Assembly (NCBI GenBank): GCA_021848145.1
Contig: JAJZMX010000004.1
Span: forward strand, 124,001 to 188,000
Length of the DNA: 64,000 bases
Reading direction: 5' to 3'
From: a bacterium
GTDB lineage: Bacteria > Patescibacteriota > Saccharimonadia > Saccharimonadales > UBA4665
The notes under the pieces are model-generated. The model made no database searches and was not told the origin of the DNA. It saw only the letters and a program-made list of their open reading frames with translations. Position numbers and translations under genes: made by a program. Each line of letters starts with the position of its first letter. Position 1 is the first letter of the stretch. Shown in pieces: positions 1 to 64,000 of the stretch.

Positions 1-111
1 AATTTCAAACCAGGGTACCAGTGTTAAATGCAGCGGCCAGACAGAAAATTTTTCCTGTCTTTTTACCCTGTCAAGGATTAGGCAGGTCAGTAATATCATA
101 AGATAAACTAT

Positions 112-318
112 CTAATTGGCTTTGTTGGGTATCGTGTCTTTTATATTTTCCGCTTTCTCCTTCGCCTTATCTATATGATCTTTAGTCTTGTTAATAATGT
201 CTTTTCTAGTTTTTCCTCCACTTTTTGGGGCTATTAATAGCCCTGTTACTACTCCTATAGCCGTTCCTGCTACTATCCCTGCTGCTACAGCTCCCTTATA
301 CTTCACGTCACTGGCCAT
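112..318 (-). CDS. YtxH-like small membrane protein
   Basis: ORF 68 aa; N-terminal Gly/Ala-rich TM segment 'GIVAGTAIGVVTGLLIAPKSGGKTRKDI' followed by Lys/Glu-rich helix, typical of the YtxH family. Confidence 0.75.
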   Translation of the reverse strand: MASDVKYKGAVAAGIVAGTAIGVVTGLLIAPKSGGKTRKDIINKTKDHIDKAKEKAENIKDTIPNKAN

Positions 319-410
319 ATAAATAACCCTCCTCGTTAAAAACAGTATTAAATTATGCTAATCAAAAATCTCTGGTAGCAGCAGTTAACATTATTACTTT
401 AGCTAGTTGC

Positions 411-788
411 TCAGCCAATATTCGTGATGACCAGTTTACATCTTTTCGGTCCGGCGAATTCGATTATGATAAGACGTTGCCAAGTTCCTAGAAGCATCTT
501 TCCTTCTTCAATTGGAACATTAAAACTTGGTCCTATCAGGGTATGCCACAAATGGTTCGAGAAATGATCTGGGTCGTGTGGGTGGTTCTAGCTTTTATTT
601 GGCGTCATTAACTCGATGGCATAAAGTAAACTCTTGTTACTTCCTGGATCAAGGTCGGTAGTAGCTAAGGCGGCTGTGGTATGTCTCAGAAATAAGTTGG
701 CCATACCATTGCCATTAAGTTTGCTATTTACTAAGTCAGTAATATCTATTACTTCTCTCTAGGTTTTACTGCTGATGTATATAACCAT
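411..788 (-). pseudogene. YjbQ/UPF0047 family protein interrupted by two in-frame TAG codons
   Basis: Manual translation of minus strand from ATG at 788: MVIYISSKT*REVIDITDLVNSKLNGNGMANLFLRHTTAALATTDLDPGSNKSLLYAIELMTPNKS*NHPHDPDHFSNHLWHTLIGPSFNVPIEEGKMLLGTWQRLIIIEFAGPKRCKLVITNIG*; matches YjbQ motifs (HTTA, GPS, GTWQ, EF.GP). Confidence 0.75.
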
Positions 789-900
789 GTTTAACATATT
801 CTATTTTTTAGTCATTAGATAAAGTAAATTTTCTTATAGTACCCTATTGGCAAACCGCAATATTATTGTCAGCACTTATTTGAGCACTAAGGGGGAGAGT

Positions 901-1263
901 ATGGGTTATATTGAACTAATAAAAAAAGTACAAGTTTACTCCGGATTCTCGGATCTTGAAAGTAAGGATGCCCTAGATTGCTTAGTTGAGACTTTAGCCG
1001 TTAGATTGGATGACAACGGCCGTAAAAGCTTTGCAACTCATCTTCCTCAAGAACTACAGGATATGGCATTAGCAGTTTACCCTTGCTATGAGAATGCAAA
1101 TGTAGATATTTTGTCTCAATTTATGCAACTCCAAAATGTAAACTCAGAAAGGGCTAAGAGGCAAATTCTTTCTGCCTGGCAGGCTTTGAAAGATACTGTA
1201 TCTAGATCTGAAATTGACCATTTGCGAAGTGAACTGCCAAAGCTAAATAGCTTGCTGCGCTGA
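901..1263 (+). CDS. DUF2267-like protein
   Basis: ORF; start at M901 preceded by GGGGGAG SD; 'MGYIELIKKVQVYSGFSDLESKDALDCLVETLAVRLDDNGRKSFATHLPQELQDM' resembles DUF2267. Confidence 0.65.
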   Translation: MGYIELIKKVQVYSGFSDLESKDALDCLVETLAVRLDDNGRKSFATHLPQELQDMALAVYPCYENANVDILSQFMQLQNVNSERAKRQILSAWQALKDTVSRSEIDHLRSELPKLNSLLR

Positions 1264-2958
1264 AGCTTCTTCTTTATGAACGTACTTTCCTCCTCTGAGC
1301 CAAGATGCGTAAGCTGCTACTAGACATGCAACAATTGCAAAGGACAACACTACAATTAGTCCATGCTTAAAAGGCGAACCTATTAATTTTGGGAAATATT
1401 CCTTAGATGTTAGCTTAACTGCTGCACTTGGTTTGAGCGAATTCAGTACCCCAGGTCCAAGAAGAGTCTTGAGTGGGTTGTAGCCCAAGAAGGCGGCAAA
1501 CAAGTAACTAATTGCCGGTAAGTGTGATAAATGGGCTGCTAGATGGGCAGGCACGCCATTCGTTGTTAAACCACTATATATACTACCTGGAACACTCGCA
1601 GTTAAGCCTACGATCATCAGTGAGAAAAAAATACCTATAGATAAAGGCATACCAACGTTCATGAATGTAGCTCGCATTCCCGAAGCAACACCCCTGGAAT
1701 CAGCAGGAACCGAGTTCATAATCCCGGCTGTGTTTGGCGACGAGAACATGCCAAAGGCCAGACCATTAAGTAATAGTACTAATGCAAATAAATAGTACGG
1801 GAAATTCACAGGCAATAGCATCATCAAAGCAAAGCTACCGGCAGCCACCACCATGCCACCTGTAGCAAAGGGTCTCGCACCGTATTTATCTGATAAGAAT
1901 CCAGATAATGGTCCTGCAATAAGGAAGCCGATGGTAGTTGGCAGCATATATATACCAGCCCAAAGTGGTGTTTGTGTAAAAGCGTAACCGTGTAGTGGTA
2001 GCCAGATTCCTTGTAGCCACATTATGAGCATGAATTGCAGTCCTCCCCTGCCCATAGCCGCAAGTAACCCAGCTATATTTCCAGCCGTAAAAGCACGTAT
2101 CTTAAATAGGGCGAGGTTAAACATCGGCTGTTTTACTTTGCGCTCAATCAGAGCAAAGACTATTAGTACAGCAATGCCGGCAGCCATTAGTGTTATTACC
2201 ATTGGGTTCCCCCATCCCATTGACGATCTACCATAAGGCTTAATACCATAGGTAATCCCAATCAAGAGCATGGCTAGGCCAGCAGCGAAAGTAATGTTAC
2301 CGATCCAGTCGATCTTTGCCTTATGGAAAACATCAATTTCCTTTAATGCTAGGTAAGACCAAACGATACCAACAATTCCGATCGGTACATTAAACAGGAA
2401 AACGTAACGCCACGAGAATTGGGATAAGAATCCACCAACCAATATTCCTATAAACGATCCGGCAAGTGCTGCTATTTGGTTAATGCCAAGAGCCATGCCA
2501 CGTTGGTTTTCGGGAAAGGCGTCGGTTAATATTGCAGCGGAGTTTGCCATTAGGAGTGCGCCACCTACCGCTTGTACCATTCGAAATATGATTAATTCTA
2601 ATGCCCCAAGGGATCCATGGCTCCAAGTAAATCCAGCTAGTAGAGCACCGACTGAAAATATTACAAAACCAATGTTATACATTTTTACCCTTCCATACAT
2701 GTCTCCTAGTCTGCCTAGAGAGACTACCAATATGGCAGTAACCAGCATGTAACCTAATAGTATCCAGAGTAAGTAAGAGAAGCTCGATGGACTTAATGGA
2801 TTAATCTTTATACCACGGAAGATAACTGGTAGGGCTATAATAAGACTTGTTGCATTAAGGGATGCCATTAATATGCCCAATGTGGTGTTAGATAAAGCTA
2901 TCCACTTGTAGTGGGGACTTGTATGGTCGGCGTGTTGGAGGATTTTGCTAAAAAACAT
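1243..2958 (-). CDS. MFS transporter, DHA2-type
   Basis: 571 aa, multi-TM; 'RLGDMYGRVKMYNIGF' and 'SRGVASGMRATFMNVGMPLSIGIF' motifs. Confidence 0.85.
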   Translation of the reverse strand: MFFSKILQHADHTSPHYKWIALSNTTLGILMASLNATSLIIALPVIFRGIKINPLSPSSFSYLLWILLGYMLVTAILVVSLGRLGDMYGRVKMYNIGFVIFSVGALLAGFTWSHGSLGALELIIFRMVQAVGGALLMANSAAILTDAFPENQRGMALGINQIAALAGSFIGILVGGFLSQFSWRYVFLFNVPIGIVGIVWSYLALKEIDVFHKAKIDWIGNITFAAGLAMLLIGITYGIKPYGRSSMGWGNPMVITLMAAGIAVLIVFALIERKVKQPMFNLALFKIRAFTAGNIAGLLAAMGRGGLQFMLIMWLQGIWLPLHGYAFTQTPLWAGIYMLPTTIGFLIAGPLSGFLSDKYGARPFATGGMVVAAGSFALMMLLPVNFPYYLFALVLLLNGLAFGMFSSPNTAGIMNSVPADSRGVASGMRATFMNVGMPLSIGIFFSLMIVGLTASVPGSIYSGLTTNGVPAHLAAHLSHLPAISYLFAAFLGYNPLKTLLGPGVLNSLKPSAAVKLTSKEYFPKLIGSPFKHGLIVVLSFAIVACLVAAYASWLRGGKYVHKEEASAQQAI

Positions 2959-3062
2959 AATAATAGATAGTTGGCGTTTTAGCTTTATATATTTTTGCTC
3001 TAATAACTTAAGAACTATTATATGAAATTTTTAGCTTCAGTGGAAGTATTTGCTTATGAGAT

Positions 3063-3302
3063 TTAAGGTATAGTTATACTTTTTGTTGCTTTAAGTTGGG
3101 TATCGATGTTTTGAAGATTGGTGTTAATTTTTTCGACCTGTGAGTTAAAGTTGTTCACTTTGTTTGTAACATTGTTTGCCTCAGACTTGACCTTAATCCC
3201 AGCATAGATTAAGGATCCTAATATGCCAGCTAGCAGTAGTACTCCAATAGTTAGTATTACTGCCATGTATATAGCTAGACCCTTACCTTTAGTTTCACTC
3301 AT
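3063..3302 (-). CDS. small single-TM hypothetical protein with coiled-coil tail
   Basis: ORF 79 aa; TM segment then NKVNNFNSQVEKINTNLQNIDTQL. Confidence 0.5.
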   Translation of the reverse strand: MSETKGKGLAIYMAVILTIGVLLLAGILGSLIYAGIKVKSEANNVTNKVNNFNSQVEKINTNLQNIDTQLKATKSITIP

Positions 3303-3307
3303 ACGTT

Positions 3308-3778
3308 TTATTTTACGCTAATTAAATGTTCGACAAGACTTTCTGCTGCTTTATATATAATTGGCCTTTTTTCTTTTTCTTTTCTAATCGACTTATGTAG
3401 TTTATGCATAACTTCCGGTTGTTCCAATTCTTTTAACAGTTTTTGGAACTGGTTATCTAATTCCTCTAGCTCGTCATCTGTCATCTCTTCTAGTCCGACA
3501 AACGAATCACGGGCTTTCTGGTCAGCGGTTATAAGTTCGTTTAATTTTAGCTGGATTGCTTTACTGTCACGGTTTTGGGAGTATTGTAGGGAGAAAACGG
3601 TTAAGAAAATGATTACATCTGTTACTGTTGAAATAAATATTAACCAGGTGTTGGAAAAGTGGAAATAGGGACCGCTGACAAGCCACAACAGAATGCTAAT
3701 AATTGCTAGAGCGAAGGCTATGGGTGACCCAGTAATATGTGAAACCTTTTGGGATATCCTCTTGAAATGCTTATTCAT
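3308..3778 (-). CDS. low-affinity iron permease-like family protein
   Basis: ORF 156 aa; two TMs and 'SNTWLIFISTVTDVIIFLTVFSLQYSQNRDSKAIQLKLNELI' typical of the family. Confidence 0.8.
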   Translation of the reverse strand: MNKHFKRISQKVSHITGSPIAFALAIISILLWLVSGPYFHFSNTWLIFISTVTDVIIFLTVFSLQYSQNRDSKAIQLKLNELITADQKARDSFVGLEEMTDDELEELDNQFQKLLKELEQPEVMHKLHKSIRKEKEKRPIIYKAAESLVEHLISVK

Positions 3779-3837
3779 ATCGTTTTGTTTTTTGATAACT
3801 CAGCTTATTATAGCGACTTAGGGTTATAATTTAAATC

Positions 3838-4296
3838 ATGAAAAAAGCACCAGATTTTAGGTTACAGGATCAAAATGGAAATTGGCATACTTTAGATGAC
3901 TATCGAGGCAGGTGGCTAGTTCTCTACTTCTATCCAAGGGACGATACGCCTGGCTGCACTAAAGAAGCTTGTTCGTTTAGGGATGAACGTGAGGACATAG
4001 AAGCTTTAGGAAATGTTGATGTTGTAGGAGTCAGCAAGGATTCAGTCTCCTCTCATAAGAAATTTAGCGATAAATATCACCTTAACTTTACCCTATTGTC
4101 TGATCCGGAACATGAAACTATTGCTGCTTATAATTCATGGAAAAAGAGACAGTTTATGGGCAGGGAGTTTTTAGGCACAGAGCGTAATTCGTTCATTATT
4201 TCTCCCGACGGCAATATTGCTAAGGAGTATAGGGGCGTTAACCCCAAAGAACATTCTGCTGAAATTATCCGAGACCTTAAAGATTTAAAAGATTAG
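3838..4296 (+). CDS. bcp: peroxiredoxin, Bcp/PrxQ type
   Basis: 'YFYPRDDTPGCTKEACSFRDE' peroxidatic Cys motif. Confidence 0.95.
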   Translation: MKKAPDFRLQDQNGNWHTLDDYRGRWLVLYFYPRDDTPGCTKEACSFRDEREDIEALGNVDVVGVSKDSVSSHKKFSDKYHLNFTLLSDPEHETIAAYNSWKKRQFMGREFLGTERNSFIISPDGNIAKEYRGVNPKEHSAEIIRDLKDLKD

Positions 4297-4506
4297 CTTT
4301 TTGAATTTTCTACTTAGTGCTTTTCGGTCTTTCTTTAGAACTTTTGTTTGCTTACGACTTCCCTAGATGGGTCTCGCTTGTTAGTCATTATTGTCACTTT
4401 CAGATATTTTGCTCAAATTCTGCATCTGTTGCATGGTGACTTTTTCGGCTCATACTATTTTTCCAATAACTAAATTATCTGTAGATTTAGTCACTTTTAT
4501 TTAGAT

Positions 4507-5103
4507 TCAGAGATGCTTGCCATAGTAATACCAGAAATGGTGAAGTATGAATGCTATGGCTAAGATAAACCATAGTACTAATATGTCCAAGTGGTGTTTT
4601 CTGATCCATTTGTAGGCAGGGCTATCCTTAGTTTTACCGAAATGTCCATTGTCGATATTGAACAGTGTTGTGTACCAGAAAAGAGTCGTAGTGGCTACAT
4701 CTACAGACAGACAGAAAGGACATAATGCGTGGATTTGGTACATGCTTTTAATGAGCAAGTAATAGGCGCCAGTGATACCAAGGGTCATAAATGCTTGCAT
4801 AGTCAGCCAGTACCATTTATGGAACTTAGCTTTTGCAATAACACCTGCTCCAGATGCAATAAGTGCCCCAAAAGCAGCTACACCGTAAAACGGGTAAGGT
4901 AGCCCAAATATACTGTCGCCTTTGAAGGTTATGACGTCGCCGCAACTTACAACAGGATTTAGGTTACATGATGGAACGTAGTGCGGGTTTTGAGCAATAG
5001 ATAACGTATCATGAGCCAATATCAATGACGCTAACAGCCCTATTATGCCTCCAGCTATTAGTAACCAAGGAAATACATTCTCTAAGTTTAGTTTTGCCTT
5101 CAC
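4507..5103 (-). CDS. vitamin K epoxide reductase (VKOR)-like protein
   Basis: 'CNLNPVVSCGDVI' and 'HALCPFCLSVDV' CxxC motif, 4-5 TMs. Confidence 0.88.
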   Translation of the reverse strand: MKAKLNLENVFPWLLIAGGIIGLLASLILAHDTLSIAQNPHYVPSCNLNPVVSCGDVITFKGDSIFGLPYPFYGVAAFGALIASGAGVIAKAKFHKWYWLTMQAFMTLGITGAYYLLIKSMYQIHALCPFCLSVDVATTTLFWYTTLFNIDNGHFGKTKDSPAYKWIRKHHLDILVLWFILAIAFILHHFWYYYGKHL

Positions 5104-5166
5104 TTCAAGTAGATTATAACCTTTAAACAGCCCTAGACCTACACTGTTATAATTTACTTAAGCGTA

Positions 5167-6222
5167 ATGAGAAAAATAAACAATAGGACTATTCAAATTG
5201 CACTTGGAATTTTTTGGCTGCTTGATGGGTTTTTGCAGCTGCAACCTAAGATGTTTACCTCTGCATTTGCAACACGGGTTGTATCTCCTGCAGCTCAAGG
5301 GCAACCCGGATTTGTAGCCGGTTTGATGCATTTTGGAGTAACCTTGTTTTTAACTCATCCGGCAGTTTTTAATGCTTTGTTTGCCCTAACGCAGTTATCA
5401 ATTGGCGCATTAATACTGTTTCCTAAAACCGTAAAGATCGGACTGTCATTATCTATTTTATGGGGCCTAGTTGTATGGGTATTTGGAGAAGGATTTGGCG
5501 GTATTTTCAGTGGCCAATTGTTGCTTATGGGCGCTCCAGGGGCGGCCTTAATTTATGTACTACTAGCTATGGCTGTTTACCCTAGGGTAAAGAAGCTGGA
5601 ACCCAAAATTGCACATTGGCTTGCTTTTGTATGGTTAGTATTGTGGGTTGGTGGAGGAATATTCCAACTTCTACCATTAAATAATTCTACCGGAATTATG
5701 GGTAGTATGGTCGCTGCCAATTCCAGCGGAGCACCCAGTTGGATTGCTACTGCGGATAATGCAATAGCCGATTTTGTCTCAGGCCTTGGAAATAATAATC
5801 ATAACACTGCTTCAAAACAGCCTGCAGTTGTTAGCGTGAGCATGGGTGGAATGGTTATGACAGGCTCGTTTACTAGCAAAGGTCCGTCCCGACCTGGCTT
5901 GGTCTTTATACTCGGGTTTGCTTTGTTGGAGATGGCAATTGGCATAGGTGTGTTGTTTAGGTATCGTAAAATAGCAATAGTTTTAGGCATATTATTGTCT
6001 TTGTGTTTTTGGTTCTTTGGACAAAGCTTCGGGGACATTTATAGCGGGGTTGGAACTGACTTAAATAGCGGGCCGCTATTAGTGATTATGGGCTTGGCTA
6101 TAATTTCCATAAATGATCTAGATATATATCTTTTTGGGATTGGGCATAAACTTAGCGACTGGATTCTTGGTAAACCAAATTTTCAGCGTGAGCTTGTGGT
6201 TAATCCTCATGTTAAAGATTAG
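5167..6222 (+). CDS. multi-TM membrane protein (DoxX-like)
   Basis: ORF 351 aa; internal duplication ('WLLDGFLQLQPKMF', 'VFGEGFGGIFSGQ' / 'FFGQSFGDIYSGVG'). Confidence 0.6.
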   Translation: MRKINNRTIQIALGIFWLLDGFLQLQPKMFTSAFATRVVSPAAQGQPGFVAGLMHFGVTLFLTHPAVFNALFALTQLSIGALILFPKTVKIGLSLSILWGLVVWVFGEGFGGIFSGQLLLMGAPGAALIYVLLAMAVYPRVKKLEPKIAHWLAFVWLVLWVGGGIFQLLPLNNSTGIMGSMVAANSSGAPSWIATADNAIADFVSGLGNNNHNTASKQPAVVSVSMGGMVMTGSFTSKGPSRPGLVFILGFALLEMAIGIGVLFRYRKIAIVLGILLSLCFWFFGQSFGDIYSGVGTDLNSGPLLVIMGLAIISINDLDIYLFGIGHKLSDWILGKPNFQRELVVNPHVKD

Positions 6223-6322
6223 TGGGGTAATTTTACGAATCGGGTTTTAGCCGCCTGCTACCTTATTTCGGGGTGCTAGTTTTTTAATATTTTTCTAGTT
6301 TTAAAAAGCAGTCTTGAAAATA

Positions 6323-7543
6323 TTATTCCCAACGAAATACCCTAAAAGCGATGGCATAGATTATTATTAGCCAGACACCCATTATTGCCAGTTGCGGTCC
6401 CAAATTTAAGATGCTTTTACCTTCAGTCAGAATCAATCTTGCGCCATCGATAACGGGCGTTAGTGGCATATATGTAGTTATTGATTGGAGCCACTGTGGC
6501 ATTAAGAACCTGGGGAAGAATACTCCTGTTAAAAACATCATGGGAAAGACAATAATATTGCCTAATGGTGCGACTTGACGTTCATTCTTGGCCCAGCCAC
6601 CGAGAGCCAATCCAATGCCAAGTATTAAGAAAATACCAAGAATCAAAAAGACTGCAAGCTCGGCTAAATTACCTACTATTTTCAGATGGAAAACTGTTAT
6701 TGCAATAATTAGCATTATTGTTAAAGACATTAATCCGGTCACAGCTTGGCCTAGCATGTTGGACATGAAGAACTGCCAAACTCTTAATGGCGTGGTGTGC
6801 AGTCTGCGTAGGATGCCCATTTTCTTGAGTTCAGGGAATACGTTCATTGGCCCGAATATGCCTGCTCCCAGGATGGCAAAACCAAGCATGCCTGTAAAGG
6901 TGTAGTCGAAAGAGTTGAGGCTATGGGTGTTTGATTGTTTTGAAACGACCTTAAGGGGCGTAGTATTAGCCTTAACAAAGCGGGCATTTATTGAAGAGAA
7001 CTGGGACTGCAAAACAGAAGATAATGCTTGCTCTGCTTGGCTATTATTGGCGGTATAGTGGATTATGGCCTGGCCAGTTGGTATTCCATCTTTTAGTTCA
7101 CCAAAGTTTGGCGGTAATTCAATAATAGAGTCAATCTGACCCCGGTCCATGCTTTGTTTGGCTTGTTGCATGGTGGTGATTGTCTTACTAATATTAAGCA
7201 CCTTGTCTTTTTGGGCGTTATTAGCGAAGTCTTTCGCAAATACCGTATGAGATTCATTAATTAAGGCTACCCTTAAAGATATCTGTCCGCTATGACTTAA
7301 ACTGCCGAAGACAAAGAGAAATATTAAGGGGAACAAAAACGTAAAGAATAAGGCTAGACGGTCCCTAAATAGCCGCTTAAGACTAACCACAAAGAATACC
7401 CATACTGTCGAAAGCTTAACTTGCCATGGTCTTAATTGTCTTTTTGGGCCTGTTGAAGGATGACTTTTGCTGTATTGCCTTAATAGGCGCAATCCGATAC
7501 GGACTAAAATTGCTATAACTACAACTATTAATAAGGTCTTCAC
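6323..7543 (-). CDS. ABC-2 type transporter permease
   Basis: ORF 406 aa; 'LGNIIVFPMMFLTGVFFP' ABC-2 motif; adjacent to ATPase. Confidence 0.9.
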   Translation of the reverse strand: MKTLLIVVVIAILVRIGLRLLRQYSKSHPSTGPKRQLRPWQVKLSTVWVFFVVSLKRLFRDRLALFFTFLFPLIFLFVFGSLSHSGQISLRVALINESHTVFAKDFANNAQKDKVLNISKTITTMQQAKQSMDRGQIDSIIELPPNFGELKDGIPTGQAIIHYTANNSQAEQALSSVLQSQFSSINARFVKANTTPLKVVSKQSNTHSLNSFDYTFTGMLGFAILGAGIFGPMNVFPELKKMGILRRLHTTPLRVWQFFMSNMLGQAVTGLMSLTIMLIIAITVFHLKIVGNLAELAVFLILGIFLILGIGLALGGWAKNERQVAPLGNIIVFPMMFLTGVFFPRFLMPQWLQSITTYMPLTPVIDGARLILTEGKSILNLGPQLAIMGVWLIIIYAIAFRVFRWE

Positions 7544-7547
7544 TTTT

Positions 7548-8312
7548 TTAGCTCTCCCTTGCCAATGCCTTGCCTGTTAGATCGATGTATACGTCTTCAA
7601 GATTGGCTTTTTCGATCTCTTGTTTTTTTGTGAATCCTCGCTTCAGTAGTGAGCTTATTAGTTGTTTGGGAGTGTCGAGTGCAATAATTTTACCACTGTC
7701 CATGATAGCAACCCGATCGCACAGCATTTGAGCTTCTTCCATGTAATGAGTGGTTAGAATAACACTTATTCCCCTAGCCTGTATTTCTTCGATTAGTTTC
7801 CATAGATTTCGTCTTGCCTGAGGGTCTAAACCTGTGGTTGGCTCATCTAGAAAGAAAACTTTAGGGTTATGTACAAGTGCTACTATTATGCTGAACCGTT
7901 GCTTTTGCCCTCCTGACAATTGCTCTATGTAAGAGTTTGCCTTATCTTTTAGGTTTACTTCCTCTAAAAATTTCATAGGGTCGACTCTCTCACCGTAAGC
8001 TGCTGCAAACATCTGGATCAGCTCATATAGTTTTGTTTTATCTTGAAAGCCAGGAGTTTGGGGCTGTACGCCAATCATGCCCCTGATTTTGTACGGGTTT
8101 GTGCTTACGTCTACTCCATCAATGGTTACGCTACCCCCGTCAATCGGTCTTAAGGTTTCAATCATTTCAAGAGTTGTCGTTTTACCGGCGCCATTAGGGC
8201 CTAATATGCCGAAGATCTCCCCCTTCTTTACTTCAAAGCTAATACCGTCGACAGCTTTATTGTCGCCGTAAGATTTGCTAAGATTCTTAACTCTAAGTAT
8301 GACTTCGGACAT
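7548..8312 (-). CDS. ABC transporter ATP-binding protein
   Basis: Walker A GPNGAGKTT, signature LSGGQKQR, Walker B VFFLDEPTTGLD. Confidence 0.95.
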   Translation of the reverse strand: MSEVILRVKNLSKSYGDNKAVDGISFEVKKGEIFGILGPNGAGKTTTLEMIETLRPIDGGSVTIDGVDVSTNPYKIRGMIGVQPQTPGFQDKTKLYELIQMFAAAYGERVDPMKFLEEVNLKDKANSYIEQLSGGQKQRFSIIVALVHNPKVFFLDEPTTGLDPQARRNLWKLIEEIQARGISVILTTHYMEEAQMLCDRVAIMDSGKIIALDTPKQLISSLLKRGFTKKQEIEKANLEDVYIDLTGKALARES

Positions 8313-8401
8313 AGGATTGAATTAATACTAACCGGTTAATTATAAACTGTAGGCTTCATAATATCATGCATAAATTAGGTTAAACCTGATAATAAAAATA
8401 T

Positions 8402-9310
8402 TTAGGCGTTTTTAGCCTTACTAAGTTCAAATCGCGTTTGTTTAATAAGTGTAGTTGCGCCGATTCCAATTACGCAAACTATAACTAGTACAAAGGCTAG
8501 GCCTAGGCTGCTTAAATTGTGGACGTGCAGTCCTGTGTTGATGCCCAGTTTGGTAGCCTTAGGAAAGATCTCGGCAAAAACTCCAGCAATAACAAAAGCT
8601 ATACCTCCCCACGTTAATGTATTAGCTGCGGTTTTCAGGGCTATACGGCGTATGGCTTTTTGTGACAATCCCCTACGTGAGGCGATTAAACCAAATGTAG
8701 CACCCGCGATCGCTTGCATTACCATGGTGCCTATACCGAAAAGTGCTCCCGGGACCCAACCCCATACAACAGAATGGGTAGCTGGAGCTAAAACCGTATA
8801 AATGATTAGCGCGAATGCACCAAATCCCCAACCGGCAACAAATCCATGTACTGCAGGCATCCATGGGCGTGGGTCATTAAGCCATGTTTCATTGCCTGAT
8901 TTGGACTTATCATCAACGTGGTGAGCTTTAAGAAATGGTAAGTCAAAATGAAAGATCGTCTTACGTCTTACGATCACCAGTCCTGCCGCCGCCATCAATA
9001 GCCCAACTACTATGTATACAACATTATTTAAGGCTCCAAACGTATAGAGCCTGGATAGGCCCAAGTAAGCCAGCTCACTTGCGATCATGCGTTGCAAAGT
9101 AAATGCAAGAGAAAATATAATACCGGATTTAAGCCCCCGCCTGGTTGAGTAACTGCCGATTGCATAGCTGAATGTTATTGGCCAAGTGTGTTCATCTGGC
9201 GTTATGCCGTGAATCATTCCAAGTAGAAGAGCTGTCAATATAATAGTCACCCATCCACCAATGTGGCTAGGGTCCCAGAGGTTAATAATAGCCAAATGCC
9301 AAAAATTCAT
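8402..9310 (-). CDS. multi-TM protein, NicO/metal-transport-like
   Basis: ORF 302 aa; 'LLLGMIHGITPDEHTWPITFSYAIG' resembles HxxxxDxxH motif of NicO-type transporters. Confidence 0.5.
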   Translation of the reverse strand: MNFWHLAIINLWDPSHIGGWVTIILTALLLGMIHGITPDEHTWPITFSYAIGSYSTRRGLKSGIIFSLAFTLQRMIASELAYLGLSRLYTFGALNNVVYIVVGLLMAAAGLVIVRRKTIFHFDLPFLKAHHVDDKSKSGNETWLNDPRPWMPAVHGFVAGWGFGAFALIIYTVLAPATHSVVWGWVPGALFGIGTMVMQAIAGATFGLIASRRGLSQKAIRRIALKTAANTLTWGGIAFVIAGVFAEIFPKATKLGINTGLHVHNLSSLGLAFVLVIVCVIGIGATTLIKQTRFELSKAKNA

Positions 9311-9401
9311 ATCCTATATATTTAATAGAAGAAGCGTAAAAACGCAATTTTGTTGCAATAAGGTAACTTTTTGCGATAAGCTTTAGATTCAAATATTGTA
9401 T

Positions 9402-10853
9402 TTAGGCTGCCTGTGGAGTTATTTCAGACATATTTACTTTTTTGTTACGAATGACCAAAAAAGCTATAACAGCTGCCCCAAGAGCCAGGCCAACTCCGAC
9501 ATGTATGCCCGTCTGGTATCCATGTATTTGAGATATTGCCATTGCGTGTCCGGATTTAACGTAGTTCTTGAATGTGGAAGCGTATACGGCTGAAAGTATT
9601 GCTAGTCCGATTGAACCACCAACTTGTTGAGAGGTGTTTAATACCCCAGATGCTAGGCCCGAAAAGTGTTTGGGAATACCGCTCGTTGCAGCGAGCGTAC
9701 CAGAAATAAAGCTTAGGCCCATGCCAAACGAAACTATGGCAAGTCCGGGAAACACATTATGCCAATAATTGCCGCCTACTTTCATGGTGTGAGCCATGAT
9801 GAATAATCCTAGGCTTAAGACTATTGGCCCAGCAACCATGAATGGCTTATAACCAATCTTTCCCACTAAACGTGAAACGGCAGCCGAAGTAATTGCAATA
9901 ACGAACGTAGCTGGTAGAAATGCCAACCCAGACTTTGCCGGTCCGTAGCCAAGTACAGTTTGAACATAAAGGGTTAGAAAGAAGAACATCGCAAACAGCG
10001 TGCATGCTATTGCTAAGAATGTGAGGTTACCGCCTGCTACATTACGGATTCTAAAAATGCCAAGGGTCATGAGTGGTTGGCGGACCCTACTTTCGTTAAC
10101 CACAAAAATTACTAGAAGTAAAAGGCCAGCACCAATGAACGAAAGCACTGATGGTGATGCCCAGCCATCGTTAGGAGCATTAGATAATCCATATACCAGA
10201 CTCATTAATCCTGCGGTTGCGGTGACTGCCCCAAATAAATCTAGCTTCATCTTCTTTTTCTCTTCACCTATATGTTTTGGCAGCATAAACATGGCAAAAG
10301 ATACCACAAGTATCCCTACTGGAACATTAATAAAGAAGTTCCAGCGCCAACTAAGATATTGCGTTAAAACTCCTCCTAGCAATACACCAACTGCTGAACC
10401 ACCCGCTGCAACAGCTGCCCATACGCCTAGGGCTGCATTCCGTTCTTTGCCTTCTTTGAATTCACTAATAACTATAGACAACGCTGCCGGAGACATTATA
10501 GCTGCGGCTAATCCCTGCAAAGCTCGGGCGATTATTACCCAAGTGTCGGATTGAGCCAGTCCTGTCATAAGCGACATTAAAGAAAAAGCGGAAACGGCCC
10601 AAATAAAGATCTTACGCCGACCAAATAAGTCTGCTGCTCTTCCTCCTAGTAGTAAGAAACCACCGAATGTTAAGGTGTATGCTGTTATGACCCACTGTAA
10701 GTTATTGGGGGCAAAATGCAGTTCGCGCGCCATTGATGGCAATGCGACATTAACTACAGTGACGTCTAATACAACCATGAATTGGGCCATTGCCAGCAAA
10801 GCCAAAATAAACCATTTATTTTCTGAGTGCTTTTCTAGTTTGGGTCTGGGCAT
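9402..10853 (-). CDS. MFS transporter, DHA2/EmrB-QacA family
   Basis: 483 aa, 'FMVVLDVTVVNVALPSMARELHF' signature. Confidence 0.93.
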   Translation of the reverse strand: MPRPKLEKHSENKWFILALLAMAQFMVVLDVTVVNVALPSMARELHFAPNNLQWVITAYTLTFGGFLLLGGRAADLFGRRKIFIWAVSAFSLMSLMTGLAQSDTWVIIARALQGLAAAIMSPAALSIVISEFKEGKERNAALGVWAAVAAGGSAVGVLLGGVLTQYLSWRWNFFINVPVGILVVSFAMFMLPKHIGEEKKKMKLDLFGAVTATAGLMSLVYGLSNAPNDGWASPSVLSFIGAGLLLLVIFVVNESRVRQPLMTLGIFRIRNVAGGNLTFLAIACTLFAMFFFLTLYVQTVLGYGPAKSGLAFLPATFVIAITSAAVSRLVGKIGYKPFMVAGPIVLSLGLFIMAHTMKVGGNYWHNVFPGLAIVSFGMGLSFISGTLAATSGIPKHFSGLASGVLNTSQQVGGSIGLAILSAVYASTFKNYVKSGHAMAISQIHGYQTGIHVGVGLALGAAVIAFLVIRNKKVNMSEITPQAA

Positions 10854-11117
10854 CTAATTCCCTTTTGTTACTAATGAATCATATTACACTTTGTTTTATT
10901 TAATGCATTAATTTTATTTTACTTGCACAATTTTAGGACCATATCCGTTATTTTTACTGAGATATATCTTTATAAATTTTATAGAGGTCAACTTGTAATA
11001 TTTCTTATAGAAAATTTGTATCACAAATCGCTAAATAGTGATAAACATCAATAGGCTAAACCGCGAAATTCATCAACTTATTTTAATTATAGCCGTCCTT
11101 ATTTTGGGGAGAGGCCT

Positions 11118-11561
11118 ATGTTAATTGATCACTCAAATTCAGTTAGTAAATTAGTTGGCAAGCAGCTTAGGAACAGGCATGTCCTAAACTTGGCTGCGTT
11201 TGCTTTGCTGGCGATTATTCTAATATCCGTATATTTCTTATTAACATCTATGCAGACTAGACCAGCCCATTTAATAAAGTCAGGCTCCGTATCCGAAAAG
11301 GTAGTTCCAGACTCCGTCTCAGCAGACGGACCTGGTGCTAGTTCCCTTTCAATTAGCAATAGTTCTACAAACGGTAAGTCTAAAGCGACAATAAGTTTAG
11401 ATGGGCAAACAACTAAGTTAAATAACCCAACTCACTACAAGCATACATTTAAAGGGTCAAATTCTACGCTGAATGTATCAATTAGCGATCATTCTAGCTC
11501 ATCTCCAAGCAATATTTCTAGCCAATCTACGTCAACTGTAACGGTAAATACCAGAGAGTGA
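11118..11561 (+). CDS. membrane-anchored Ser/Thr-rich extracytoplasmic protein
   Basis: ORF 147 aa; N-terminal TM, Ser/Asn-rich remainder. Confidence 0.55.
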   Translation: MLIDHSNSVSKLVGKQLRNRHVLNLAAFALLAIILISVYFLLTSMQTRPAHLIKSGSVSEKVVPDSVSADGPGASSLSISNSSTNGKSKATISLDGQTTKLNNPTHYKHTFKGSNSTLNVSISDHSSSSPSNISSQSTSTVTVNTRE

Positions 11562-11605
11562 GGGAGGTGCATATATATCTATAGGCATGCAAATTGACCC
11601 CTCGC

Positions 11606-11655
11606 CCTAAGACAAGTGCAAGACTTTATTTGTCTTGGGTCGAGTGGCCACTCGA
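11606..11655. promoter_or_regulatory. two adjacent inverted repeats (10-bp stem hairpin plus 16-nt perfect palindrome)
   Basis: CCTAAGACAA...TTGTCTTGGG (11606-11639) and TCGAGTGGCCACTCGA (11640-11655). Confidence 0.6.
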
Positions 11656-11689
11656 AGTATTAACAATTTAATAATTAACAAGGAGGGTT

Positions 11690-12244
11690 TTGGATATGGT
11701 TGTAAAACATATTGCAAGACTGGCCGCAGTAAGCCTGACGACTATTGGTATCGCTGGTAGTGCTGCGGGGGCAGCAGGAGCTATGCCGTATCGCCACCAC
11801 GACATCAGTGTCACGTTTGGCAATGGCAACACTAGAACAGTTAACACTGTTCAAGTTAGTAACAATAGTAACCAACAGGCCATTACCGGCAATGCAACTG
11901 TAGTCAGCACTACAAAGGGCAGCTGGCATTGGGACTGGAAGAATAACAGTAGTGGCAACAATACGGCAACAGCAGGCAGCGTAGCCAATGCTAGCTCACA
12001 AAGTATTAATGTTGCCCTTCCAGCTCCACAGTCTGGAACTATGCCTACTACAAGCACTTCTAGGCACTCAGTCGTTATAGGTAATGGCAACACCTCAACT
12101 ACTAATACTATTAGTGTCAACAACTCGACAGTTCAAGGCGCCCAATCCGGCAATGCAACTGTAAAGGGTGGAAGCCATAACGTAGCTACTACTGGCAGTG
12201 CTACAAATACTAACACGCAAACTTCTACAGTAACCATTAATTAA
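11690..12244 (+). CDS. secreted NGN/SGNA-repeat protein
   Basis: Signal peptide plus two repeats: 'VTFGNGNTRTVNTVQVSNNSNQQAITGNATV' and 'VVIGNGNTSTTNTISVNNSTVQGAQSGNATV'. Confidence 0.65.
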   Translation: MDMVVKHIARLAAVSLTTIGIAGSAAGAAGAMPYRHHDISVTFGNGNTRTVNTVQVSNNSNQQAITGNATVVSTTKGSWHWDWKNNSSGNNTATAGSVANASSQSINVALPAPQSGTMPTTSTSRHSVVIGNGNTSTTNTISVNNSTVQGAQSGNATVKGGSHNVATTGSATNTNTQTSTVTIN

Positions 12245-12258
12245 GTAGGAGTGCTTAG

Positions 12259-12291
12259 CATGGCTGGGGTCGGTTTGCCGACTCCACCATG
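12259..12291. promoter_or_regulatory. intergenic hairpin (attenuator/terminator-like)
   Basis: CATGG-CTGGG-GTCGG-TTTG-CCGAC-TCCA-CCATG inverted repeat between two secreted-protein genes. Confidence 0.55.
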
Positions 12292-12311
12292 TCTCAAGCG
12301 TAATATCGATC

Positions 12312-14507
12312 ATGAAACTATTAAGATTTAAAGCATTATCTGTAGGTTCGTTCATTGTAATAGCGGCATTGCTGGTCATGGGTTCCCTAACCATGAACGT
12401 TAGTTTGCATAAAGTTTATGCGGACACTCTACCAAGTAGCAATCAAGCACCAGGTTGCGCGCAGCAAAGTTCCCCTACTCTTAAGATACCTACTGGAAGT
12501 CCCACTACTAATTCACCGAATAATTCGAATCTTTCGATACCTTCGTCTTCCGCCACCTCAACGCCGTCCAATAACGAATCTACGGATAGTGGCTTAAATA
12601 ATAGTAACGGTCAATGTTCTTCAACAAACACTTTAACTAGTTCGTCTTCCTCAAGCCAAAGCGCTAATAGTGGCGCAAGCAATAACACTAGCCAGCCTCA
12701 AACTAGCACGAATAAAGGTTTAAGTGATGCACCTTCTGGTTCTAGTGATCCATCCTCAGCAAATTCAGCAACTGCAAATGCCGTCAGTCCAAATAATGCT
12801 CAAGATACTCCTAGTACAAATAATACGACTAGCTCTAACGCTACTAATAGTCCTGATAGTCCTGGTAATAATCAAGCACAACAAACAACCAGTAGTGTAA
12901 CTTCTTGCCCTACCCCTGCTTCTAGTACTACTTCAAGCTCAGATTCTAGTTCGACTAGTAGTGCTGGCAGTAATAATGTCACTAGTCCAACAAGCAACAG
13001 TAGCGGCGCAAATACTAACACGGCAACCATTAATAACTGCAGCCAATCTAGTGCAAGTAGCGGACAGGCTACTTCAATCAATTCTGGAAGCGGCGGTACT
13101 TCGACAACCGGCAGTGCCAGCGATAATTTAAACCAAGTTAACCAGATTACCCCATCATTAAGCACTAATTCACAACCAGTGACATATACTGACAATGTTT
13201 ATGGAAACCAGAATGGAAATATTTTGGTTAATCCATCACAAATTGCCGAACAGCAGAATAGTACTAGTTCAACAAATCAAGTTAGCAATACCACAAGCTC
13301 TAACAATGCCAGTATTAATAACAATGACAATCTACTTGCCACTTCAGGAAATGCATCCGTAACAAACAACGGTCGGGGCGGCAGTGCTACTAGCGGCAAT
13401 GCCGAAGCATTGGCTAATGTCGTTAATATCATAGACTCTGCTATTGCCAACAAGCAATTCTTTGAGGGAACAATAAATATCTACGGCAACTTGTATGGCG
13501 ATATCCTTCTCCCCCAGGATTTGGTAGATCAACTAATAAATCCAGCAACAGAAATTGCGCAGAGTTCTTCAAATAATTCAGTTAAAGCGGCTATTAACAA
13601 TAACATAAATCTTTTAGCAACAAGTGGCAATGCTTCTGTTAGTAGTGGCGGCAATGCCAATAAATCAACAAGCGGCAATGCCACAACGATTTTAAATATA
13701 ACGAACTATATAAACAGCAATATTACGGCTGGGAATTTATTTCTAGTAATAATAAACGTGGCTGGTCATTGGTATGGTTACGTGCTTGGATCAATCCCTA
13801 GCTCTAATACTGATCTTCTAGGTGGTGGTATTTCGAACAACCAATTTACTCAGTCTACGGCTGCTGCTACTGGGGTAAACTCATCGACAGAAAGCATTAA
13901 TAACAATATTAATCTTGCTGCATATAGCGGCAACGCAAGCGTGAGCAATTTATATGGTCACGCTACTGCAACAAGCGGCAATGCTTTGGCTATAGCAGAC
14001 ATAGCTAACTTTATTAATGATAACTTCAGTTTGTCCGGTTGGTTTGGCATTCTCTTTATTAATGTATTTGGGAATTGGTATGGCAACCTTTCTACATATA
14101 ATCCAAACCCGCCGTCGACTCCGGGATCTCCTACTGACAGTCAACAGAGTAATGGTGGTGGGCAAAATGGAAGCAAGCCCTCAGTCCAATTGGCTTCATA
14201 TACCCCAACACAAAAAAATGACGGTACAAATGCCGCAAGTAGTTTAGGTAATGGTTACTGGACGTACGCTATGGTTACTTACTATCAAACTATATATAGC
14301 TATAGCACGACACCAAATACCGTGACTACATACAGAACCGTTACTTACCCAATTAAAACCGTTAAGGATTTATCAGTTACAACTGCTAATAAGAATGATC
14401 CAACTAAAAAGAGCGGCTTTAACTATTGGTTGGCGCTTTTATCACTTTTGCCATTAGTAGGATTAATAACTTACGAGAGGAAGAGCCGTAACCGAAAACA
14501 GGATTAA
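12312..14507 (+). CDS. large secreted Ser/Asn/Thr-rich surface protein with three C-terminal repeat modules and C-terminal TM anchor
   Basis: 731 aa; low-complexity stalk, repeats 'INNNxNLLATSGNASV...TSGNAxAxxNIxNxIN...INVxGNWYG', C-terminal 'WLALLSLLPLVGLITYERKSRNRKQD'. Confidence 0.7.
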   Translation: MKLLRFKALSVGSFIVIAALLVMGSLTMNVSLHKVYADTLPSSNQAPGCAQQSSPTLKIPTGSPTTNSPNNSNLSIPSSSATSTPSNNESTDSGLNNSNGQCSSTNTLTSSSSSSQSANSGASNNTSQPQTSTNKGLSDAPSGSSDPSSANSATANAVSPNNAQDTPSTNNTTSSNATNSPDSPGNNQAQQTTSSVTSCPTPASSTTSSSDSSSTSSAGSNNVTSPTSNSSGANTNTATINNCSQSSASSGQATSINSGSGGTSTTGSASDNLNQVNQITPSLSTNSQPVTYTDNVYGNQNGNILVNPSQIAEQQNSTSSTNQVSNTTSSNNASINNNDNLLATSGNASVTNNGRGGSATSGNAEALANVVNIIDSAIANKQFFEGTINIYGNLYGDILLPQDLVDQLINPATEIAQSSSNNSVKAAINNNINLLATSGNASVSSGGNANKSTSGNATTILNITNYINSNITAGNLFLVIINVAGHWYGYVLGSIPSSNTDLLGGGISNNQFTQSTAAATGVNSSTESINNNINLAAYSGNASVSNLYGHATATSGNALAIADIANFINDNFSLSGWFGILFINVFGNWYGNLSTYNPNPPSTPGSPTDSQQSNGGGQNGSKPSVQLASYTPTQKNDGTNAASSLGNGYWTYAMVTYYQTIYSYSTTPNTVTTYRTVTYPIKTVKDLSVTTANKNDPTKKSGFNYWLALLSLLPLVGLITYERKSRNRKQD

Positions 14508-14537
14508 CACTTATAAGACAAGTGTTATCATTAGCAC

Positions 14538-15938
14538 ATGAACAATGATGCTTTACGGCACGGTATTGAGTTTATTGATTCTTGGCTAAAGTTCCGCTTT
14601 GATCGGGAGGATATACCCGGGCTCACAGTAGCAATCTCATATAAAGGTGATCTCCTATTGAATAAGGCCTATGGCTATGCTGATACGGAAAAAAAGATTG
14701 AGCTGACGCCAGATTACCTCTTTCGTATTGCCTCTCACTCCAAAACATTTACGGCAACAGCAATTATGATGCTCGTCGAGGATAATAAATTACGCATAGA
14801 TGACTATGTTGTTGATTACTTGAGCTTTATTAAAAAACATAAAGATAAGCGTTGGAATAAGGTTACTATACGACAACTTATGTCCCACGGAGCAGGTATT
14901 ATTAGGGATGGTGTCAATGAGGATTATTGGCAATTAATCAGGCCTTTCCCAGATGAAAAACGTTTCAAGGAAGAGATATTAAACACTGATCTAGTATTAG
15001 ATAACAATACTAAACTCAAATATTCAAACTACGGTTATTCCCTTCTTGGCTTAGTCATAGAAGCAGTTGCAGCTCAGCCGTATAACGACTTTGTAAACGA
15101 AAGGATTATTAAAAAGCTTGGTCTAAATAATACATTTCCTGAATATTCAAAGAGTATTAACTATCGTTTAACTAAGGGCTATAGCCGAATAGACATAAGA
15201 AATTCCAGACTACCTATACAACAGATATATACCAATTGTATGTCTAGCGCCACAGGGTTTTGTTCCAATGGAGAGGATTTATGCAAGTATTTTAATGCTC
15301 AAATGATAGGTTCCAATAAACTATTAAATGACGAGAGTAAGAAGGAAATGCAGAGGATGCAATGGCGTGCCTATGATTCAACCCAATCTGAGAGTAGTGA
15401 TTATGGCCTAGGAATGGAGATTGAGTCTGTGGGCGGGAAGACCTTGATTGGACACGGTGGCGGTTTTCCCGGCCATAGTACCAAAACTACGTTTGATCCT
15501 AAAAGTGGACTTGTTGTGAGCGTTCTGACTAACTGTATTGACGGACCGTCGCTGTGGATTAATCGAGGTATTTGGGACGTTGTTAACTATTTCCAGGACA
15601 ATACTCCCAAAACCAAACCTAAGCATGATTTAAAGATGCTTGAAGGCATGTATATGAATTTATGGTCAATAATGAGCATAGTTGTTACTGGCGACAAAGT
15701 TGCTGCTGCACATATCGATAGCTGGGATCCTTTGTCTGGTGTACAGGATTTCGAGTTCGTTAATAATACTACTTTTAAAGTAGTTAACGCCGATAGCTAT
15801 GGTTACGAAGGTGAGTTGGTGCGTTTCGACATAAAAGCCGGTAAGGTAGAGACAGTAAACTATACAGGTTCAACAATGTGGCCGAAAGATTTGTGGCTAA
15901 AGAAGATTAAGGACAAGAAAGAGATCAGTATACCTTAA
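14538..15938 (+). CDS. beta-lactamase family serine hydrolase (penicillin-binding protein-like)
   Basis: 'FRIASHSKTFTATAIMMLVED' SxxK motif, 'YSNYGYSLLG' YxN motif, 'GHGGGFPG' motif. Confidence 0.92.
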   Translation: MNNDALRHGIEFIDSWLKFRFDREDIPGLTVAISYKGDLLLNKAYGYADTEKKIELTPDYLFRIASHSKTFTATAIMMLVEDNKLRIDDYVVDYLSFIKKHKDKRWNKVTIRQLMSHGAGIIRDGVNEDYWQLIRPFPDEKRFKEEILNTDLVLDNNTKLKYSNYGYSLLGLVIEAVAAQPYNDFVNERIIKKLGLNNTFPEYSKSINYRLTKGYSRIDIRNSRLPIQQIYTNCMSSATGFCSNGEDLCKYFNAQMIGSNKLLNDESKKEMQRMQWRAYDSTQSESSDYGLGMEIESVGGKTLIGHGGGFPGHSTKTTFDPKSGLVVSVLTNCIDGPSLWINRGIWDVVNYFQDNTPKTKPKHDLKMLEGMYMNLWSIMSIVVTGDKVAAAHIDSWDPLSGVQDFEFVNNTTFKVVNADSYGYEGELVRFDIKAGKVETVNYTGSTMWPKDLWLKKIKDKKEISIP

Positions 15939-15994
15939 TAGTTTGTGAGATAACCCACTTTGAAGAAAGACCATCCTGTGTTACTTATGTAAAT

Positions 15995-16462
15995 ATGGAA
16001 AAATTCGGTAACGTTACTGTTTTACATAATTTCAATGAAGTTTCTCGTGCATCTGTTGAAAATCTTTTAGCGCGTCTAGACGTAGACTGTACTAGCCTTT
16101 CTAGGGAGGTCCTTCAGGATGAAGCCCGTACGAATATTATTGGTAGATCTAACCCACTTAATGAAGTGTCTGATATTGAGAAGGCTATAAGCGAAAGAGC
16201 CCTCTTTTATATGACCAAGTTATTAGATAATCTTGTTGAAGCTAGGGATCTTGGCCAGCCTGAAGCCAGCCTGTATGTACCACTTTATCCTCACGAGGAA
16301 GAGGAAGTTAATGGGGCTCTAGGCATAGTTGAAGCGGCAATGGTTGATTTAGGCTATTCGCCAAAAAGAGAGAGAGGGCCTATGCGTCACAGAGCAGAAG
16401 AATTTATGCTTGGTATTGATACGCCAGCTTACCACAGGTTAATTGTTAGAATATTTAGCTAG
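15995..16462 (+). CDS. hypothetical protein
   Basis: ORF 155 aa, no recognised motif. Confidence 0.5.
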   Translation: MEKFGNVTVLHNFNEVSRASVENLLARLDVDCTSLSREVLQDEARTNIIGRSNPLNEVSDIEKAISERALFYMTKLLDNLVEARDLGQPEASLYVPLYPHEEEEVNGALGIVEAAMVDLGYSPKRERGPMRHRAEEFMLGIDTPAYHRLIVRIFS

Positions 16463-16464
16463 TT

Positions 16465-16980
16465 TTAGTTAACCTTTATTGCCGGGGTTGTGTGAGCTAC
16501 GTCATATTTGCTAATAAATTTATAGAATTTACTCTGGACACCACTAGACCTTTTTCTTTTATATAGGAAAGCTAATTCGTTTTTATCGAAAATTTCAAAG
16601 AACTTTTTCCAGCTGATGGGTTCAACATCTATATCTGGCTCATCGTCTTCAAAAGTGATGTATAGTCCGCCGTTCTCCAATCCATTAACTTCTCCTAAGA
16701 TATGGGCTGGGTGGCCGTATCTGAACGTTGTCCAATTTCGGATAATATCGTGGTTATTGGTGTAGTACTTTGGAGCAATAGTTCCTACTCCGCTCTTAAG
16801 TGGCATGGTATCATCATCTAGCCTATAAGGGTCGAAATCGATGGTATCCTCTAGCCCTTCATCATATGCTTCTTGGGCGTCTGTTCCATTGTCCAATTCC
16901 GGGTAATCAATCGGCATATTTTCAGGAGTGTCCCGTGGCAATGAAAATGGAGTGCCATTTTCTCTTGGAATTTTCGGCAT
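16465..16980 (-). CDS. hypothetical protein (paralog of 46060-46551)
   Basis: Shared 'TPFSLPRDTxExMPIDYxEL' and 'YRYGHPxxIxGxxxGLxxGxxYITFEDDEPxI'. Confidence 0.7.
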   Translation of the reverse strand: MPKIPRENGTPFSLPRDTPENMPIDYPELDNGTDAQEAYDEGLEDTIDFDPYRLDDDTMPLKSGVGTIAPKYYTNNHDIIRNWTTFRYGHPAHILGEVNGLENGGLYITFEDDEPDIDVEPISWKKFFEIFDKNELAFLYKRKRSSGVQSKFYKFISKYDVAHTTPAIKVN

Positions 16981-17006
16981 AAATCCACCTTTCTGTTGAA
17001 ATTAAG

Positions 17007-17432
17007 TTATCTAACGATCACCTTTTTTATCTCTGATCTCTTTTCTTTAGGCATAGAGACCCGCAAAACTCCGTCTTTAAATTCGGCTTCAGTCTTTTCC
17101 GTGTTGACTCCTTCCGGTAAAGATACCCTTCGCATGTAATGGTTGCTGCTTTCACGCATATAATATTTACGCTTATCTCTCCCTTCCTCTTTTTCTTCAT
17201 GGTCTGCCGCAATTTCTAATACTCCCTGTTCTGCCGTAATGTTAATTTCATCCTTTTTGAAGTTGGGCAGATTTACTACTGCAACCAATTTCCCTTCTTC
17301 TTCATATATGTCCATTGGGGCAATTTCGGCAAATACTGGTACGTTCCATTCATTCGCTAAAAAACTATCCAAATCTTTTTCTAGATCCCGTAAAGGGTTA
17401 AATCTAACTAATTGCATAATAGACTCCTCCAA
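17007..17432 (-). CDS. Hsp20/alpha-crystallin family small heat shock protein
   Basis: 'VAVVNLPNFKKDEINITAEQGVLEIAADHEEKEE' and 'AEFKDGVLRVSMPK'. Confidence 0.95.
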   Translation of the reverse strand: MEESIMQLVRFNPLRDLEKDLDSFLANEWNVPVFAEIAPMDIYEEEGKLVAVVNLPNFKKDEINITAEQGVLEIAADHEEKEEGRDKRKYYMRESSNHYMRRVSLPEGVNTEKTEAEFKDGVLRVSMPKEKRSEIKKVIVR

Positions 17433-17540
17433 AATATATTAAGGACAGTAAATATTTTGACCCCATATTGCCTAGCCAGCAATGACCTTGCTCACTGTAG
17501 TTATGTATATTAACCTACAAATTAGAGTATTGTTTTTTAT

Positions 17541-19916
17541 CTAACTAGAAACAACTTTAAAATCTCGACCTTCCCATTTGTCGGCATGATGCCAGTAGAA
17601 AGTAAATATGATACTTTTATTGTCCTTAAGGGCGTTTGGCTCAATGTCTATGAAGTGTACGCCCAGTCCTGTATCAGTAGTCGCGTCGTCGTTAGTACTT
17701 TTCCAATTATCGTTAGACCAGTGTATGGTTGCTGGAGCTAGTGTTTCGATGCGTAATTTTTTACCATTGGGTATGGTGTGTATTTTATGATTGAAACGCC
17801 ATGATTTTAGTGGTGAGGTTGTTTTTTCTTCCAAGTAGCGTTTGATTGTTTGGGGGGGACAATCGAAAATCTTGCCATCATTTATTGAACGAATTAGCTT
17901 TAGGTATTCACCATGAGCCCAGGCTAGTGGCATTGCCGATCCTGTTGGTCGGCCTAGTTTGAGCTCATGTTCAGCTATCGGATCGCTATCCCATACCTGT
18001 TCGGGAAGTAACCCGCCGTCGCCGCAGAAACTTTCCATGTCTGACTTTAGTTTTTCTGCAGTGTCGCTGTGGCCAAGTGCAAGTTCGTAATGTGCCCTTT
18101 CGCCGGTAAGCAATGGCCAGCCCCTACCAATGCCGGTACCGTCGAAAGCCGAGCCGTCTTCATGTTCGCCGTATCCGTCATCGTTATATCTATGCCATGT
18201 AGTACCGTTCGGAGTATCAATCTTTAAAAATTTGTCTATTATTTTAACAGTGTCTAGAATTTTAGAGTCATTCGCAGAACGTAGTCCGAACCTAACTAAA
18301 GCCAGTGCATCTGGGCTGATTAGGTGAACTGCTTTAAGATATGCCTCATCACTGGGTACATTTTTAACATGTACTATGTTTTGGAAGCGGTTAACTTCAT
18401 CCCCATTAACTGATGCAATACGTTCGTAATAACCATCAACGGCATATTGTTTGCACCAATCGGTACCCGAAGCATATAACCAGCTGTCAATATTGTCATA
18501 CCAAGTATCTGCTGTTTCTCGCATAAACTTAGCTTGGATTGGCTCCTTGGCTAACTCTGCAAGGTCAGCTGCAGCCAGTAAGGCTGCAATTTCGGTAGAT
18601 AAGGTGAATGGTGTATAGCCAGGATCTTCTTCCCAGCGGTCTTGTTGGGTAACGGGCCCATTTTTTAATAAGTAGCTGGAAGCTTTACGAACCATTGGCC
18701 ATATTTCCAGCATGTTTTCTTCTGTTAGCGCTCCCTCGCGCTTGGCCATGTTTACTAAAAGTATAGGCAATGCCGTTTCGTCCATTTGGACACCGTTCCA
18801 AAAAGGTGTTCCATCGATCCACATGTTTTGAGGCCAATGGCCGTCAATTTGCTGTGTATTTTTCAAGAGCCTAAGCATATTTTTAACACTTTCATGAGCC
18901 CCGGCTGCAAGCATTCCGCCCGCAGACTCAACCATGTCTCTGGTCCAGATAACATGGTATCCAATCTTAGCGTCATCACCCTTCGCATAACCCCATGGAC
19001 TAGCTAGTCCGGCCACAATTCCACCACTCGGGTTTTTAGACTGATGAATTTTTAGGGTTGTTAAGCTTTTATGGGCTAAGGGTGGTGAATCGTCTGGAAT
19101 TTTTGCTCCACATGTTTCGAGCCACTCTTTCCATCCTGAGACATATGAATCGTAAACCTCATCAAAGTTTTGCCTTAAGCTTTCAAGCACATTGTCTATG
19201 GCTTCATCTACAGTACTTCCAAAACCTAGACCAAGAATAAATTCACCATTGCTATAGTCGATTTCTGCCGTTAGCGCAGTGTCGCCGTTATCCGCTCGAT
19301 CATATTCAAGGGTCATTTGTTTGTTGGAGTTTAGGTCTTGCCAACCATCACTAACGCCAACGAATCCAGCTGAGTATTTTACTAATGGCGAAGAAGAAGC
19401 TAAGGCTAAAACGCAGTTATCGCGTTTGGCAATTAACAGTGGAGTGCCGTTACGGTTGTCTAGCCAAGCGCTGTTGTTTCCGCCCATATCTCCGAGGTGT
19501 GGCGCAAGTAAAGCATACAAGTGATAGTTAGTGTTGTGTGGCTCAAAAAATATTTGTTGTAATATCACAGGTCTTTTTGGATCACTTATTACTGTCTTTT
19601 TTACTACGTATTTACCATCATGGCTTTTATTGGTAACGTGAAATGCAGGTATTCCCTTTTCCTCCCAAGCAACTTTTGAATTAGAGCTAGAAGCCTCGTC
19701 GGAAAAGTATTCATCTCCATCGGTAATTATTAAGCCCAAGTCTCTAATTGAAGGTGTGTCTACTTGGGGATAAAAAACTTCGTTTAAAATTCCATGCCCA
19801 ATCGTAAACCAAACATTGCTAGATTCAGAGCAAGCAGTACCAACTCCATCTTTGGGACCTGGAGCCCAACGCGCGTCAATACCTGGCGCTCCTGGTGCTT
19901 GAGAATCTCCTGCCAT
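17541..19916 (-). CDS. GH15 glucoamylase (glucan 1,4-alpha-glucosidase)
   Basis: 791 aa; 'GYHVIWTRDMVESAGGML' and 'GRGWPLLTGERAHYELA' GH15 motifs. Confidence 0.93.
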   Translation of the reverse strand: MAGDSQAPGAPGIDARWAPGPKDGVGTACSESSNVWFTIGHGILNEVFYPQVDTPSIRDLGLIITDGDEYFSDEASSSNSKVAWEEKGIPAFHVTNKSHDGKYVVKKTVISDPKRPVILQQIFFEPHNTNYHLYALLAPHLGDMGGNNSAWLDNRNGTPLLIAKRDNCVLALASSSPLVKYSAGFVGVSDGWQDLNSNKQMTLEYDRADNGDTALTAEIDYSNGEFILGLGFGSTVDEAIDNVLESLRQNFDEVYDSYVSGWKEWLETCGAKIPDDSPPLAHKSLTTLKIHQSKNPSGGIVAGLASPWGYAKGDDAKIGYHVIWTRDMVESAGGMLAAGAHESVKNMLRLLKNTQQIDGHWPQNMWIDGTPFWNGVQMDETALPILLVNMAKREGALTEENMLEIWPMVRKASSYLLKNGPVTQQDRWEEDPGYTPFTLSTEIAALLAAADLAELAKEPIQAKFMRETADTWYDNIDSWLYASGTDWCKQYAVDGYYERIASVNGDEVNRFQNIVHVKNVPSDEAYLKAVHLISPDALALVRFGLRSANDSKILDTVKIIDKFLKIDTPNGTTWHRYNDDGYGEHEDGSAFDGTGIGRGWPLLTGERAHYELALGHSDTAEKLKSDMESFCGDGGLLPEQVWDSDPIAEHELKLGRPTGSAMPLAWAHGEYLKLIRSINDGKIFDCPPQTIKRYLEEKTTSPLKSWRFNHKIHTIPNGKKLRIETLAPATIHWSNDNWKSTNDDATTDTGLGVHFIDIEPNALKDNKSIIFTFYWHHADKWEGRDFKVVSS

Positions 19917-19940
19917 TTATCTGTCCACCCCCCTAATGCA

Positions 19941-20723
19941 TTAACCACCATGTGCGAAATCTGGATAATCCGTCATACCGCCATCTACAAATATTGTTCG
20001 TCCAGTTACGTAAGAAGCGACATCGCTTACTAAAACGACTGCCATTTTAGCAACTTCGTCTGGCTCGCCAATACGATGCAAAGGAATTTTTTCTAACAAA
20101 TCGTTTAAGCCTTGTTGGTTATTCCAGACATCTTGGTTAATAGTGGTCTTGATAGCTCCGGGAGCAAGTGCTAGTACTCGCACATTGTATGGTGCGGCTT
20201 CTTGAGCAAGGGTTTTAGTGAGCATACTCATACCGGCCTTAGAGGTTGTATATGCACTATGGCCAGTCCAGGCTATTACTTCATGGACGGATGAAGTACT
20301 TAGAATTACTCCATTTGACTGGGATACCATCCGTTTTAGGGCTTGACGAGCGCAGTAGAAGCTACCCATTAGGTTTATATTAATTACCTGTCGCCAATCA
20401 TTAATGTCAGCTTCCCAACCATCGGACTTTACTCCGTCTACGCCAGCGTTATTGACTAAGATATCTATACCGCCCCAGGTATCATCAATCTGGTTGAATA
20501 TATGCTCTACTATCGTTGGATCGGAAATGTCACCGTGCAGGCTGATAGCTTCTCCGCCATCGTTTTTAATGTCTTGTATGATCTTTTCGGCTGCTTCGGG
20601 ATGACTGACATAGTTTATAGCTACTTTAGCGCCCGCTTTGGCAAGCTCTCTTGCTATAGCTTCACCGATACCCGAATTACCACCTGTTACAAGGGCGCGT
20701 TTTCCGTCTAGGCGTATTTCCAT
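19941..20723 (-). CDS. SDR-family oxidoreductase (glucose 1-dehydrogenase-like)
   Basis: 'ALVTGGNSGIGEAIAREL', 'NNAGVDG', 'YTTSKAG'; start at internal M preceded by AGAAG. Confidence 0.92.
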   Translation of the reverse strand: MEIRLDGKRALVTGGNSGIGEAIARELAKAGAKVAINYVSHPEAAEKIIQDIKNDGGEAISLHGDISDPTIVEHIFNQIDDTWGGIDILVNNAGVDGVKSDGWEADINDWRQVININLMGSFYCARQALKRMVSQSNGVILSTSSVHEVIAWTGHSAYTTSKAGMSMLTKTLAQEAAPYNVRVLALAPGAIKTTINQDVWNNQQGLNDLLEKIPLHRIGEPDEVAKMAVVLVSDVASYVTGRTIFVDGGMTDYPDFAHGG

Positions 20724-20785
20724 ATACTTCTCATGATAGTTGCATAATAGATATAGCACAAGCAATTTAGGATATACTTAGAGGC

Positions 20786-21064
20786 GTGCATTGGCAAGAA
20801 ACAGTTTTAGCTCTTGGGCAAATCGTTTTTATCTTAGCTTTGTTGCCATCAGTATTTAGCAAGGATAAACCGGAAATTTGGACCTCAATAATAACTGGCT
20901 CTGTCGCTTTAAGTATAGCGATAACTTATTTCACTATGCACCTTGATACAGCTGCAATATCTGCTTTTTTCAATTTTGTTTTTTGGACTATTTTGGCCAT
21001 CCAAAGATTGCGTCAGATCAAGAAAAAGAAGCAATCTCACCACGTTTCGCATCGGCGGAACTAA
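20786..21064 (+). CDS. small multi-TM hypothetical protein
   Basis: ORF 92 aa with 3 hydrophobic segments. Confidence 0.55.
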   Translation: MHWQETVLALGQIVFILALLPSVFSKDKPEIWTSIITGSVALSIAITYFTMHLDTAAISAFFNFVFWTILAIQRLRQIKKKKQSHHVSHRRN

Positions 21065-21135
21065 TAGGCGGCTGTTTTTAGTCTAGTGATAAGCCACGTA
21101 TGGTATTAAAATATTAATTAGGCCTAAATATAAAA

Positions 21136-21678
21136 ATGAAACCTTCGTATATTTTACTGGCTTTGGTTGTTATCGGTTCACTGATATTTATTGGCGGCAA
21201 AGCTTTTTCGCATAGCAAAACGTCAAGCCATAAGTCCACTCTAGTGTCTAAAAGTGCCAGTAAAACTAAAAATACTTCAAGTTCGACTCCAAAAAGTAGT
21301 TCATATCTATATTCTTTACCGAGCCCACCACTTAACTGTAGTACAAGCGTTTCTTTAATGCCGCTTACTGCAGACTATTCTGTTACAGGTATGGACTGTG
21401 CAAATACTTCGGGTGCATCAATGTTATGTAACGGTACTTTGACACAAAGATCTACTAACGTAACGATTGATTGTACTGCGCCAAACTCTGCATCTAATGA
21501 AGTTGCTTGCAGTGGTTCAGCTAACGGTTCCGGTTTGCCTACAAATCTCACACTTAATTATCAATGTTATGCATCAAAAGCCCTAAGTAATTCAAGTGTC
21601 TATTCATGCACAGGCAATATTCCTGGGTTTAGCTCTTTGGCCATTAACTTAACATTAACTGTTAATTGCGGAACCTGA
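21136..21678 (+). CDS. secreted/anchored Cys-containing hypothetical protein
   Basis: ORF 180 aa; N-terminal TM, Ser/Lys linker, multiple Cys. Confidence 0.55.
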   Translation: MKPSYILLALVVIGSLIFIGGKAFSHSKTSSHKSTLVSKSASKTKNTSSSTPKSSSYLYSLPSPPLNCSTSVSLMPLTADYSVTGMDCANTSGASMLCNGTLTQRSTNVTIDCTAPNSASNEVACSGSANGSGLPTNLTLNYQCYASKALSNSSVYSCTGNIPGFSSLAINLTLTVNCGT

Positions 21679-21680
21679 TC

Positions 21681-22565
21681 CTAGAGAGTAGGAGCTAAAG
21701 CCGGACTGGTCTCGAGTTTGATTGTCCGCTTAGATGATCCTAATAACACTACCCCTATTGCGGCGAGAAGGAAGCTAGCTAGCTCTATTAGTATTGCTAG
21801 AGGCGAAGTGTTTATAGAATCGCCAAACATGAAAAGCCCCAGAAGAACGCTAATTACGGGAGACGTAATTTCAAGGACTGGCTGGGTAATTGTCAAAGGT
21901 CCTGAACCGTATCCTACCTGTACGGCAAATACGGATATGATGGCACTGACTATTAATGCGTAAAGTGGCCAATGCGTAATTGTAACCATTATGCCAGCAT
22001 GGAACTGGACCATTGTTAGTCTGGTTAAGGCGGCGGTAAGGCCCAAACTTAACCCTCCAGTGAATGACCCAAGAGCACCTCTTTGCTTCGTGTTTTTTAA
22101 TTTCCTTGTGATAGTCGCTCCGAACGCTATTAATACTCCTACTATTAATATGGTCGGCAACCAACTTAATCCGTAGCGCGCTTGGCCGCCGTGCGGATTG
22201 GCTGTTATTAAAAACAAGCTAATTCCTATACAGATGGCAATTATTCCAATCCATTCTCTTGAAGATACTGGCTTCTTGAGTCGGAAGTGGACAATCGCCA
22301 ATAGAAAAACCAGATTTGTCATGAGTAGCGGCTCAACCACAAGTAAGCTCCCGTAGTAGAGGGCTATGAGCTCTAGTACTGCAGCAAGGCTTTCCGCTAT
22401 AGCACCAATTTGCCATAACTTGTTTTTGCTAGCCTTAACTATCTGGTCTTTACTATACAATTCTTCAGCCTTGGGAGATCCTATGCCTTTCCGCTGGAAG
22501 ATCCCAGAAATTGCATTAAAAAGACCGGCGACGACGGAAGTAATTATAGTTATAAACAGATACAT
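21681..22565 (-). CDS. DMT-superfamily (EamA/NIPA-like) membrane protein
   Basis: 294 aa, about 9 TMs; 'YYGSLLVVEPLLMTNLVFLLAI' and 'GPLTITQPVLEITSPVISVLLG'. Confidence 0.75.
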   Translation of the reverse strand: MYLFITIITSVVAGLFNAISGIFQRKGIGSPKAEELYSKDQIVKASKNKLWQIGAIAESLAAVLELIALYYGSLLVVEPLLMTNLVFLLAIVHFRLKKPVSSREWIGIIAICIGISLFLITANPHGGQARYGLSWLPTILIVGVLIAFGATITRKLKNTKQRGALGSFTGGLSLGLTAALTRLTMVQFHAGIMVTITHWPLYALIVSAIISVFAVQVGYGSGPLTITQPVLEITSPVISVLLGLFMFGDSINTSPLAILIELASFLLAAIGVVLLGSSKRTIKLETSPALAPTL

Positions 22566-22573
22566 TTTAATAA

Positions 22574-23155
22574 CTATAACTGATTAGGGTGTTTTAGTGT
22601 TATAGCGTAGTAGTTATTGTCTAGTGTGTATGAAGACACGATCTTAAGGCCGGCCTTGGCGGCAAGTTCATTAACATGTTTTTCGCTAAAGCGCTTTTTA
22701 TATGGTGGGCCAATCTTATCTTTAAGTTTTCGCCAGTCGTAATCATAAATGAAACCGTTTTCTTTTAGCATTTTCCTAGAATTAACTAATACCTTAAGCG
22801 GGTCGTAAAAGTCGTGCAGTACCGTGCCAAAGAAGATTATATCGGCAATGCCTTCGTGGATAAACATATCTTCGGAAGCGCTTACTATTACTTCAGTATT
22901 TATTATATTTTCATTTTCGAGCTTGGCTTTAAGTCTATCTATAGCTTCCCGGTCTATGTCTATAGCGTATATTTTGCCTGTTTCACCAACAATTCTCGCT
23001 GCGGGCAAAGTAAAGAACCCGTCATTGCAGCCACTGTCAATAAAACACATTCCTTCTTTTAATCCCATGAAGGTTAGGATTGACTCAGGATTTTGGCGTT
23101 TTCTACGCTCTTCTTCTGAGTAGGTAAACTTATGATTATGCATATGGTTATCCAT
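22574..23155 (-). CDS. class I SAM-dependent methyltransferase
   Basis: 'GMCFIDSGCNDGFFTLPAARIVGETGKIYAIDIDREAIDRLK' Rossmann motifs. Confidence 0.88.
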   Translation of the reverse strand: MDNHMHNHKFTYSEEERRKRQNPESILTFMGLKEGMCFIDSGCNDGFFTLPAARIVGETGKIYAIDIDREAIDRLKAKLENENIINTEVIVSASEDMFIHEGIADIIFFGTVLHDFYDPLKVLVNSRKMLKENGFIYDYDWRKLKDKIGPPYKKRFSEKHVNELAAKAGLKIVSSYTLDNNYYAITLKHPNQL

Positions 23156-23161
23156 GCTATT

Positions 23162-23926
23162 TTAGTCGTTTCCTTGTACGCAATCTGTGCTCATAGTTTT
23201 ATTCCATTTAATTTTTTGGTTAGTGGCTAACTTATTAGTAGTACACGGAGCGGGTTGGATTGTGGTATTTTGTTGAGAAAAATTTAGCAGGCTGTTCTCT
23301 CTGCTAATGGCTTGTTGCTCCTGTTGCAGTGTGCTTTTTAGAACTGAGTTTTCATTACTTACTGCCTTTTCTTTTAAGGCTTGTTGTGCGTATTGTACCG
23401 CTAGGGCTTGCTCCTGTTTAACTTTTGCCTGAGCCTGCTTCAACTCCGTAGCAAGTGAATTATTGTTTTGTTCGATATTTGACTTTTGGGCACTTGCTAT
23501 CTCTAGTTTATGTGTACCTTTCACTTCTGCCAAGCTGCCAGCTATACCTATTATTAAGAGAATAGCAACTAAAGCCATAATTGCCAGGCCAAATATTCTT
23601 GATGTCTGATTATTTGCCTTCCTGAATTTAGTTACATTACTTCTAGGCTTGGTTGCGTGTGCTTTACTCGGCTTATTTGTTGTAGATGTATTATGGGGAC
23701 TTTTGTTTATTGTTTTGTTGTTGTTTTGAATTGACTGGTTGTACTGGAATCTTAACCGGGGGTTAGATAATACGCTATACGCCTCGTTGATTAGGATCAT
23801 GGCCTTGTCGCTTCCGTTGTGGTCGGGGTGGTGTCTCTTTGCAAGTGCCTTGTAGCGTGCCTTGATCTGACTGGTGGTGGCGTCCATCGGAAGCCCTAAT
23901 ACTCTATAGTAGTTAACCCTGACCAT
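23162..23926 (-). CDS. J-domain protein with TM and coiled coil
   Basis: 'NYYRVLGLPMDATTSQIKARYKALAKRHHPDHNG' with HPD motif. Confidence 0.9.
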   Translation of the reverse strand: MVRVNYYRVLGLPMDATTSQIKARYKALAKRHHPDHNGSDKAMILINEAYSVLSNPRLRFQYNQSIQNNNKTINKSPHNTSTTNKPSKAHATKPRSNVTKFRKANNQTSRIFGLAIMALVAILLIIGIAGSLAEVKGTHKLEIASAQKSNIEQNNNSLATELKQAQAKVKQEQALAVQYAQQALKEKAVSNENSVLKSTLQQEQQAISRENSLLNFSQQNTTIQPAPCTTNKLATNQKIKWNKTMSTDCVQGND

Positions 23927-23985
23927 TCATCCCCTCTAACACTAAAGATTATACAATAAATGATGTCTGTTGTTTGCTATATAAC

Positions 23986-24957
23986 TTAAGACTCCCAAGT
24001 AAAATCTTGATGCCCAAAGTGGCCATATTTTGCGGTTAATTCGTACTGCGGTTTCTTAAGTTGAAGATAGTTAATTATTCCTTTAGGGGTTAAATCATAA
24101 CCAGTAATTACTTCTTGTTTGCCGTCAATAGTCGCAGTTGCTTCAAGTGGACTAGCCCTGCCTATTGCGTAAGCCAGTTCTACATACACTTCGTTTGCCC
24201 GATGCTTCTTTAGGTAATCAATAGCTATCTTTCGTGCCATATATGCCGCTGATCGATCTACTTTGCTCGGATCCTTTCCACTGAATGCGCCACCACCAAT
24301 AGGTATGTGGGGCCCGTAGTTATCTACTACAAGCTTTCGCCCGGTTAGCCCGGTATCTGCATCGAATCCGCCTAAGTTCCAATCTCCTGCTGGATTAATA
24401 TTAAGTTCAATGTTAGATATATCTTTTGCTAGAGCCTCTGTCTTAAGCCATTGTTCAGTTGCTTCTTTGAGCTCGACCTTCTTAGCGTTTTGGAAACTTG
24501 CTACGACAGATTGGATTATTCCATCTTTGGTGGTAACTTGCGTTTTTCCGTCAAAGGGCCATAGTTTAAACAAATATTGGTTCAGTTCTCTAGATAGTAT
24601 TGTCTCAAGTGGTAGTAGATCACTAGTTTCATTGCAAGCATAACCAACCATTATTCCTTGGTCGCCTGCTCCGCCACTATCTACGCCTTGTGCTATTTCT
24701 GGGCTTTGGTGAACGATCCTGGATTCTGTTTCAACTTTTCCGGCTATCCGTTTGATTATAGGTTCAATTATGATCTTGTGAGTCGAACTAACTTCTCCAA
24801 CTACGAAGACCTTGCCGTGGCCACCAACTGTTTCAACGGCCACTCTTGCCTCGGGATCTTTTTCCAAGTATGCGTCGAGAATGGCGTCTGAGATCTGGTC
24901 ACATAGCTTGTCGGGATGTTTTGGTGAGACACTTTCGGCGGTTCTAATTTTTGACAT
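23986..24957 (-). CDS. metK: S-adenosylmethionine synthetase
   Basis: 'HPDKLCDQISDAILDA', 'GAGDQGIMVGYA', 'GGGAFSGKDPSKVDRSAAY'. Confidence 0.95.
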   Translation of the reverse strand: MSKIRTAESVSPKHPDKLCDQISDAILDAYLEKDPEARVAVETVGGHGKVFVVGEVSSTHKIIIEPIIKRIAGKVETESRIVHQSPEIAQGVDSGGAGDQGIMVGYACNETSDLLPLETILSRELNQYLFKLWPFDGKTQVTTKDGIIQSVVASFQNAKKVELKEATEQWLKTEALAKDISNIELNINPAGDWNLGGFDADTGLTGRKLVVDNYGPHIPIGGGAFSGKDPSKVDRSAAYMARKIAIDYLKKHRANEVYVELAYAIGRASPLEATATIDGKQEVITGYDLTPKGIINYLQLKKPQYELTAKYGHFGHQDFTWES

Positions 24958-24962
24958 TAAAA

Positions 24963-24990
24963 TATCCTTTCTGCATTGGCAGGAAGGATA
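24963..24990 (-). promoter_or_regulatory. expression-platform hairpin overlapping metK Shine-Dalgarno
   Basis: Minus strand TATCCTTCCTGCCAATGCAGAAAGGATA, self-complementary; contains AAAGGA immediately upstream of ATG. Confidence 0.7.
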
Positions 24991-25110
24991 GGCTTACATC
25001 ATATCTTTCCCGCTAGCGGGCTAGATGGAGCACCTTACGCCTAAAATGTCGTAGGTTGCTGGCAGGTCATAAAGCTAGGACTCTCGCTGCGCTCTTTATA
25101 TTCTTAAATT
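24991..25110 (-). promoter_or_regulatory. SAM-I (S-box) riboswitch aptamer upstream of metK
   Basis: Minus strand AAGAGCGCAGCGAGAGTCCTAGCTTTATGACCTGCCAGCAACCTACG...CGTAAGGTGCTCCATCTAGCCCGCTAGCGGGAAAGAT: S-box AAGAG, UAUGA, GCAACC, GGUGCU and P4-like stem. Confidence 0.85.
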
Positions 25111-25347
25111 GTTAATGTATTTAGATTATATATTAAAAGCAAAACTTTAAAAATATGTGAATGGTGCACTTATGCAGATTAGACCATTCCAGCGTGAACT
25201 TACTGGTTGTGTGTACTCATGCATTCTATTATGTATCTCTTTATATATTAAGAATATAGCAATAGGTATTTTCCAATGTTCATTTGTCTGTTGACGTCAA
25301 TCTTAAATCACATATAATCATAGCTATTATTAACTAAAATAAAAAAA

Positions 25348-25776
25348 ATGAGACAACACAAAAATAAAACAAATAGTAATAATTTAATTAGTGACCAAGA
25401 AGGAATTACTCATATTCTTGTGGTAGCTATCGCTGCGGCGGTAGTCGTAATAATTGGTGCCGTAGGTTATGTTGTCTACCACGACAACCACAAGGCTAGT
25501 AATGCGGCTTCTACCTCGACTCAGCAACAAACCAATACTGGTACAAAAAGTACTGTAACTACTCAGCCCCAGCCTACACCAACACAACCTGCTCCGACTC
25601 AACCTACGTCTACGTCTACGTCTACTCAATCTTCCACTTCTAGCAGTAGTACTGAGACTAAGCAGCCTACTGAAACGAAACAGACAACAGAATCACAAAC
25701 GCCTGAGTCAAGTACCAGTAGTTCTACCGACAAAACTAGCTCAACTACTTCTTCTACTTCAACGAAGGATAATTAG
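25348..25776 (+). CDS. single-TM Ser/Thr/Gln/Pro-rich surface protein
   Basis: 'DQEGITHILVVAIAAAVVVIIGAVGYVVYHD' pilin-like N-terminus, then low-complexity STQP. Confidence 0.6.
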   Translation: MRQHKNKTNSNNLISDQEGITHILVVAIAAAVVVIIGAVGYVVYHDNHKASNAASTSTQQQTNTGTKSTVTTQPQPTPTQPAPTQPTSTSTSTQSSTSSSSTETKQPTETKQTTESQTPESSTSSSTDKTSSTTSSTSTKDN

Positions 25777-25792
25777 TTTAAAGATACTAGAC

Positions 25793-26806
25793 CTACTTAG
25801 AAGCTTGAGTGGATATATTTTGGATATTAGCCACGGGTTGGGTGCCGTTGTATTCCGTTACTAGTGTGTTATAGGCGCTACTCAACTGGTTATATTGGTT
25901 GATGGTGGTATTCTCATTAGCAATATAGTTTTTGTAGATGCCGTAGTCATAGTTATCTTCGTAAGCATTGCCGACTTTTGCCCAGGCGATACTATCGGCA
26001 TATGCCTTGTTAGCTAAGCTGTTGTCAGATGTAATTGTGTTTTGTAGCTGGTTAAGTTCAGCTTGCTCATTTTTAAATATGGCGGTGACTCTGTTGTAGC
26101 TGTCGATAGTAAGAGCTCTGTTAGAAAAGTAAGGGGCGTAATAGCTTTCAAGAGTAGCTGACAAATTCCCGAACTCTGTCCCTAGTAATGAGAACAGTTC
26201 CAGATCCCGGTAGCCGGGTTCTGTTTTTGCGAAATTCAGTACTTGGTTTTCTAGGCTTGAAGTACGTACCTTGTTATAGTTGCTTTCGATGCTCATTACG
26301 AGATTGCTACTATTTTTACTGAAGTAGACGGAATGCAGCATTTCATAGGAGGCTGTAACTATCTCTTGGTCATAGAGGTTTGCTGGCATCTTTCGTATAT
26401 ATATATTGCCTGATGAGTTGTTATGAGTATTAGGGACATAGCATCCTTGTTCAATAAACCCGTTTTTATTGTTTGCTGCAGCATTTCCAGAACAGTCTGA
26501 AGCCATTTGCGAATCAGTTGCGAGTTTAGGGTTAGCCCTTAGAAAGATTAGTTCCCCTTCTTTACTCATTCCTGCTTGCTCGGCCAAGAGCTTCATTGCC
26601 GGATCGGCATTCTTTAGAACTAGATAGTCTGATATAGGTTGATATAAAACTATAATTGCAGCAAGAACTAATCCAGAGGTTAATATTAATGCAGCTATTA
26701 AGTTTATTCTTCGATTATTATTCTTGCTTTGTTCTATAGGAGCTTTACTTGAGCCAGGCCTAAGTAGTTTTTTTTGATATAAATCAGAGCTAAGTTCTCG
26801 TGTCAT
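25793..26806 (-). CDS. membrane-anchored hypothetical, degenerate metallopeptidase-like
   Basis: ORF 337 aa; TM then 'EIVTASYEMLHSVYFSK' resembling HEMLHAxY with His to Tyr. Confidence 0.5.
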   Translation of the reverse strand: MTRELSSDLYQKKLLRPGSSKAPIEQSKNNNRRINLIAALILTSGLVLAAIIVLYQPISDYLVLKNADPAMKLLAEQAGMSKEGELIFLRANPKLATDSQMASDCSGNAAANNKNGFIEQGCYVPNTHNNSSGNIYIRKMPANLYDQEIVTASYEMLHSVYFSKNSSNLVMSIESNYNKVRTSSLENQVLNFAKTEPGYRDLELFSLLGTEFGNLSATLESYYAPYFSNRALTIDSYNRVTAIFKNEQAELNQLQNTITSDNSLANKAYADSIAWAKVGNAYEDNYDYGIYKNYIANENTTINQYNQLSSAYNTLVTEYNGTQPVANIQNISTQASK

Positions 26807-26912
26807 TTCCAGTTAATTTTACATTAAAGTACTCATAATGCTTAAGATTAATTAATAATCCGCCTTAGCAATTATGTGTATAATACGAATTATAAGTAAG
26901 GAATAGAAAACT

Positions 26913-27137
26913 ATGGGATTTCCAAATACTTTGCATGAAATGAACGATACGTTAATTGGTGGCAGCGAACCTTTAGGAACAGTTCTTGGTGGTAATTTGC
27001 CAGAAGCGACAGGTTCGACTTTTAGGGGTATTGCAGATCTATGCATTACAGATAACATAGTATCCCTAGAGAGACCAGTAGAGCCTCGACCTGCGGATGA
27101 GCCAGCAGAACCCGAGCCAATCAGTTCTTTTGCCTGA
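26913..27137 (+). CDS. hypothetical small protein
   Basis: ORF 74 aa; overlaps antisense ORF, uncertain. Confidence 0.3.
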   Translation: MGFPNTLHEMNDTLIGGSEPLGTVLGGNLPEATGSTFRGIADLCITDNIVSLERPVEPRPADEPAEPEPISSFA

Positions 27138-27256
27138 GGTTTCGAACGTTCCTGAAAAATTATCAAGGTATCATCTTGCGCTGTTCATTGAGTGGAGACT
27201 TGGTTTTGGTAATAACCTTAAGCATAAGCTTAGTTAAGTAATGCTATATTGGTTCT

Positions 27257-28210
27257 ATGGCAAAAACAAATATGGAATTACTAAAAACTTTTGATATTTA
27301 CTCTTTACCCGACTTAGATACCGTAGTCATGGGGGCTCTAGAAATGCTTGAAGGACGTGACCTGCCCTATATAGATATTGGTAACTATAAGCGTCCTTTA
27401 GTTGTTGGGTCTGGTAATGCCGAGGCAACCGGCCGGATTATCTTTGATAAAGTTGACGCTATCTTTGCGAGCGAAAGCACAGTAGATGACAAACTAACCA
27501 ATATTAAAGGTATAGATGAGGTGGTTATTGTTTCCGCTTCGGGTGGAAAGCATGCTCCGATTATTGCCCAAAAAGCCAAACGGGCCGGTAAACACGTAAC
27601 CCTAATCACTAATACTTATGGCTCCCCCGCAGAGCAATCATTAACTGAAGCGGATATAACGGTGCATGTCTTTCCTAAAAATCGTGAGCCATACACGTAT
27701 AACACTAGCACTTATATGGCCATGATCTTTGGCTATACCCGTGAAGAAGTAGCTGGCATAAAACAATTTATTGAAGAAAATATTAATACTATTCAGATGC
27801 CTGCATTCTCGGAATACAGTAAATACTACTTAATAGTTCCGCCACAATTTGCAGGCATAATTAGGATGCTCCAAGTAAAGTTTATAGAGCTGTTTGGTCG
27901 TAACATTGCCCGTGATGTAGAGACTAGTGAATATGTTCGTCATGCCACTACTGTTGCTCCAAGTGATGAGCTTTTTATAGCTTTCGGGGAGCCAAATACC
28001 ACTTGGGGACAATCAAATAACAGGCTTAATGTGCCTCTACCAGATAACGCTGGTTACGGAGCTATGATGGCTATTGGATATTATGTTATTTCTCAAATAC
28101 AAAAAGCTCAACCTCAGTACTTTAAAGAAAATATTGCCGGTTATTGTAAGTATATTTCAACTGTATTTGAAGAAGATATTCAGCCGATTGTGCCAGGCAA
28201 CATTGAATAG
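27257..28210 (+). CDS. SIS-domain (sugar isomerase-like) protein
   Basis: 'RPLVVGSGNAEATGRIIFD', 'VVIVSASGGKHAPIIAQKAKRAGKHVTLITNTYGSPAEQ'. Confidence 0.75.
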   Translation: MAKTNMELLKTFDIYSLPDLDTVVMGALEMLEGRDLPYIDIGNYKRPLVVGSGNAEATGRIIFDKVDAIFASESTVDDKLTNIKGIDEVVIVSASGGKHAPIIAQKAKRAGKHVTLITNTYGSPAEQSLTEADITVHVFPKNREPYTYNTSTYMAMIFGYTREEVAGIKQFIEENINTIQMPAFSEYSKYYLIVPPQFAGIIRMLQVKFIELFGRNIARDVETSEYVRHATTVAPSDELFIAFGEPNTTWGQSNNRLNVPLPDNAGYGAMMAIGYYVISQIQKAQPQYFKENIAGYCKYISTVFEEDIQPIVPGNIE

Positions 28211-28218
28211 GCGTTAAA

Positions 28219-28599
28219 TTAAAGAGATTGAGTAGTAACTTCTTTTGGCATGATAAGTCCATACAGCACCTTTGCTACACCTAGGAAAAGCCGCCTAGTT
28301 ATTGTGTGCACTTCGATCCCGTTAATGCTATGATTCACCGAAGACCACTCACGCGTATCTTCCGGAAAGTCTACTTTGTAACCTACATCAAATTGAGAAT
28401 CGAGCAAGTAGCTTACGAACTTCGCAGATAACCATAAACGGCCAGCTGTTTTAACAATTTCCAGTCCTAACGGTGTTACTGTGTCTGATTATTTACTAAG
28501 CTCACCTGAATTTTGTGCTTCTCTCCAATAGCTATCTGATTCTAAACGAAGTTACCGCATTGCTATAAAACTGTTTGCCTGCGATGTTGCCCTATTCAT
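28219..28599 (-). pseudogene. decayed hypothetical gene (two in-frame TAA)
   Basis: Minus-strand frame from ATG 28599: MNRATSQANSFIAMR*LRLESDSYWREAQNSGELSK*SDTVTPLGLEIVKTAGRLWLSAKFVSYLLDSQFDVGYKVDFPED... Confidence 0.45.
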
Positions 28600-28621
28600 A
28601 GTATCCTTAGATAGATCATGT

Positions 28622-29029
28622 TTATCTTTCTCTTACGACTAGTTCGCTAAATCCTGTATTCTTGTCCGTCTCCCTGAGATACTTTGCGGATTCGTCCTCA
28701 ATAATTACAACTTCAGCTGTTAAGTCTACCAATGACCCTTCTTTTAGGTGGCCGCCGACCACTTCCCCGCATTTGTTGGATAGAGCAATATGTAGGTGAC
28801 AATCCTCTCCTGTTATTGTTCCGACCAGTGAGACAATCTCGTGCTTTTCATTATACTTTTTGATGTCTTGTTTTTCGGGGGTCGCTCCAGCCATTCTCAA
28901 AACAAATGGTTGTAGTGCACCTACGCAGGTAACAATCGATCCGGCTTTAATATTATTCTTTTTGGCGAACTTAATAAGCTCCAGCCTTAAATCTTGCTTT
29001 GGTCTTAGCCTTAATGTGAATACCTTCAT
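28622..29029 (-). CDS. PPC/DUF296 domain protein
   Basis: 'FTLRLRPKQDLRLELIKFAKKNNIKAGSIVTCVGALQPFVLRMA...CHLHIALSNKCGEVVGGHLKEGSLV'. Confidence 0.9.
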   Translation of the reverse strand: MKVFTLRLRPKQDLRLELIKFAKKNNIKAGSIVTCVGALQPFVLRMAGATPEKQDIKKYNEKHEIVSLVGTITGEDCHLHIALSNKCGEVVGGHLKEGSLVDLTAEVVIIEDESAKYLRETDKNTGFSELVVRER

Positions 29030-29071
29030 ACACCAAATAGGATAACAGATCAGAGTTTTTACGAGATATAA

Positions 29072-29434
29072 TTATTGACCATTCCTATTTTTCATACTTG
29101 TTATCTCATTTTCTGTATCTGTTATGCATCTTTTGGCCACTTCTGTTAGTGCTCTACTGGCTATAACCACTCCTAGTTTATGACCTAGGTCGCCTTCTAT
29201 GACTTCAGCTGGACAGATTGTTACTCCGTTATCATCAAATGTGGGATGTAAATCTACGCAGAGAGCATTTGCTTCACTGCTTATTCGCCTGTCTAACATT
29301 GTTCTAGCTATAGCCCATCTAATTCCCCCTAAATTACGCCTTATTTCAGGTATTGCGTTTTTAAAAGGCTCATTCACCATATTGCATATAGGGTCCTCGC
29401 AGGTATAACCAAATTTGGGACAAAGCACACTCAT
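29072..29434 (-). CDS. hypothetical protein, N-terminal Cys-rich
   Basis: ORF 120 aa. Confidence 0.5.
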   Translation of the reverse strand: MSVLCPKFGYTCEDPICNMVNEPFKNAIPEIRRNLGGIRWAIARTMLDRRISSEANALCVDLHPTFDDNGVTICPAEVIEGDLGHKLGVVIASRALTEVAKRCITDTENEITSMKNRNGQ

Positions 29435-29544
29435 TTAGAATATTAATATATACTTAAATGTTAATAAGTCAAGTTTGTTGGATATACTGGTTTTTCAATT
29501 AAAACGGATTGTATAAATAAAGGAAAGTGGTATAACTTATTGTT

Positions 29545-29943
29545 ATGGCTTCAGAGTATAAGTGGCGGCACGATGGTGGGGTTTTTATTGCCCGAGACGA
29601 GGATGGTTTTAATTTAGTTAAGGAAGTTGATGGGGTATTTAATCAGACAGGTATGCACCCTGAAAAATACATGGACATTCATTATCCTGATTACCCAAAA
29701 GACCAACTAATTCCAATGAGTAGGGCTTGTGATAGTTGGGCTCCAAATGGAGGTACGGATAGTTTGGTTGCTGCAGATGGATATTCAGAAGAACCCGAAA
29801 AATTAAGTAGGCCTGAAAAAATATCTATGATTACACTTTTAGGCGGGTGTGCTGTAGCGGGTGCTACAGGCGTGTGGAGTGTGCTATATATTGGCAGACA
29901 AATTGGGGATTATATTATTCCAATCTTGAGAAACCTGCATTAA
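29545..29943 (+). CDS. hypothetical protein with C-terminal TM
   Basis: ORF 132 aa. Confidence 0.5.
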   Translation: MASEYKWRHDGGVFIARDEDGFNLVKEVDGVFNQTGMHPEKYMDIHYPDYPKDQLIPMSRACDSWAPNGGTDSLVAADGYSEEPEKLSRPEKISMITLLGGCAVAGATGVWSVLYIGRQIGDYIIPILRNLH

Positions 29944-29958
29944 AGAATACTTAACTGC

Positions 29959-30828
29959 TCAGTCTGTATTATTATTGGTTTTAGCATCGTGCAATACGAT
30001 TTGCGGGAACGGCATTTCGACCCCATTTCTATCGAATTCTTTCTTTACTCTGCGCCTGAAATCTCCTTCAATCGCCCACTGGTCACCTGGCTTTACTTTA
30101 CCAACTGCCATGACTGTTATTGAGGAGTCATTGAAGCTGTCTAATCTTAGAAAGGTTATAGGATCAATTATTGATTGTTGCCATTTCTTGTCTTTCTGTA
30201 AATCCATCCCTACCTTGTTAATAATCTTTTCGACCTTATCTATATCTGCATCGTAACTAACGTTTACCTTAATTAAGGCACTTGAGAACTGGTGCGTTAG
30301 GTTAGTTATAACTGTTGCCGTACCATTCGTTATTATATGGAGAGAACCGTCTATGTCCCTTAATCTTGTAGTACGTATACTAATGTCTTCTACTACTCCA
30401 GACGTACCGTTGGTGCTGCCTAAGCTAGTTAGCATTATGATGTCTCCAACACGGTATTGGTTTTCTAAAATTATGAAAATTCCTGAAAGATAGTTTTTAA
30501 TAACGTTTTGTGCGGCAATGCCGGCAACTACACCAATTAGTCCTGCGCCCGTGAGAAGTGCCGCAAGGTTAACCTTCAGTTCGGCCAAAATTACGATTAT
30601 TGCTATTAACCATATAATAATATGACTAAAGTTCTTGAATACTCGTTCAAGTGTTTTAATACGTTTTTGCTTCTCCACTTCAGTTACGTGGCGGTGCGAA
30701 TTAATAACCCTGTGTACTATCTTGTCGATAGCAATACTCAGGACTATCTGCAAAATAATAGTAGCAGAAAGAATTATTAGAATTCTAAATGCCGTAAAGT
30801 GGTAAATAGCGGTTGCAATTATTTCCAT
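29959..30828 (-). CDS. MscS-family mechanosensitive channel
   Basis: 'LLTGAGLIGVVAGIAAQNVIKNYLSGIFIILENQYRVGDII'. Confidence 0.93.
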   Translation of the reverse strand: MEIIATAIYHFTAFRILIILSATIILQIVLSIAIDKIVHRVINSHRHVTEVEKQKRIKTLERVFKNFSHIIIWLIAIIVILAELKVNLAALLTGAGLIGVVAGIAAQNVIKNYLSGIFIILENQYRVGDIIMLTSLGSTNGTSGVVEDISIRTTRLRDIDGSLHIITNGTATVITNLTHQFSSALIKVNVSYDADIDKVEKIINKVGMDLQKDKKWQQSIIDPITFLRLDSFNDSSITVMAVGKVKPGDQWAIEGDFRRRVKKEFDRNGVEMPFPQIVLHDAKTNNNTD

Positions 30829-30925
30829 GACTCCAAAATAACTTAGTTAACTATTGGTAGCAAGCAGACCATTTTTGACACAACCAAAAAAGCCCTGCTT
30901 ATAGAGGTGTATTGTTTATGTTAGA

Positions 30926-32089
30926 ATGCATTTTATGCCAGAAAATAAAGAAATACCTGAAAAAAATAATAATGAAAAAAATGCAAGTGCATACACTTCT
31001 AACAATGAAAATAGTCCGACTGAGATCAAGAAAAGTCGTAACTGGTTAGTTTATCTTGGAATTGCTTTATTGTTAATTGCAATTGGAGTAGGTTCTTGGT
31101 TAGGCTTGAGTGGCAATAATAAGAATAGCCTAAACTCAACTGTTGCCGTTCAACCAAGTCCATCCGTTTCTTTAAAAAATAATCAAAGTGTTCAAGATCT
31201 CAATATTCCAAATGCTATAGATCCAATCAATCCTGCGGCTATTCCACTTGGTACTGGGAAAGTTTCTACGTCTCCGAAGGTGGGATATGTGGATTTATGT
31301 AGCTATAAGGCAGGCAGCGTAGCAGCTGAGCCTAATCTTCCCTGGATTAATGCAGCCAATAACACATGGAACTCGGATACTAAACCTGCTGTCCAGGGAT
31401 CGGTTAGCTGGGCTAATCAAGCCTCATTCACGGATAAGCTTTCAGGTAGCACTCGGACTATATCCACTAATGACTTACCAATTAACCATGACACTGGTGT
31501 GTTCCCTATAAGTACTACTGATTTTGCTTATCAATATGATCATAATCCTAATCATATAACTGCTCAACCGACGACATGGCAACTTCCAGCTAATCCAACT
31601 GCCGCGGCAAGCCCAAGTTGCACAAGAGACGGAGCAATAGGAGTCTTAAATGATGGAGTCTTCTTATTTAACGCATTAGATGCTCAGAATAGGGATGCTG
31701 GAGCCACGGAAATATTAGACCAGTGGCAAGGACATCCACAAAGTAACGGCATGTACCATCACCACACGGTCCCTAATTTTATGCTCAAGCAAGATTCAGC
31801 AAAGTCTTCTTCGACTTTAGTTGGCTATGCGCTTGATGGGTATGGGGTATACATAGAACGTGATGCAAACGGTAATTTGTTAACGAATGCCAATCTTGAT
31901 GCTTGTCATGGGCGTACTAGTGAAGTGATGTGGAATGGAAAGATGACCGACATGTATCACTATGATGTTACGCTTGAGTATCCATATACAGTCGGCTGTT
32001 TCCATGGAACACCCATTTCTATAATTAGACCTAATTCTAATAGGGTTTCTACGAATACTAGCGGGCCTAGGCCACCAGCACCTAGATAG
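30926..32089 (+). CDS. YHYH domain-containing secreted protein
   Basis: N-terminal TM; 'QSNGMYHHHTVPNFM', 'GYALDGYGVYIERDANG', 'YHYDVTLEYPYTVGCFHG'. Confidence 0.88.
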   Translation: MHFMPENKEIPEKNNNEKNASAYTSNNENSPTEIKKSRNWLVYLGIALLLIAIGVGSWLGLSGNNKNSLNSTVAVQPSPSVSLKNNQSVQDLNIPNAIDPINPAAIPLGTGKVSTSPKVGYVDLCSYKAGSVAAEPNLPWINAANNTWNSDTKPAVQGSVSWANQASFTDKLSGSTRTISTNDLPINHDTGVFPISTTDFAYQYDHNPNHITAQPTTWQLPANPTAAASPSCTRDGAIGVLNDGVFLFNALDAQNRDAGATEILDQWQGHPQSNGMYHHHTVPNFMLKQDSAKSSSTLVGYALDGYGVYIERDANGNLLTNANLDACHGRTSEVMWNGKMTDMYHYDVTLEYPYTVGCFHGTPISIIRPNSNRVSTNTSGPRPPAPR

Positions 32090-32094
32090 CTAGG

Positions 32095-32826
32095 CTATAT
32101 ATCTACATTTTTTTGTGTCGGGAAAATAGCTAAGATTCTCATAGCTACTGAATCCAGTTTTAGACTGTTGCCTGTTCTTATGTAACTTAAGATCTTATTA
32201 GGGTGAGCAGTTTTATTAAATCGCGCTTCAGATAAATCGGTGGGTGTAATTACCTTAATTCCCGGAGCATAGCTTTTGGCTGAAATTCCTCTGCTAGATT
32301 TTACCTGAATAAGGTGTTTACTGTTGCCTTGTTTGAATATTATATCTACTCTATTACGTAATCCGTTATGCTCGCTTCTATCTCGTTTTGTGTTGGTTAA
32401 GACAGCATAGCTGTTACCATCAAAATAGCCATTGGCAATACTCCAGTATATAGATGCCAATACGCTTATTTCACTTAGAGTTCCTAGAACATCTGGTTTG
32501 GGGTTTCTTGCCATACCACCTCTTTCTATTTCATAAGCTAAATCCTGAAGGTTATCCAAGACTTGAGTGGCGACTTTAAAAGTATTTTCTTTACCTTCTG
32601 CAATTTTAGCTAAACTTGGTGTACACGCTAGCATAGCAGCGCCTCTTAATGCAGCATTAGAGGTTAAGGGAGTGTTACCCTTTCCTTCCAAAAGAAGCAT
32701 GCCCATATATTTTTGAGAATTTGCAAGAAGTTCGATTTTTTCCTGGGATTTAATACCTTCAAGTTCGAAGGCAATATTAAACATATTGTCGTAGGTTATT
32801 ATAAAAGGATTAGTCACCCTGTCCAT
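32095..32826 (-). CDS. hypothetical protein, possible PD-(D/E)XK nuclease-like core
   Basis: 'NRVDIIFKQGNSKHLIQVKSSRG' (D...QVK pattern). Confidence 0.45.
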   Translation of the reverse strand: MDRVTNPFIITYDNMFNIAFELEGIKSQEKIELLANSQKYMGMLLLEGKGNTPLTSNAALRGAAMLACTPSLAKIAEGKENTFKVATQVLDNLQDLAYEIERGGMARNPKPDVLGTLSEISVLASIYWSIANGYFDGNSYAVLTNTKRDRSEHNGLRNRVDIIFKQGNSKHLIQVKSSRGISAKSYAPGIKVITPTDLSEARFNKTAHPNKILSYIRTGNSLKLDSVAMRILAIFPTQKNVDI

Positions 32827-32981
32827 TCACTAATTATATAATAAACAATCAAAAAGTCCATTATTTGAACTTAAGAGTTTTTTGGTTGCTTTTATTTTAT
32901 GTTTTTCTAATATTTGTATATAACAATCACTATCTCTTAAGTTGGTTAATCATATTAAGATTAGAGATATATAATCAAGCT

Positions 32982-33560
32982 ATGCAAAAGCTATACTTTG
33001 CTACCTCAAACGAAAGTAAGATTCTAATAGCTAAGACTGTTTGCGAAAACACAGATATTATCGTTGAACCAGTACTACTAGATATAGATGAAATTCAGGG
33101 AGAGGATCCAGAATTAATAGTAAGAGACAAAGTCAAGCGTGCGTATGATAGCCTTGGGTTGCCGGTTGTAGTTAGTGACGATACCTGGGACATTCCAGCA
33201 CTTAACGGATTTCCTGGTCCATATATGAAGTCAATAAATCATTGGTTTAAGCCGGAGGATTTCTTAAGACTCATGGAAGGAATTGAAGATAGAAGAATAA
33301 TCTTGCATCAATACCTTGCTTATAATGACGGCAAGAGAATTAAGGTTTTTCGAAATGATATCAACGGATATATTATTGATGAAGCACGAGGCAGTAACTT
33401 AAAATCTCCCAACACGACAGTTATCGTGCTCGATTCAGATAAAGGCAAAACTATTGCCGAGGTATTTTCTAAGGGCAAGGAGGCAGTTTCGCAAAGGTAC
33501 AGAAATCGTCCAGACGCATGGCACTGTTTTGTTAAGTGGTATTTAAACTACTACAGATGA
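32982..33560 (+). CDS. RdgB/HAM1-like non-canonical purine NTP pyrophosphatase
   Basis: 'LYFATSNESKILIAKTVCE', 'PVVVSDDTWDIPALNGFPGPYMK'; start re-assigned to internal Met. Confidence 0.85.
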   Translation: MQKLYFATSNESKILIAKTVCENTDIIVEPVLLDIDEIQGEDPELIVRDKVKRAYDSLGLPVVVSDDTWDIPALNGFPGPYMKSINHWFKPEDFLRLMEGIEDRRIILHQYLAYNDGKRIKVFRNDINGYIIDEARGSNLKSPNTTVIVLDSDKGKTIAEVFSKGKEAVSQRYRNRPDAWHCFVKWYLNYYR

Positions 33561-33652
33561 AAAGTCTTGGTGTTCAATAATTAATAGTCATTAAAAGTAA
33601 AACATAAATAGCTTGTGGTTTTTATCAGGAGGAAAACTTTTAATTAGGTGTC

Positions 33653-34759
33653 GTGCAAGACATAAAAAACTATGCCGCACATTATTATGCGAGAGGCAAA
33701 GAAGTAGTCCTTCAGCATGATATAGCTATGGCTTTATGCTGTGGTTTATTTGTAATATTGCTTGGCGTCTTTTTGGGAATACGTAATGATCAGATGATTT
33801 CCGCTCGTCTCGGGTCTTATGTTCATTATTCCCTTTCAAATCCATTAACTGTATTTACACATTGGGATGGTAATGACTACATTAAAATTGCACAACATGG
33901 GTATAAATCTTTACTTGATGCCGGTTTCTTCCCTTTTTATCCTTTAGTAATAAGGACGTTTTATTACATTTTCCGGTCGTACTTGTTTAGTGCCCTATTC
34001 ATATCATGGGCTAGTTTAGTTGGGGCAATATATTTTTATATAAAAATAATTAGGCATTTAGGCTTGGTGGCAAAGAGGACTAATATACCTTTAGCGGTTG
34101 TGCCGTTTGTTTTATTCCCTACCGCAGTATTTATGATGGTGACATATACCGAGGGTCTATTTGCCTTATTTGCTCTTGCCAGTATCTACTTTGCCTTTAA
34201 AAAACGCTATGTTTGGGTAGGTTTATTTATTTTACTAGCCTTTTTAACTCACATCATTCGGGCTTTCTTAATAGTGCTGGACGGTTTAATTTTGCTGGAA
34301 GAAAAAGTTCCTTTTAAAAAGATAGTACTATCTACAGCCATAGGATCATTGGGTTTGTTGACATTTATGGGTTATTCATATGTTCGGTTCCATAATGCCC
34401 TGGAGTTTTTAAAATCCCAGACACATATTCATGGATGGCTTAAGGCAAATTATTTAAACTTACTTCTGAGTACAAGCTACCTCAATGCGTTTTTCGCTGT
34501 TTTATTAGTAATTTCCGCCATATATTTCTGGAATAAACGTAGGAGTTTCTCGATCTATTCCTTGCTATTTCTTCTAATACCATTGGTTGGTGCTAAATGG
34601 GGAGGTTTTAACCGTTACGTAATTATGGCTTTCCCTATTCCAATAATGGTCTACCAATACTTTAAAGACAAGCAGGCCTATGTTTGGGTCGTTATGCTTA
34701 CGGCAATATTTTGGACTTACACATTACTACAGTATGCTGCGGGTTTTATAAGCAGCTAA
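33653..34759 (+). CDS. multi-TM glycosyltransferase-like (PIG-V/GT-C type)
   Basis: 'FTHWDGNDYIKIAQHGYKSLLDAGFFPFYPLVIR' and 'TYTEGLFALFALASIYFAFKKRYVWVGLFILLAFLTHIIRA'. Confidence 0.75.
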   Translation: MQDIKNYAAHYYARGKEVVLQHDIAMALCCGLFVILLGVFLGIRNDQMISARLGSYVHYSLSNPLTVFTHWDGNDYIKIAQHGYKSLLDAGFFPFYPLVIRTFYYIFRSYLFSALFISWASLVGAIYFYIKIIRHLGLVAKRTNIPLAVVPFVLFPTAVFMMVTYTEGLFALFALASIYFAFKKRYVWVGLFILLAFLTHIIRAFLIVLDGLILLEEKVPFKKIVLSTAIGSLGLLTFMGYSYVRFHNALEFLKSQTHIHGWLKANYLNLLLSTSYLNAFFAVLLVISAIYFWNKRRSFSIYSLLFLLIPLVGAKWGGFNRYVIMAFPIPIMVYQYFKDKQAYVWVVMLTAIFWTYTLLQYAAGFISS

Positions 34760-34835
34760 TTCAATCCACGTATATCGCTTTTGTTTATATCCCGATAACC
34801 TTATATGATGGGCTAAATTAGTTTAGAGATAAATT

Positions 34836-36251
34836 ATGAGCTCCAAAATTACTCCCAAATGTTTTTTCAGCGATACCCCTCCTGAACGAATTATTGGCAC
34901 AGAATGTGAATACAATCTACAGCAAGGTAAATATTCTAACGGTAAGACAATCAATATTGATGCATATATTTCAGCTCAGGCTATAACAAAAGCTAAATTA
35001 AACCGATCGGATGTCAGTCATAAATTTTTAAATAATGGAGGAGGACTTTATCCTGAGGTTGGCCAACTTTTGGAATATGACAGTCCAGAGTGTCTAGGCC
35101 CACGTGAGGCAGCAGCAGCGGATATTGCAGGATCACTAATAGTGGCGGACATAGTCGAGAAATCTGGTTTGCCGCATAAGGGCCTATATAGGATTTCGGG
35201 TAGCGATATTAGCAAAGTTCATGATAGCGAAACTAGCGGATATCATGAAAATTATTTAATACCTCGCTGTATAAGTGACTCTCATCTAATTGATGCAGTG
35301 CTGCCAGCTTATGCAGCATCCTGTATATGGGGTTTTTCCGGAATGGTAAGAAGTAGTTATGTTTTTTCGCAAAAAGTTTGGGACATTAATGATTCACCTA
35401 TAGAGCGTAAATTAGAAAGGCGCACTGGACATCATAAGCCTATGTTTATTATTCCCCCAATTAATGCCGACATAGACACTATCGGGCCTAAAGAATGGGC
35501 AAGGGTCGAAAGACGTTATGCTGATTCTGGCTTGTCTCCAGAAGTACGTTACTTGCAGTTTGCTTCTATGTCGTTAGTGCTTAGGATGATAGAGCATAAA
35601 GATAAGATAGACCATAAACGCTTAGCTCGCCTTGCTTTAGTAGATCCAGTAGACGCAGCGAAGGTTTTCGCATCAGATTTAACGCTTAAGAGTAAGGCTT
35701 CTAAAATTAGTGGAGGAAAGATCAGAGCCTTAGAAATCCAAAAAGAATTAATAAGCATAGCTTACTCATTAGATGAAAAAGTTAAACTTCCTGATGATGA
35801 ATCAATGGCGATTGGCTTATGGGAAGATGTGGTAGAACAATTTGGACGATGTGATCCTGCCAACGTAGACTACGGAAACCTGATAACTAAATTAGATGTG
35901 GCCGCACGCCATAAGGTACTTGCTAATAGTTTGGTAGGACCTGGAAGAATTACAAACACCAATAAAGCTGCCGTTTCAAATAGCTTAGTATGGGACAGGG
36001 TGTTGCCTACGGGTGGCGCTCAATTGTGGTGGCAGAAGTTTCAGTCTTCTATTGTTCCAAACGAACTTATTATGGCAATGAAAGAAGGAAGGCATCTACC
36101 CCGGACAAGGGCCGCTATTCGAATTAAAGAACTTAGACGTGACTACTCCAGTAATCATAGGATAAGCACAATAGGTTGGTCGTTTATACATTATGGTAAT
36201 GGCAGTAGCAGCTACCATAGGAGCCTAGACGATCTATATGCAACTAGCTAG
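34836..36251 (+). CDS. PafA/Dop-family protein (divergent Pup ligase-like carboxylate-amine ligase)
   Basis: 'RIIGTECEYNL', 'LNNGGGLYPEVGQLLEYDSPECLGPREAAAADIAGSLI', 'SGYHENYLIPR', 'RALEIQKELIS' align in order with PafA motifs [45 protein letters not shown]. Confidence 0.85.
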   Translation: MSSKITPKCFFSDTPPERIIGTECEYNLQQGKYSNGKTINIDAYISAQAITKAKLNRSDVSHKFLNNGGGLYPEVGQLLEYDSPECLGPREAAAADIAGSLIVADIVEKSGLPHKGLYRISGSDISKVHDSETSGYHENYLIPRCISDSHLIDAVLPAYAASCIWGFSGMVRSSYVFSQKVWDINDSPIERKLERRTGHHKPMFIIPPINADIDTIGPKEWARVERRYADSGLSPEVRYLQFASMSLVLRMIEHKDKIDHKRLARLALVDPVDAAKVFASDLTLKSKASKISGGKIRALEIQKELISIAYSLDEKVKLPDDESMAIGLWEDVVEQFGRCDPANVDYGNLITKLDVAARHKVLANSLVGPGRITNTNKAAVSNSLVWDRVLPTGGAQLWWQKFQSSIVPNELIMAMKEGRHLPRTRAAIRIKELRRDYSSNHRISTIGWSFIHYGNGSSSYHRSLDDLYATS

Positions 36252-36260
36252 TTTAGGATT

Positions 36261-36518
36261 TTATTGGCCACCCTTTTGCACGAAATTCCTGACTAAAGTT
36301 TCCGCATCAACTTTGCCAAACATTCTATCAATATCTCCCATCAGATTATCGATTTCGTCTGTATTTGCCGTGTTTTCATCAAGGACTTCGTCCACTTCGT
36401 CAAGAAAATCTGCTGCAGCGGCAGCTTTAGCTTCTGCGTCAGAGTGATCTGGATTATGTATTGCAGCTACGTTTTCTCTTCTATGTTCTCCTCGCTCTAT
36501 ATGTGTTTGCTTAGACAT
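36261..36518 (-). CDS. pup: prokaryotic ubiquitin-like protein Pup
   Basis: 85 aa, 'ADFLDEVDEVLDENTAN...DNLMGDIDRMFGKVDAETLVRNFVQKGGQ'; C-terminal VQKGGQ identical to actinobacterial Pup tail. Confidence 0.88.
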   Translation of the reverse strand: MSKQTHIERGEHRRENVAAIHNPDHSDAEAKAAAAADFLDEVDEVLDENTANTDEIDNLMGDIDRMFGKVDAETLVRNFVQKGGQ

Positions 36519-36643
36519 GCCAGCTCCTTAAGTTACCTTTTAATTTACTAGCTTAAACTAAAAAATACAAATAAGCCCAATAATCTGGTTTCCTATAGAT
36601 TTGATGAGAATATTTTTAGGTTTTTGTGGTTAACTAGTAGCTA

Positions 36644-37585
36644 ATGAATAGTATCGAAATTACTCCTGATAGGGAGAAACAGATGTTAGATGAACTAGCC
36701 AGTATAGCCGAGAGTCATGTTAACAGTTCCAACACTGAATTAGAGTTACTGTCAGTAGACCCGGAAACCTACCCTGCTCAACGAGCCTACCATGTTGAGG
36801 GCTTTCCTTTGTCTGCAAGAGAAATCGAAGGATTGGGAGTGCTTGCGAATGATAAGTTCCCTGACATACAGAGTCATCTTAATGATATAGAGGAAGAAAG
36901 CCTGGTAATAGAAAGTGTCGGTAAACTTTTAAATGATGGTAACAATGTTGTGTTGGTTACTAACCACGGAGACCTTATAGATATTGCTTTGGCTGAGGCC
37001 GCGGTTTACTGCAAACTGTATGACCAGGGCGTAGTTCCCCGAAGCGGAATTATTATTAGTAAGATCGTATCTTTAATGGGAGTTAGATTGGGCGAAAATG
37101 TGATACCTGCAGCAGACGCTCTAAAGTTTTTATGCAACGATATATTCCTTACTTTTCCGAGGACGGAAACCATTAGAAATTCTAACCTTGGATCTATTGT
37201 CGCTGAAGACATAGATAGAAACAATGAGCAGATGATAGGAAAGATTAATGAAGCTTTGGGCCAAGGAGGCATGTTGTTAGGTATGGCGGCTAGCGGCTCA
37301 GTAGATAAGACAGCTGGTGATAATATTATCCGCCTCGAAACATTGAGCCAAGGAACTTCAAGGATAATGATGCAACCTAATACGTTTGTCTTGCCCGTAG
37401 CTATATGGCTACAAGGAAAACATACAGTGTTTGAAATTTGCGATAACCCAAAGTCTTTACCTGATGTATCTTCTACTCATGCAGCGATGGAGGGCATTAG
37501 TAAAAGTCTAACCGATAAAGTTGAAGGTAAAACTTTTAAGTATTCTTCAGTTAGAGGCCTGGGTAAACTTTCGATCGAGAGTTGA
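36644..37585 (+). CDS. hypothetical protein, possibly PlsC-like acyltransferase
   Basis: ORF 313 aa; 'NNVVLVTNHGDLIDIALAEAAV' resembles an NHxxxxD-type motif. Confidence 0.45.
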   Translation: MNSIEITPDREKQMLDELASIAESHVNSSNTELELLSVDPETYPAQRAYHVEGFPLSAREIEGLGVLANDKFPDIQSHLNDIEEESLVIESVGKLLNDGNNVVLVTNHGDLIDIALAEAAVYCKLYDQGVVPRSGIIISKIVSLMGVRLGENVIPAADALKFLCNDIFLTFPRTETIRNSNLGSIVAEDIDRNNEQMIGKINEALGQGGMLLGMAASGSVDKTAGDNIIRLETLSQGTSRIMMQPNTFVLPVAIWLQGKHTVFEICDNPKSLPDVSSTHAAMEGISKSLTDKVEGKTFKYSSVRGLGKLSIES

Positions 37586-37604
37586 CTAAAATATTTGACG
37601 GGAA

Positions 37605-38252
37605 TTATTCCCAGACACGATGTAATGGTGTCTTAAGAGAACTAACCACCCTACCTGTCGTCTTAGCTCTTTTGACTATGGCGTCTTTATCTCCCGGTTC
37701 GACTCCAGCTAATAGAAGTCGGTAAGTAGAATAAAGGGCTATTTCTTGGGCTCGTCTTTTTAGCCCTGCTTCACCTTTTGCTTCGGCGTTTTGGAGAGTT
37801 GGCCTGTCTAAAACTACACTGCCTAGAAAATGCGCTCTAGGGCTATAATGCCAACCTTGAGTTACAATCGTAAGCACAGGCTCTGAATCGCCGCTGTATT
37901 GATTAGATTTAGCATCTAAAACATCAGCACTGTTTAAAAAATTTGTTAGCGTATTGTTAGATTCATCTTCAGTTTCAATTAGATGGTGAGGTATTTCTCC
38001 AGCTAATAGAGCATCAGCCATTAATGAAGCTTCACTACGCGAGTATTTTTCGTCACTAAGCCTAGTAGAATTTCCAGTACATACTATTACACTTCCCGCC
38101 TGGTCGAAAACTTCTGGATTTGATTTATATAGCTCAATTGTACGTATAGCGCGTGCTTGCGAATTTGGCGAAAGATGCGTCTGCCCATTTTCCTCAATAC
38201 TTAATCCCCCACCTAAAACGATTGCTTGTGGACTATCTAATAATTCTTTCAT
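37605..38252 (-). CDS. DUF218/YdcF-like protein
   Basis: 'AIVLGGGLSIEENGQ', 'VIVCTGNSTRLSDEKYSRSEASLMADALLAGEIPHHLIETEDESNNTLTNF'. Confidence 0.8.
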   Translation of the reverse strand: MKELLDSPQAIVLGGGLSIEENGQTHLSPNSQARAIRTIELYKSNPEVFDQAGSVIVCTGNSTRLSDEKYSRSEASLMADALLAGEIPHHLIETEDESNNTLTNFLNSADVLDAKSNQYSGDSEPVLTIVTQGWHYSPRAHFLGSVVLDRPTLQNAEAKGEAGLKRRAQEIALYSTYRLLLAGVEPGDKDAIVKRAKTTGRVVSSLKTPLHRVWE

Positions 38253-38270
38253 AGAAATAAGTTATATTAA

Positions 38271-38789
38271 TTAGGCTTCTGTTTGAATTAAAGTTTGATT
38301 GGCAATTTTCTCAACATAGCTTACAAGTTCTGGTAACTTATTTTCTATGCTTAGTAAAACCTCATCGGGAGGCGGAAGAAGACTGTCTTCTTCGTCGAAA
38401 CTAGGCTTGCCAACAACGAACTTGCCTTTTTCCTCCCTAATCTCTAGGTAACTATAATATTCACCATCATTATTGATTTCGGTGTCAAGAAATATACCAA
38501 AAACTCTACCTTTGGCATCGATATTATAACTATTTATTCCGCCTTTAATACCGATCTCCGGAACATTAACACTAAGGGTGACCATTTCGGGCTCATCATT
38601 TGACGGCCTAGTACTTACATGATCGCCATCTCTGTACTGGGGAATTAGGATACCTAGATTATCTATATGCTGGTCATGTTGCTCTAGCGCAGCTAAGAGG
38701 TAGGGGTTTCGCATGATCCGCTTAACTGAGCTAACAATTCCGGCTATTCTCTCTTGGCTTACACTAGGATTAATAACTTCACTCATCAA
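38271..38789 (-). CDS. hypothetical protein
   Basis: ORF 172 aa. Confidence 0.5.
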   Translation of the reverse strand: MMSEVINPSVSQERIAGIVSSVKRIMRNPYLLAALEQHDQHIDNLGILIPQYRDGDHVSTRPSNDEPEMVTLSVNVPEIGIKGGINSYNIDAKGRVFGIFLDTEINNDGEYYSYLEIREEKGKFVVGKPSFDEEDSLLPPPDEVLLSIENKLPELVSYVEKIANQTLIQTEA

Positions 38790-38993
38790 TATAGGATAAC
38801 ACTAAAGCATGAAAAAGTCAATGGAGTTTTGTCCTGTTTATTTGAGAGTGAGATTTGTTTATTATCAAGGTTCTTAGGTTTGTTATTGTATATAGCTAGT
38901 TGGGGGTGACTAACGGGTTAATTGCGTTTGTCGTTTCAATAGATGGTTCTATAACAGCCGACTTCATGAACTTATATATTGGCTTGGTTATTA

Positions 38994-40148
38994 TCATAAC
39001 CAAGGGTTATTTAAAAGTGAGTATTGGCTATTGAAGTACTCGCTTGTGGCCACTGCCCATAGCTGTTTACTGTTACCTTTTCTTATAAGAGATATGCCCC
39101 CGTCGATATTATCCTCTAAGCCAAAAAGTTCTTGTCCCTCACCAATGTGGCTAGCTACAGAAGAAGAAACTCCTGCTTCATAGCTCAAGCCAAACTTAAC
39201 GGCACCATAATTTATTAAAGCATTGTCTTGAGTCCATACTGTATCCCCGTGGTAATTGTCTTTAAGTTTTTTGGCTACTTCTCGTGGAGTGCACATGTAT
39301 CCGAAAGGTGTTTCTAAAATTTTCGCCCTGCCCCTAATTTCATCAAGTGGTAAAAGATCCTTATAGGTTTTAGGTATATACGCTAAGTTGTGTAATTCGT
39401 CAGATGATTCTTGCATAAGCGAAGCTTCGTTGTCTTTATATACTATGTAGCCTTCTTTAAGAATGAAGCTTCCTATCCCTTTTCTAAACATTTTATCTGC
39501 AAGATAACTTAATTCGGGTTCTTTAAGCAAACTGCCCATACCCAGCAAACCTCTTGCGGCTATGAAGTGTGCTTGGGGGTATATTACCGGATAGATGGGT
39601 TCTTCTTTGCCTGGCTGCGGTAACACCGAGTCTTTCCACATCGTAACTTTTAGTGCATAGCCACTTGAGCCTGTGGGAGGACGCTCTATAAAAATGTCAT
39701 CGTCTATATGGCTGACTATGTATCCTACTGCTTTTTTAAGGCTGGGTTTAATGTTATTGATTGTTTGTGCAAATACATGGGGACTGAGGCGGCTCAGGCC
39801 TTCAGTGGCTATCAAAAAAAGGGCTGTAGTATCACAAGCATTGTAGTCGGTTTTTCCTTCCCTTGAGGGTAAAGATGCCCCAGGTTTTTCATGGGCAATT
39901 TTTCCCTCTTCCGCGCCGTTTACAGTGTTACTCTTCTGAGCTTGGTAATATGCTCCAACTTCTATTCCAGATATTAGCAGTTCAGGTCTTGCAGATAAAA
40001 TTCCAGATGTAATAATATCTCTAGCAAAGACGGAGGGATAGCTTGGGAAGCCAGCGGAGTAACTAGTAATATTAGGAGTTAATTGTAGCTTAAATGGAGT
40101 AAACGGATCGGCCTCAGCTGCAGTACCAATAGCCGATAAAATTGACAT
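38994..40148 (-). CDS. hypothetical (alpha/alpha)6-barrel glycoside hydrolase-like protein
   Basis: 'SYPSVFARDIITSGILSA', 'KTDYNACDTTALFLIATEGLSRL', 'DTVWTQDNALINYGAVKFGL' resemble glycogen-debranching/GH15-type folds. Confidence 0.5.
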   Translation of the reverse strand: MSILSAIGTAAEADPFTPFKLQLTPNITSYSAGFPSYPSVFARDIITSGILSARPELLISGIEVGAYYQAQKSNTVNGAEEGKIAHEKPGASLPSREGKTDYNACDTTALFLIATEGLSRLSPHVFAQTINNIKPSLKKAVGYIVSHIDDDIFIERPPTGSSGYALKVTMWKDSVLPQPGKEEPIYPVIYPQAHFIAARGLLGMGSLLKEPELSYLADKMFRKGIGSFILKEGYIVYKDNEASLMQESSDELHNLAYIPKTYKDLLPLDEIRGRAKILETPFGYMCTPREVAKKLKDNYHGDTVWTQDNALINYGAVKFGLSYEAGVSSSVASHIGEGQELFGLEDNIDGGISLIRKGNSKQLWAVATSEYFNSQYSLLNNPWL

Positions 40149-40558
40149 ATACTTATACTACACAATAATTGGTGATTAATTAATACTGTTTGAGCTAATT
40201 GTTGGGTAGACCTAACGAGTCTAGCTTTATACCTACTTGTTCAAATTTCCTGTATCTTTTGAGTATTGCGCCATAGTTTTAACAAATTAAATTGCCCATA
40301 GAAACTTCTTCATAACGTTCTAAAACCCTGAATAATTTGTGGCAGGTAGCTTCTGGAATTGGTGTCAGTTTAAGTATAGTTGTAAAGCTAGAAAGATTAA
40401 TTTAATTTCTGGCCAAATTCTACTTTAACGTTTTGAACCTCTATGCTCACCTCTACATCTTAAGATGTTTTGTATCTAGCAATTTTGGCCAATGGCTTGA
40501 TACTTGCGCTGATTCACTGCTTATCTAGCTCTACTAAAGTTAAGCGAAAAGCAAAAAA

Positions 40559-41161
40559 CTAATTAACGTAATCCGAGAATGACTTAATTACATCGTCAAA
40601 TCGCTCACTGTCGTATAGCTTGTCAGGAAGTGGGTTTTCGATCTTCGAGTAACCATGACTTTTCACTCTAGTATCTGTCTCTTCTCCTAAAATTAAGCAT
40701 CGTTTACTTGGATTTATGATTTTGTTAGACCCGATTTGCCCGACCTGCTGTGTAAAATCCCTCGATACAGATAATACTTCTATCGGTTTTCTATCTTCTG
40801 TCTGTATCACCAATACCTTAATTGTTGTGCTTCCAGATAGACGAGCCATGCCATGTCCTTGTGGATCGTGTATCCAGTCCCCACCTTCTTTGTTTGTTCG
40901 TTTCAGAATAAGTGCTTTCTTGCCTTCGCGTTCCGGGACTAATATTTCATCTTGGTCGGGTTCGTTGCTGTTCATGTTGAAAACAGCACTAAAATACCAG
41001 AATATGCCAAAGCCATCTTCATTTTCAAATGTCCTTCGACCAGTACTCAGATATGGTTCAATAGAAGGTGTCTTAAATCCTCTTTGGCTTTCTCCGCTCC
41101 CGTATGACGTCTCAATAAACTCGCCTCGCATCTCCTCCATATTACACCTATTTACTAACAA
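40559..41161 (-). CDS. hypothetical protein
   Basis: ORF 200 aa. Confidence 0.5.
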   Translation of the reverse strand: MLVNRCNMEEMRGEFIETSYGSGESQRGFKTPSIEPYLSTGRRTFENEDGFGIFWYFSAVFNMNSNEPDQDEILVPEREGKKALILKRTNKEGGDWIHDPQGHGMARLSGSTTIKVLVIQTEDRKPIEVLSVSRDFTQQVGQIGSNKIINPSKRCLILGEETDTRVKSHGYSKIENPLPDKLYDSERFDDVIKSFSDYVN

Positions 41162-41950
41162 TTTCTTAGGATGGCAACCAGTACTATTTAGATAACTAGT
41201 AGCCTTTTTAATATATTAAATTCCCTATAAGGTTTATTATGAGTCTCTGACCCCATATGGCCTTGCCCTGATGCAATAATTAATGGAGCTTCTAACCTTT
41301 TTGGAGATTGGTTTGGCATGTATATCGTTACAGCCCCAAGGATCATTATCTAAGTTGATTAATATGATTTCCTTGGCAGCTTGTGCTTAATTGATTCTCA
41401 GTCGTACTCTTCTTTTTTGAAGCATTAATTCTGAGAAACCTTAACCATCAATGGATTTATAAAATCTTGAAATTAAGACTACTTGTTTGACCGGTGTTTA
41501 AATGTACTTTAGCGAATGGAGGATTAAGGGGCAGGCTGAAGAATGAGCAATTATTATTGTTTCAACATCCCAGTTAAATGTACGTTATCATCCTCTATAA
41601 AGTTCCTGGTTTCTTTTAGTTCTGGTTTTTATTGTATTCGGTAATAAAGGCCACCAGGCATATAGCCTGTATACTCAAGGTATTTTTTAGCGTCGGCAAA
41701 CCAGAAGTAATCTCTATCTTTGCCCCAGTTCCATAATGTACCCATGCAATTTTCATAGCCTAATCATACCAATAATTTCCATAATAATTAGGAAACATAA
41801 AGATGCCATAAACAAACTTCTTTATATAGCGAATAGGTTAGTAATGATGGGTGCATTACTGTTTTAAAATCTTTGTTGGACTCTATCATAAAGAAGTAAA
41901 AATTAATTTAGTATTGATTAACTATACGTATTATTGTATATTAAGCTATT

Positions 41951-42499
41951 ATGAGAAATTTCGAGAAACGACACAAGATTATTAGTGCGAGCCTAGCCTT
42001 AGCGGCCGGTTCTTTATCTCTGAGTGGTTGTGGGAATAATATCCCTAAAAGTGCTAACGAGATACCCGTAGCAACCAGTACACCTAACAGCAATTCACAA
42101 GGAGAAGGTATTAATATAACCAATCCGATCAATATTAACGGGGCTGGGAGTAGCTCTTCACTTAACGTTAACCCAATAAGAGCAAAATTAGTAAAGATTC
42201 TTAATAGTGTTGAACACGGGCTGCCGGCAGAGGTTCCTACCATGGCTTTATCTCTCCCTGGTTCTACAGAGACTATTGGTCAACCAATTATTTTCAATGT
42301 TAGTGGACAAACTTATGGTGCTTATGAACAAGGCGGACTTCCTGATTTCAGTCAAAGTCCTGCTAAGTTAGCCGCAAGTATGACTATTATTAAGGAAGAT
42401 GGCAATTTGTCTTTGGAGAACGCCTCGTTAACTAAAAACGGCGAGCTGGAAGATACACAATACCAGCCTGTTGGTTATGCTCTCAGTTCTAGTTCTTAA
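41951..42499 (+). CDS. predicted lipoprotein
   Basis: 'ASLALAAGSLSLSGCGNN' lipobox. Confidence 0.65.
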   Translation: MRNFEKRHKIISASLALAAGSLSLSGCGNNIPKSANEIPVATSTPNSNSQGEGINITNPININGAGSSSSLNVNPIRAKLVKILNSVEHGLPAEVPTMALSLPGSTETIGQPIIFNVSGQTYGAYEQGGLPDFSQSPAKLAASMTIIKEDGNLSLENASLTKNGELEDTQYQPVGYALSSSS

Positions 42500-42907
42500 T
42501 AGAATTACTAGTAAATAGTTATTTTTGGGCGTCCATGATGTCTTTTGCTATATCCTTCAAGGAGGCATTCATTATTTTCGTAGTAGGATATTACTTAGGC
42601 AAAAACCAAACTGATCTTTTAGTCTTTAAAATCTTAGGTTCTGTATCCAAGGAAAAATCTTGGTCATCCCTGCCGACTGCGAGACTATCGCAACCTGGTC
42701 CCTTTTAGTGAGCCTTTGTATACTTGTAAAGCTCATCATTATGGTTGATTCTACCATTCTGGTCAGGAAACCCGGTTGTCTTTCACTATGCCCAGCCTCC
42801 AAGGTTTTATGGTCGGATTTTGAACCAAACAACAGAGACAATCTTGTACAATGAGGCCATTTATCCGTTTCCAGCAACCACATAGCTTAGCTAAATATAG
42901 TCAAACT

Positions 42908-42965
42908 GGACTCGAACCTGACGGTTATATTGCCAAAATATTAGGCTCGTTTTACTTTAGCTTAC
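42908..42965 (-). repeat. 58-nt repeat, second copy
   Basis: See 52874-52931; equal length and conserved ends. Confidence 0.6.
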
Positions 42966-43052
42966 GCATATAAATTATCAAATTATAGGTGAAGTTTGTT
43001 TTAGCCTGTTTCTATTGCTTAGTTCTACCAAATGTAGTCGATGGGATTTAGT

Positions 43053-44948
43053 CTAATGCTTAATGTGCTTTTGAAGCAGTTGCCGAGCTTTAGTTTCGAA
43101 AGCTTCTGTGTCTTTAATACCTTCATCTCTGTACCAATCATCTAACTTGTACAAAATCTCGCCAATAAGTGGGCCGGTTGATAGGTTAAATTCCTGACCG
43201 AATTGAGCTAGGAGCCAATTCCCATCTATCCCAAGATCACGTTTAAGCGAGGGTTGCCTAAGTTCAGGTGGTTTCAACTGATATTTATGCCAAACATGCT
43301 CAATACTTTTAAATTTCGGTTTTGTACCGAACGTATGTCCTGGATGCCAGCTGGCAGCAGCATCAGCTCGATGCAGTTCAAGCAGGTCTTCAAAAGCTGT
43401 GTGACCTAGCATTCGTTGTTGGTGGCTGGGCCGCATTAACGGCAGGTCATCGATAGCCATGTGGTTGTAAATCATCCAGGTAATATCTTTAATATCATGA
43501 TTAGAAAACTTAAGCCTTCTTAGAATTGCCTTGGCCATTTCTGCTCCAACAGCATAATGTCTGTCAAAGCGGATGCGCCCGCCATGTGAACTCGGCGGTT
43601 TTATGCTGGTGGGGACTTTGCCTATATCATGCAGCAGGGCAGCCCATACCAGACGCTTGCTCGGGTTAACCGGTAAATAATCAAGAATAAGCAGTTCATG
43701 TTGCCAGACGTCACCCTCAGCATGAAATTGTGGCGGTTGGTTCACTCCTATGCCAGCGGTAACTTCGGGTAGTACCCGCTCTAAGACACCGAACTCATTT
43801 AAGTCTAACATTGCCTGGCGACGGCTTGGATGAATCAACAGACTGGACAGTTCATCACGCAAGCGGTCTATGGCAATTGCGGCAATATAACCACCCCCGA
43901 CCGCTTCTTTGATTGCCTGAACTGTACTGGGGTGATACGAAAAGCCCAAGTGGTTTTTGAACCTGACCGCGCGCATGATGCGCAGCGGGTCTTCCTTAAT
44001 ACGCTCCAGTGGCTGGCCTATAAAACGTATAAGATTGTTTTCGAGATCGTCAATTCCGCCAACGTAGTCAACCACAAAGTTTGTGCCCGGATCGAGTGCA
44101 ATGCCGTTAATAGTGAAATCACGACGTATTACATCGTCCTCCAGTTTGGCAAATGCTACCTTGGTTGCTTTGCGACCGCGGTGCGCTTCGATATCCTTTC
44201 TAAAAGTTGCTATCTCGAGTTCCTTAATCACATTGTTTTGAACAAACTTGACGCGTGTTACTCCGTAAGCTTGGGCTGTGTCATTGTATTTTGACAGCTT
44301 GAATTCAGGGATAGCCATAATTTCCGCCGGTGTAGCATTGGTGGCTAAATCGAAATCTTTCGGATGTCGTCCAAGCCAGAGATCTCTGACCGCTCCACCA
44401 ATTACGTAAGCTTCAAAATTATGTTGGTTCAGGATCTTGGTGACCCGGATAGCTAAATCATAATCGTGCGTTGCCGCTTCTTGAAACCAGATAGGTGCGA
44501 CCTCACGCATAAAAATAGCTACCGTTACTGGCCCGATGCCCTTGAATGCCAGCAGACGCGATTCAAGTTCGTTTAAATCTTTGGACTGTTTAAGTAATTG
44601 CGATACAGTACCATAATCTTCTTTTAAGTTCCTGGCTATTTGTAGTAACTTCGTGGCAGTTGAAAAATCATAGCGCACATAATGAGCCTTATCCAGTAGG
44701 GCAACAAGCGTGTCCCAATCGGTTTTAATTAGCTTATTAACGCTGGTGATGCCGGTATGTGTGATGGCATCATAAGCTTTACTAGCGACCTCTTGCTGTA
44801 TTGGTTTACCAAACAGCAGACAGGCCAGAAACCAACAAAAAAGCTGCGACTCTTTTTTAGAAGCCAAGTCTATGTTGAGTTGTCTCGCACTAATTTGATG
44901 ATCCGCTTTCATAGGCAGCCTTTGATTACGATTATAGGTTTCTGCCAA
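43053..44948 (-). CDS. CCA-adding enzyme/poly(A) polymerase with N-terminal HhH (EndoIII-like) domain
   Basis: 'AYVIGGAVRDLWLGRHPKDFDLATNA', 'RRDFTINGIALDP', HD domain 'AALLHDIGK'; N-terminal 'ESRLLAFKGIGPVTVAIFMREVAP'. Confidence 0.9.
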   Translation of the reverse strand: MAETYNRNQRLPMKADHQISARQLNIDLASKKESQLFCWFLACLLFGKPIQQEVASKAYDAITHTGITSVNKLIKTDWDTLVALLDKAHYVRYDFSTATKLLQIARNLKEDYGTVSQLLKQSKDLNELESRLLAFKGIGPVTVAIFMREVAPIWFQEAATHDYDLAIRVTKILNQHNFEAYVIGGAVRDLWLGRHPKDFDLATNATPAEIMAIPEFKLSKYNDTAQAYGVTRVKFVQNNVIKELEIATFRKDIEAHRGRKATKVAFAKLEDDVIRRDFTINGIALDPGTNFVVDYVGGIDDLENNLIRFIGQPLERIKEDPLRIMRAVRFKNHLGFSYHPSTVQAIKEAVGGGYIAAIAIDRLRDELSSLLIHPSRRQAMLDLNEFGVLERVLPEVTAGIGVNQPPQFHAEGDVWQHELLILDYLPVNPSKRLVWAALLHDIGKVPTSIKPPSSHGGRIRFDRHYAVGAEMAKAILRRLKFSNHDIKDITWMIYNHMAIDDLPLMRPSHQQRMLGHTAFEDLLELHRADAAASWHPGHTFGTKPKFKSIEHVWHKYQLKPPELRQPSLKRDLGIDGNWLLAQFGQEFNLSTGPLIGEILYKLDDWYRDEGIKDTEAFETKARQLLQKHIKH

Positions 44949-45225
44949 TCCGCTTTGGCGGCGATACCGGCTTCGTGCACGATATTAACAACATCATCGA
45001 TGATATCCTTCTAGGCATACGGGTCTCTTCATTAAGCATAAGCAGCTGGTTATCCAGTAAAGCATTAGATTCAACTATCCAGTATTTTTCATCATGTACG
45101 ACTACATGTATTTCTCTGTTAGGATAGTTATTTATGGTAACTGACCCGGGTTCTGCTTCGGGTAGAATCCCGATAATCTCGTCAGCAAAGTGCCTGAAGT
45201 AGCTAGAAATAATATAGGCTTTCAT
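44932..45225 (-). CDS. hypothetical protein
   Basis: ORF 97 aa. Confidence 0.45.
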   Translation of the reverse strand: MKAYIISSYFRHFADEIIGILPEAEPGSVTINNYPNREIHVVVHDEKYWIVESNALLDNQLLMLNEETRMPRRISSMMLLISCTKPVSPPKRIGRNL

Positions 45226-45227
45226 GA

Positions 45228-46067
45228 TTAACCTCCACGACTAACCAACGCCCAGGCCTTGTCCTGGATTACTCTCGAATGTTCGTTCGCAATATTACCC
45301 TTTATGCTTTTGGGCCAGAGGTACGAGTAAGTGTTAACCTTGCGGTAAATAGGCAATAAGTAGTTTACGCCGGCTAGAATGAGTGGCTTATGTTGTGACG
45401 AAAGGTAATAATGCAACCGGTGGTCGATTGTGCGGAAAAATTCCTCCAGCATTTCTTTGTCGACTTGTGAGACATTGTACTGACCATGGTATGCCTCCGA
45501 ACCTTTACCGTTGCCGGTTGGAGCAATAGTATGGGTCTCATGCCATTTAGGATTTTCATCATAGTGAAGAGTTGCATCCATATTAGCCGGAAAATCTTTC
45601 AAATGCACAGTACGCAAATGGAAGTGATTGCCTTCATAAAGCTGTACGTTTTTATGACCAAGCGCCAAGACAAAGTAAGACAGGTTCTCATGCATGGCTT
45701 TTAATAGTGGCTCCAGGTTAAAGCCTCGTTCTACAGTTAACATGTAGGTTGTTTGATGATCAGGGATGTGGTAATGACGGAAGAATCTGGAATGCATAAA
45801 CAATGCAAGGCTCTCCTGGTGCCGAGGCCAGAATTCATAATCCTTGAGTAGTTCCTGAACCGGACGTAACGTTTTCCTTAAATCACGTTTTGAGATAGCG
45901 GTATCTAGCAGAGCGATTTTCGTTTGCCGTAGCAGGTTCTTAAGCTCAATTTTGTTAGGATTGCTAGCGCCGGATGGGTCAAGTAAAGGCACATAAATCG
46001 TGACACAGTAAGGCTCCTTATAAGCCTTGAGTTCTTCCAGTTCATGCGGTTCAGGGAAGTCAATCAT
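45228..46067 (-). CDS. baeRF-like (bacterial archaeo-eukaryotic release factor family) protein
   Basis: 'YCVTIYVPLLDPSGASNPNKIELKNLLRQ', 'SLALFMHSRFFRHYHIPDH', 'KPLILAGVNYLLPIYRKVNTYSYLWPKSIKGN'. Confidence 0.65.
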   Translation of the reverse strand: MIDFPEPHELEELKAYKEPYCVTIYVPLLDPSGASNPNKIELKNLLRQTKIALLDTAISKRDLRKTLRPVQELLKDYEFWPRHQESLALFMHSRFFRHYHIPDHQTTYMLTVERGFNLEPLLKAMHENLSYFVLALGHKNVQLYEGNHFHLRTVHLKDFPANMDATLHYDENPKWHETHTIAPTGNGKGSEAYHGQYNVSQVDKEMLEEFFRTIDHRLHYYLSSQHKPLILAGVNYLLPIYRKVNTYSYLWPKSIKGNIANEHSRVIQDKAWALVSRGG

Positions 46068-46551
46068 GCCATCCTCCTCGCTTCATTAAACCGGTCAACA
46101 TCCAGGTCCATAAACTTGTAGAACTTGCCCTGCGCCCTGCTAGCAGTCTTAGTGCGGAACAAAAATGCAAGGTTGTTTCGCTGAAATATATTGAAGAATG
46201 TCCGCCAGCTGATTGCTTGATATAAATATTTGGTTCATCGTCTTCAAAAGTAATGTACATATCGCCACGATCCAATCCATCTTCAGCGCCAACTATAAGA
46301 ACTGGATGGCCGTACCTGTATTCTGTCCAGCTATTAATAAGGTCGTGATTAGTAGTGTAGTATTCATGGCTTGAAATGCCTGTTATCATTAGATGCTTAG
46401 CTGATTTAATAAGGTCATCATCAAGCCATTTGTCGTAGTCTTCCTGCGTATTCACATCGCCAATAAGCTCCGCATAATCTATGGGCATAACTTCGGAAGT
46501 ATCACGCGGCAGCGAAAACGGCGTGTTGTCATCTGTAGGTAATTGTGTCAT
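46060..46551 (-). pseudogene. frameshifted paralog of 16465-16980 hypothetical
   Basis: Homology to the paralog ends at 'DDEPNIYIKQ'; the shifted frame reads SWRTFFNIFQRNNLAFLFRTKTASRAQGKFYKFMDLDVDRFNEARRMA*, matching paralog SWKKFFEIFDKNELAFLYKRK...SKFYKF. Confidence 0.75.
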
Positions 46552-46576
46552 ATGTCCTACTTTCTTGAGTTTTGCC

Positions 46577-46843
46577 CTAATCTTGCGGGCTTCGCAAAAT
46601 TTCTTTGAGCATTATGTGATCTTGATTAATAAACATTTCCAATTCTTTGCAACGGGTCATGAAGTCGACACGGCTCTTGAATGTATCATTGGCTGGATAC
46701 AGCCTCAAAAAATCAATGACTGTCTCTGGGGAGCCTATGCTTTTTACCAGCCTTAGTATTTTAGTGCGTGTGACCGGAAACTTATTGTGCTGAGCGAGAC
46801 TTAGAAATTGGCGTGCCGGTGGAAGTTGGTTGGTGTAAGTCAT
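46577..46843 (-). CDS. hypothetical protein
   Basis: ORF 88 aa. Confidence 0.5.
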   Translation of the reverse strand: MTYTNQLPPARQFLSLAQHNKFPVTRTKILRLVKSIGSPETVIDFLRLYPANDTFKSRVDFMTRCKELEMFINQDHIMLKEILRSPQD

Positions 46844-47474
46844 ATCTCACCTCCCGAAGAAATGCTTTCACTTCTTCATTATTAACTTGTGGAAAATTTT
46901 GGTAGTGGACACCTACAGCGCCTAGAAAATTATCAGGATCGTCAAGCAGAATAACCTCGTCGGCCATTTGTTTAAGTTTAGCCACACAGTCTCGCGGTGC
47001 TACTGGTACAGCCACTATTACTCTTTTTGGTTCTTTCTGCTTTAATGCTTTGACTGCCGCCTGCATCGTTAGCCCGGTGGCAATTCCGTCATCAACCAAA
47101 ATCACGGTCTTACCCTTGGCATTTGGCGGAGAGAAGTCGTCACCGTAGTAAATTTGCCGGCGCTTTTCGATCAGCTTATGAGCGGCCGACTCAGCTTTCT
47201 TAAGCCAGGCTCTATCTATAGCTGATACTTCAGCTTCATTGTAAACTGGCTTCTTGTCTTCGGCTAATGCGCCAATGGCGTATTCTGCGTGGTATGGGTG
47301 ACCGATCTTACGCACTAATACTAGACCGAGTGGGGCGTGCAATGCTTTGGCCACTTCCTTTCCGATAACAACACCACCTCGCGGCAGGGCTAGGACAACT
47401 ACATCTGAGTCCTTAAAGTTAGTGAGTCTATCAGCTAGCCGTTTGCCTGCATCTTGTCGGTCAAAGAAGTACAT
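46782..47474 (-). CDS. phosphoribosyltransferase domain protein
   Basis: 'VVVLALPRGGVVIGKEVAKAL', 'KTVILVDDGIATGLTMQAAV' PRPP-binding loop. Confidence 0.9.
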   Translation of the reverse strand: MYFFDRQDAGKRLADRLTNFKDSDVVVLALPRGGVVIGKEVAKALHAPLGLVLVRKIGHPYHAEYAIGALAEDKKPVYNEAEVSAIDRAWLKKAESAAHKLIEKRRQIYYGDDFSPPNAKGKTVILVDDGIATGLTMQAAVKALKQKEPKRVIVAVPVAPRDCVAKLKQMADEVILLDDPDNFLGAVGVHYQNFPQVNNEEVKAFLREVRYDLHQPTSTGTPISKSRSAQ

Positions 47475-47484
47475 AATACCCCCC

Positions 47485-47721
47485 TTATTTGCCGGTAACT
47501 TTATTGGCTTCTTTTTTGCGCTTGGTAGGCATAGTAATCTTTAGGATGCCGTCTTTAAACATAGCCTCTGTCTTATTTGCCTTGCTGCCTTCTTCGTACA
47601 TATCCATAGTTGCAGACTCGGTAAATGACAGCCAGGAGCCCCAATCCGTGTCCAAGAGTTTTTCTAAATCACATTCCGCTTCTTGTAATTCGCGGAATGG
47701 TTTGTAACTAACTAATGGCAT
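47485..47721 (-). CDS. internally deleted Hsp20-like protein
   Basis: 'PFRELQEAECDLEKLLDTDWGSW...MDMYEEGSK' fused directly to 'NKTEAMFKDGILKITMPTKRK'; central alpha-crystallin strands missing versus 17007-17432. Confidence 0.7.
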   Translation of the reverse strand: MPLVSYKPFRELQEAECDLEKLLDTDWGSWLSFTESATMDMYEEGSKANKTEAMFKDGILKITMPTKRKKEANKVTGK

Positions 47722-47891
47722 TGTTAGTCTCCTTTCTCATGCTTAAAGCAAAAAAAGATTACGCTATTTGTTTCTCCTTTCTCCGTTCATAAGCAGCTCT
47801 CCGTTTATCTGCTATGTTATTATTTTGAGCCCATAGGAGAAAAGCGGCAATGATGATGGTCACAGTAGTGACATAAGATCGTGCAGGTTAT

Positions 47892-49073
47892 CTAGCGCCG
47901 CAAACGATGAACTGCGACATAGTCTTCCAGGTAGCGTCGCATAACCACGCCAATGAGTTCTTTCCCAGACATGACCGGCAGAATATCCAGGTTGTGCGAT
48001 TGCATGACCTGCTGCGCTTTTATGGCCGGATCGGACGGCTTCAGTGCCAAACTCTTAGTGAGTGGTTGTATATATTTATCGATGCTATTTTCATAATGCC
48101 TATGTGGGTCACTTGTTACTTGAGACATCTCGATAATGCCAATTGGCTTTCCTGATTGATCTGCGGCTAAAAAGTCGTAATGCTTGTAGCGTAGTACATA
48201 ACCGGATAGGAACTCGTTAATTGAGATACCGAGGGGTACAGTGACAAAACTGTCATTGTAGACATCGGATACTTTTACGCCAGTTAATATACTTTGAGCA
48301 ACGGTTTGCGAGTAGCTAATACGAGCTGACTGAAGTAAAAAGAAGCCGATTATAGCAAACCATAGTCCACCGACTAGATCGCCGGCAAACATAGACAATA
48401 CACCAACACCAATCATCAGGTACGACAGTGCAACGCCGGCATTAGTGGCGATGCGGGTGGCCGACGCAAAGTCTTTACGAATTAACCACACTACTGAGCG
48501 CAGAATACGCCCGCCATCGAGTGGAAATGCCGGTAACAAGTTAAATAAACCGACAATGAAGTTAAGCACGGCAACTGGCTGGCAAATAACTTCAATTGCG
48601 GTAATGTGCCAATGCATAGCTAACAGCCATAGCCCAGCAAAAACACCAGAAATTATGAAGCTTGTTAAAGGTCCTGCCACTGTCATAAGCAGTTCGGTTT
48701 TGGCGCTATCTGGTTCATGTTGCAGTTCAGAGGCACCACCAAAAACAAATAAGGTGATTCGCTTTATTCTCATGCCCCGGCGGTTGGCGACAATAGAGTG
48801 GGCATACTCATGGGCGATGACTGATGCAAAGAAAATGAATGTTACTAGCAAACCAGCACTAGTCAGAACTAAAGGTGACAACCCATGCTTGAATGACGGT
48901 ATATAACTGGTAATGATTGTCCAGGCAATCAGGGCAAAAATAATGAGCCACGAATAATGGATCCGAAGCTGGATGCCAAAGAACGTACCGACTATAAAGT
49001 ATTTTCCGTTCATAATTTTCCTCTTGCATGCATTATGTGCCGCAATAAAATAGTATGCAATGAGAGGAGTCAC
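47892..49073 (-). CDS. site-2 protease (M50) with CBS domains
   Basis: 'SVIAHEYAHSIVANRRG' HExxH, 'AFPLDGGRILRS', C-terminal CBS-like region. Confidence 0.92.
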   Translation of the reverse strand: MTPLIAYYFIAAHNACKRKIMNGKYFIVGTFFGIQLRIHYSWLIIFALIAWTIITSYIPSFKHGLSPLVLTSAGLLVTFIFFASVIAHEYAHSIVANRRGMRIKRITLFVFGGASELQHEPDSAKTELLMTVAGPLTSFIISGVFAGLWLLAMHWHITAIEVICQPVAVLNFIVGLFNLLPAFPLDGGRILRSVVWLIRKDFASATRIATNAGVALSYLMIGVGVLSMFAGDLVGGLWFAIIGFFLLQSARISYSQTVAQSILTGVKVSDVYNDSFVTVPLGISINEFLSGYVLRYKHYDFLAADQSGKPIGIIEMSQVTSDPHRHYENSIDKYIQPLTKSLALKPSDPAIKAQQVMQSHNLDILPVMSGKELIGVVMRRYLEDYVAVHRLRR

Positions 49074-49111
49074 GCAAGTAGTGCCCTAAGCCTGCTTGCA
49101 ATATACAGTTA

Positions 49112-50317
49112 GTGTGGTATAGTATGTTTATGAGTAATGGCGAATTAATCAATGCTACAGATGTCGAGTTTGCTGAGTTTATCAGGCCACGCGATATAAA
49201 GATGATTAAGAGAGATGTCTATTCCATAGAAGGTCAGAATTACAGCATTGATTACATAAGAGGTATTATCAGTGGTAATTTGGGCGGAGTAGAAGATGAC
49301 GAATATTTTAAATTTTTTCAATCATCTTTGATCCTAAATAATCGTTTACAGATTGGTAATCGATATAATGGCCTTGCAGACTTACCTGAATTAGCATACA
49401 GAGGCGTTGATAAGCGTATTAAAGATAATCCAAACTTCGAGAATCGGTTCGTTGACTTTTTGACTGGTTTATATAGGTTCTGTATCGAGCAAAACATAAA
49501 ATCAGTTTCTGAACAATTGGAGCGATGTGTATCTAGTAATAGAACTGAGGCTATGCGAAAAATTCGATCAGGATATAGTCATGATGTTATTACTGGAAGA
49601 ACCTGGTTGAAAGCTTTTGATTCCGTTATGTCGATAAGAGACGAAGAAGACACCAGAGTAATTTTTAACAGAATGGCGTCTCTACCGCAAGAAGTAAACG
49701 AACGACTAACAATAGGTGATTATGTGCTTTACCCTGGGATACAATATAAAGACACTTCGAAACTATTGAGTATAGCCCAGTCCATAGAAAATGGAAATGC
49801 CCATGAGATACTTGAGCTTGGTAACGACAAAGAAAGAATTACCTTTATGGCTTCAGATTTTTTGTATAGAATCCTAAAGGAAGCATCCTTTAGGGGTTGG
49901 GAAAACGCAAGAGGAATATTAACTGATTTGCGAAGGGAACAACAAAGAGATATCCCCGTACACAGCGCATGGATCAGAGTTGGAAATCATATGTCCGATA
50001 TGATCAATAGAGCCGCCATTTTGCCAGAGGAATTAGAACCCATAAAAATTGATCCGTTAACAACATCAGGTATCGATCAAGCAATTGACAGAATAATGTA
50101 TACTTCGTTTTCGCTTGGAAGCAAAAAACCCAACGAAGACCCAACTAACTATATAGTTTCTGCTCAAATCGCAACTAAACTATTCAAGTCAGCAGATAGT
50201 TTAGAAGAAATAACAGATACATCACCTTCTAGATCAAAGATACCCACGCCTATAGGAAGAAACTCAAAGCATGAATTCTTTAATCGTTGGAAAGCCGGTT
50301 ACGGCATATTATCTTAG
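49112..50317 (+). CDS. hypothetical protein
   Basis: ORF 401 aa. Confidence 0.55.
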   Translation: MWYSMFMSNGELINATDVEFAEFIRPRDIKMIKRDVYSIEGQNYSIDYIRGIISGNLGGVEDDEYFKFFQSSLILNNRLQIGNRYNGLADLPELAYRGVDKRIKDNPNFENRFVDFLTGLYRFCIEQNIKSVSEQLERCVSSNRTEAMRKIRSGYSHDVITGRTWLKAFDSVMSIRDEEDTRVIFNRMASLPQEVNERLTIGDYVLYPGIQYKDTSKLLSIAQSIENGNAHEILELGNDKERITFMASDFLYRILKEASFRGWENARGILTDLRREQQRDIPVHSAWIRVGNHMSDMINRAAILPEELEPIKIDPLTTSGIDQAIDRIMYTSFSLGSKKPNEDPTNYIVSAQIATKLFKSADSLEEITDTSPSRSKIPTPIGRNSKHEFFNRWKAGYGILS

Positions 50318-50869
50318 ACCTGCAGTAACTAGACCCCTGTCTTTACACGTTTGCTCAATGGTTAGTTCAAGTAATTCTTCGATTTTGATTAATAGAATGC
50401 AATGTTGCAATCTCGGAAATTAATAAGATGAATATTTTGTCCTTATTAATTGTAATGTTTTAGCATAAACATCAAGAGCTTTTGCTTTTGTATAAATACA
50501 TATTGATTGTTAAAATTTTTCTCTAATCCTATCTCTACTTAACCTGGTTCCATCGAGACTTTTTGCTAAACTAGTTATAATATTCTGTAGTTGTTTATCT
50601 ATCTTGGCTCGCCGTTCAGCTCTGGAATATAACCTTACAGAACATCGAAACAGACAATACACAAGAAGTGCGTAAACTACTTGAGAAAGAAAAGCTAACA
50701 GTCTCTGAAAAAGAGGCTCTAAATGTCGAGGATGCGTCATGATGTCGCGGGCTTATCACAAAAGCTCCGACGATCACGCCGGATTCAGGGACTGGGTTTG
50801 AACTCCCCTTCTTTTAAGGTAAATGCGTAAAGATATCGTATTGACAATAGATGTACATTTTAATATTAT

Positions 50870-51163
50870 TTGAGTATGCCTTTGAGAATTCGATTCAGCG
50901 ATGAAAAGAATGAAATCTTAAAGGCTACAAGAGGAATTGGATTCGATGAGATTATAGACGCTATAAAAAACGGTGATTTGTTGGATGATAAGCAGAACCC
51001 AAGCAATACCAATAATCACCAGCGGATCTATGTAGTCAAAGTCGGAGATTACGCATATGTAGTTCCGTACATAGTTGACCTAAGTAAGCAGCATATATTT
51101 TTAAAAACGGTTTATTCAAGTAGAAAATTTACAAAACTATATATTAAGAAAGGAGATAGATGA
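50870..51163 (+). CDS. BrnT-like toxin of type II TA module
   Basis: 'RIRFSDEKNEILKATRGIGFDEIIDAIKNGDLL...YAYVVPYIVD' BrnT-like layout; followed by RHH-type antitoxin with overlapping/adjacent start. Confidence 0.6.
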   Translation: MSMPLRIRFSDEKNEILKATRGIGFDEIIDAIKNGDLLDDKQNPSNTNNHQRIYVVKVGDYAYVVPYIVDLSKQHIFLKTVYSSRKFTKLYIKKGDR

Positions 51164-51468
51164 TGGTAAAAATTCCAGACGACCCATTTAGTGGGCTTGT
51201 TTTAGATGAAGAAGAACAAGCCATTGAGGACACATTAGAGGAATACGAGAGCATACCGGATCTAGAAAGTAGTAAAAGTCTTATTGAAGATGCTTCAAGG
51301 CGATACAAACAACTCAATAATACAAGACCTATAACACTAAGAGTTAAGCAGGCTGATTTAATTAAAATAAAGGCAAAAGCTAAGAGAAATAACATCCCTT
51401 ACCAGACATTACTTAGCCTTGCTATACACGATGTTGCTGAAGGTAAAAAAGACTTAGTCATTAAGTAG
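51160..51468 (+). CDS. CopG/RHH-like antitoxin
   Basis: 'RPITLRVKQADLIKIKAKAKRNNIPYQTLLSLAIHDVAEG'. Confidence 0.7.
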   Translation: MMVKIPDDPFSGLVLDEEEQAIEDTLEEYESIPDLESSKSLIEDASRRYKQLNNTRPITLRVKQADLIKIKAKAKRNNIPYQTLLSLAIHDVAEGKKDLVIK

Positions 51469-51530
51469 TGCTTTCCTCTATAAGAAAAATGCTAAAGTAG
51501 AATCGTCTCAGTGATGTCTAGGCATCTTAT

Positions 51531-51810
51531 CTAGCAATGTTTATGATTGGGAGGGCGCAATTCGCACAGTGGATATTTATAAGAATGAAGATAATTCCGA
51601 GTATTTTCTAGTTGTTAGTAAAATAACTTACGCTGCTAATTTTTGTGTTCAGATAACTTAGGAAAGAGAATAATCTTAAAGGTTTATCAACTGAAGCATT
51701 TGTTGACAGGTTAGATTATTTTTATGACCAGCTGAATTATATATATCTATTCCGCGAAGGTAATGGTCGAACTCAAAGAGCATTTCGACGTGTGTCGCAA
51801 AAGATCATGA
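51531..51810 (+). pseudogene. decayed Fic-domain gene copy
   Basis: Nucleotide similarity to 53614-53880 of the intact fic ('tgtttatgattggg...gaagataatnccgagtattttct...cgcgaaggtaatgg'); HPFREGNGR became YLFREGNGR. Confidence 0.8.
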
Positions 51811-51854
51811 TAAACTTTCAAAATAACTCCCGCAAGTAAAGATCCATCGAGGAC

Positions 51855-52652
51855 TTAGATTATAAATGCTTTAGGCCGTCGAATAGCAAAATTTTCATAA
51901 CGACGTAAGTCAAACCCTAACCATGACTGTTCTTCAATAGGAGCATCTTTGTCAATAATACGAATTTGGTGACTCATTATTCCACCATATGATGCGTCTT
52001 CACGATATGAATTCCAAATCTCAATTGAGTTATCCTCTACTGAGATTACGATAGCCACGTGTTTTGATTTACTATTCTTCCCCATGGCAATCAAATCACC
52101 AGACTGCACCTCTACTAAACTCGCAACGGCGACTGACCCCATATCATTACATAATCGTGCAACATTTACTTGTGATGCTGGTTCTTTGTTAAAGATAGTA
52201 CAGACCCATCGGAGGGGCACCTGAGCTGGCAAGTTGGCTATCTCATCATCGGTTAGGATGTGTTCGTCTTTCCAGCTATCTTTCGTAGCTGCCTGTATGA
52301 GTTCCTTTTTATTCACAAAAAGCGTATCACTGTATAGGCCCAAGCCCTCAGCTTCAAGTACTTTATTAATTAAATGAAACACGAAACCTGAACAATCTAT
52401 GCCGATTTGGTTACGATACAGGAAGTTCCTGGCGCTTGCTTCATCTCTTACATTAACTTCTTCTGTGGCTTCATTACAGCTTTGCAGTATCCTGTCTATC
52501 TCAAGCTGCATATCTTCTGGTGAACCTTTAGCGCCTTTAAATCCGTTTTTATAATCGAGCGTATTTATCCAATAAACAGGCATTACCTGAATATCGTTTA
52601 CCGTAAGAACGAAACTTTCAATTCCCTTAAGGAGTGTCTCTGGGGATGGCAT
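51855..52652 (-). CDS. NlpC/P60-like cysteine peptidase-fold protein
   Basis: 'GIDCSGFVFHLINKVL' (catalytic Cys) and 'VEVQSGDLIAMGKNSKSKHVAIVISVEDN' (catalytic His). Confidence 0.7.
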   Translation of the reverse strand: MPSPETLLKGIESFVLTVNDIQVMPVYWINTLDYKNGFKGAKGSPEDMQLEIDRILQSCNEATEEVNVRDEASARNFLYRNQIGIDCSGFVFHLINKVLEAEGLGLYSDTLFVNKKELIQAATKDSWKDEHILTDDEIANLPAQVPLRWVCTIFNKEPASQVNVARLCNDMGSVAVASLVEVQSGDLIAMGKNSKSKHVAIVISVEDNSIEIWNSYREDASYGGIMSHQIRIIDKDAPIEEQSWLGFDLRRYENFAIRRPKAFII

Positions 52653-52859
52653 AGTATAAACATTATATTAAAACATAAAAAGTTACAAAAATGACTCAAC
52701 CTAACGGTCTAGACTGTAAAGCCCGACCAACCCAGGCATGAAATGGGGCTGCAATATTTAAGGAAACTGGACTCGAACCTGCTAACAGATAAGAGAAAGC
52801 TTGACCAAAATAGGAAAACCGGGTCTAGGTACACGGTCAACCTCTGTTAGTGCTTGGTC

Positions 52860-52886
52860 TGGCTCCGTGGACTGGATTCGAACCAG
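52860..52886 (-). repeat. tRNA-Asn 3'-end fragment (att-like direct repeat)
   Basis: tggctccgtggactggattcgaaccag versus tggctccggggactggattcgaaccag at 54545-54571, 26/27 identical, same orientation. Confidence 0.8.
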
Positions 52887-52931
52887 GCATTTCTACCACC
52901 TAAATTTTAGGCTCGCTTTACTTTAGCTTAC
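52874..52931 (-). repeat. 58-nt repeat, T-arm-like end plus conserved GTAAGCTAAAGTAAA block
   Basis: Shares equal length, T-arm-like end and TTAGGCTCGYTTTACTTTAGCTTAC with 42908-42965. Confidence 0.6.
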
Positions 52932-52991
52932 CCCTGTTATTTGTCAAGCTCTTGTACGTATTTGATGGTCTAAATACGGTATAATACAATC

Positions 52992-53177
52992 ATGAGCAAT
53001 AAAGCTATAAACGTCGATGAGGATAGTAAAGAGTTTCAGCTCGAGCTAGAGAGGCGTATTAAACTTGCTAAAAACCCCAAAAACCGTATATCTATAAGTC
53101 AATCCAAGAAGGATATCCCGAAGAAATATAGCGAGATTGCGAGCGTAAAAGCATATCATCAGCTTACGCTTACTTAA
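52992..53177 (+). CDS. small hypothetical, possibly antitoxin-like
   Basis: ORF 61 aa, charged. Confidence 0.4.
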   Translation: MSNKAINVDEDSKEFQLELERRIKLAKNPKNRISISQSKKDIPKKYSEIASVKAYHQLTLT

Positions 53178-53237
53178 TTCTATGGATTACCAAACTCAAT
53201 CTGTAATTTCGGTCTAGTTCGTGATATAATAAGAAGT

Positions 53238-53414
53238 ATGAATAAGCAAGCATTGAAGCGGAAAAACAATGTACAGCAGGCCGTAGCAAACGAACGACTG
53301 GAGGGCTTAAAAGTTTCTAAAGAATCACGCAAAATTGCTGACAATTATATTGTTGGCAAGGCTTCTGCTAAAGCGGTTGCTAAAAAGATCCGAGCTCGCT
53401 ACGGAGTGATCTAG
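53238..53414 (+). CDS. VbhA-like Fic antitoxin
   Basis: Below the ORF-track cutoff (58 aa): MNKQALKRKNNVQQAVANERLEGLKVSKESRKIADNYIVGKASAKAVAKKIRARYGVI*; stop TAG overlaps GTG start of fic. Confidence 0.8.
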   Translation: MNKQALKRKNNVQQAVANERLEGLKVSKESRKIADNYIVGKASAKAVAKKIRARYGVI

Positions 53415-54013
53415 TGTCCGACTTCGTCGATCCGTATTTCGACGAAACTATTGGTGACCTGCGCAATTTGCTTGGCGCAAAATCTCCGCAAGAGCTTAAA
53501 GAGCTTGAAGCGCAAATTGTGTTTGCTAATGAATTGGAACTCGAGGCGGCAGCTATTGCCCGTACCAATGACGTAGCGGAACTATTAGCTTTGCATAAGC
53601 AGCTGTTTGGCAATGTTTATGATTGGGCTGGCAAAATCCGCACCGTGGATATTAAGAAGAATGAAGATAATGCCGAGTATTTTCTGCTTGTTAGCAAGAT
53701 AACTGACGCTGCTAATTTCGTATTCGGCGAACTTAATCAAGAAAATAATCTTAAAGGTTTATCAACTGAAGTATTTGTTGACAGGTTAGCTTATTTTTAT
53801 GACCAGCTGAATTATATACATCCATTCCGCGAAGGTAATGGCCGCACACAAAGGGTTTTCTGGACTCGAGTTGCACGGGATGCCGGTTACGACATTAATT
53901 GGGATGATGTAGTTGGAGACGAAAACGATGATGCCTCAAAAATGGCGGCCGAAGCGATGGACTTGTCTGCACTGAAAGCTATGTTTGTAAAGATTGTAAG
54001 ACACATAGAGTAG
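53414..54013 (+). CDS. fic: Fic-family AMPylator toxin
   Basis: 'HPFREGNGRTQRVFW' canonical FIC motif. Confidence 0.95.
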   Translation: MSDFVDPYFDETIGDLRNLLGAKSPQELKELEAQIVFANELELEAAAIARTNDVAELLALHKQLFGNVYDWAGKIRTVDIKKNEDNAEYFLLVSKITDAANFVFGELNQENNLKGLSTEVFVDRLAYFYDQLNYIHPFREGNGRTQRVFWTRVARDAGYDINWDDVVGDENDDASKMAAEAMDLSALKAMFVKIVRHIE

Positions 54014-54544
54014 TATTTGTCTTGTGGGTCAATACGGTCTAGAACCGGCCTAACAGATACAACATTGCCAAAAATAAAAATAATTCGCCTACTTAGCAAG
54101 CAACTTATATTTATGAAAAAAACAGTGCCGATAAGATATATTAAGTAATCAAATCACCTTTGGTACAATGCTTGGCTCAACTGACTTTGACGAAATGGAA
54201 CCAAATTAAGGCTGAAGTTATCGAGATGTGGAGTATAGTTCGGATAGCAGGCGTCTCAGGCGCTGTATAACACTTATGATTAAATAAACTGCTTGTTTTC
54301 TGCTAACGGGCTTACTTTGCGCGACGAAAATAATGCTATTCTTCTTCTGGTTCTTCTATCTCTTCTTCCCCAAAAGCCACACTTGCAGCGAAGCGAGCTC
54401 TAAGATCTAATCTCATTTGTTCTAATTCTGCCAAAGCGGCTACTTCATTAAGTCTACTGGCGACCATTTCATTAAAAGTATCGGACTCTTCAAAACTATT
54501 CATAAATATATCATACCACAGACTAATGCATATGTAAATTATAT

Positions 54545-54845
54545 TGGCTCCGGGGACTGGATTCGAACCAGCGACCTAGTGGTTACACTTTGTCCAACAT
54601 TTCTGTTGGTGTGGACTATCTCATGTTCCAGTATTTGGAACAAGGGCGCTTATGAAGGATTATTGTTAGGCTCACCTTCTAGTCTCTGAACCTTCCAGGA
54701 TCCTTTATCCTAATCCTGGCTTGGCTGCGGATTACCTTGTCTTAGATTTAGGCTTCCCGCAATTCACCCTTTTTTCACTTCGGTGTTACCACCGAAGGCT
54801 GCATAATACCTACAGCCACCCGCTCTACCGCTGAGCTACCCCGGA
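54545..54845 (-). tRNA. tRNA-Asn(GUU), split by group I intron, CCA encoded
   Basis: Exon 1 54845-54812 TCCGGGGTAGCTCAGCGGTAGAGCGGGTGGCTGT; exon 2 54585-54545 TAACCACTAGGTCGCTGGTTCGAATCCAGTCCCCGGAGCCA; spliced anticodon loop CTGTTAA gives GUU; complete cloverleaf. Confidence 0.93.
54586..54811 (-). ncRNA. group I self-splicing intron in tRNA-Asn anticodon loop
   Basis: P AATTGCGGGAA, Q AATCCGCAGCC, R GTTCAGAGACTAGA, S GAGATAGTCC; P1 GGCUGU/GCAGCC with U-G at the splice site; intron ends in G. Confidence 0.93.
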
Positions 54846-54939
54846 ATAAAAAAGAACCTCCGTAGTCTTACTACAGAACACGTCGATTATAGCTTACAGA
54901 TTAGCTAAGAAGCAACTATCTTAGCTAGGGATTAAAATA

Positions 54940-56175
54940 TTAGGCTTGTATTTTTTGCTGTCTTTTGTAGCTATTTATAGTTCGGCTGTAGATAGATACT
55001 AAATTTTCTGTAAGTAGATCAGGCAAGTATTTCTTATTAACTTCAAGGGAGTTTTTGGCTAACCTTTGCCTGAGCCTACGGTTAGATATTAATTTTCTAA
55101 CCCCCTCTGACATGCTGTCAGCGTCTGGTTTGGTTAAGATACTGTTGGATTCTTCCACTCCTACGCTTAAGTGGTTGTCGCAGTAAACTATTGGCAGACC
55201 TGCCGCACAAGCTTCAAGCAGTACAATCCCCTGAGTGTCGAACCTGTATGAAGGCAAAATAAAGATATCGGATTTTCTAAGTTCTTTGGCTATTTGTCTT
55301 TGAGATAGTCTCCCCCTAAGAACCACCCTTTTGTTTAGCTTGTATCTGCGGATCAAAAAACGCATCCTTGCTTTCTGGGTGCCGTTGCCGACTATTGTCA
55401 GACGCCAGTCTTGGTTTTTGGGTAGTCGCCTAGCCATCTGTATAAGTACACTAGGTCGTTTCTCCTTATCTAAACGTCCTACATATATAAGTTTCACTAG
55501 TTTTTTTCTGCTAATTTTACGGGTGTTCTTAAAACTCATGTTGGAGAAAGTTGGTAAAACTTCAATTTTATTATTACATCCTCTTGATCTAAGTATTCTT
55601 CTGACATGCTTAGAGGGAACTATTAGTTTGTCAGCTAGGTTTATGGTTCGGAGTATATATATCCAGCTCAGCCTTACCTTAATTGCCATGGTTTTTCTCT
55701 CTTTATCTGTTATGTAGTTTGGTGGGAGCTTCGGGGTTTTTAGAATTATTGATTGGATAATGTATAGGATTAGCATTCTTAGTAGCCCTGAGTTCCAGCT
55801 TTTTATTTGCTCAGGAACCAGAGTATGCATGGTGTGGATGTGTGGGATGCCGAGTTTTTTAGATATATGGTTGCTTATATATGGAGCACAGATAGGAGTT
55901 TGGCTATGGATGATGTCTAGATTGTGGGAGGCGAATCTTTTAGTAATGCCCGGATATGTGAACATGATTGGGTGATCCGGATAAATGCCTCTTATCGATG
56001 GTAAGCGTATGGTGTTTTTCGGTTCACGCTTTGGGTTCTTTCGGCCCTGGCTTGGGCAAAAAATAAAAACCGTATGTCCTTGGCTCTCTAGCTGTTTAGC
56101 GTAGCTTGAGATAGATATTTCGGTTCCACCAATAGAGGGAAAGTAATTGTCTGTGACGATTCCTATCCTCATCAA
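54940..56175 (-). CDS. glycosyltransferase family 4
   Basis: 'DNYFPSIGGTEISISSYAKQLESQGHTVFIFCP', 'YVGRLDKEKRPSVLIQMARRLP', 'EACAAGLPIVYCDN'. Confidence 0.93.
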   Translation of the reverse strand: MMRIGIVTDNYFPSIGGTEISISSYAKQLESQGHTVFIFCPSQGRKNPKREPKNTIRLPSIRGIYPDHPIMFTYPGITKRFASHNLDIIHSQTPICAPYISNHISKKLGIPHIHTMHTLVPEQIKSWNSGLLRMLILYIIQSIILKTPKLPPNYITDKERKTMAIKVRLSWIYILRTINLADKLIVPSKHVRRILRSRGCNNKIEVLPTFSNMSFKNTRKISRKKLVKLIYVGRLDKEKRPSVLIQMARRLPKNQDWRLTIVGNGTQKARMRFLIRRYKLNKRVVLRGRLSQRQIAKELRKSDIFILPSYRFDTQGIVLLEACAAGLPIVYCDNHLSVGVEESNSILTKPDADSMSEGVRKLISNRRLRQRLAKNSLEVNKKYLPDLLTENLVSIYSRTINSYKRQQKIQA

Positions 56176-56232
56176 TTCTAATTATTATACCAAACAGTTT
56201 TAGGCCGGTTCTCATTGACCCTGAATTTATTC

Positions 56233-58083
56233 TTAAGCAACGCTATCTATAAGATAGGATGCATCTGGTGGGAGCACGATCGGTTTGTTTAGGTCTATAT
56301 ATTTGCCCTCCTGTCCCTTCTGGGGTAGGGATGTAAAAGTTATAGTTCCATTTGTTTGGTGGGCGTCAAATATGTAAGCAGGTGTTGTATTTTGGGAGAA
56401 GTTTGTGATTGATATAACTTGTCGACGAGCGTCATTTGGGTCGGCTCTGGCAAAAGCAAGCACATCTTTGTTATCATTGTTTAGCCATCTTAAATTATTA
56501 CAAATTTTTAGAGCATTGTCGTATTTGCGCCTCAGTAATATGGCTTGTATAAAGCTATATGGTGAACTCGGGTCTCTAGCTTGTAAGTACAGGTTATCTC
56601 TTAAATAGACTTTTTTATCTACCGAAGGCAGCCATAGGTTCTCTCTTTGGGCTCTAGAAAAACCTCCATTTACTGATGAATCCCATTGTATTGGGACTCG
56701 TTCAGCATCTCGCATGCCTGTTTCAGCGTCTATTTGTAGTTCTTTGGGTATTTTTACGTTTGGCCTTCCCATCATGTCCCCTTGCCAGGTGTAGAGAGCT
56801 CCAGGTAATGAAGCTAACAGAAGGTATGCTGCTCTAGCGGTCATGGGGGAGTTGAGTCGACTACGCAATGTGTCGGTATCGTGATTACCGGATACCTGGT
56901 TGGGAAGGGCGCCAACTAAATCTTGCATACGTGAATAATATTCTCTTAGAACTGAGCGAAAGTTTTTGGCTGACCAGTGATTGCGATCGGTATTCAACAG
57001 GGTTTCAAAATTGAAAACATTAGCAACATTAGGAGCTAACTTGTCTAATCGGTCGTCGTGGGTTAAGGCGCTAATCCAGTCTTCAAGGATAAAGCGTACG
57101 TTTCTGTCTTTATATTTTTCTTCTCTAAGAACCGAAAATAGATCCTTTGTATATTTTCCTAGCTCTGGCCAGTGACTCATTAACTTTTCCTGTTTCCATT
57201 GGTCGTGAGGATTACTTTTGCCAGAAGTGTACTCTCCAATAGCTGTACCTTTTACTGCTATGCCCTCGTTTTTAAATTTAGGATCTTTACCTATATGGTT
57301 GATTACGTCAACTCGGAATCCGTCTATACCTAAATCCAGCCAGAATCTCACTACGTTTTTTATCTCTTCTCTCACTTTGGGATTAGCCCAGTTTAGAGTT
57401 GGCTGCTGTTTAAGGAATTCTGCAAGATAAAATTGTTGACGTTTTTCATTCCACACCCATGCAGTGACGGCGGGTATGTCAACTTCTTCTGGAATATTTC
57501 CGCCATATTGCTCACGCATCTTTTCTAATTGGGGCAAGGAAAATATACTTGTCCAGTTGTTCGGTACAGTTAGACCCTCCGGTAATCCTGTTAGTCGGTC
57601 CTCGGCGACTATATTATCTGGTAATTCCCCTTCTATAGGGTCGCGCCAAATGTAATAATCTTTGAAGCTTTCATAGTCACCATTATTTGGGTCGCTTGAT
57701 GACTTAAACCATGTGCTCTGGTCTGAAGTATGGTTAGGAATTAAATCAAATATGACACGTATGTTTCTAACGTGAGCTTCATTGATTAGTTCCTTAACGT
57801 CGTCTAAGTTGCCCAGGTCAGGGTTAACCTGGTAATAGTTTGAGATATCGTAGTTGCCGTCGAGCCCTGGCGATTCATAAATAGGACCGAGCCATATAGC
57901 AGTGATGCCCGATTCTCTCATCCAATCTAGTTTGCTGATTATGCCTAAAATGGAACCTACTCCTAGGTGCTCTTCCCCTTCCCGTCTTTCCTCTTTGAAG
58001 GTACGTGGGTAAACGTGCAGTACGTTATCGTTCCAGCCGCGTTCTTCTTGGTCTAGAGGCGTATTGCCTATAAACTCGTGCAT
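56233..58083 (-). CDS. GH13 alpha-amylase-family glucosidase
   Basis: 'VIFDLIPNHTS', 'GFRVDVINHIG', 'SGNHDTD'. Confidence 0.92.
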   Translation of the reverse strand: MHEFIGNTPLDQEERGWNDNVLHVYPRTFKEERREGEEHLGVGSILGIISKLDWMRESGITAIWLGPIYESPGLDGNYDISNYYQVNPDLGNLDDVKELINEAHVRNIRVIFDLIPNHTSDQSTWFKSSSDPNNGDYESFKDYYIWRDPIEGELPDNIVAEDRLTGLPEGLTVPNNWTSIFSLPQLEKMREQYGGNIPEEVDIPAVTAWVWNEKRQQFYLAEFLKQQPTLNWANPKVREEIKNVVRFWLDLGIDGFRVDVINHIGKDPKFKNEGIAVKGTAIGEYTSGKSNPHDQWKQEKLMSHWPELGKYTKDLFSVLREEKYKDRNVRFILEDWISALTHDDRLDKLAPNVANVFNFETLLNTDRNHWSAKNFRSVLREYYSRMQDLVGALPNQVSGNHDTDTLRSRLNSPMTARAAYLLLASLPGALYTWQGDMMGRPNVKIPKELQIDAETGMRDAERVPIQWDSSVNGGFSRAQRENLWLPSVDKKVYLRDNLYLQARDPSSPYSFIQAILLRRKYDNALKICNNLRWLNNDNKDVLAFARADPNDARRQVISITNFSQNTTPAYIFDAHQTNGTITFTSLPQKGQEGKYIDLNKPIVLPPDASYLIDSVA

Positions 58084-58103
58084 AAGAAACCTATTTTACC
58101 ACA

Positions 58104-59129
58104 TTAATTAGAAAAAACCAATGGTCTTGGCTGGTTCTCGCGGCGTTTCACTGGTTGGACAGACACGATTTTACTTGCCAGAATAATAAACATTGCCCCT
58201 GACCAAAGAAGTGGATTTGCCGATTGCCCCCAACGTTTAAGCCAAATAAAGTGTTGGTTTGGTAGTTGCAAATAATCTTTGGTTTGTTCGGGTAGCCAGC
58301 CGCGGTCATTCATTTGTTTTGTGATCCACTTGAGTTTTAGTAGTGCTTCTTCTCTACGTCCCAATTTAAGGTAGTACAAACCTAAAAGAGAGGTTAATAC
58401 CGGCCATTCTCCTCCCCCATAATACTCATCCTTAAGGTAGCGGTAGACTCCACCGTCAGGAGCAATTAGCTCTTGCTCAATCCTCTTTAGATAAGGCTCA
58501 AATTCACTGTCAGACACCGCGCCGAGTAACGGGCAAAGAAGCAGGCTTGCGTCATTTTTTTCGTGGTTTAAGTCTATGACTTCCTTTACTTTGGGCGCTT
58601 CTGGATGCTCATATGCTGCTAAACCGGCGTATACGCAGGCTAAACTTGCCGCATGTATTCCCAAGTTCTCTTCCCAGCAGTCAAAAGACGGCTCGTACCA
58701 TTTAGTTGCCAAATAATGCTGTATAAGGCCAGTGGCATCTTTATACTGCTCTATGCTGCGGTTATGTCTTTTCCCGTGTTCACTAATTGCCCAGAGTAAG
58801 ATTCCAAATCCGTCGATTTGAAAGTTATTCCATGGCTCATTAGATTCTTTGCCATCAAGTTTATAGCGTGCATCAATTTTTCCTCCAGATAAAATATGGT
58901 CACGTCGAATGTTAATTAGGGTTGAGCACCATCCGAAAAATTTTTCTGCTGATTCTATATCCCCTGCACGGCTCATCGCGTCTGCAATAAATGAGCCATC
59001 CCTGAACCAGCAATACCTGTACTTTTCAAAGTTAGGTGATGCCGGGTAAGCTCCACTATCATCCTGATACGTACGAATGGTGGATGTGCATAATCCAATT
59101 AACTTAGATACGTCAGTAGTATTTTGCAT
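58104..59129 (-). CDS. GH15-like glucoamylase-family protein
   Basis: 'YRYCWFRDGSFIADAMSRAG', 'GFGILLWAISEH'. Confidence 0.8.
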   Translation of the reverse strand: MQNTTDVSKLIGLCTSTIRTYQDDSGAYPASPNFEKYRYCWFRDGSFIADAMSRAGDIESAEKFFGWCSTLINIRRDHILSGGKIDARYKLDGKESNEPWNNFQIDGFGILLWAISEHGKRHNRSIEQYKDATGLIQHYLATKWYEPSFDCWEENLGIHAASLACVYAGLAAYEHPEAPKVKEVIDLNHEKNDASLLLCPLLGAVSDSEFEPYLKRIEQELIAPDGGVYRYLKDEYYGGGEWPVLTSLLGLYYLKLGRREEALLKLKWITKQMNDRGWLPEQTKDYLQLPNQHFIWLKRWGQSANPLLWSGAMFIILASKIVSVQPVKRRENQPRPLVFSN

Positions 59130-59180
59130 TTTTGTTTTAGTTTTAACTATTCAATAATAACAGCAACTTATAAACAAAGG

Positions 59181-59651
59181 CTAATTTAGGTGTCTTGTTT
59201 TGACGGCGTTTGCCATTTGTCGCTCTTCGCTACGTTTCTTGATTGTCTGTCGCTTGTCGTAGCGTTTCTTTCCTTGGGCAATGGCAATCTTCAGCTTTAT
59301 ATACCTGCCTCGGTTTAGTATCTCAAGCGGCACTATGGTCCTGCCTTGTTGTTTAGCCTGGATCATTTGGTTTATTTCCCTTCTTTTAGCTAACAAACGC
59401 CTAGTGCGAGTTTGGTCTTGGTCGCTAATTCTGACTGATCCGGTACCGCTTATAGTGGCATTAATTAACCATAGCTGGTCATCTTTTATGGTTACGTATG
59501 ACCCTACAAGATTGCCAAGCCCTAGTCTTAAAGCTTTAGTTTCTGCTCCACTAAGTTCCATGCCGACAATATATGTATCGCCGATGGCGTAGTCAAAGCG
59601 TGCCCGTCGATTGACGATCTGTTTGGGTTGTCGGCGTTTCTTGCTTGGCAT
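59181..59651 (-). CDS. smpB: SsrA-binding protein
   Basis: 'YIVGMELSGAETKALRLGLGNLVGSYVTIKDDQLWLINA' and 'RYDKRQTIKKRSEERQM'. Confidence 0.92.
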   Translation of the reverse strand: MPSKKRRQPKQIVNRRARFDYAIGDTYIVGMELSGAETKALRLGLGNLVGSYVTIKDDQLWLINATISGTGSVRISDQDQTRTRRLLAKRREINQMIQAKQQGRTIVPLEILNRGRYIKLKIAIAQGKKRYDKRQTIKKRSEERQMANAVKTRHLN

Positions 59652-59682
59652 AACATCTTAATTGTATAGCAAAAGAGGCCTT

Positions 59683-60855
59683 CTAGCCGTTTAGATGGTT
59701 AAATAGGTACTCGCCGGTATGGTAATGGTTGGCAGCGAATTCTTTTTTGGCAACGTTCCATAAACTTGGGTCATGTAGAACGACTTTTCGGTAATACCAA
59801 TATTCTGAGCCCCACATAATAACATCTTTCATGCCAGTGGCTTTAGAGAAAGTGAAGCGGTTCTTTAATCTAGTAGCATTTATTGACTTATTCTGCTCTG
59901 CCAAACTTGTTTGAGGTATGGTTTTTCCGCTTGGTGGCCAGGCTTCTGCCTGCATTTCGTCGATAATCATATTTTTACCCTGGTAGAGTTCCTGAACTCC
60001 AGCCAGGAATGAGTAATACCAGGAAGGAAACGGGTATTGAAGATATCTATGGGTTAGGTTGGCATCCCAAACCCGTTTGTAAACTGAAATACCGTAAAAG
60101 GTAGGTGTCGGGTTGCCAATTGGGAAACCAATGGCATTGTTGCTTCTTGGGATGTCGATTGGAATATGGTGGCCATCTAGCTTCCTAATAAGGTTGTATT
60201 CGGTAATCAAGCGCGAGCGACTAAAGTTTGTGCAATCCCCGAAGCCCTTGAGGAAATACTCGTTTTCTAGTTCCCATCCTTCTAGGGCCGGATTGTTCTT
60301 GTACCTATTAATAACTTTTGTCATAAAAGCTAGCAGCTGTGGCTCCCAATCCTTCATTGGTTTATTTGTGTTGATCCAGCCAGGAGCATGACATTCAGGC
60401 CATCTGGGTTGTCTAAGTCCTACCGTTAAAAGGACCTTGGCGTGTGCGGCGTTAGCCATTTTGAATTCCCAGTCTAATTGCGAGAAATTGTAGTGGCCCG
60501 GACTAGTCTCAATGTCACTCCAGTAGCTAGTCAATCTGAATTGTCTTACACCGATTCCAATCAGTGCCGACATAGTTTGTTTTGGGTTTACTCCCAAACT
60601 CTTAGCATAGTCTGGTATGAAGCTAACACCGTAAGTTAGTGGAATATTGTTCTGTGTAGATATATACCACTCACCTATACCATAAACCGTAGCGAAGAAC
60701 AGGCCGACTATTATTGCTATAACCGTAACGATTTTATGGATCCAGTTGCCATGCCAATAGCGGCTTGGCAACTTTAACAGGTACACCCCAAACAGCTTCA
60801 GCTTGTTCTTGATTTCTTTGAAATCCAACTTGTGTTTAGTATTTGGCATTGCCAT
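59683..60855 (-). CDS. membrane-anchored clan-A glycoside hydrolase-like protein
   Basis: TM then 'GIGVRQFRLTSYWSDIETSPGHYNFSQLDWEF', 'GWELENEYF' (NE acid/base), 'MIIDEMQAEAW' (nucleophile E). Confidence 0.7.
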   Translation of the reverse strand: MAMPNTKHKLDFKEIKNKLKLFGVYLLKLPSRYWHGNWIHKIVTVIAIIVGLFFATVYGIGEWYISTQNNIPLTYGVSFIPDYAKSLGVNPKQTMSALIGIGVRQFRLTSYWSDIETSPGHYNFSQLDWEFKMANAAHAKVLLTVGLRQPRWPECHAPGWINTNKPMKDWEPQLLAFMTKVINRYKNNPALEGWELENEYFLKGFGDCTNFSRSRLITEYNLIRKLDGHHIPIDIPRSNNAIGFPIGNPTPTFYGISVYKRVWDANLTHRYLQYPFPSWYYSFLAGVQELYQGKNMIIDEMQAEAWPPSGKTIPQTSLAEQNKSINATRLKNRFTFSKATGMKDVIMWGSEYWYYRKVVLHDPSLWNVAKKEFAANHYHTGEYLFNHLNG

Positions 60856-60916
60856 AAGTATACAACCTGGTCTTTAGCTAACCCTTAGGGCATGTATTTA
60901 AAGACATAGAATATAT

Positions 60917-62215
60917 CTAAGAGTACTTCTTGATAATCCTGCCGAGGGTTTGGGCACTTTCTCTAATTGAACGTTGTTGAGTCTTTCTGTCTACTTCAAT
61001 TAAACCGAACTTAGGCCAGAAACCTTCGCTCCATTCATAGTTATCTAGTAGTGACCAATAGAAATATCCCTGTATGTCGGCACCGTCTTCTTTGGAGTGC
61101 ATCATTTCAGCTACATGTTCCTCAATATATTTTGATCTCAGCTTGTCTTTCGCGTCAGCAATTCCGTTTTCGGTAATCAGTATCGGTAGCCCATACTTCT
61201 TAACTTTTTGGGTAACACTATATATTCCCCTTGGGTAGAGCTCCCAACCCATGTCAGAGCGTGGGCTGTTTTTAGTTTCCCAGCGTTTGGCCCAATTTGC
61301 TGGATGGCTGAAGTTGGCTTTTACTAGCATCCGCATGTAATAGTTAACTCCTATATAGTCGATACTGCCTTCTAAGCGGTTAAGTAAGTAGAAATCGGGA
61401 ATGTAGCGCAGTTGTTTTGTGAACAGCCAGCTAATGGGGTCTTTCCTTCCCAGCTGGAAATCTATAATACTATTGGCCATGCCTATTTGAGCGTACGTAT
61501 TAATATTTCTAATTTTAGAAGTGGCCAGCTTATGGGCTTTTATAACGTTTTTTAAATATTTGTATCCGTTTATAGGATCAAAGCTCATGTTTGGCCACTC
61601 TGGCCAGGCTCCACCACCCAGGTATCGCATCAGTAGATAGCTGCCTGGTTCATTTATGGTGCAATAGTATTTAACGTTGCCTAGGTTACTAGCTACAGCT
61701 TCAGTGTAATTTGCGAACATTTCTGGCACATTTTTACCGTGCCAGCCACCGTGATCTTCAAGCCAGCGTGGGTTTGTAAAATGGTGAAGAGTAACTAGCG
61801 GTTCAATCCCCCTGGTTCGTAGCTCAATAACTACTTTGGCATAATGATCAAGCTCGTCTTGGTTGTATTTGCCTGGTTCTGGTTCAATACGTGCCCACTC
61901 AACTGAAAATCGGTATGCGTTTAAGCCAATCTTCTTAATAAGATCGAAGTCTTCTTTGTAGCGGTTATAGTGGTCAGCAGCAGTGCCTGAAATATAGTTC
62001 TTTGGGTTAGCCGCTTCTTCTTCTACTTCTTGCCAGTTTGGCAATTCATTTTTTAGTCTAGCCTCTGCATTGCTGGCAAGCTTAGCCGCGACTCTACTTT
62101 CCCAATTGCTCCAGTCATTATTTTGGTTGCCTTCTACTTGGTGCGCGGCTGTCGATGCTCCCCATAGAAATGTTTCAGGTGACTGGTTGGCCGCGTCGGG
62201 TTTTGGTTGTGGCAT
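60917..62215 (-). CDS. GH1 beta-glucosidase
   Basis: 'FLWGASTAAHQVEG', 'CTINEPGSYL', 'ILITENGIAD'. Confidence 0.95.
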   Translation of the reverse strand: MPQPKPDAANQSPETFLWGASTAAHQVEGNQNNDWSNWESRVAAKLASNAEARLKNELPNWQEVEEEAANPKNYISGTAADHYNRYKEDFDLIKKIGLNAYRFSVEWARIEPEPGKYNQDELDHYAKVVIELRTRGIEPLVTLHHFTNPRWLEDHGGWHGKNVPEMFANYTEAVASNLGNVKYYCTINEPGSYLLMRYLGGGAWPEWPNMSFDPINGYKYLKNVIKAHKLATSKIRNINTYAQIGMANSIIDFQLGRKDPISWLFTKQLRYIPDFYLLNRLEGSIDYIGVNYYMRMLVKANFSHPANWAKRWETKNSPRSDMGWELYPRGIYSVTQKVKKYGLPILITENGIADAKDKLRSKYIEEHVAEMMHSKEDGADIQGYFYWSLLDNYEWSEGFWPKFGLIEVDRKTQQRSIRESAQTLGRIIKKYS

Positions 62216-63815
62216 TGAATGTCTCCAGGGGTTTGTTAAAGATAAGCCTTAGGTGTGCATTTAGGGATGCAAAACTAATGAAACCAATTAGAGCCAGTGG
62301 TTCCAGCGCCCACTGTAGCACCATTAATATATTCTTTGATTTACCGTACCTCGACGGTCTCGGTGGCAAACTAAGCATACTGGCAGTGACCGGAGTAATG
62401 AGCCCAATTAAGGCTAGAAGCTGCAATGCACTGGTTATGTAAGGTAAGCTTGTAATTAAAGCTGACGGATGCGCATGACTGGAAAGTATTAGTGGCAGCC
62501 AGCCGCCAATAGCCAGGACTATTGGAGCTGTTGACCAGGCGATGTAGTCGTCAATTTGTCTTAGAATATGGATAATCTTATTCGGCCAGCTTATTTCCTT
62601 GTCACGCCAGGCTTGCCTGATCATCCATGGAGTATCAGCCGTACCCCATGCCCATCTAAGTAGTTGGCGGAACTGGGCAAGGATTGTTTTTAAATAGCTC
62701 TTGCTTAGCACTGCGTCCTGGTAAATTGGAGCCCATATTGGCAGAGCAAAATGGTCGCCATTAAAGGTAAAGTAACTGCGCCAGTACTGGTGACCGTCCT
62801 CAACTACTACTTCGACATTCCAATAGTCTACGGTTTGCAGGGTTTCTAGACTTTGGGCGTAGGCCGAGAAGAGCCTTAGGCGATGTGGCTGCATAGCTCC
62901 TATCATGAACCAAAAACTACTGTCTGTAGCTATGACCCTGACGATCGCCGGAGCATCCCATATGTTATTCATAAACAGAGGAATGGGTTGGTAAGAGCGT
63001 TGAACTCGATTGTTTGTGACAGAATAGGTCCAGGCCAATGCCGAAAGATACTGTGGGTGTGGGCGGTTATCTGCATCAAGGGTAGTAACCAGTACCTGCT
63101 CGGATGGTATTGAGTGTTTTTTGCAGTAATTAGATAAGTATTTAGCGGCGCAAGTTATGTTTCCGGCCTTAGCCTTGGCTTCTCCAGGAACTTCATCCGG
63201 ATGTTTAACTGCCTTAGCGAGCATAAATTTACTGCTATATTTGCTTACCAATCTGTTAACGGCAGCTTCAACTTTAGGTCCACCACGTTCCTCATAGGCG
63301 ATCAAAAGCATAATACGTTTTGTGTCATATTTGCTCTTAGATATTGCCTTGATCGTTGACTTAATTATGTCTTCCGATTCGTTATACACCGCTACTATTA
63401 CAGCGTGGTATATCTCATCGGGGTTTAGTCTGGATTTCTTAGCTATTCCAGAGTAGAGCATTTCGTTATACCACCTTTCAGCCCTGGTCTGCCAAAAACC
63501 CTTAGCGGTAACTAGATTTGGATGATCTGCTTTCAGATCTTCGAGTTTGGCTTGCCAATCTATACATGAAGAGAGCTTAAGATAGTAAAAGCTAGCTAGT
63601 AAACGGTGGTTGTAGCCAAATAATCTCACTAGCCACGCAACTATATACAGGAGTATGACTACAACTGCTACATCTACTAAAAAGTGGCTCAATATAAAGA
63701 GTAGAGCCAGGAATATGAATGGGAGTAGGCCTGTAAAAAGTTCTAGTAGCCGCTGCTTTAAATCTCTAGGTTGGCGGTTCGGCACTCGTGAGGAAGATCT
63801 TGCCGGAAAGTTCAT
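62175..63815 (-). CDS. glycosyltransferase family 2 membrane protein
   Basis: Multi-TM; 'YHAVIVAVYNESEDIIKSTIKAISKSKYD', 'VTTLDADNRPHPQYL'. Confidence 0.88.
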   Translation of the reverse strand: MNFPARSSSRVPNRQPRDLKQRLLELFTGLLPFIFLALLFILSHFLVDVAVVVILLYIVAWLVRLFGYNHRLLASFYYLKLSSCIDWQAKLEDLKADHPNLVTAKGFWQTRAERWYNEMLYSGIAKKSRLNPDEIYHAVIVAVYNESEDIIKSTIKAISKSKYDTKRIMLLIAYEERGGPKVEAAVNRLVSKYSSKFMLAKAVKHPDEVPGEAKAKAGNITCAAKYLSNYCKKHSIPSEQVLVTTLDADNRPHPQYLSALAWTYSVTNNRVQRSYQPIPLFMNNIWDAPAIVRVIATDSSFWFMIGAMQPHRLRLFSAYAQSLETLQTVDYWNVEVVVEDGHQYWRSYFTFNGDHFALPIWAPIYQDAVLSKSYLKTILAQFRQLLRWAWGTADTPWMIRQAWRDKEISWPNKIIHILRQIDDYIAWSTAPIVLAIGGWLPLILSSHAHPSALITSLPYITSALQLLALIGLITPVTASMLSLPPRPSRYGKSKNILMVLQWALEPLALIGFISFASLNAHLRLIFNKPLETFNATTKTRRGQPVT

Positions 63816-64000
63816 TTAGTCTCCATTATATAGGACAATTAAGGTGACAATAACTTAATTTAGTTTAAGTTTCCTTCTAATGTCCTCCTCATTAAATGTA
63901 GTTCCATCTATTTTTATTGGATGTTCATCTTCGGTTGGGATTTCCGTGTGGTCGCATAGGTGGTTAAATTCTTTTTCACTCATCGTGATTATATATCCGT

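Follow-up and report, generated by a model that had tools for sequence, protein, structure and literature searches.

A pair of convergent genes in a genome of the order Saccharimonadales encodes a protein identified by its sequence as Pup, the bacterial counterpart of ubiquitin, and an enzyme of the PafA/Dop fold that belongs to a third lineage and is neither PafA nor Dop. Most descriptions of pupylation come from Actinobacteria and Nitrospirae and concern a system of two enzymes that is usually tied to the proteasome. The enzyme of the pair stands in single copy, in a genome in which profile searches found neither a proteasome subunit nor Mpa. It probably both activates Pup, as PupQ (or PupE), and joins it to lysines, a non-proteasomal form of tagging whose chemistry we infer.

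Results

The convergent gene pair

The window (the whole stretch of DNA that was analysed, 64,000 nucleotides) lies on a 504-kb contig of a 0.95-Mb genome in 5 contigs, 97.8% complete and with 0.05% contamination; the contig and this low estimate led us to reject contamination as an explanation for the window. The following features, in window coordinates, are used below.

34836..36251, + strand: open reading frame (ORF) of the putative Pup-modifying enzyme (PafA/Dop fold), 471 aa, identified by PF03136 match, AlphaFold model and tree
34887..34913, + strand: GhExE motif region RIIGTECEY (residues 18-26), the superfamily-wide ATP/Mg site (PMC2588565)
35055..35057, + strand: GAG codon of Glu74, which phmmer aligns with the catalytic Asp of PafA/Dop
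35508..35525, + strand: strand-6 motif ERRYAD (ExRxxD, residues 225-230), replacing [QH]x4D of PafA/Dop
36252..36260, no strand: stop-to-stop gap of the convergent genes, 9 nt
36261..36518, - strand: Pup ORF, 85 aa, PF05639 match (2.1e-10)
36264..36278, - strand: C-terminal QKGGQ (residues 81-85), where conjugation would be expected; the last residue is encoded as Gln
36318..36344, - strand: Pup helix motif, copy 2, LMGDIDRMF (residues 59-67), in a PF05639 stretch
36372..36404, - strand: Pup helix motif, copy 1, LDEVDEVLDEN (residues 39-49), in a PF05639 stretch

A first-pass annotation of the window had proposed that a Pup gene adjoins a PafA/Dop-family gene in a Patescibacteria-type genome. 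Both frames are present where it had placed them, on the strands listed above and with 9 nt between their stop codons; the enzyme motifs that it had listed and the ETLVRNFVQKGGQ tail of the Pup ORF are found in the sequence; and the profile matches (Pfam Pup_ligase 2.9e-33, Pup 2.1e-10) are significant far beyond chance. The genome is indeed patescibacterial, being a member of the Saccharimonadales, and the layout, which the annotation had called unlike the actinobacterial gene order, is a convergent one that recurs in 6 other genomes. These tail-to-tail pairs are conserved in seven Saccharibacteria genomes altogether (G000, which is the window genome, G008, G012, G017, G056, G069, and G358), with genes that overlap by up to 22 nt or stand up to 11 nt apart in the other genomes, and with reading frames that are unbroken in all seven. 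Neither of the two results that would have overturned the annotation, an enzyme ORF with no significant PafA/Dop profile match or a GGQ ORF not conserved beside PafA-like genes in relatives, was obtained. The ligase genes of G003 and G008 differ with dN 0.139 against dS 0.91 (dN/dS ~0.15), thus the enzyme gene is under purifying selection.

A search for conserved operon partners found only pup to be widely common to the enzyme neighbourhoods of the window subclade; the Ham1-like gene adjoining the window locus was found again only in G017, and a PIG-V-like gene also occurs in G008 and G025, at differing distances. A promoter and terminator scan of the locus gave nothing informative (the terminator-like matches are intragenic), no secretion genes linked to the locus were found, and the pair had no match in the PADLOC (defence) and PHROGs libraries. 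No relative of the enzyme was found in the viral contigs searched, and the sole match of the plasmid search was from Nonomuraea, an actinobacterial chromosome deposited under the label of a plasmid, which served as a source of reference PafA, Dop, and Pup sequences.

The Pup protein

The product of 36261-36518 matches the Pfam Pup profile (PF05639) at 41.8 bits, against a cut-off of 27, as two stretches; it scores 37.6 bits with the NCBIfam model of the Pup C-terminus (TIGR03687), slightly below the cut-off of 41.45, and its closest matches among PDB sequences are Pup chains, weakly (E 0.04-0.3). Pup proteins have been delimited by a C-terminal G[EQ] and a length of 50-90 residues (PMC2588565), and the window protein ends in GGQ after 85 aa. 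The protein is acidic (computed charge -11), and its predicted structure, which is of modest confidence (pLDDT 65), is unstructured over residues 1-22 and helical over residues 23-69 and 72-83. Like Pup of M. tuberculosis, it is small, acidic, and mostly disordered, with an LDEIDxVL-type helix, a second helix, and a QKGGQ tail; unlike that protein, it carries the helix motif in tandem, as do the Pups of G008 and G069 (two profile stretches were matched in G000 and G069). In mycobacterial Pup, the helix-motif region binds PafA and Mpa. Mpa being absent here, the second copy might serve another receptor, although this is speculation. Within the convergent group, the tails read GGQ (G000, G008, and G358), GGE (G012), or NGQ (G017, G056, and G069).

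The enzyme: family, fold, and active site

The product of 34836-36251 matches Pfam Pup_ligase (PF03136) over residues 55-448 with an E-value of 2.9e-33 (116 bits against a cut-off of 25). It scores 81.9 bits with the NCBIfam PafA model (TIGR03686) and 61.0 bits with the Dop model (TIGR03688), far below both equivalog cut-offs (551.3 and 492.3, respectively), and some other members of its clade (the window clade, described below) score higher with Dop than with PafA. Its best matches among PDB sequences are Dop chains (8.5e-10), followed by PafA (0.0034). An AlphaFold model built from 12 natural sequences (pLDDT 88, pTM 0.91) aligns with Dop and PafA structures (4b0r, 7oxy, 4bjr) at TM 0.74-0.77, with Dop-Pup complexes at the top, and with glutamine synthetase and glutamate-cysteine ligases (GS/GCS) at TM 0.3-0.4. 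The enzyme has no transmembrane segment (highest 19-residue hydropathy 1.24); Pup likewise has none, and no signal peptide is evident at the N-terminus of either protein.

In the GhExE region, G21, E23, and E25 are invariant across 12 relatives. Glu74 aligns with D64 of C. glutamicum PafA (phmmer alignments with 4b0t and with 4bjr, the D64N structure); this catalytic position is Glu in the window enzyme and in G008 and Asp in G003 and the remaining convergent-pair relatives, and the two residues seem to be interchangeable there. Strand 6 is [QH]x4D in PafA and Ex[RK]x2D in the remaining superfamily (Iyer 2008, PMC2588565); it is of the ExRxxD type in every member of the window clade and reads RLHVI.GD in actinobacterial PafA and Dop. 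The Dop-loop (~40 residues) is absent from the window enzyme, in which the spacing of strand 1 to strand 2 is PafA-like, and the phosphate-holding residues of Dop are not kept: Glu stands at H241, and R227 (the Arg of TRDE) is without a clear counterpart.

The enzyme therefore resembles each of the two known types in part. With PafA it shares the fold, GhExE, the HEN motif, the C-terminal domain, and the lack of a Dop-loop, and it differs in lying outside the PafA clade, in having ExRxxD for [QH]x4D, SQK where SQR is expected, and Glu for the catalytic Asp, and in a rearranged alpha-loop and an RRT..KPM insert. With Dop it shares the Pro in (D/A)(S/T)PEC and the best structural and PDB-sequence matches, and it differs in the missing Dop-loop, the unconserved R227 and H241, and a position outside the Dop clade.

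Phylogeny of the enzyme

In the main tree (46 proteins, long branches included), actinobacterial PafA and Dop form one group (98/93), with a verrucomicrobial enzyme adjoining (100/98), and the window enzyme falls outside it in a separate saccharibacterial clade of 15 rows (100/99), of which a 10-row subclade (98/97) holds all of the convergent pairs. Trees in which the window clade was forced together with PafA were rejected (AU p 1.7e-5; 2e-102 in a smaller set), as were those in which it was forced together with Dop (AU p 1.8e-4). E. coli YbdK attaches as outgroup on a very long branch and the root of the tree is not fixed; rooting with YbdK was set aside, since the branch is too long to decide. 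Because PafA and Dop together exclude the window clade, the AU test rejects joining it to them, and the diagnostic active-site residues differ, the PafA identity that the first-pass annotation had read from the motif order falls, although its assignment to the PafA/Dop family stands; the enzyme is an ortholog of neither. The differences in motifs, loop, and active site lead us to file it as neither PafA nor Dop, yet we hold it to act on Pup.

A further well-supported clade of PF03136 enzymes lacks Pup and comprises those of G002, G006, G009, G014, G032, G042, and G090 (loci L079, L085, L089, L090, L087, L081, and L082, respectively). ExRxxD is kept in six of these seven (G032 reads ExG), and they are possibly ligases for a small molecule or for a tag other than Pup. 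Two PF03136 enzymes were found in a single relative, G037 (L061, L060), where a window-clade enzyme and another with the PafA-type motif accompany a GGQ Pup and offer a natural two-enzyme comparison.

Proteasome, Mpa, and paralogs in the genome

The first-pass annotation had noted that prcA/prcB, Mpa/ARC, and a second PafA/Dop paralog are missing from the window, and profile searches at stated thresholds extend this to the whole genome, in which they found one PF03136 gene, one Pup, no 20S proteasome subunit (PF00227), and no Mpa/ARC OB domain (PF17758). By PF00004 matches and frame length, the AAA ATPases of the genome resemble an ordinary complement. One frame of 625 aa has the size of FtsH, a pair of two-domain proteins has that of Clp, and shorter proteins would fit RuvB, RarA, and DnaA in size, all of these names being drawn from frame size and domain count. 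The window of this reduced genome also holds a group I intron (RF00028, E 3e-19) at 54593-54821 (-) and a SAM riboswitch aptamer (RF00162, E 1.1e-7) at 24998-25104 (-).

Among 100 relatives, the sole clear Mpa/ARC-type proteasomal ATPase is that of G046, at a contig edge (L147, G046:C25:1-16000, 1-1144, - strand; TIGR03689, 512 bits); the composition of this contig matches the rest of the genome, which also encodes Pup and a window-clade enzyme. Distant proteasome-fold peptidases occur at L129 (G035:C2, 954-1817) and L130 (G074:C47, 1409-2209), with 34 and 51 bits, respectively, against an archaeal beta-subunit model; G035 also has a PF03136 enzyme.

Distribution among relatives

PF03136 was found in 32 of the 100 relatives and a convincing Pup in 14, of which 13 have PF03136 (Fisher p 5e-7, a figure that ignores the relatedness of the genomes). 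Sampling 393 genomes from the order brought in 6 further Pup genomes, all with PF03136, so that 19 of the 20 Pup genomes found in the order have a PF03136 enzyme, and nearly all of them have just one. The one exception is G019 (L034/L121, G019:C4), a genome 97% complete with a GGQ Pup (7e-22) and no PF03136 enzyme above threshold. Across 380 genomes of the phylum, Pup was found in this order only and PF03136 outside the order in one genome; within the order, the Pup system is patchy. A Gln-ending Pup coincides with a single detected PF03136 enzyme in 13 genomes of the order, and GGE tails occur in close relatives that share the enzyme type. That a second gene was missed through incompleteness in 13/13 genomes has p ~1e-16 if losses are independent, although the genomes share ancestry.

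Other arrangements occur as well. In G108, G181, G232, and G373, pup lies immediately upstream of a co-directional enzyme gene from a different lineage. In G022, G034, G037, and G046, the window-clade enzyme has a CobO-like gene and the genes of the ATP synthase operon as neighbours, and the separate pup genes of G034 and G037 have UvrC-like and aminopeptidase-like neighbours in common; this sharing of neighbours favours vertical inheritance, and contamination of these several relatives was rejected by their common saccharibacterial synteny. One Pup, at 5903-6127 (-) of L125 (G018:C70:1-12000), lies amid phage-like genes (holin-like and GH25-lysozyme-like, judged by eye), and a Streptomyces phage Dagobah gene annotated 'ubiquitin-like protein' matches this G018 Pup weakly (E 0.06).

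Discussion

Proposed mechanism and its alternatives

In the pathway that we propose, Pup would be made with a C-terminal Gln and its helices would sit in the groove of the single PafA/Dop-fold enzyme, which would convert the terminal gamma-carboxamide (the gamma-carboxylate in GGE relatives) to an acyl-phosphate and then transfer Pup to a lysine of the target protein; in the reverse reaction, the same enzyme would release Pup. The labour divided between PafA and Dop in Actinobacteria would thus be combined in one enzyme. Since neither Mpa/ARC nor a proteasome is present, the most likely fate of the tag would be non-degradative regulation or handover to a general AAA+ machine (an FtsH/Clp ATPase).

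In Actinobacteria, Dop must act on a Gln tail before PafA can, so either both steps fall to the single enzyme here or an unrelated deamidase takes part. Dop breaks the Gln amide via a phospho-Pup intermediate (PMC7947786, PMC8599861), and PafA is able to remove and re-ligate Pup (PMC5358908); we favour the reading in which one enzyme does both because the phospho-Pup intermediate of Dop is the species that PafA transfers to lysine. M. tuberculosis PafA does not deamidate PupGln (PMC5358908) and the activities of PafA and Dop are reported to be separate (PMC7947786), thus a dual activity would be new. The unconserved Dop residues R227 and H241 and the Glu in place of the catalytic Asp would count against it.

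The enzyme might instead be a Pup ligase only, like PafA, with PupQ turning into PupE slowly and spontaneously or through the action of some unrelated amidase; PafA too lacks the Dop-loop, the window protein scores slightly higher with the PafA model than with the Dop model, and PupE is encoded directly in some relatives (G012 and others). We consider this unlikely, since most genomes keep Gln when a point mutation to Glu would make a deamidase needless, other enzymes of the same clade score higher with Dop, and no candidate deamidase linked to the locus was found. The opposite assignment, to a Dop-like deamidase/depupylase only, with conjugates made otherwise or coming from an actinobacterial host, is distinctly improbable: the enzyme gene has a conserved Pup gene as its neighbour, which would be useless to a genome having just a hydrolase, and the Dop-loop, which every known Dop has (PMC8599861), is missing together with R227 and H241, even though Dop chains are the best PDB sequence matches and Dop-Pup complexes the best fold matches.

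Cultivated Saccharibacteria live mostly on Actinobacteria (PMC10633639), many Actinobacteria run Pup-proteasome systems, and occurrence within the order is patchy, all of which would suit delivery of Pup or the enzyme into an actinobacterial host to alter or hijack its pupylome or proteasome. Such a role is nevertheless very unlikely for proteins with no evident signal peptide or transmembrane segment, at a locus where linked secretion genes were not found, and for an enzyme so far from actinobacterial PafA and Dop. Recurrent linkage to Pup (7 convergent pairs), co-occurrence with it, and a fold that is distinctly that of Dop/PafA make it highly improbable that the enzyme is a small-molecule ligase of the gamma-glutamyl ligase type beside a functionally unrelated Pup-like ORF, despite the ExRxxD motif of GS/GCS enzymes (PMC2588565) and the second ExRxxD clade of PF03136 enzymes in the order, which lacks Pup. 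That the locus is a decaying pupylation remnant acquired from an actinobacterium is hardly credible, for although Glu replaces the catalytic Asp and the proteasome, Mpa, and a second paralog are missing, dN/dS is ~0.15 (G003/G008), the frames are intact in 7/7 pairs, and no close actinobacterial locus was found by sequence.

Going beyond combined activation and ligation by one enzyme, we suggest tentatively, and with some doubt, a third class of Pup enzyme outside PafA and Dop, with a GS-type ExRxxD site, which alone might carry PupQ to Pup-lysine conjugates (amide to acyl-phosphate to isopeptide), free of the proteasome, in episymbiotic Saccharibacteria, and might preserve a one-enzyme pathway like that before the PafA/Dop duplication.

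Known systems and significance

Pupylation by one enzyme with no link to a proteasome is already on record for Planctomycetes and Plesiocystis (Iyer 2008). Rhodopirellula and Plesiocystis have homologs of Pup and PafA to which no proteasome genes are linked (Iyer 2008, PMC2588565) and, like the window, a single PafA/Dop homolog next to Pup (PMC2588565; PMC7947786); their enzymes have four transmembrane segments and the PafA-family [QH]x4D, whereas the window enzyme has neither. Single-copy homologs are known in Planctomycetes, with sporadic ones in other phyla (Hecht 2020). Corynebacterium, like the window genome, has a Pup system and no 20S proteasome, but it retains PafA, Dop, and the ARC ATPase (PMC3511204, PMC8223512), whereas the window genome has a single enzyme and lacks ARC. 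Searches of the open-licence literature yielded no paper on pupylation in Saccharibacteria, Patescibacteria, or CPR.

The pair suggests a stripped-down protein-tagging system in a probably episymbiotic bacterium, from a group that seemingly has had none described. A conserved one-enzyme version in such genome-reduced bacteria would reveal the minimal form of the pathway, and its enzyme would be a natural test of how ligase and hydrolase activities were separated, a question studied by mutagenesis (PMC7947786). Close relatives differ in the catalytic residue (D or E) and in the end of the Pup tail (Q or E) and lend themselves directly to comparison, and such a system would raise the question of what role Pup has where tagged proteins have no degrader.
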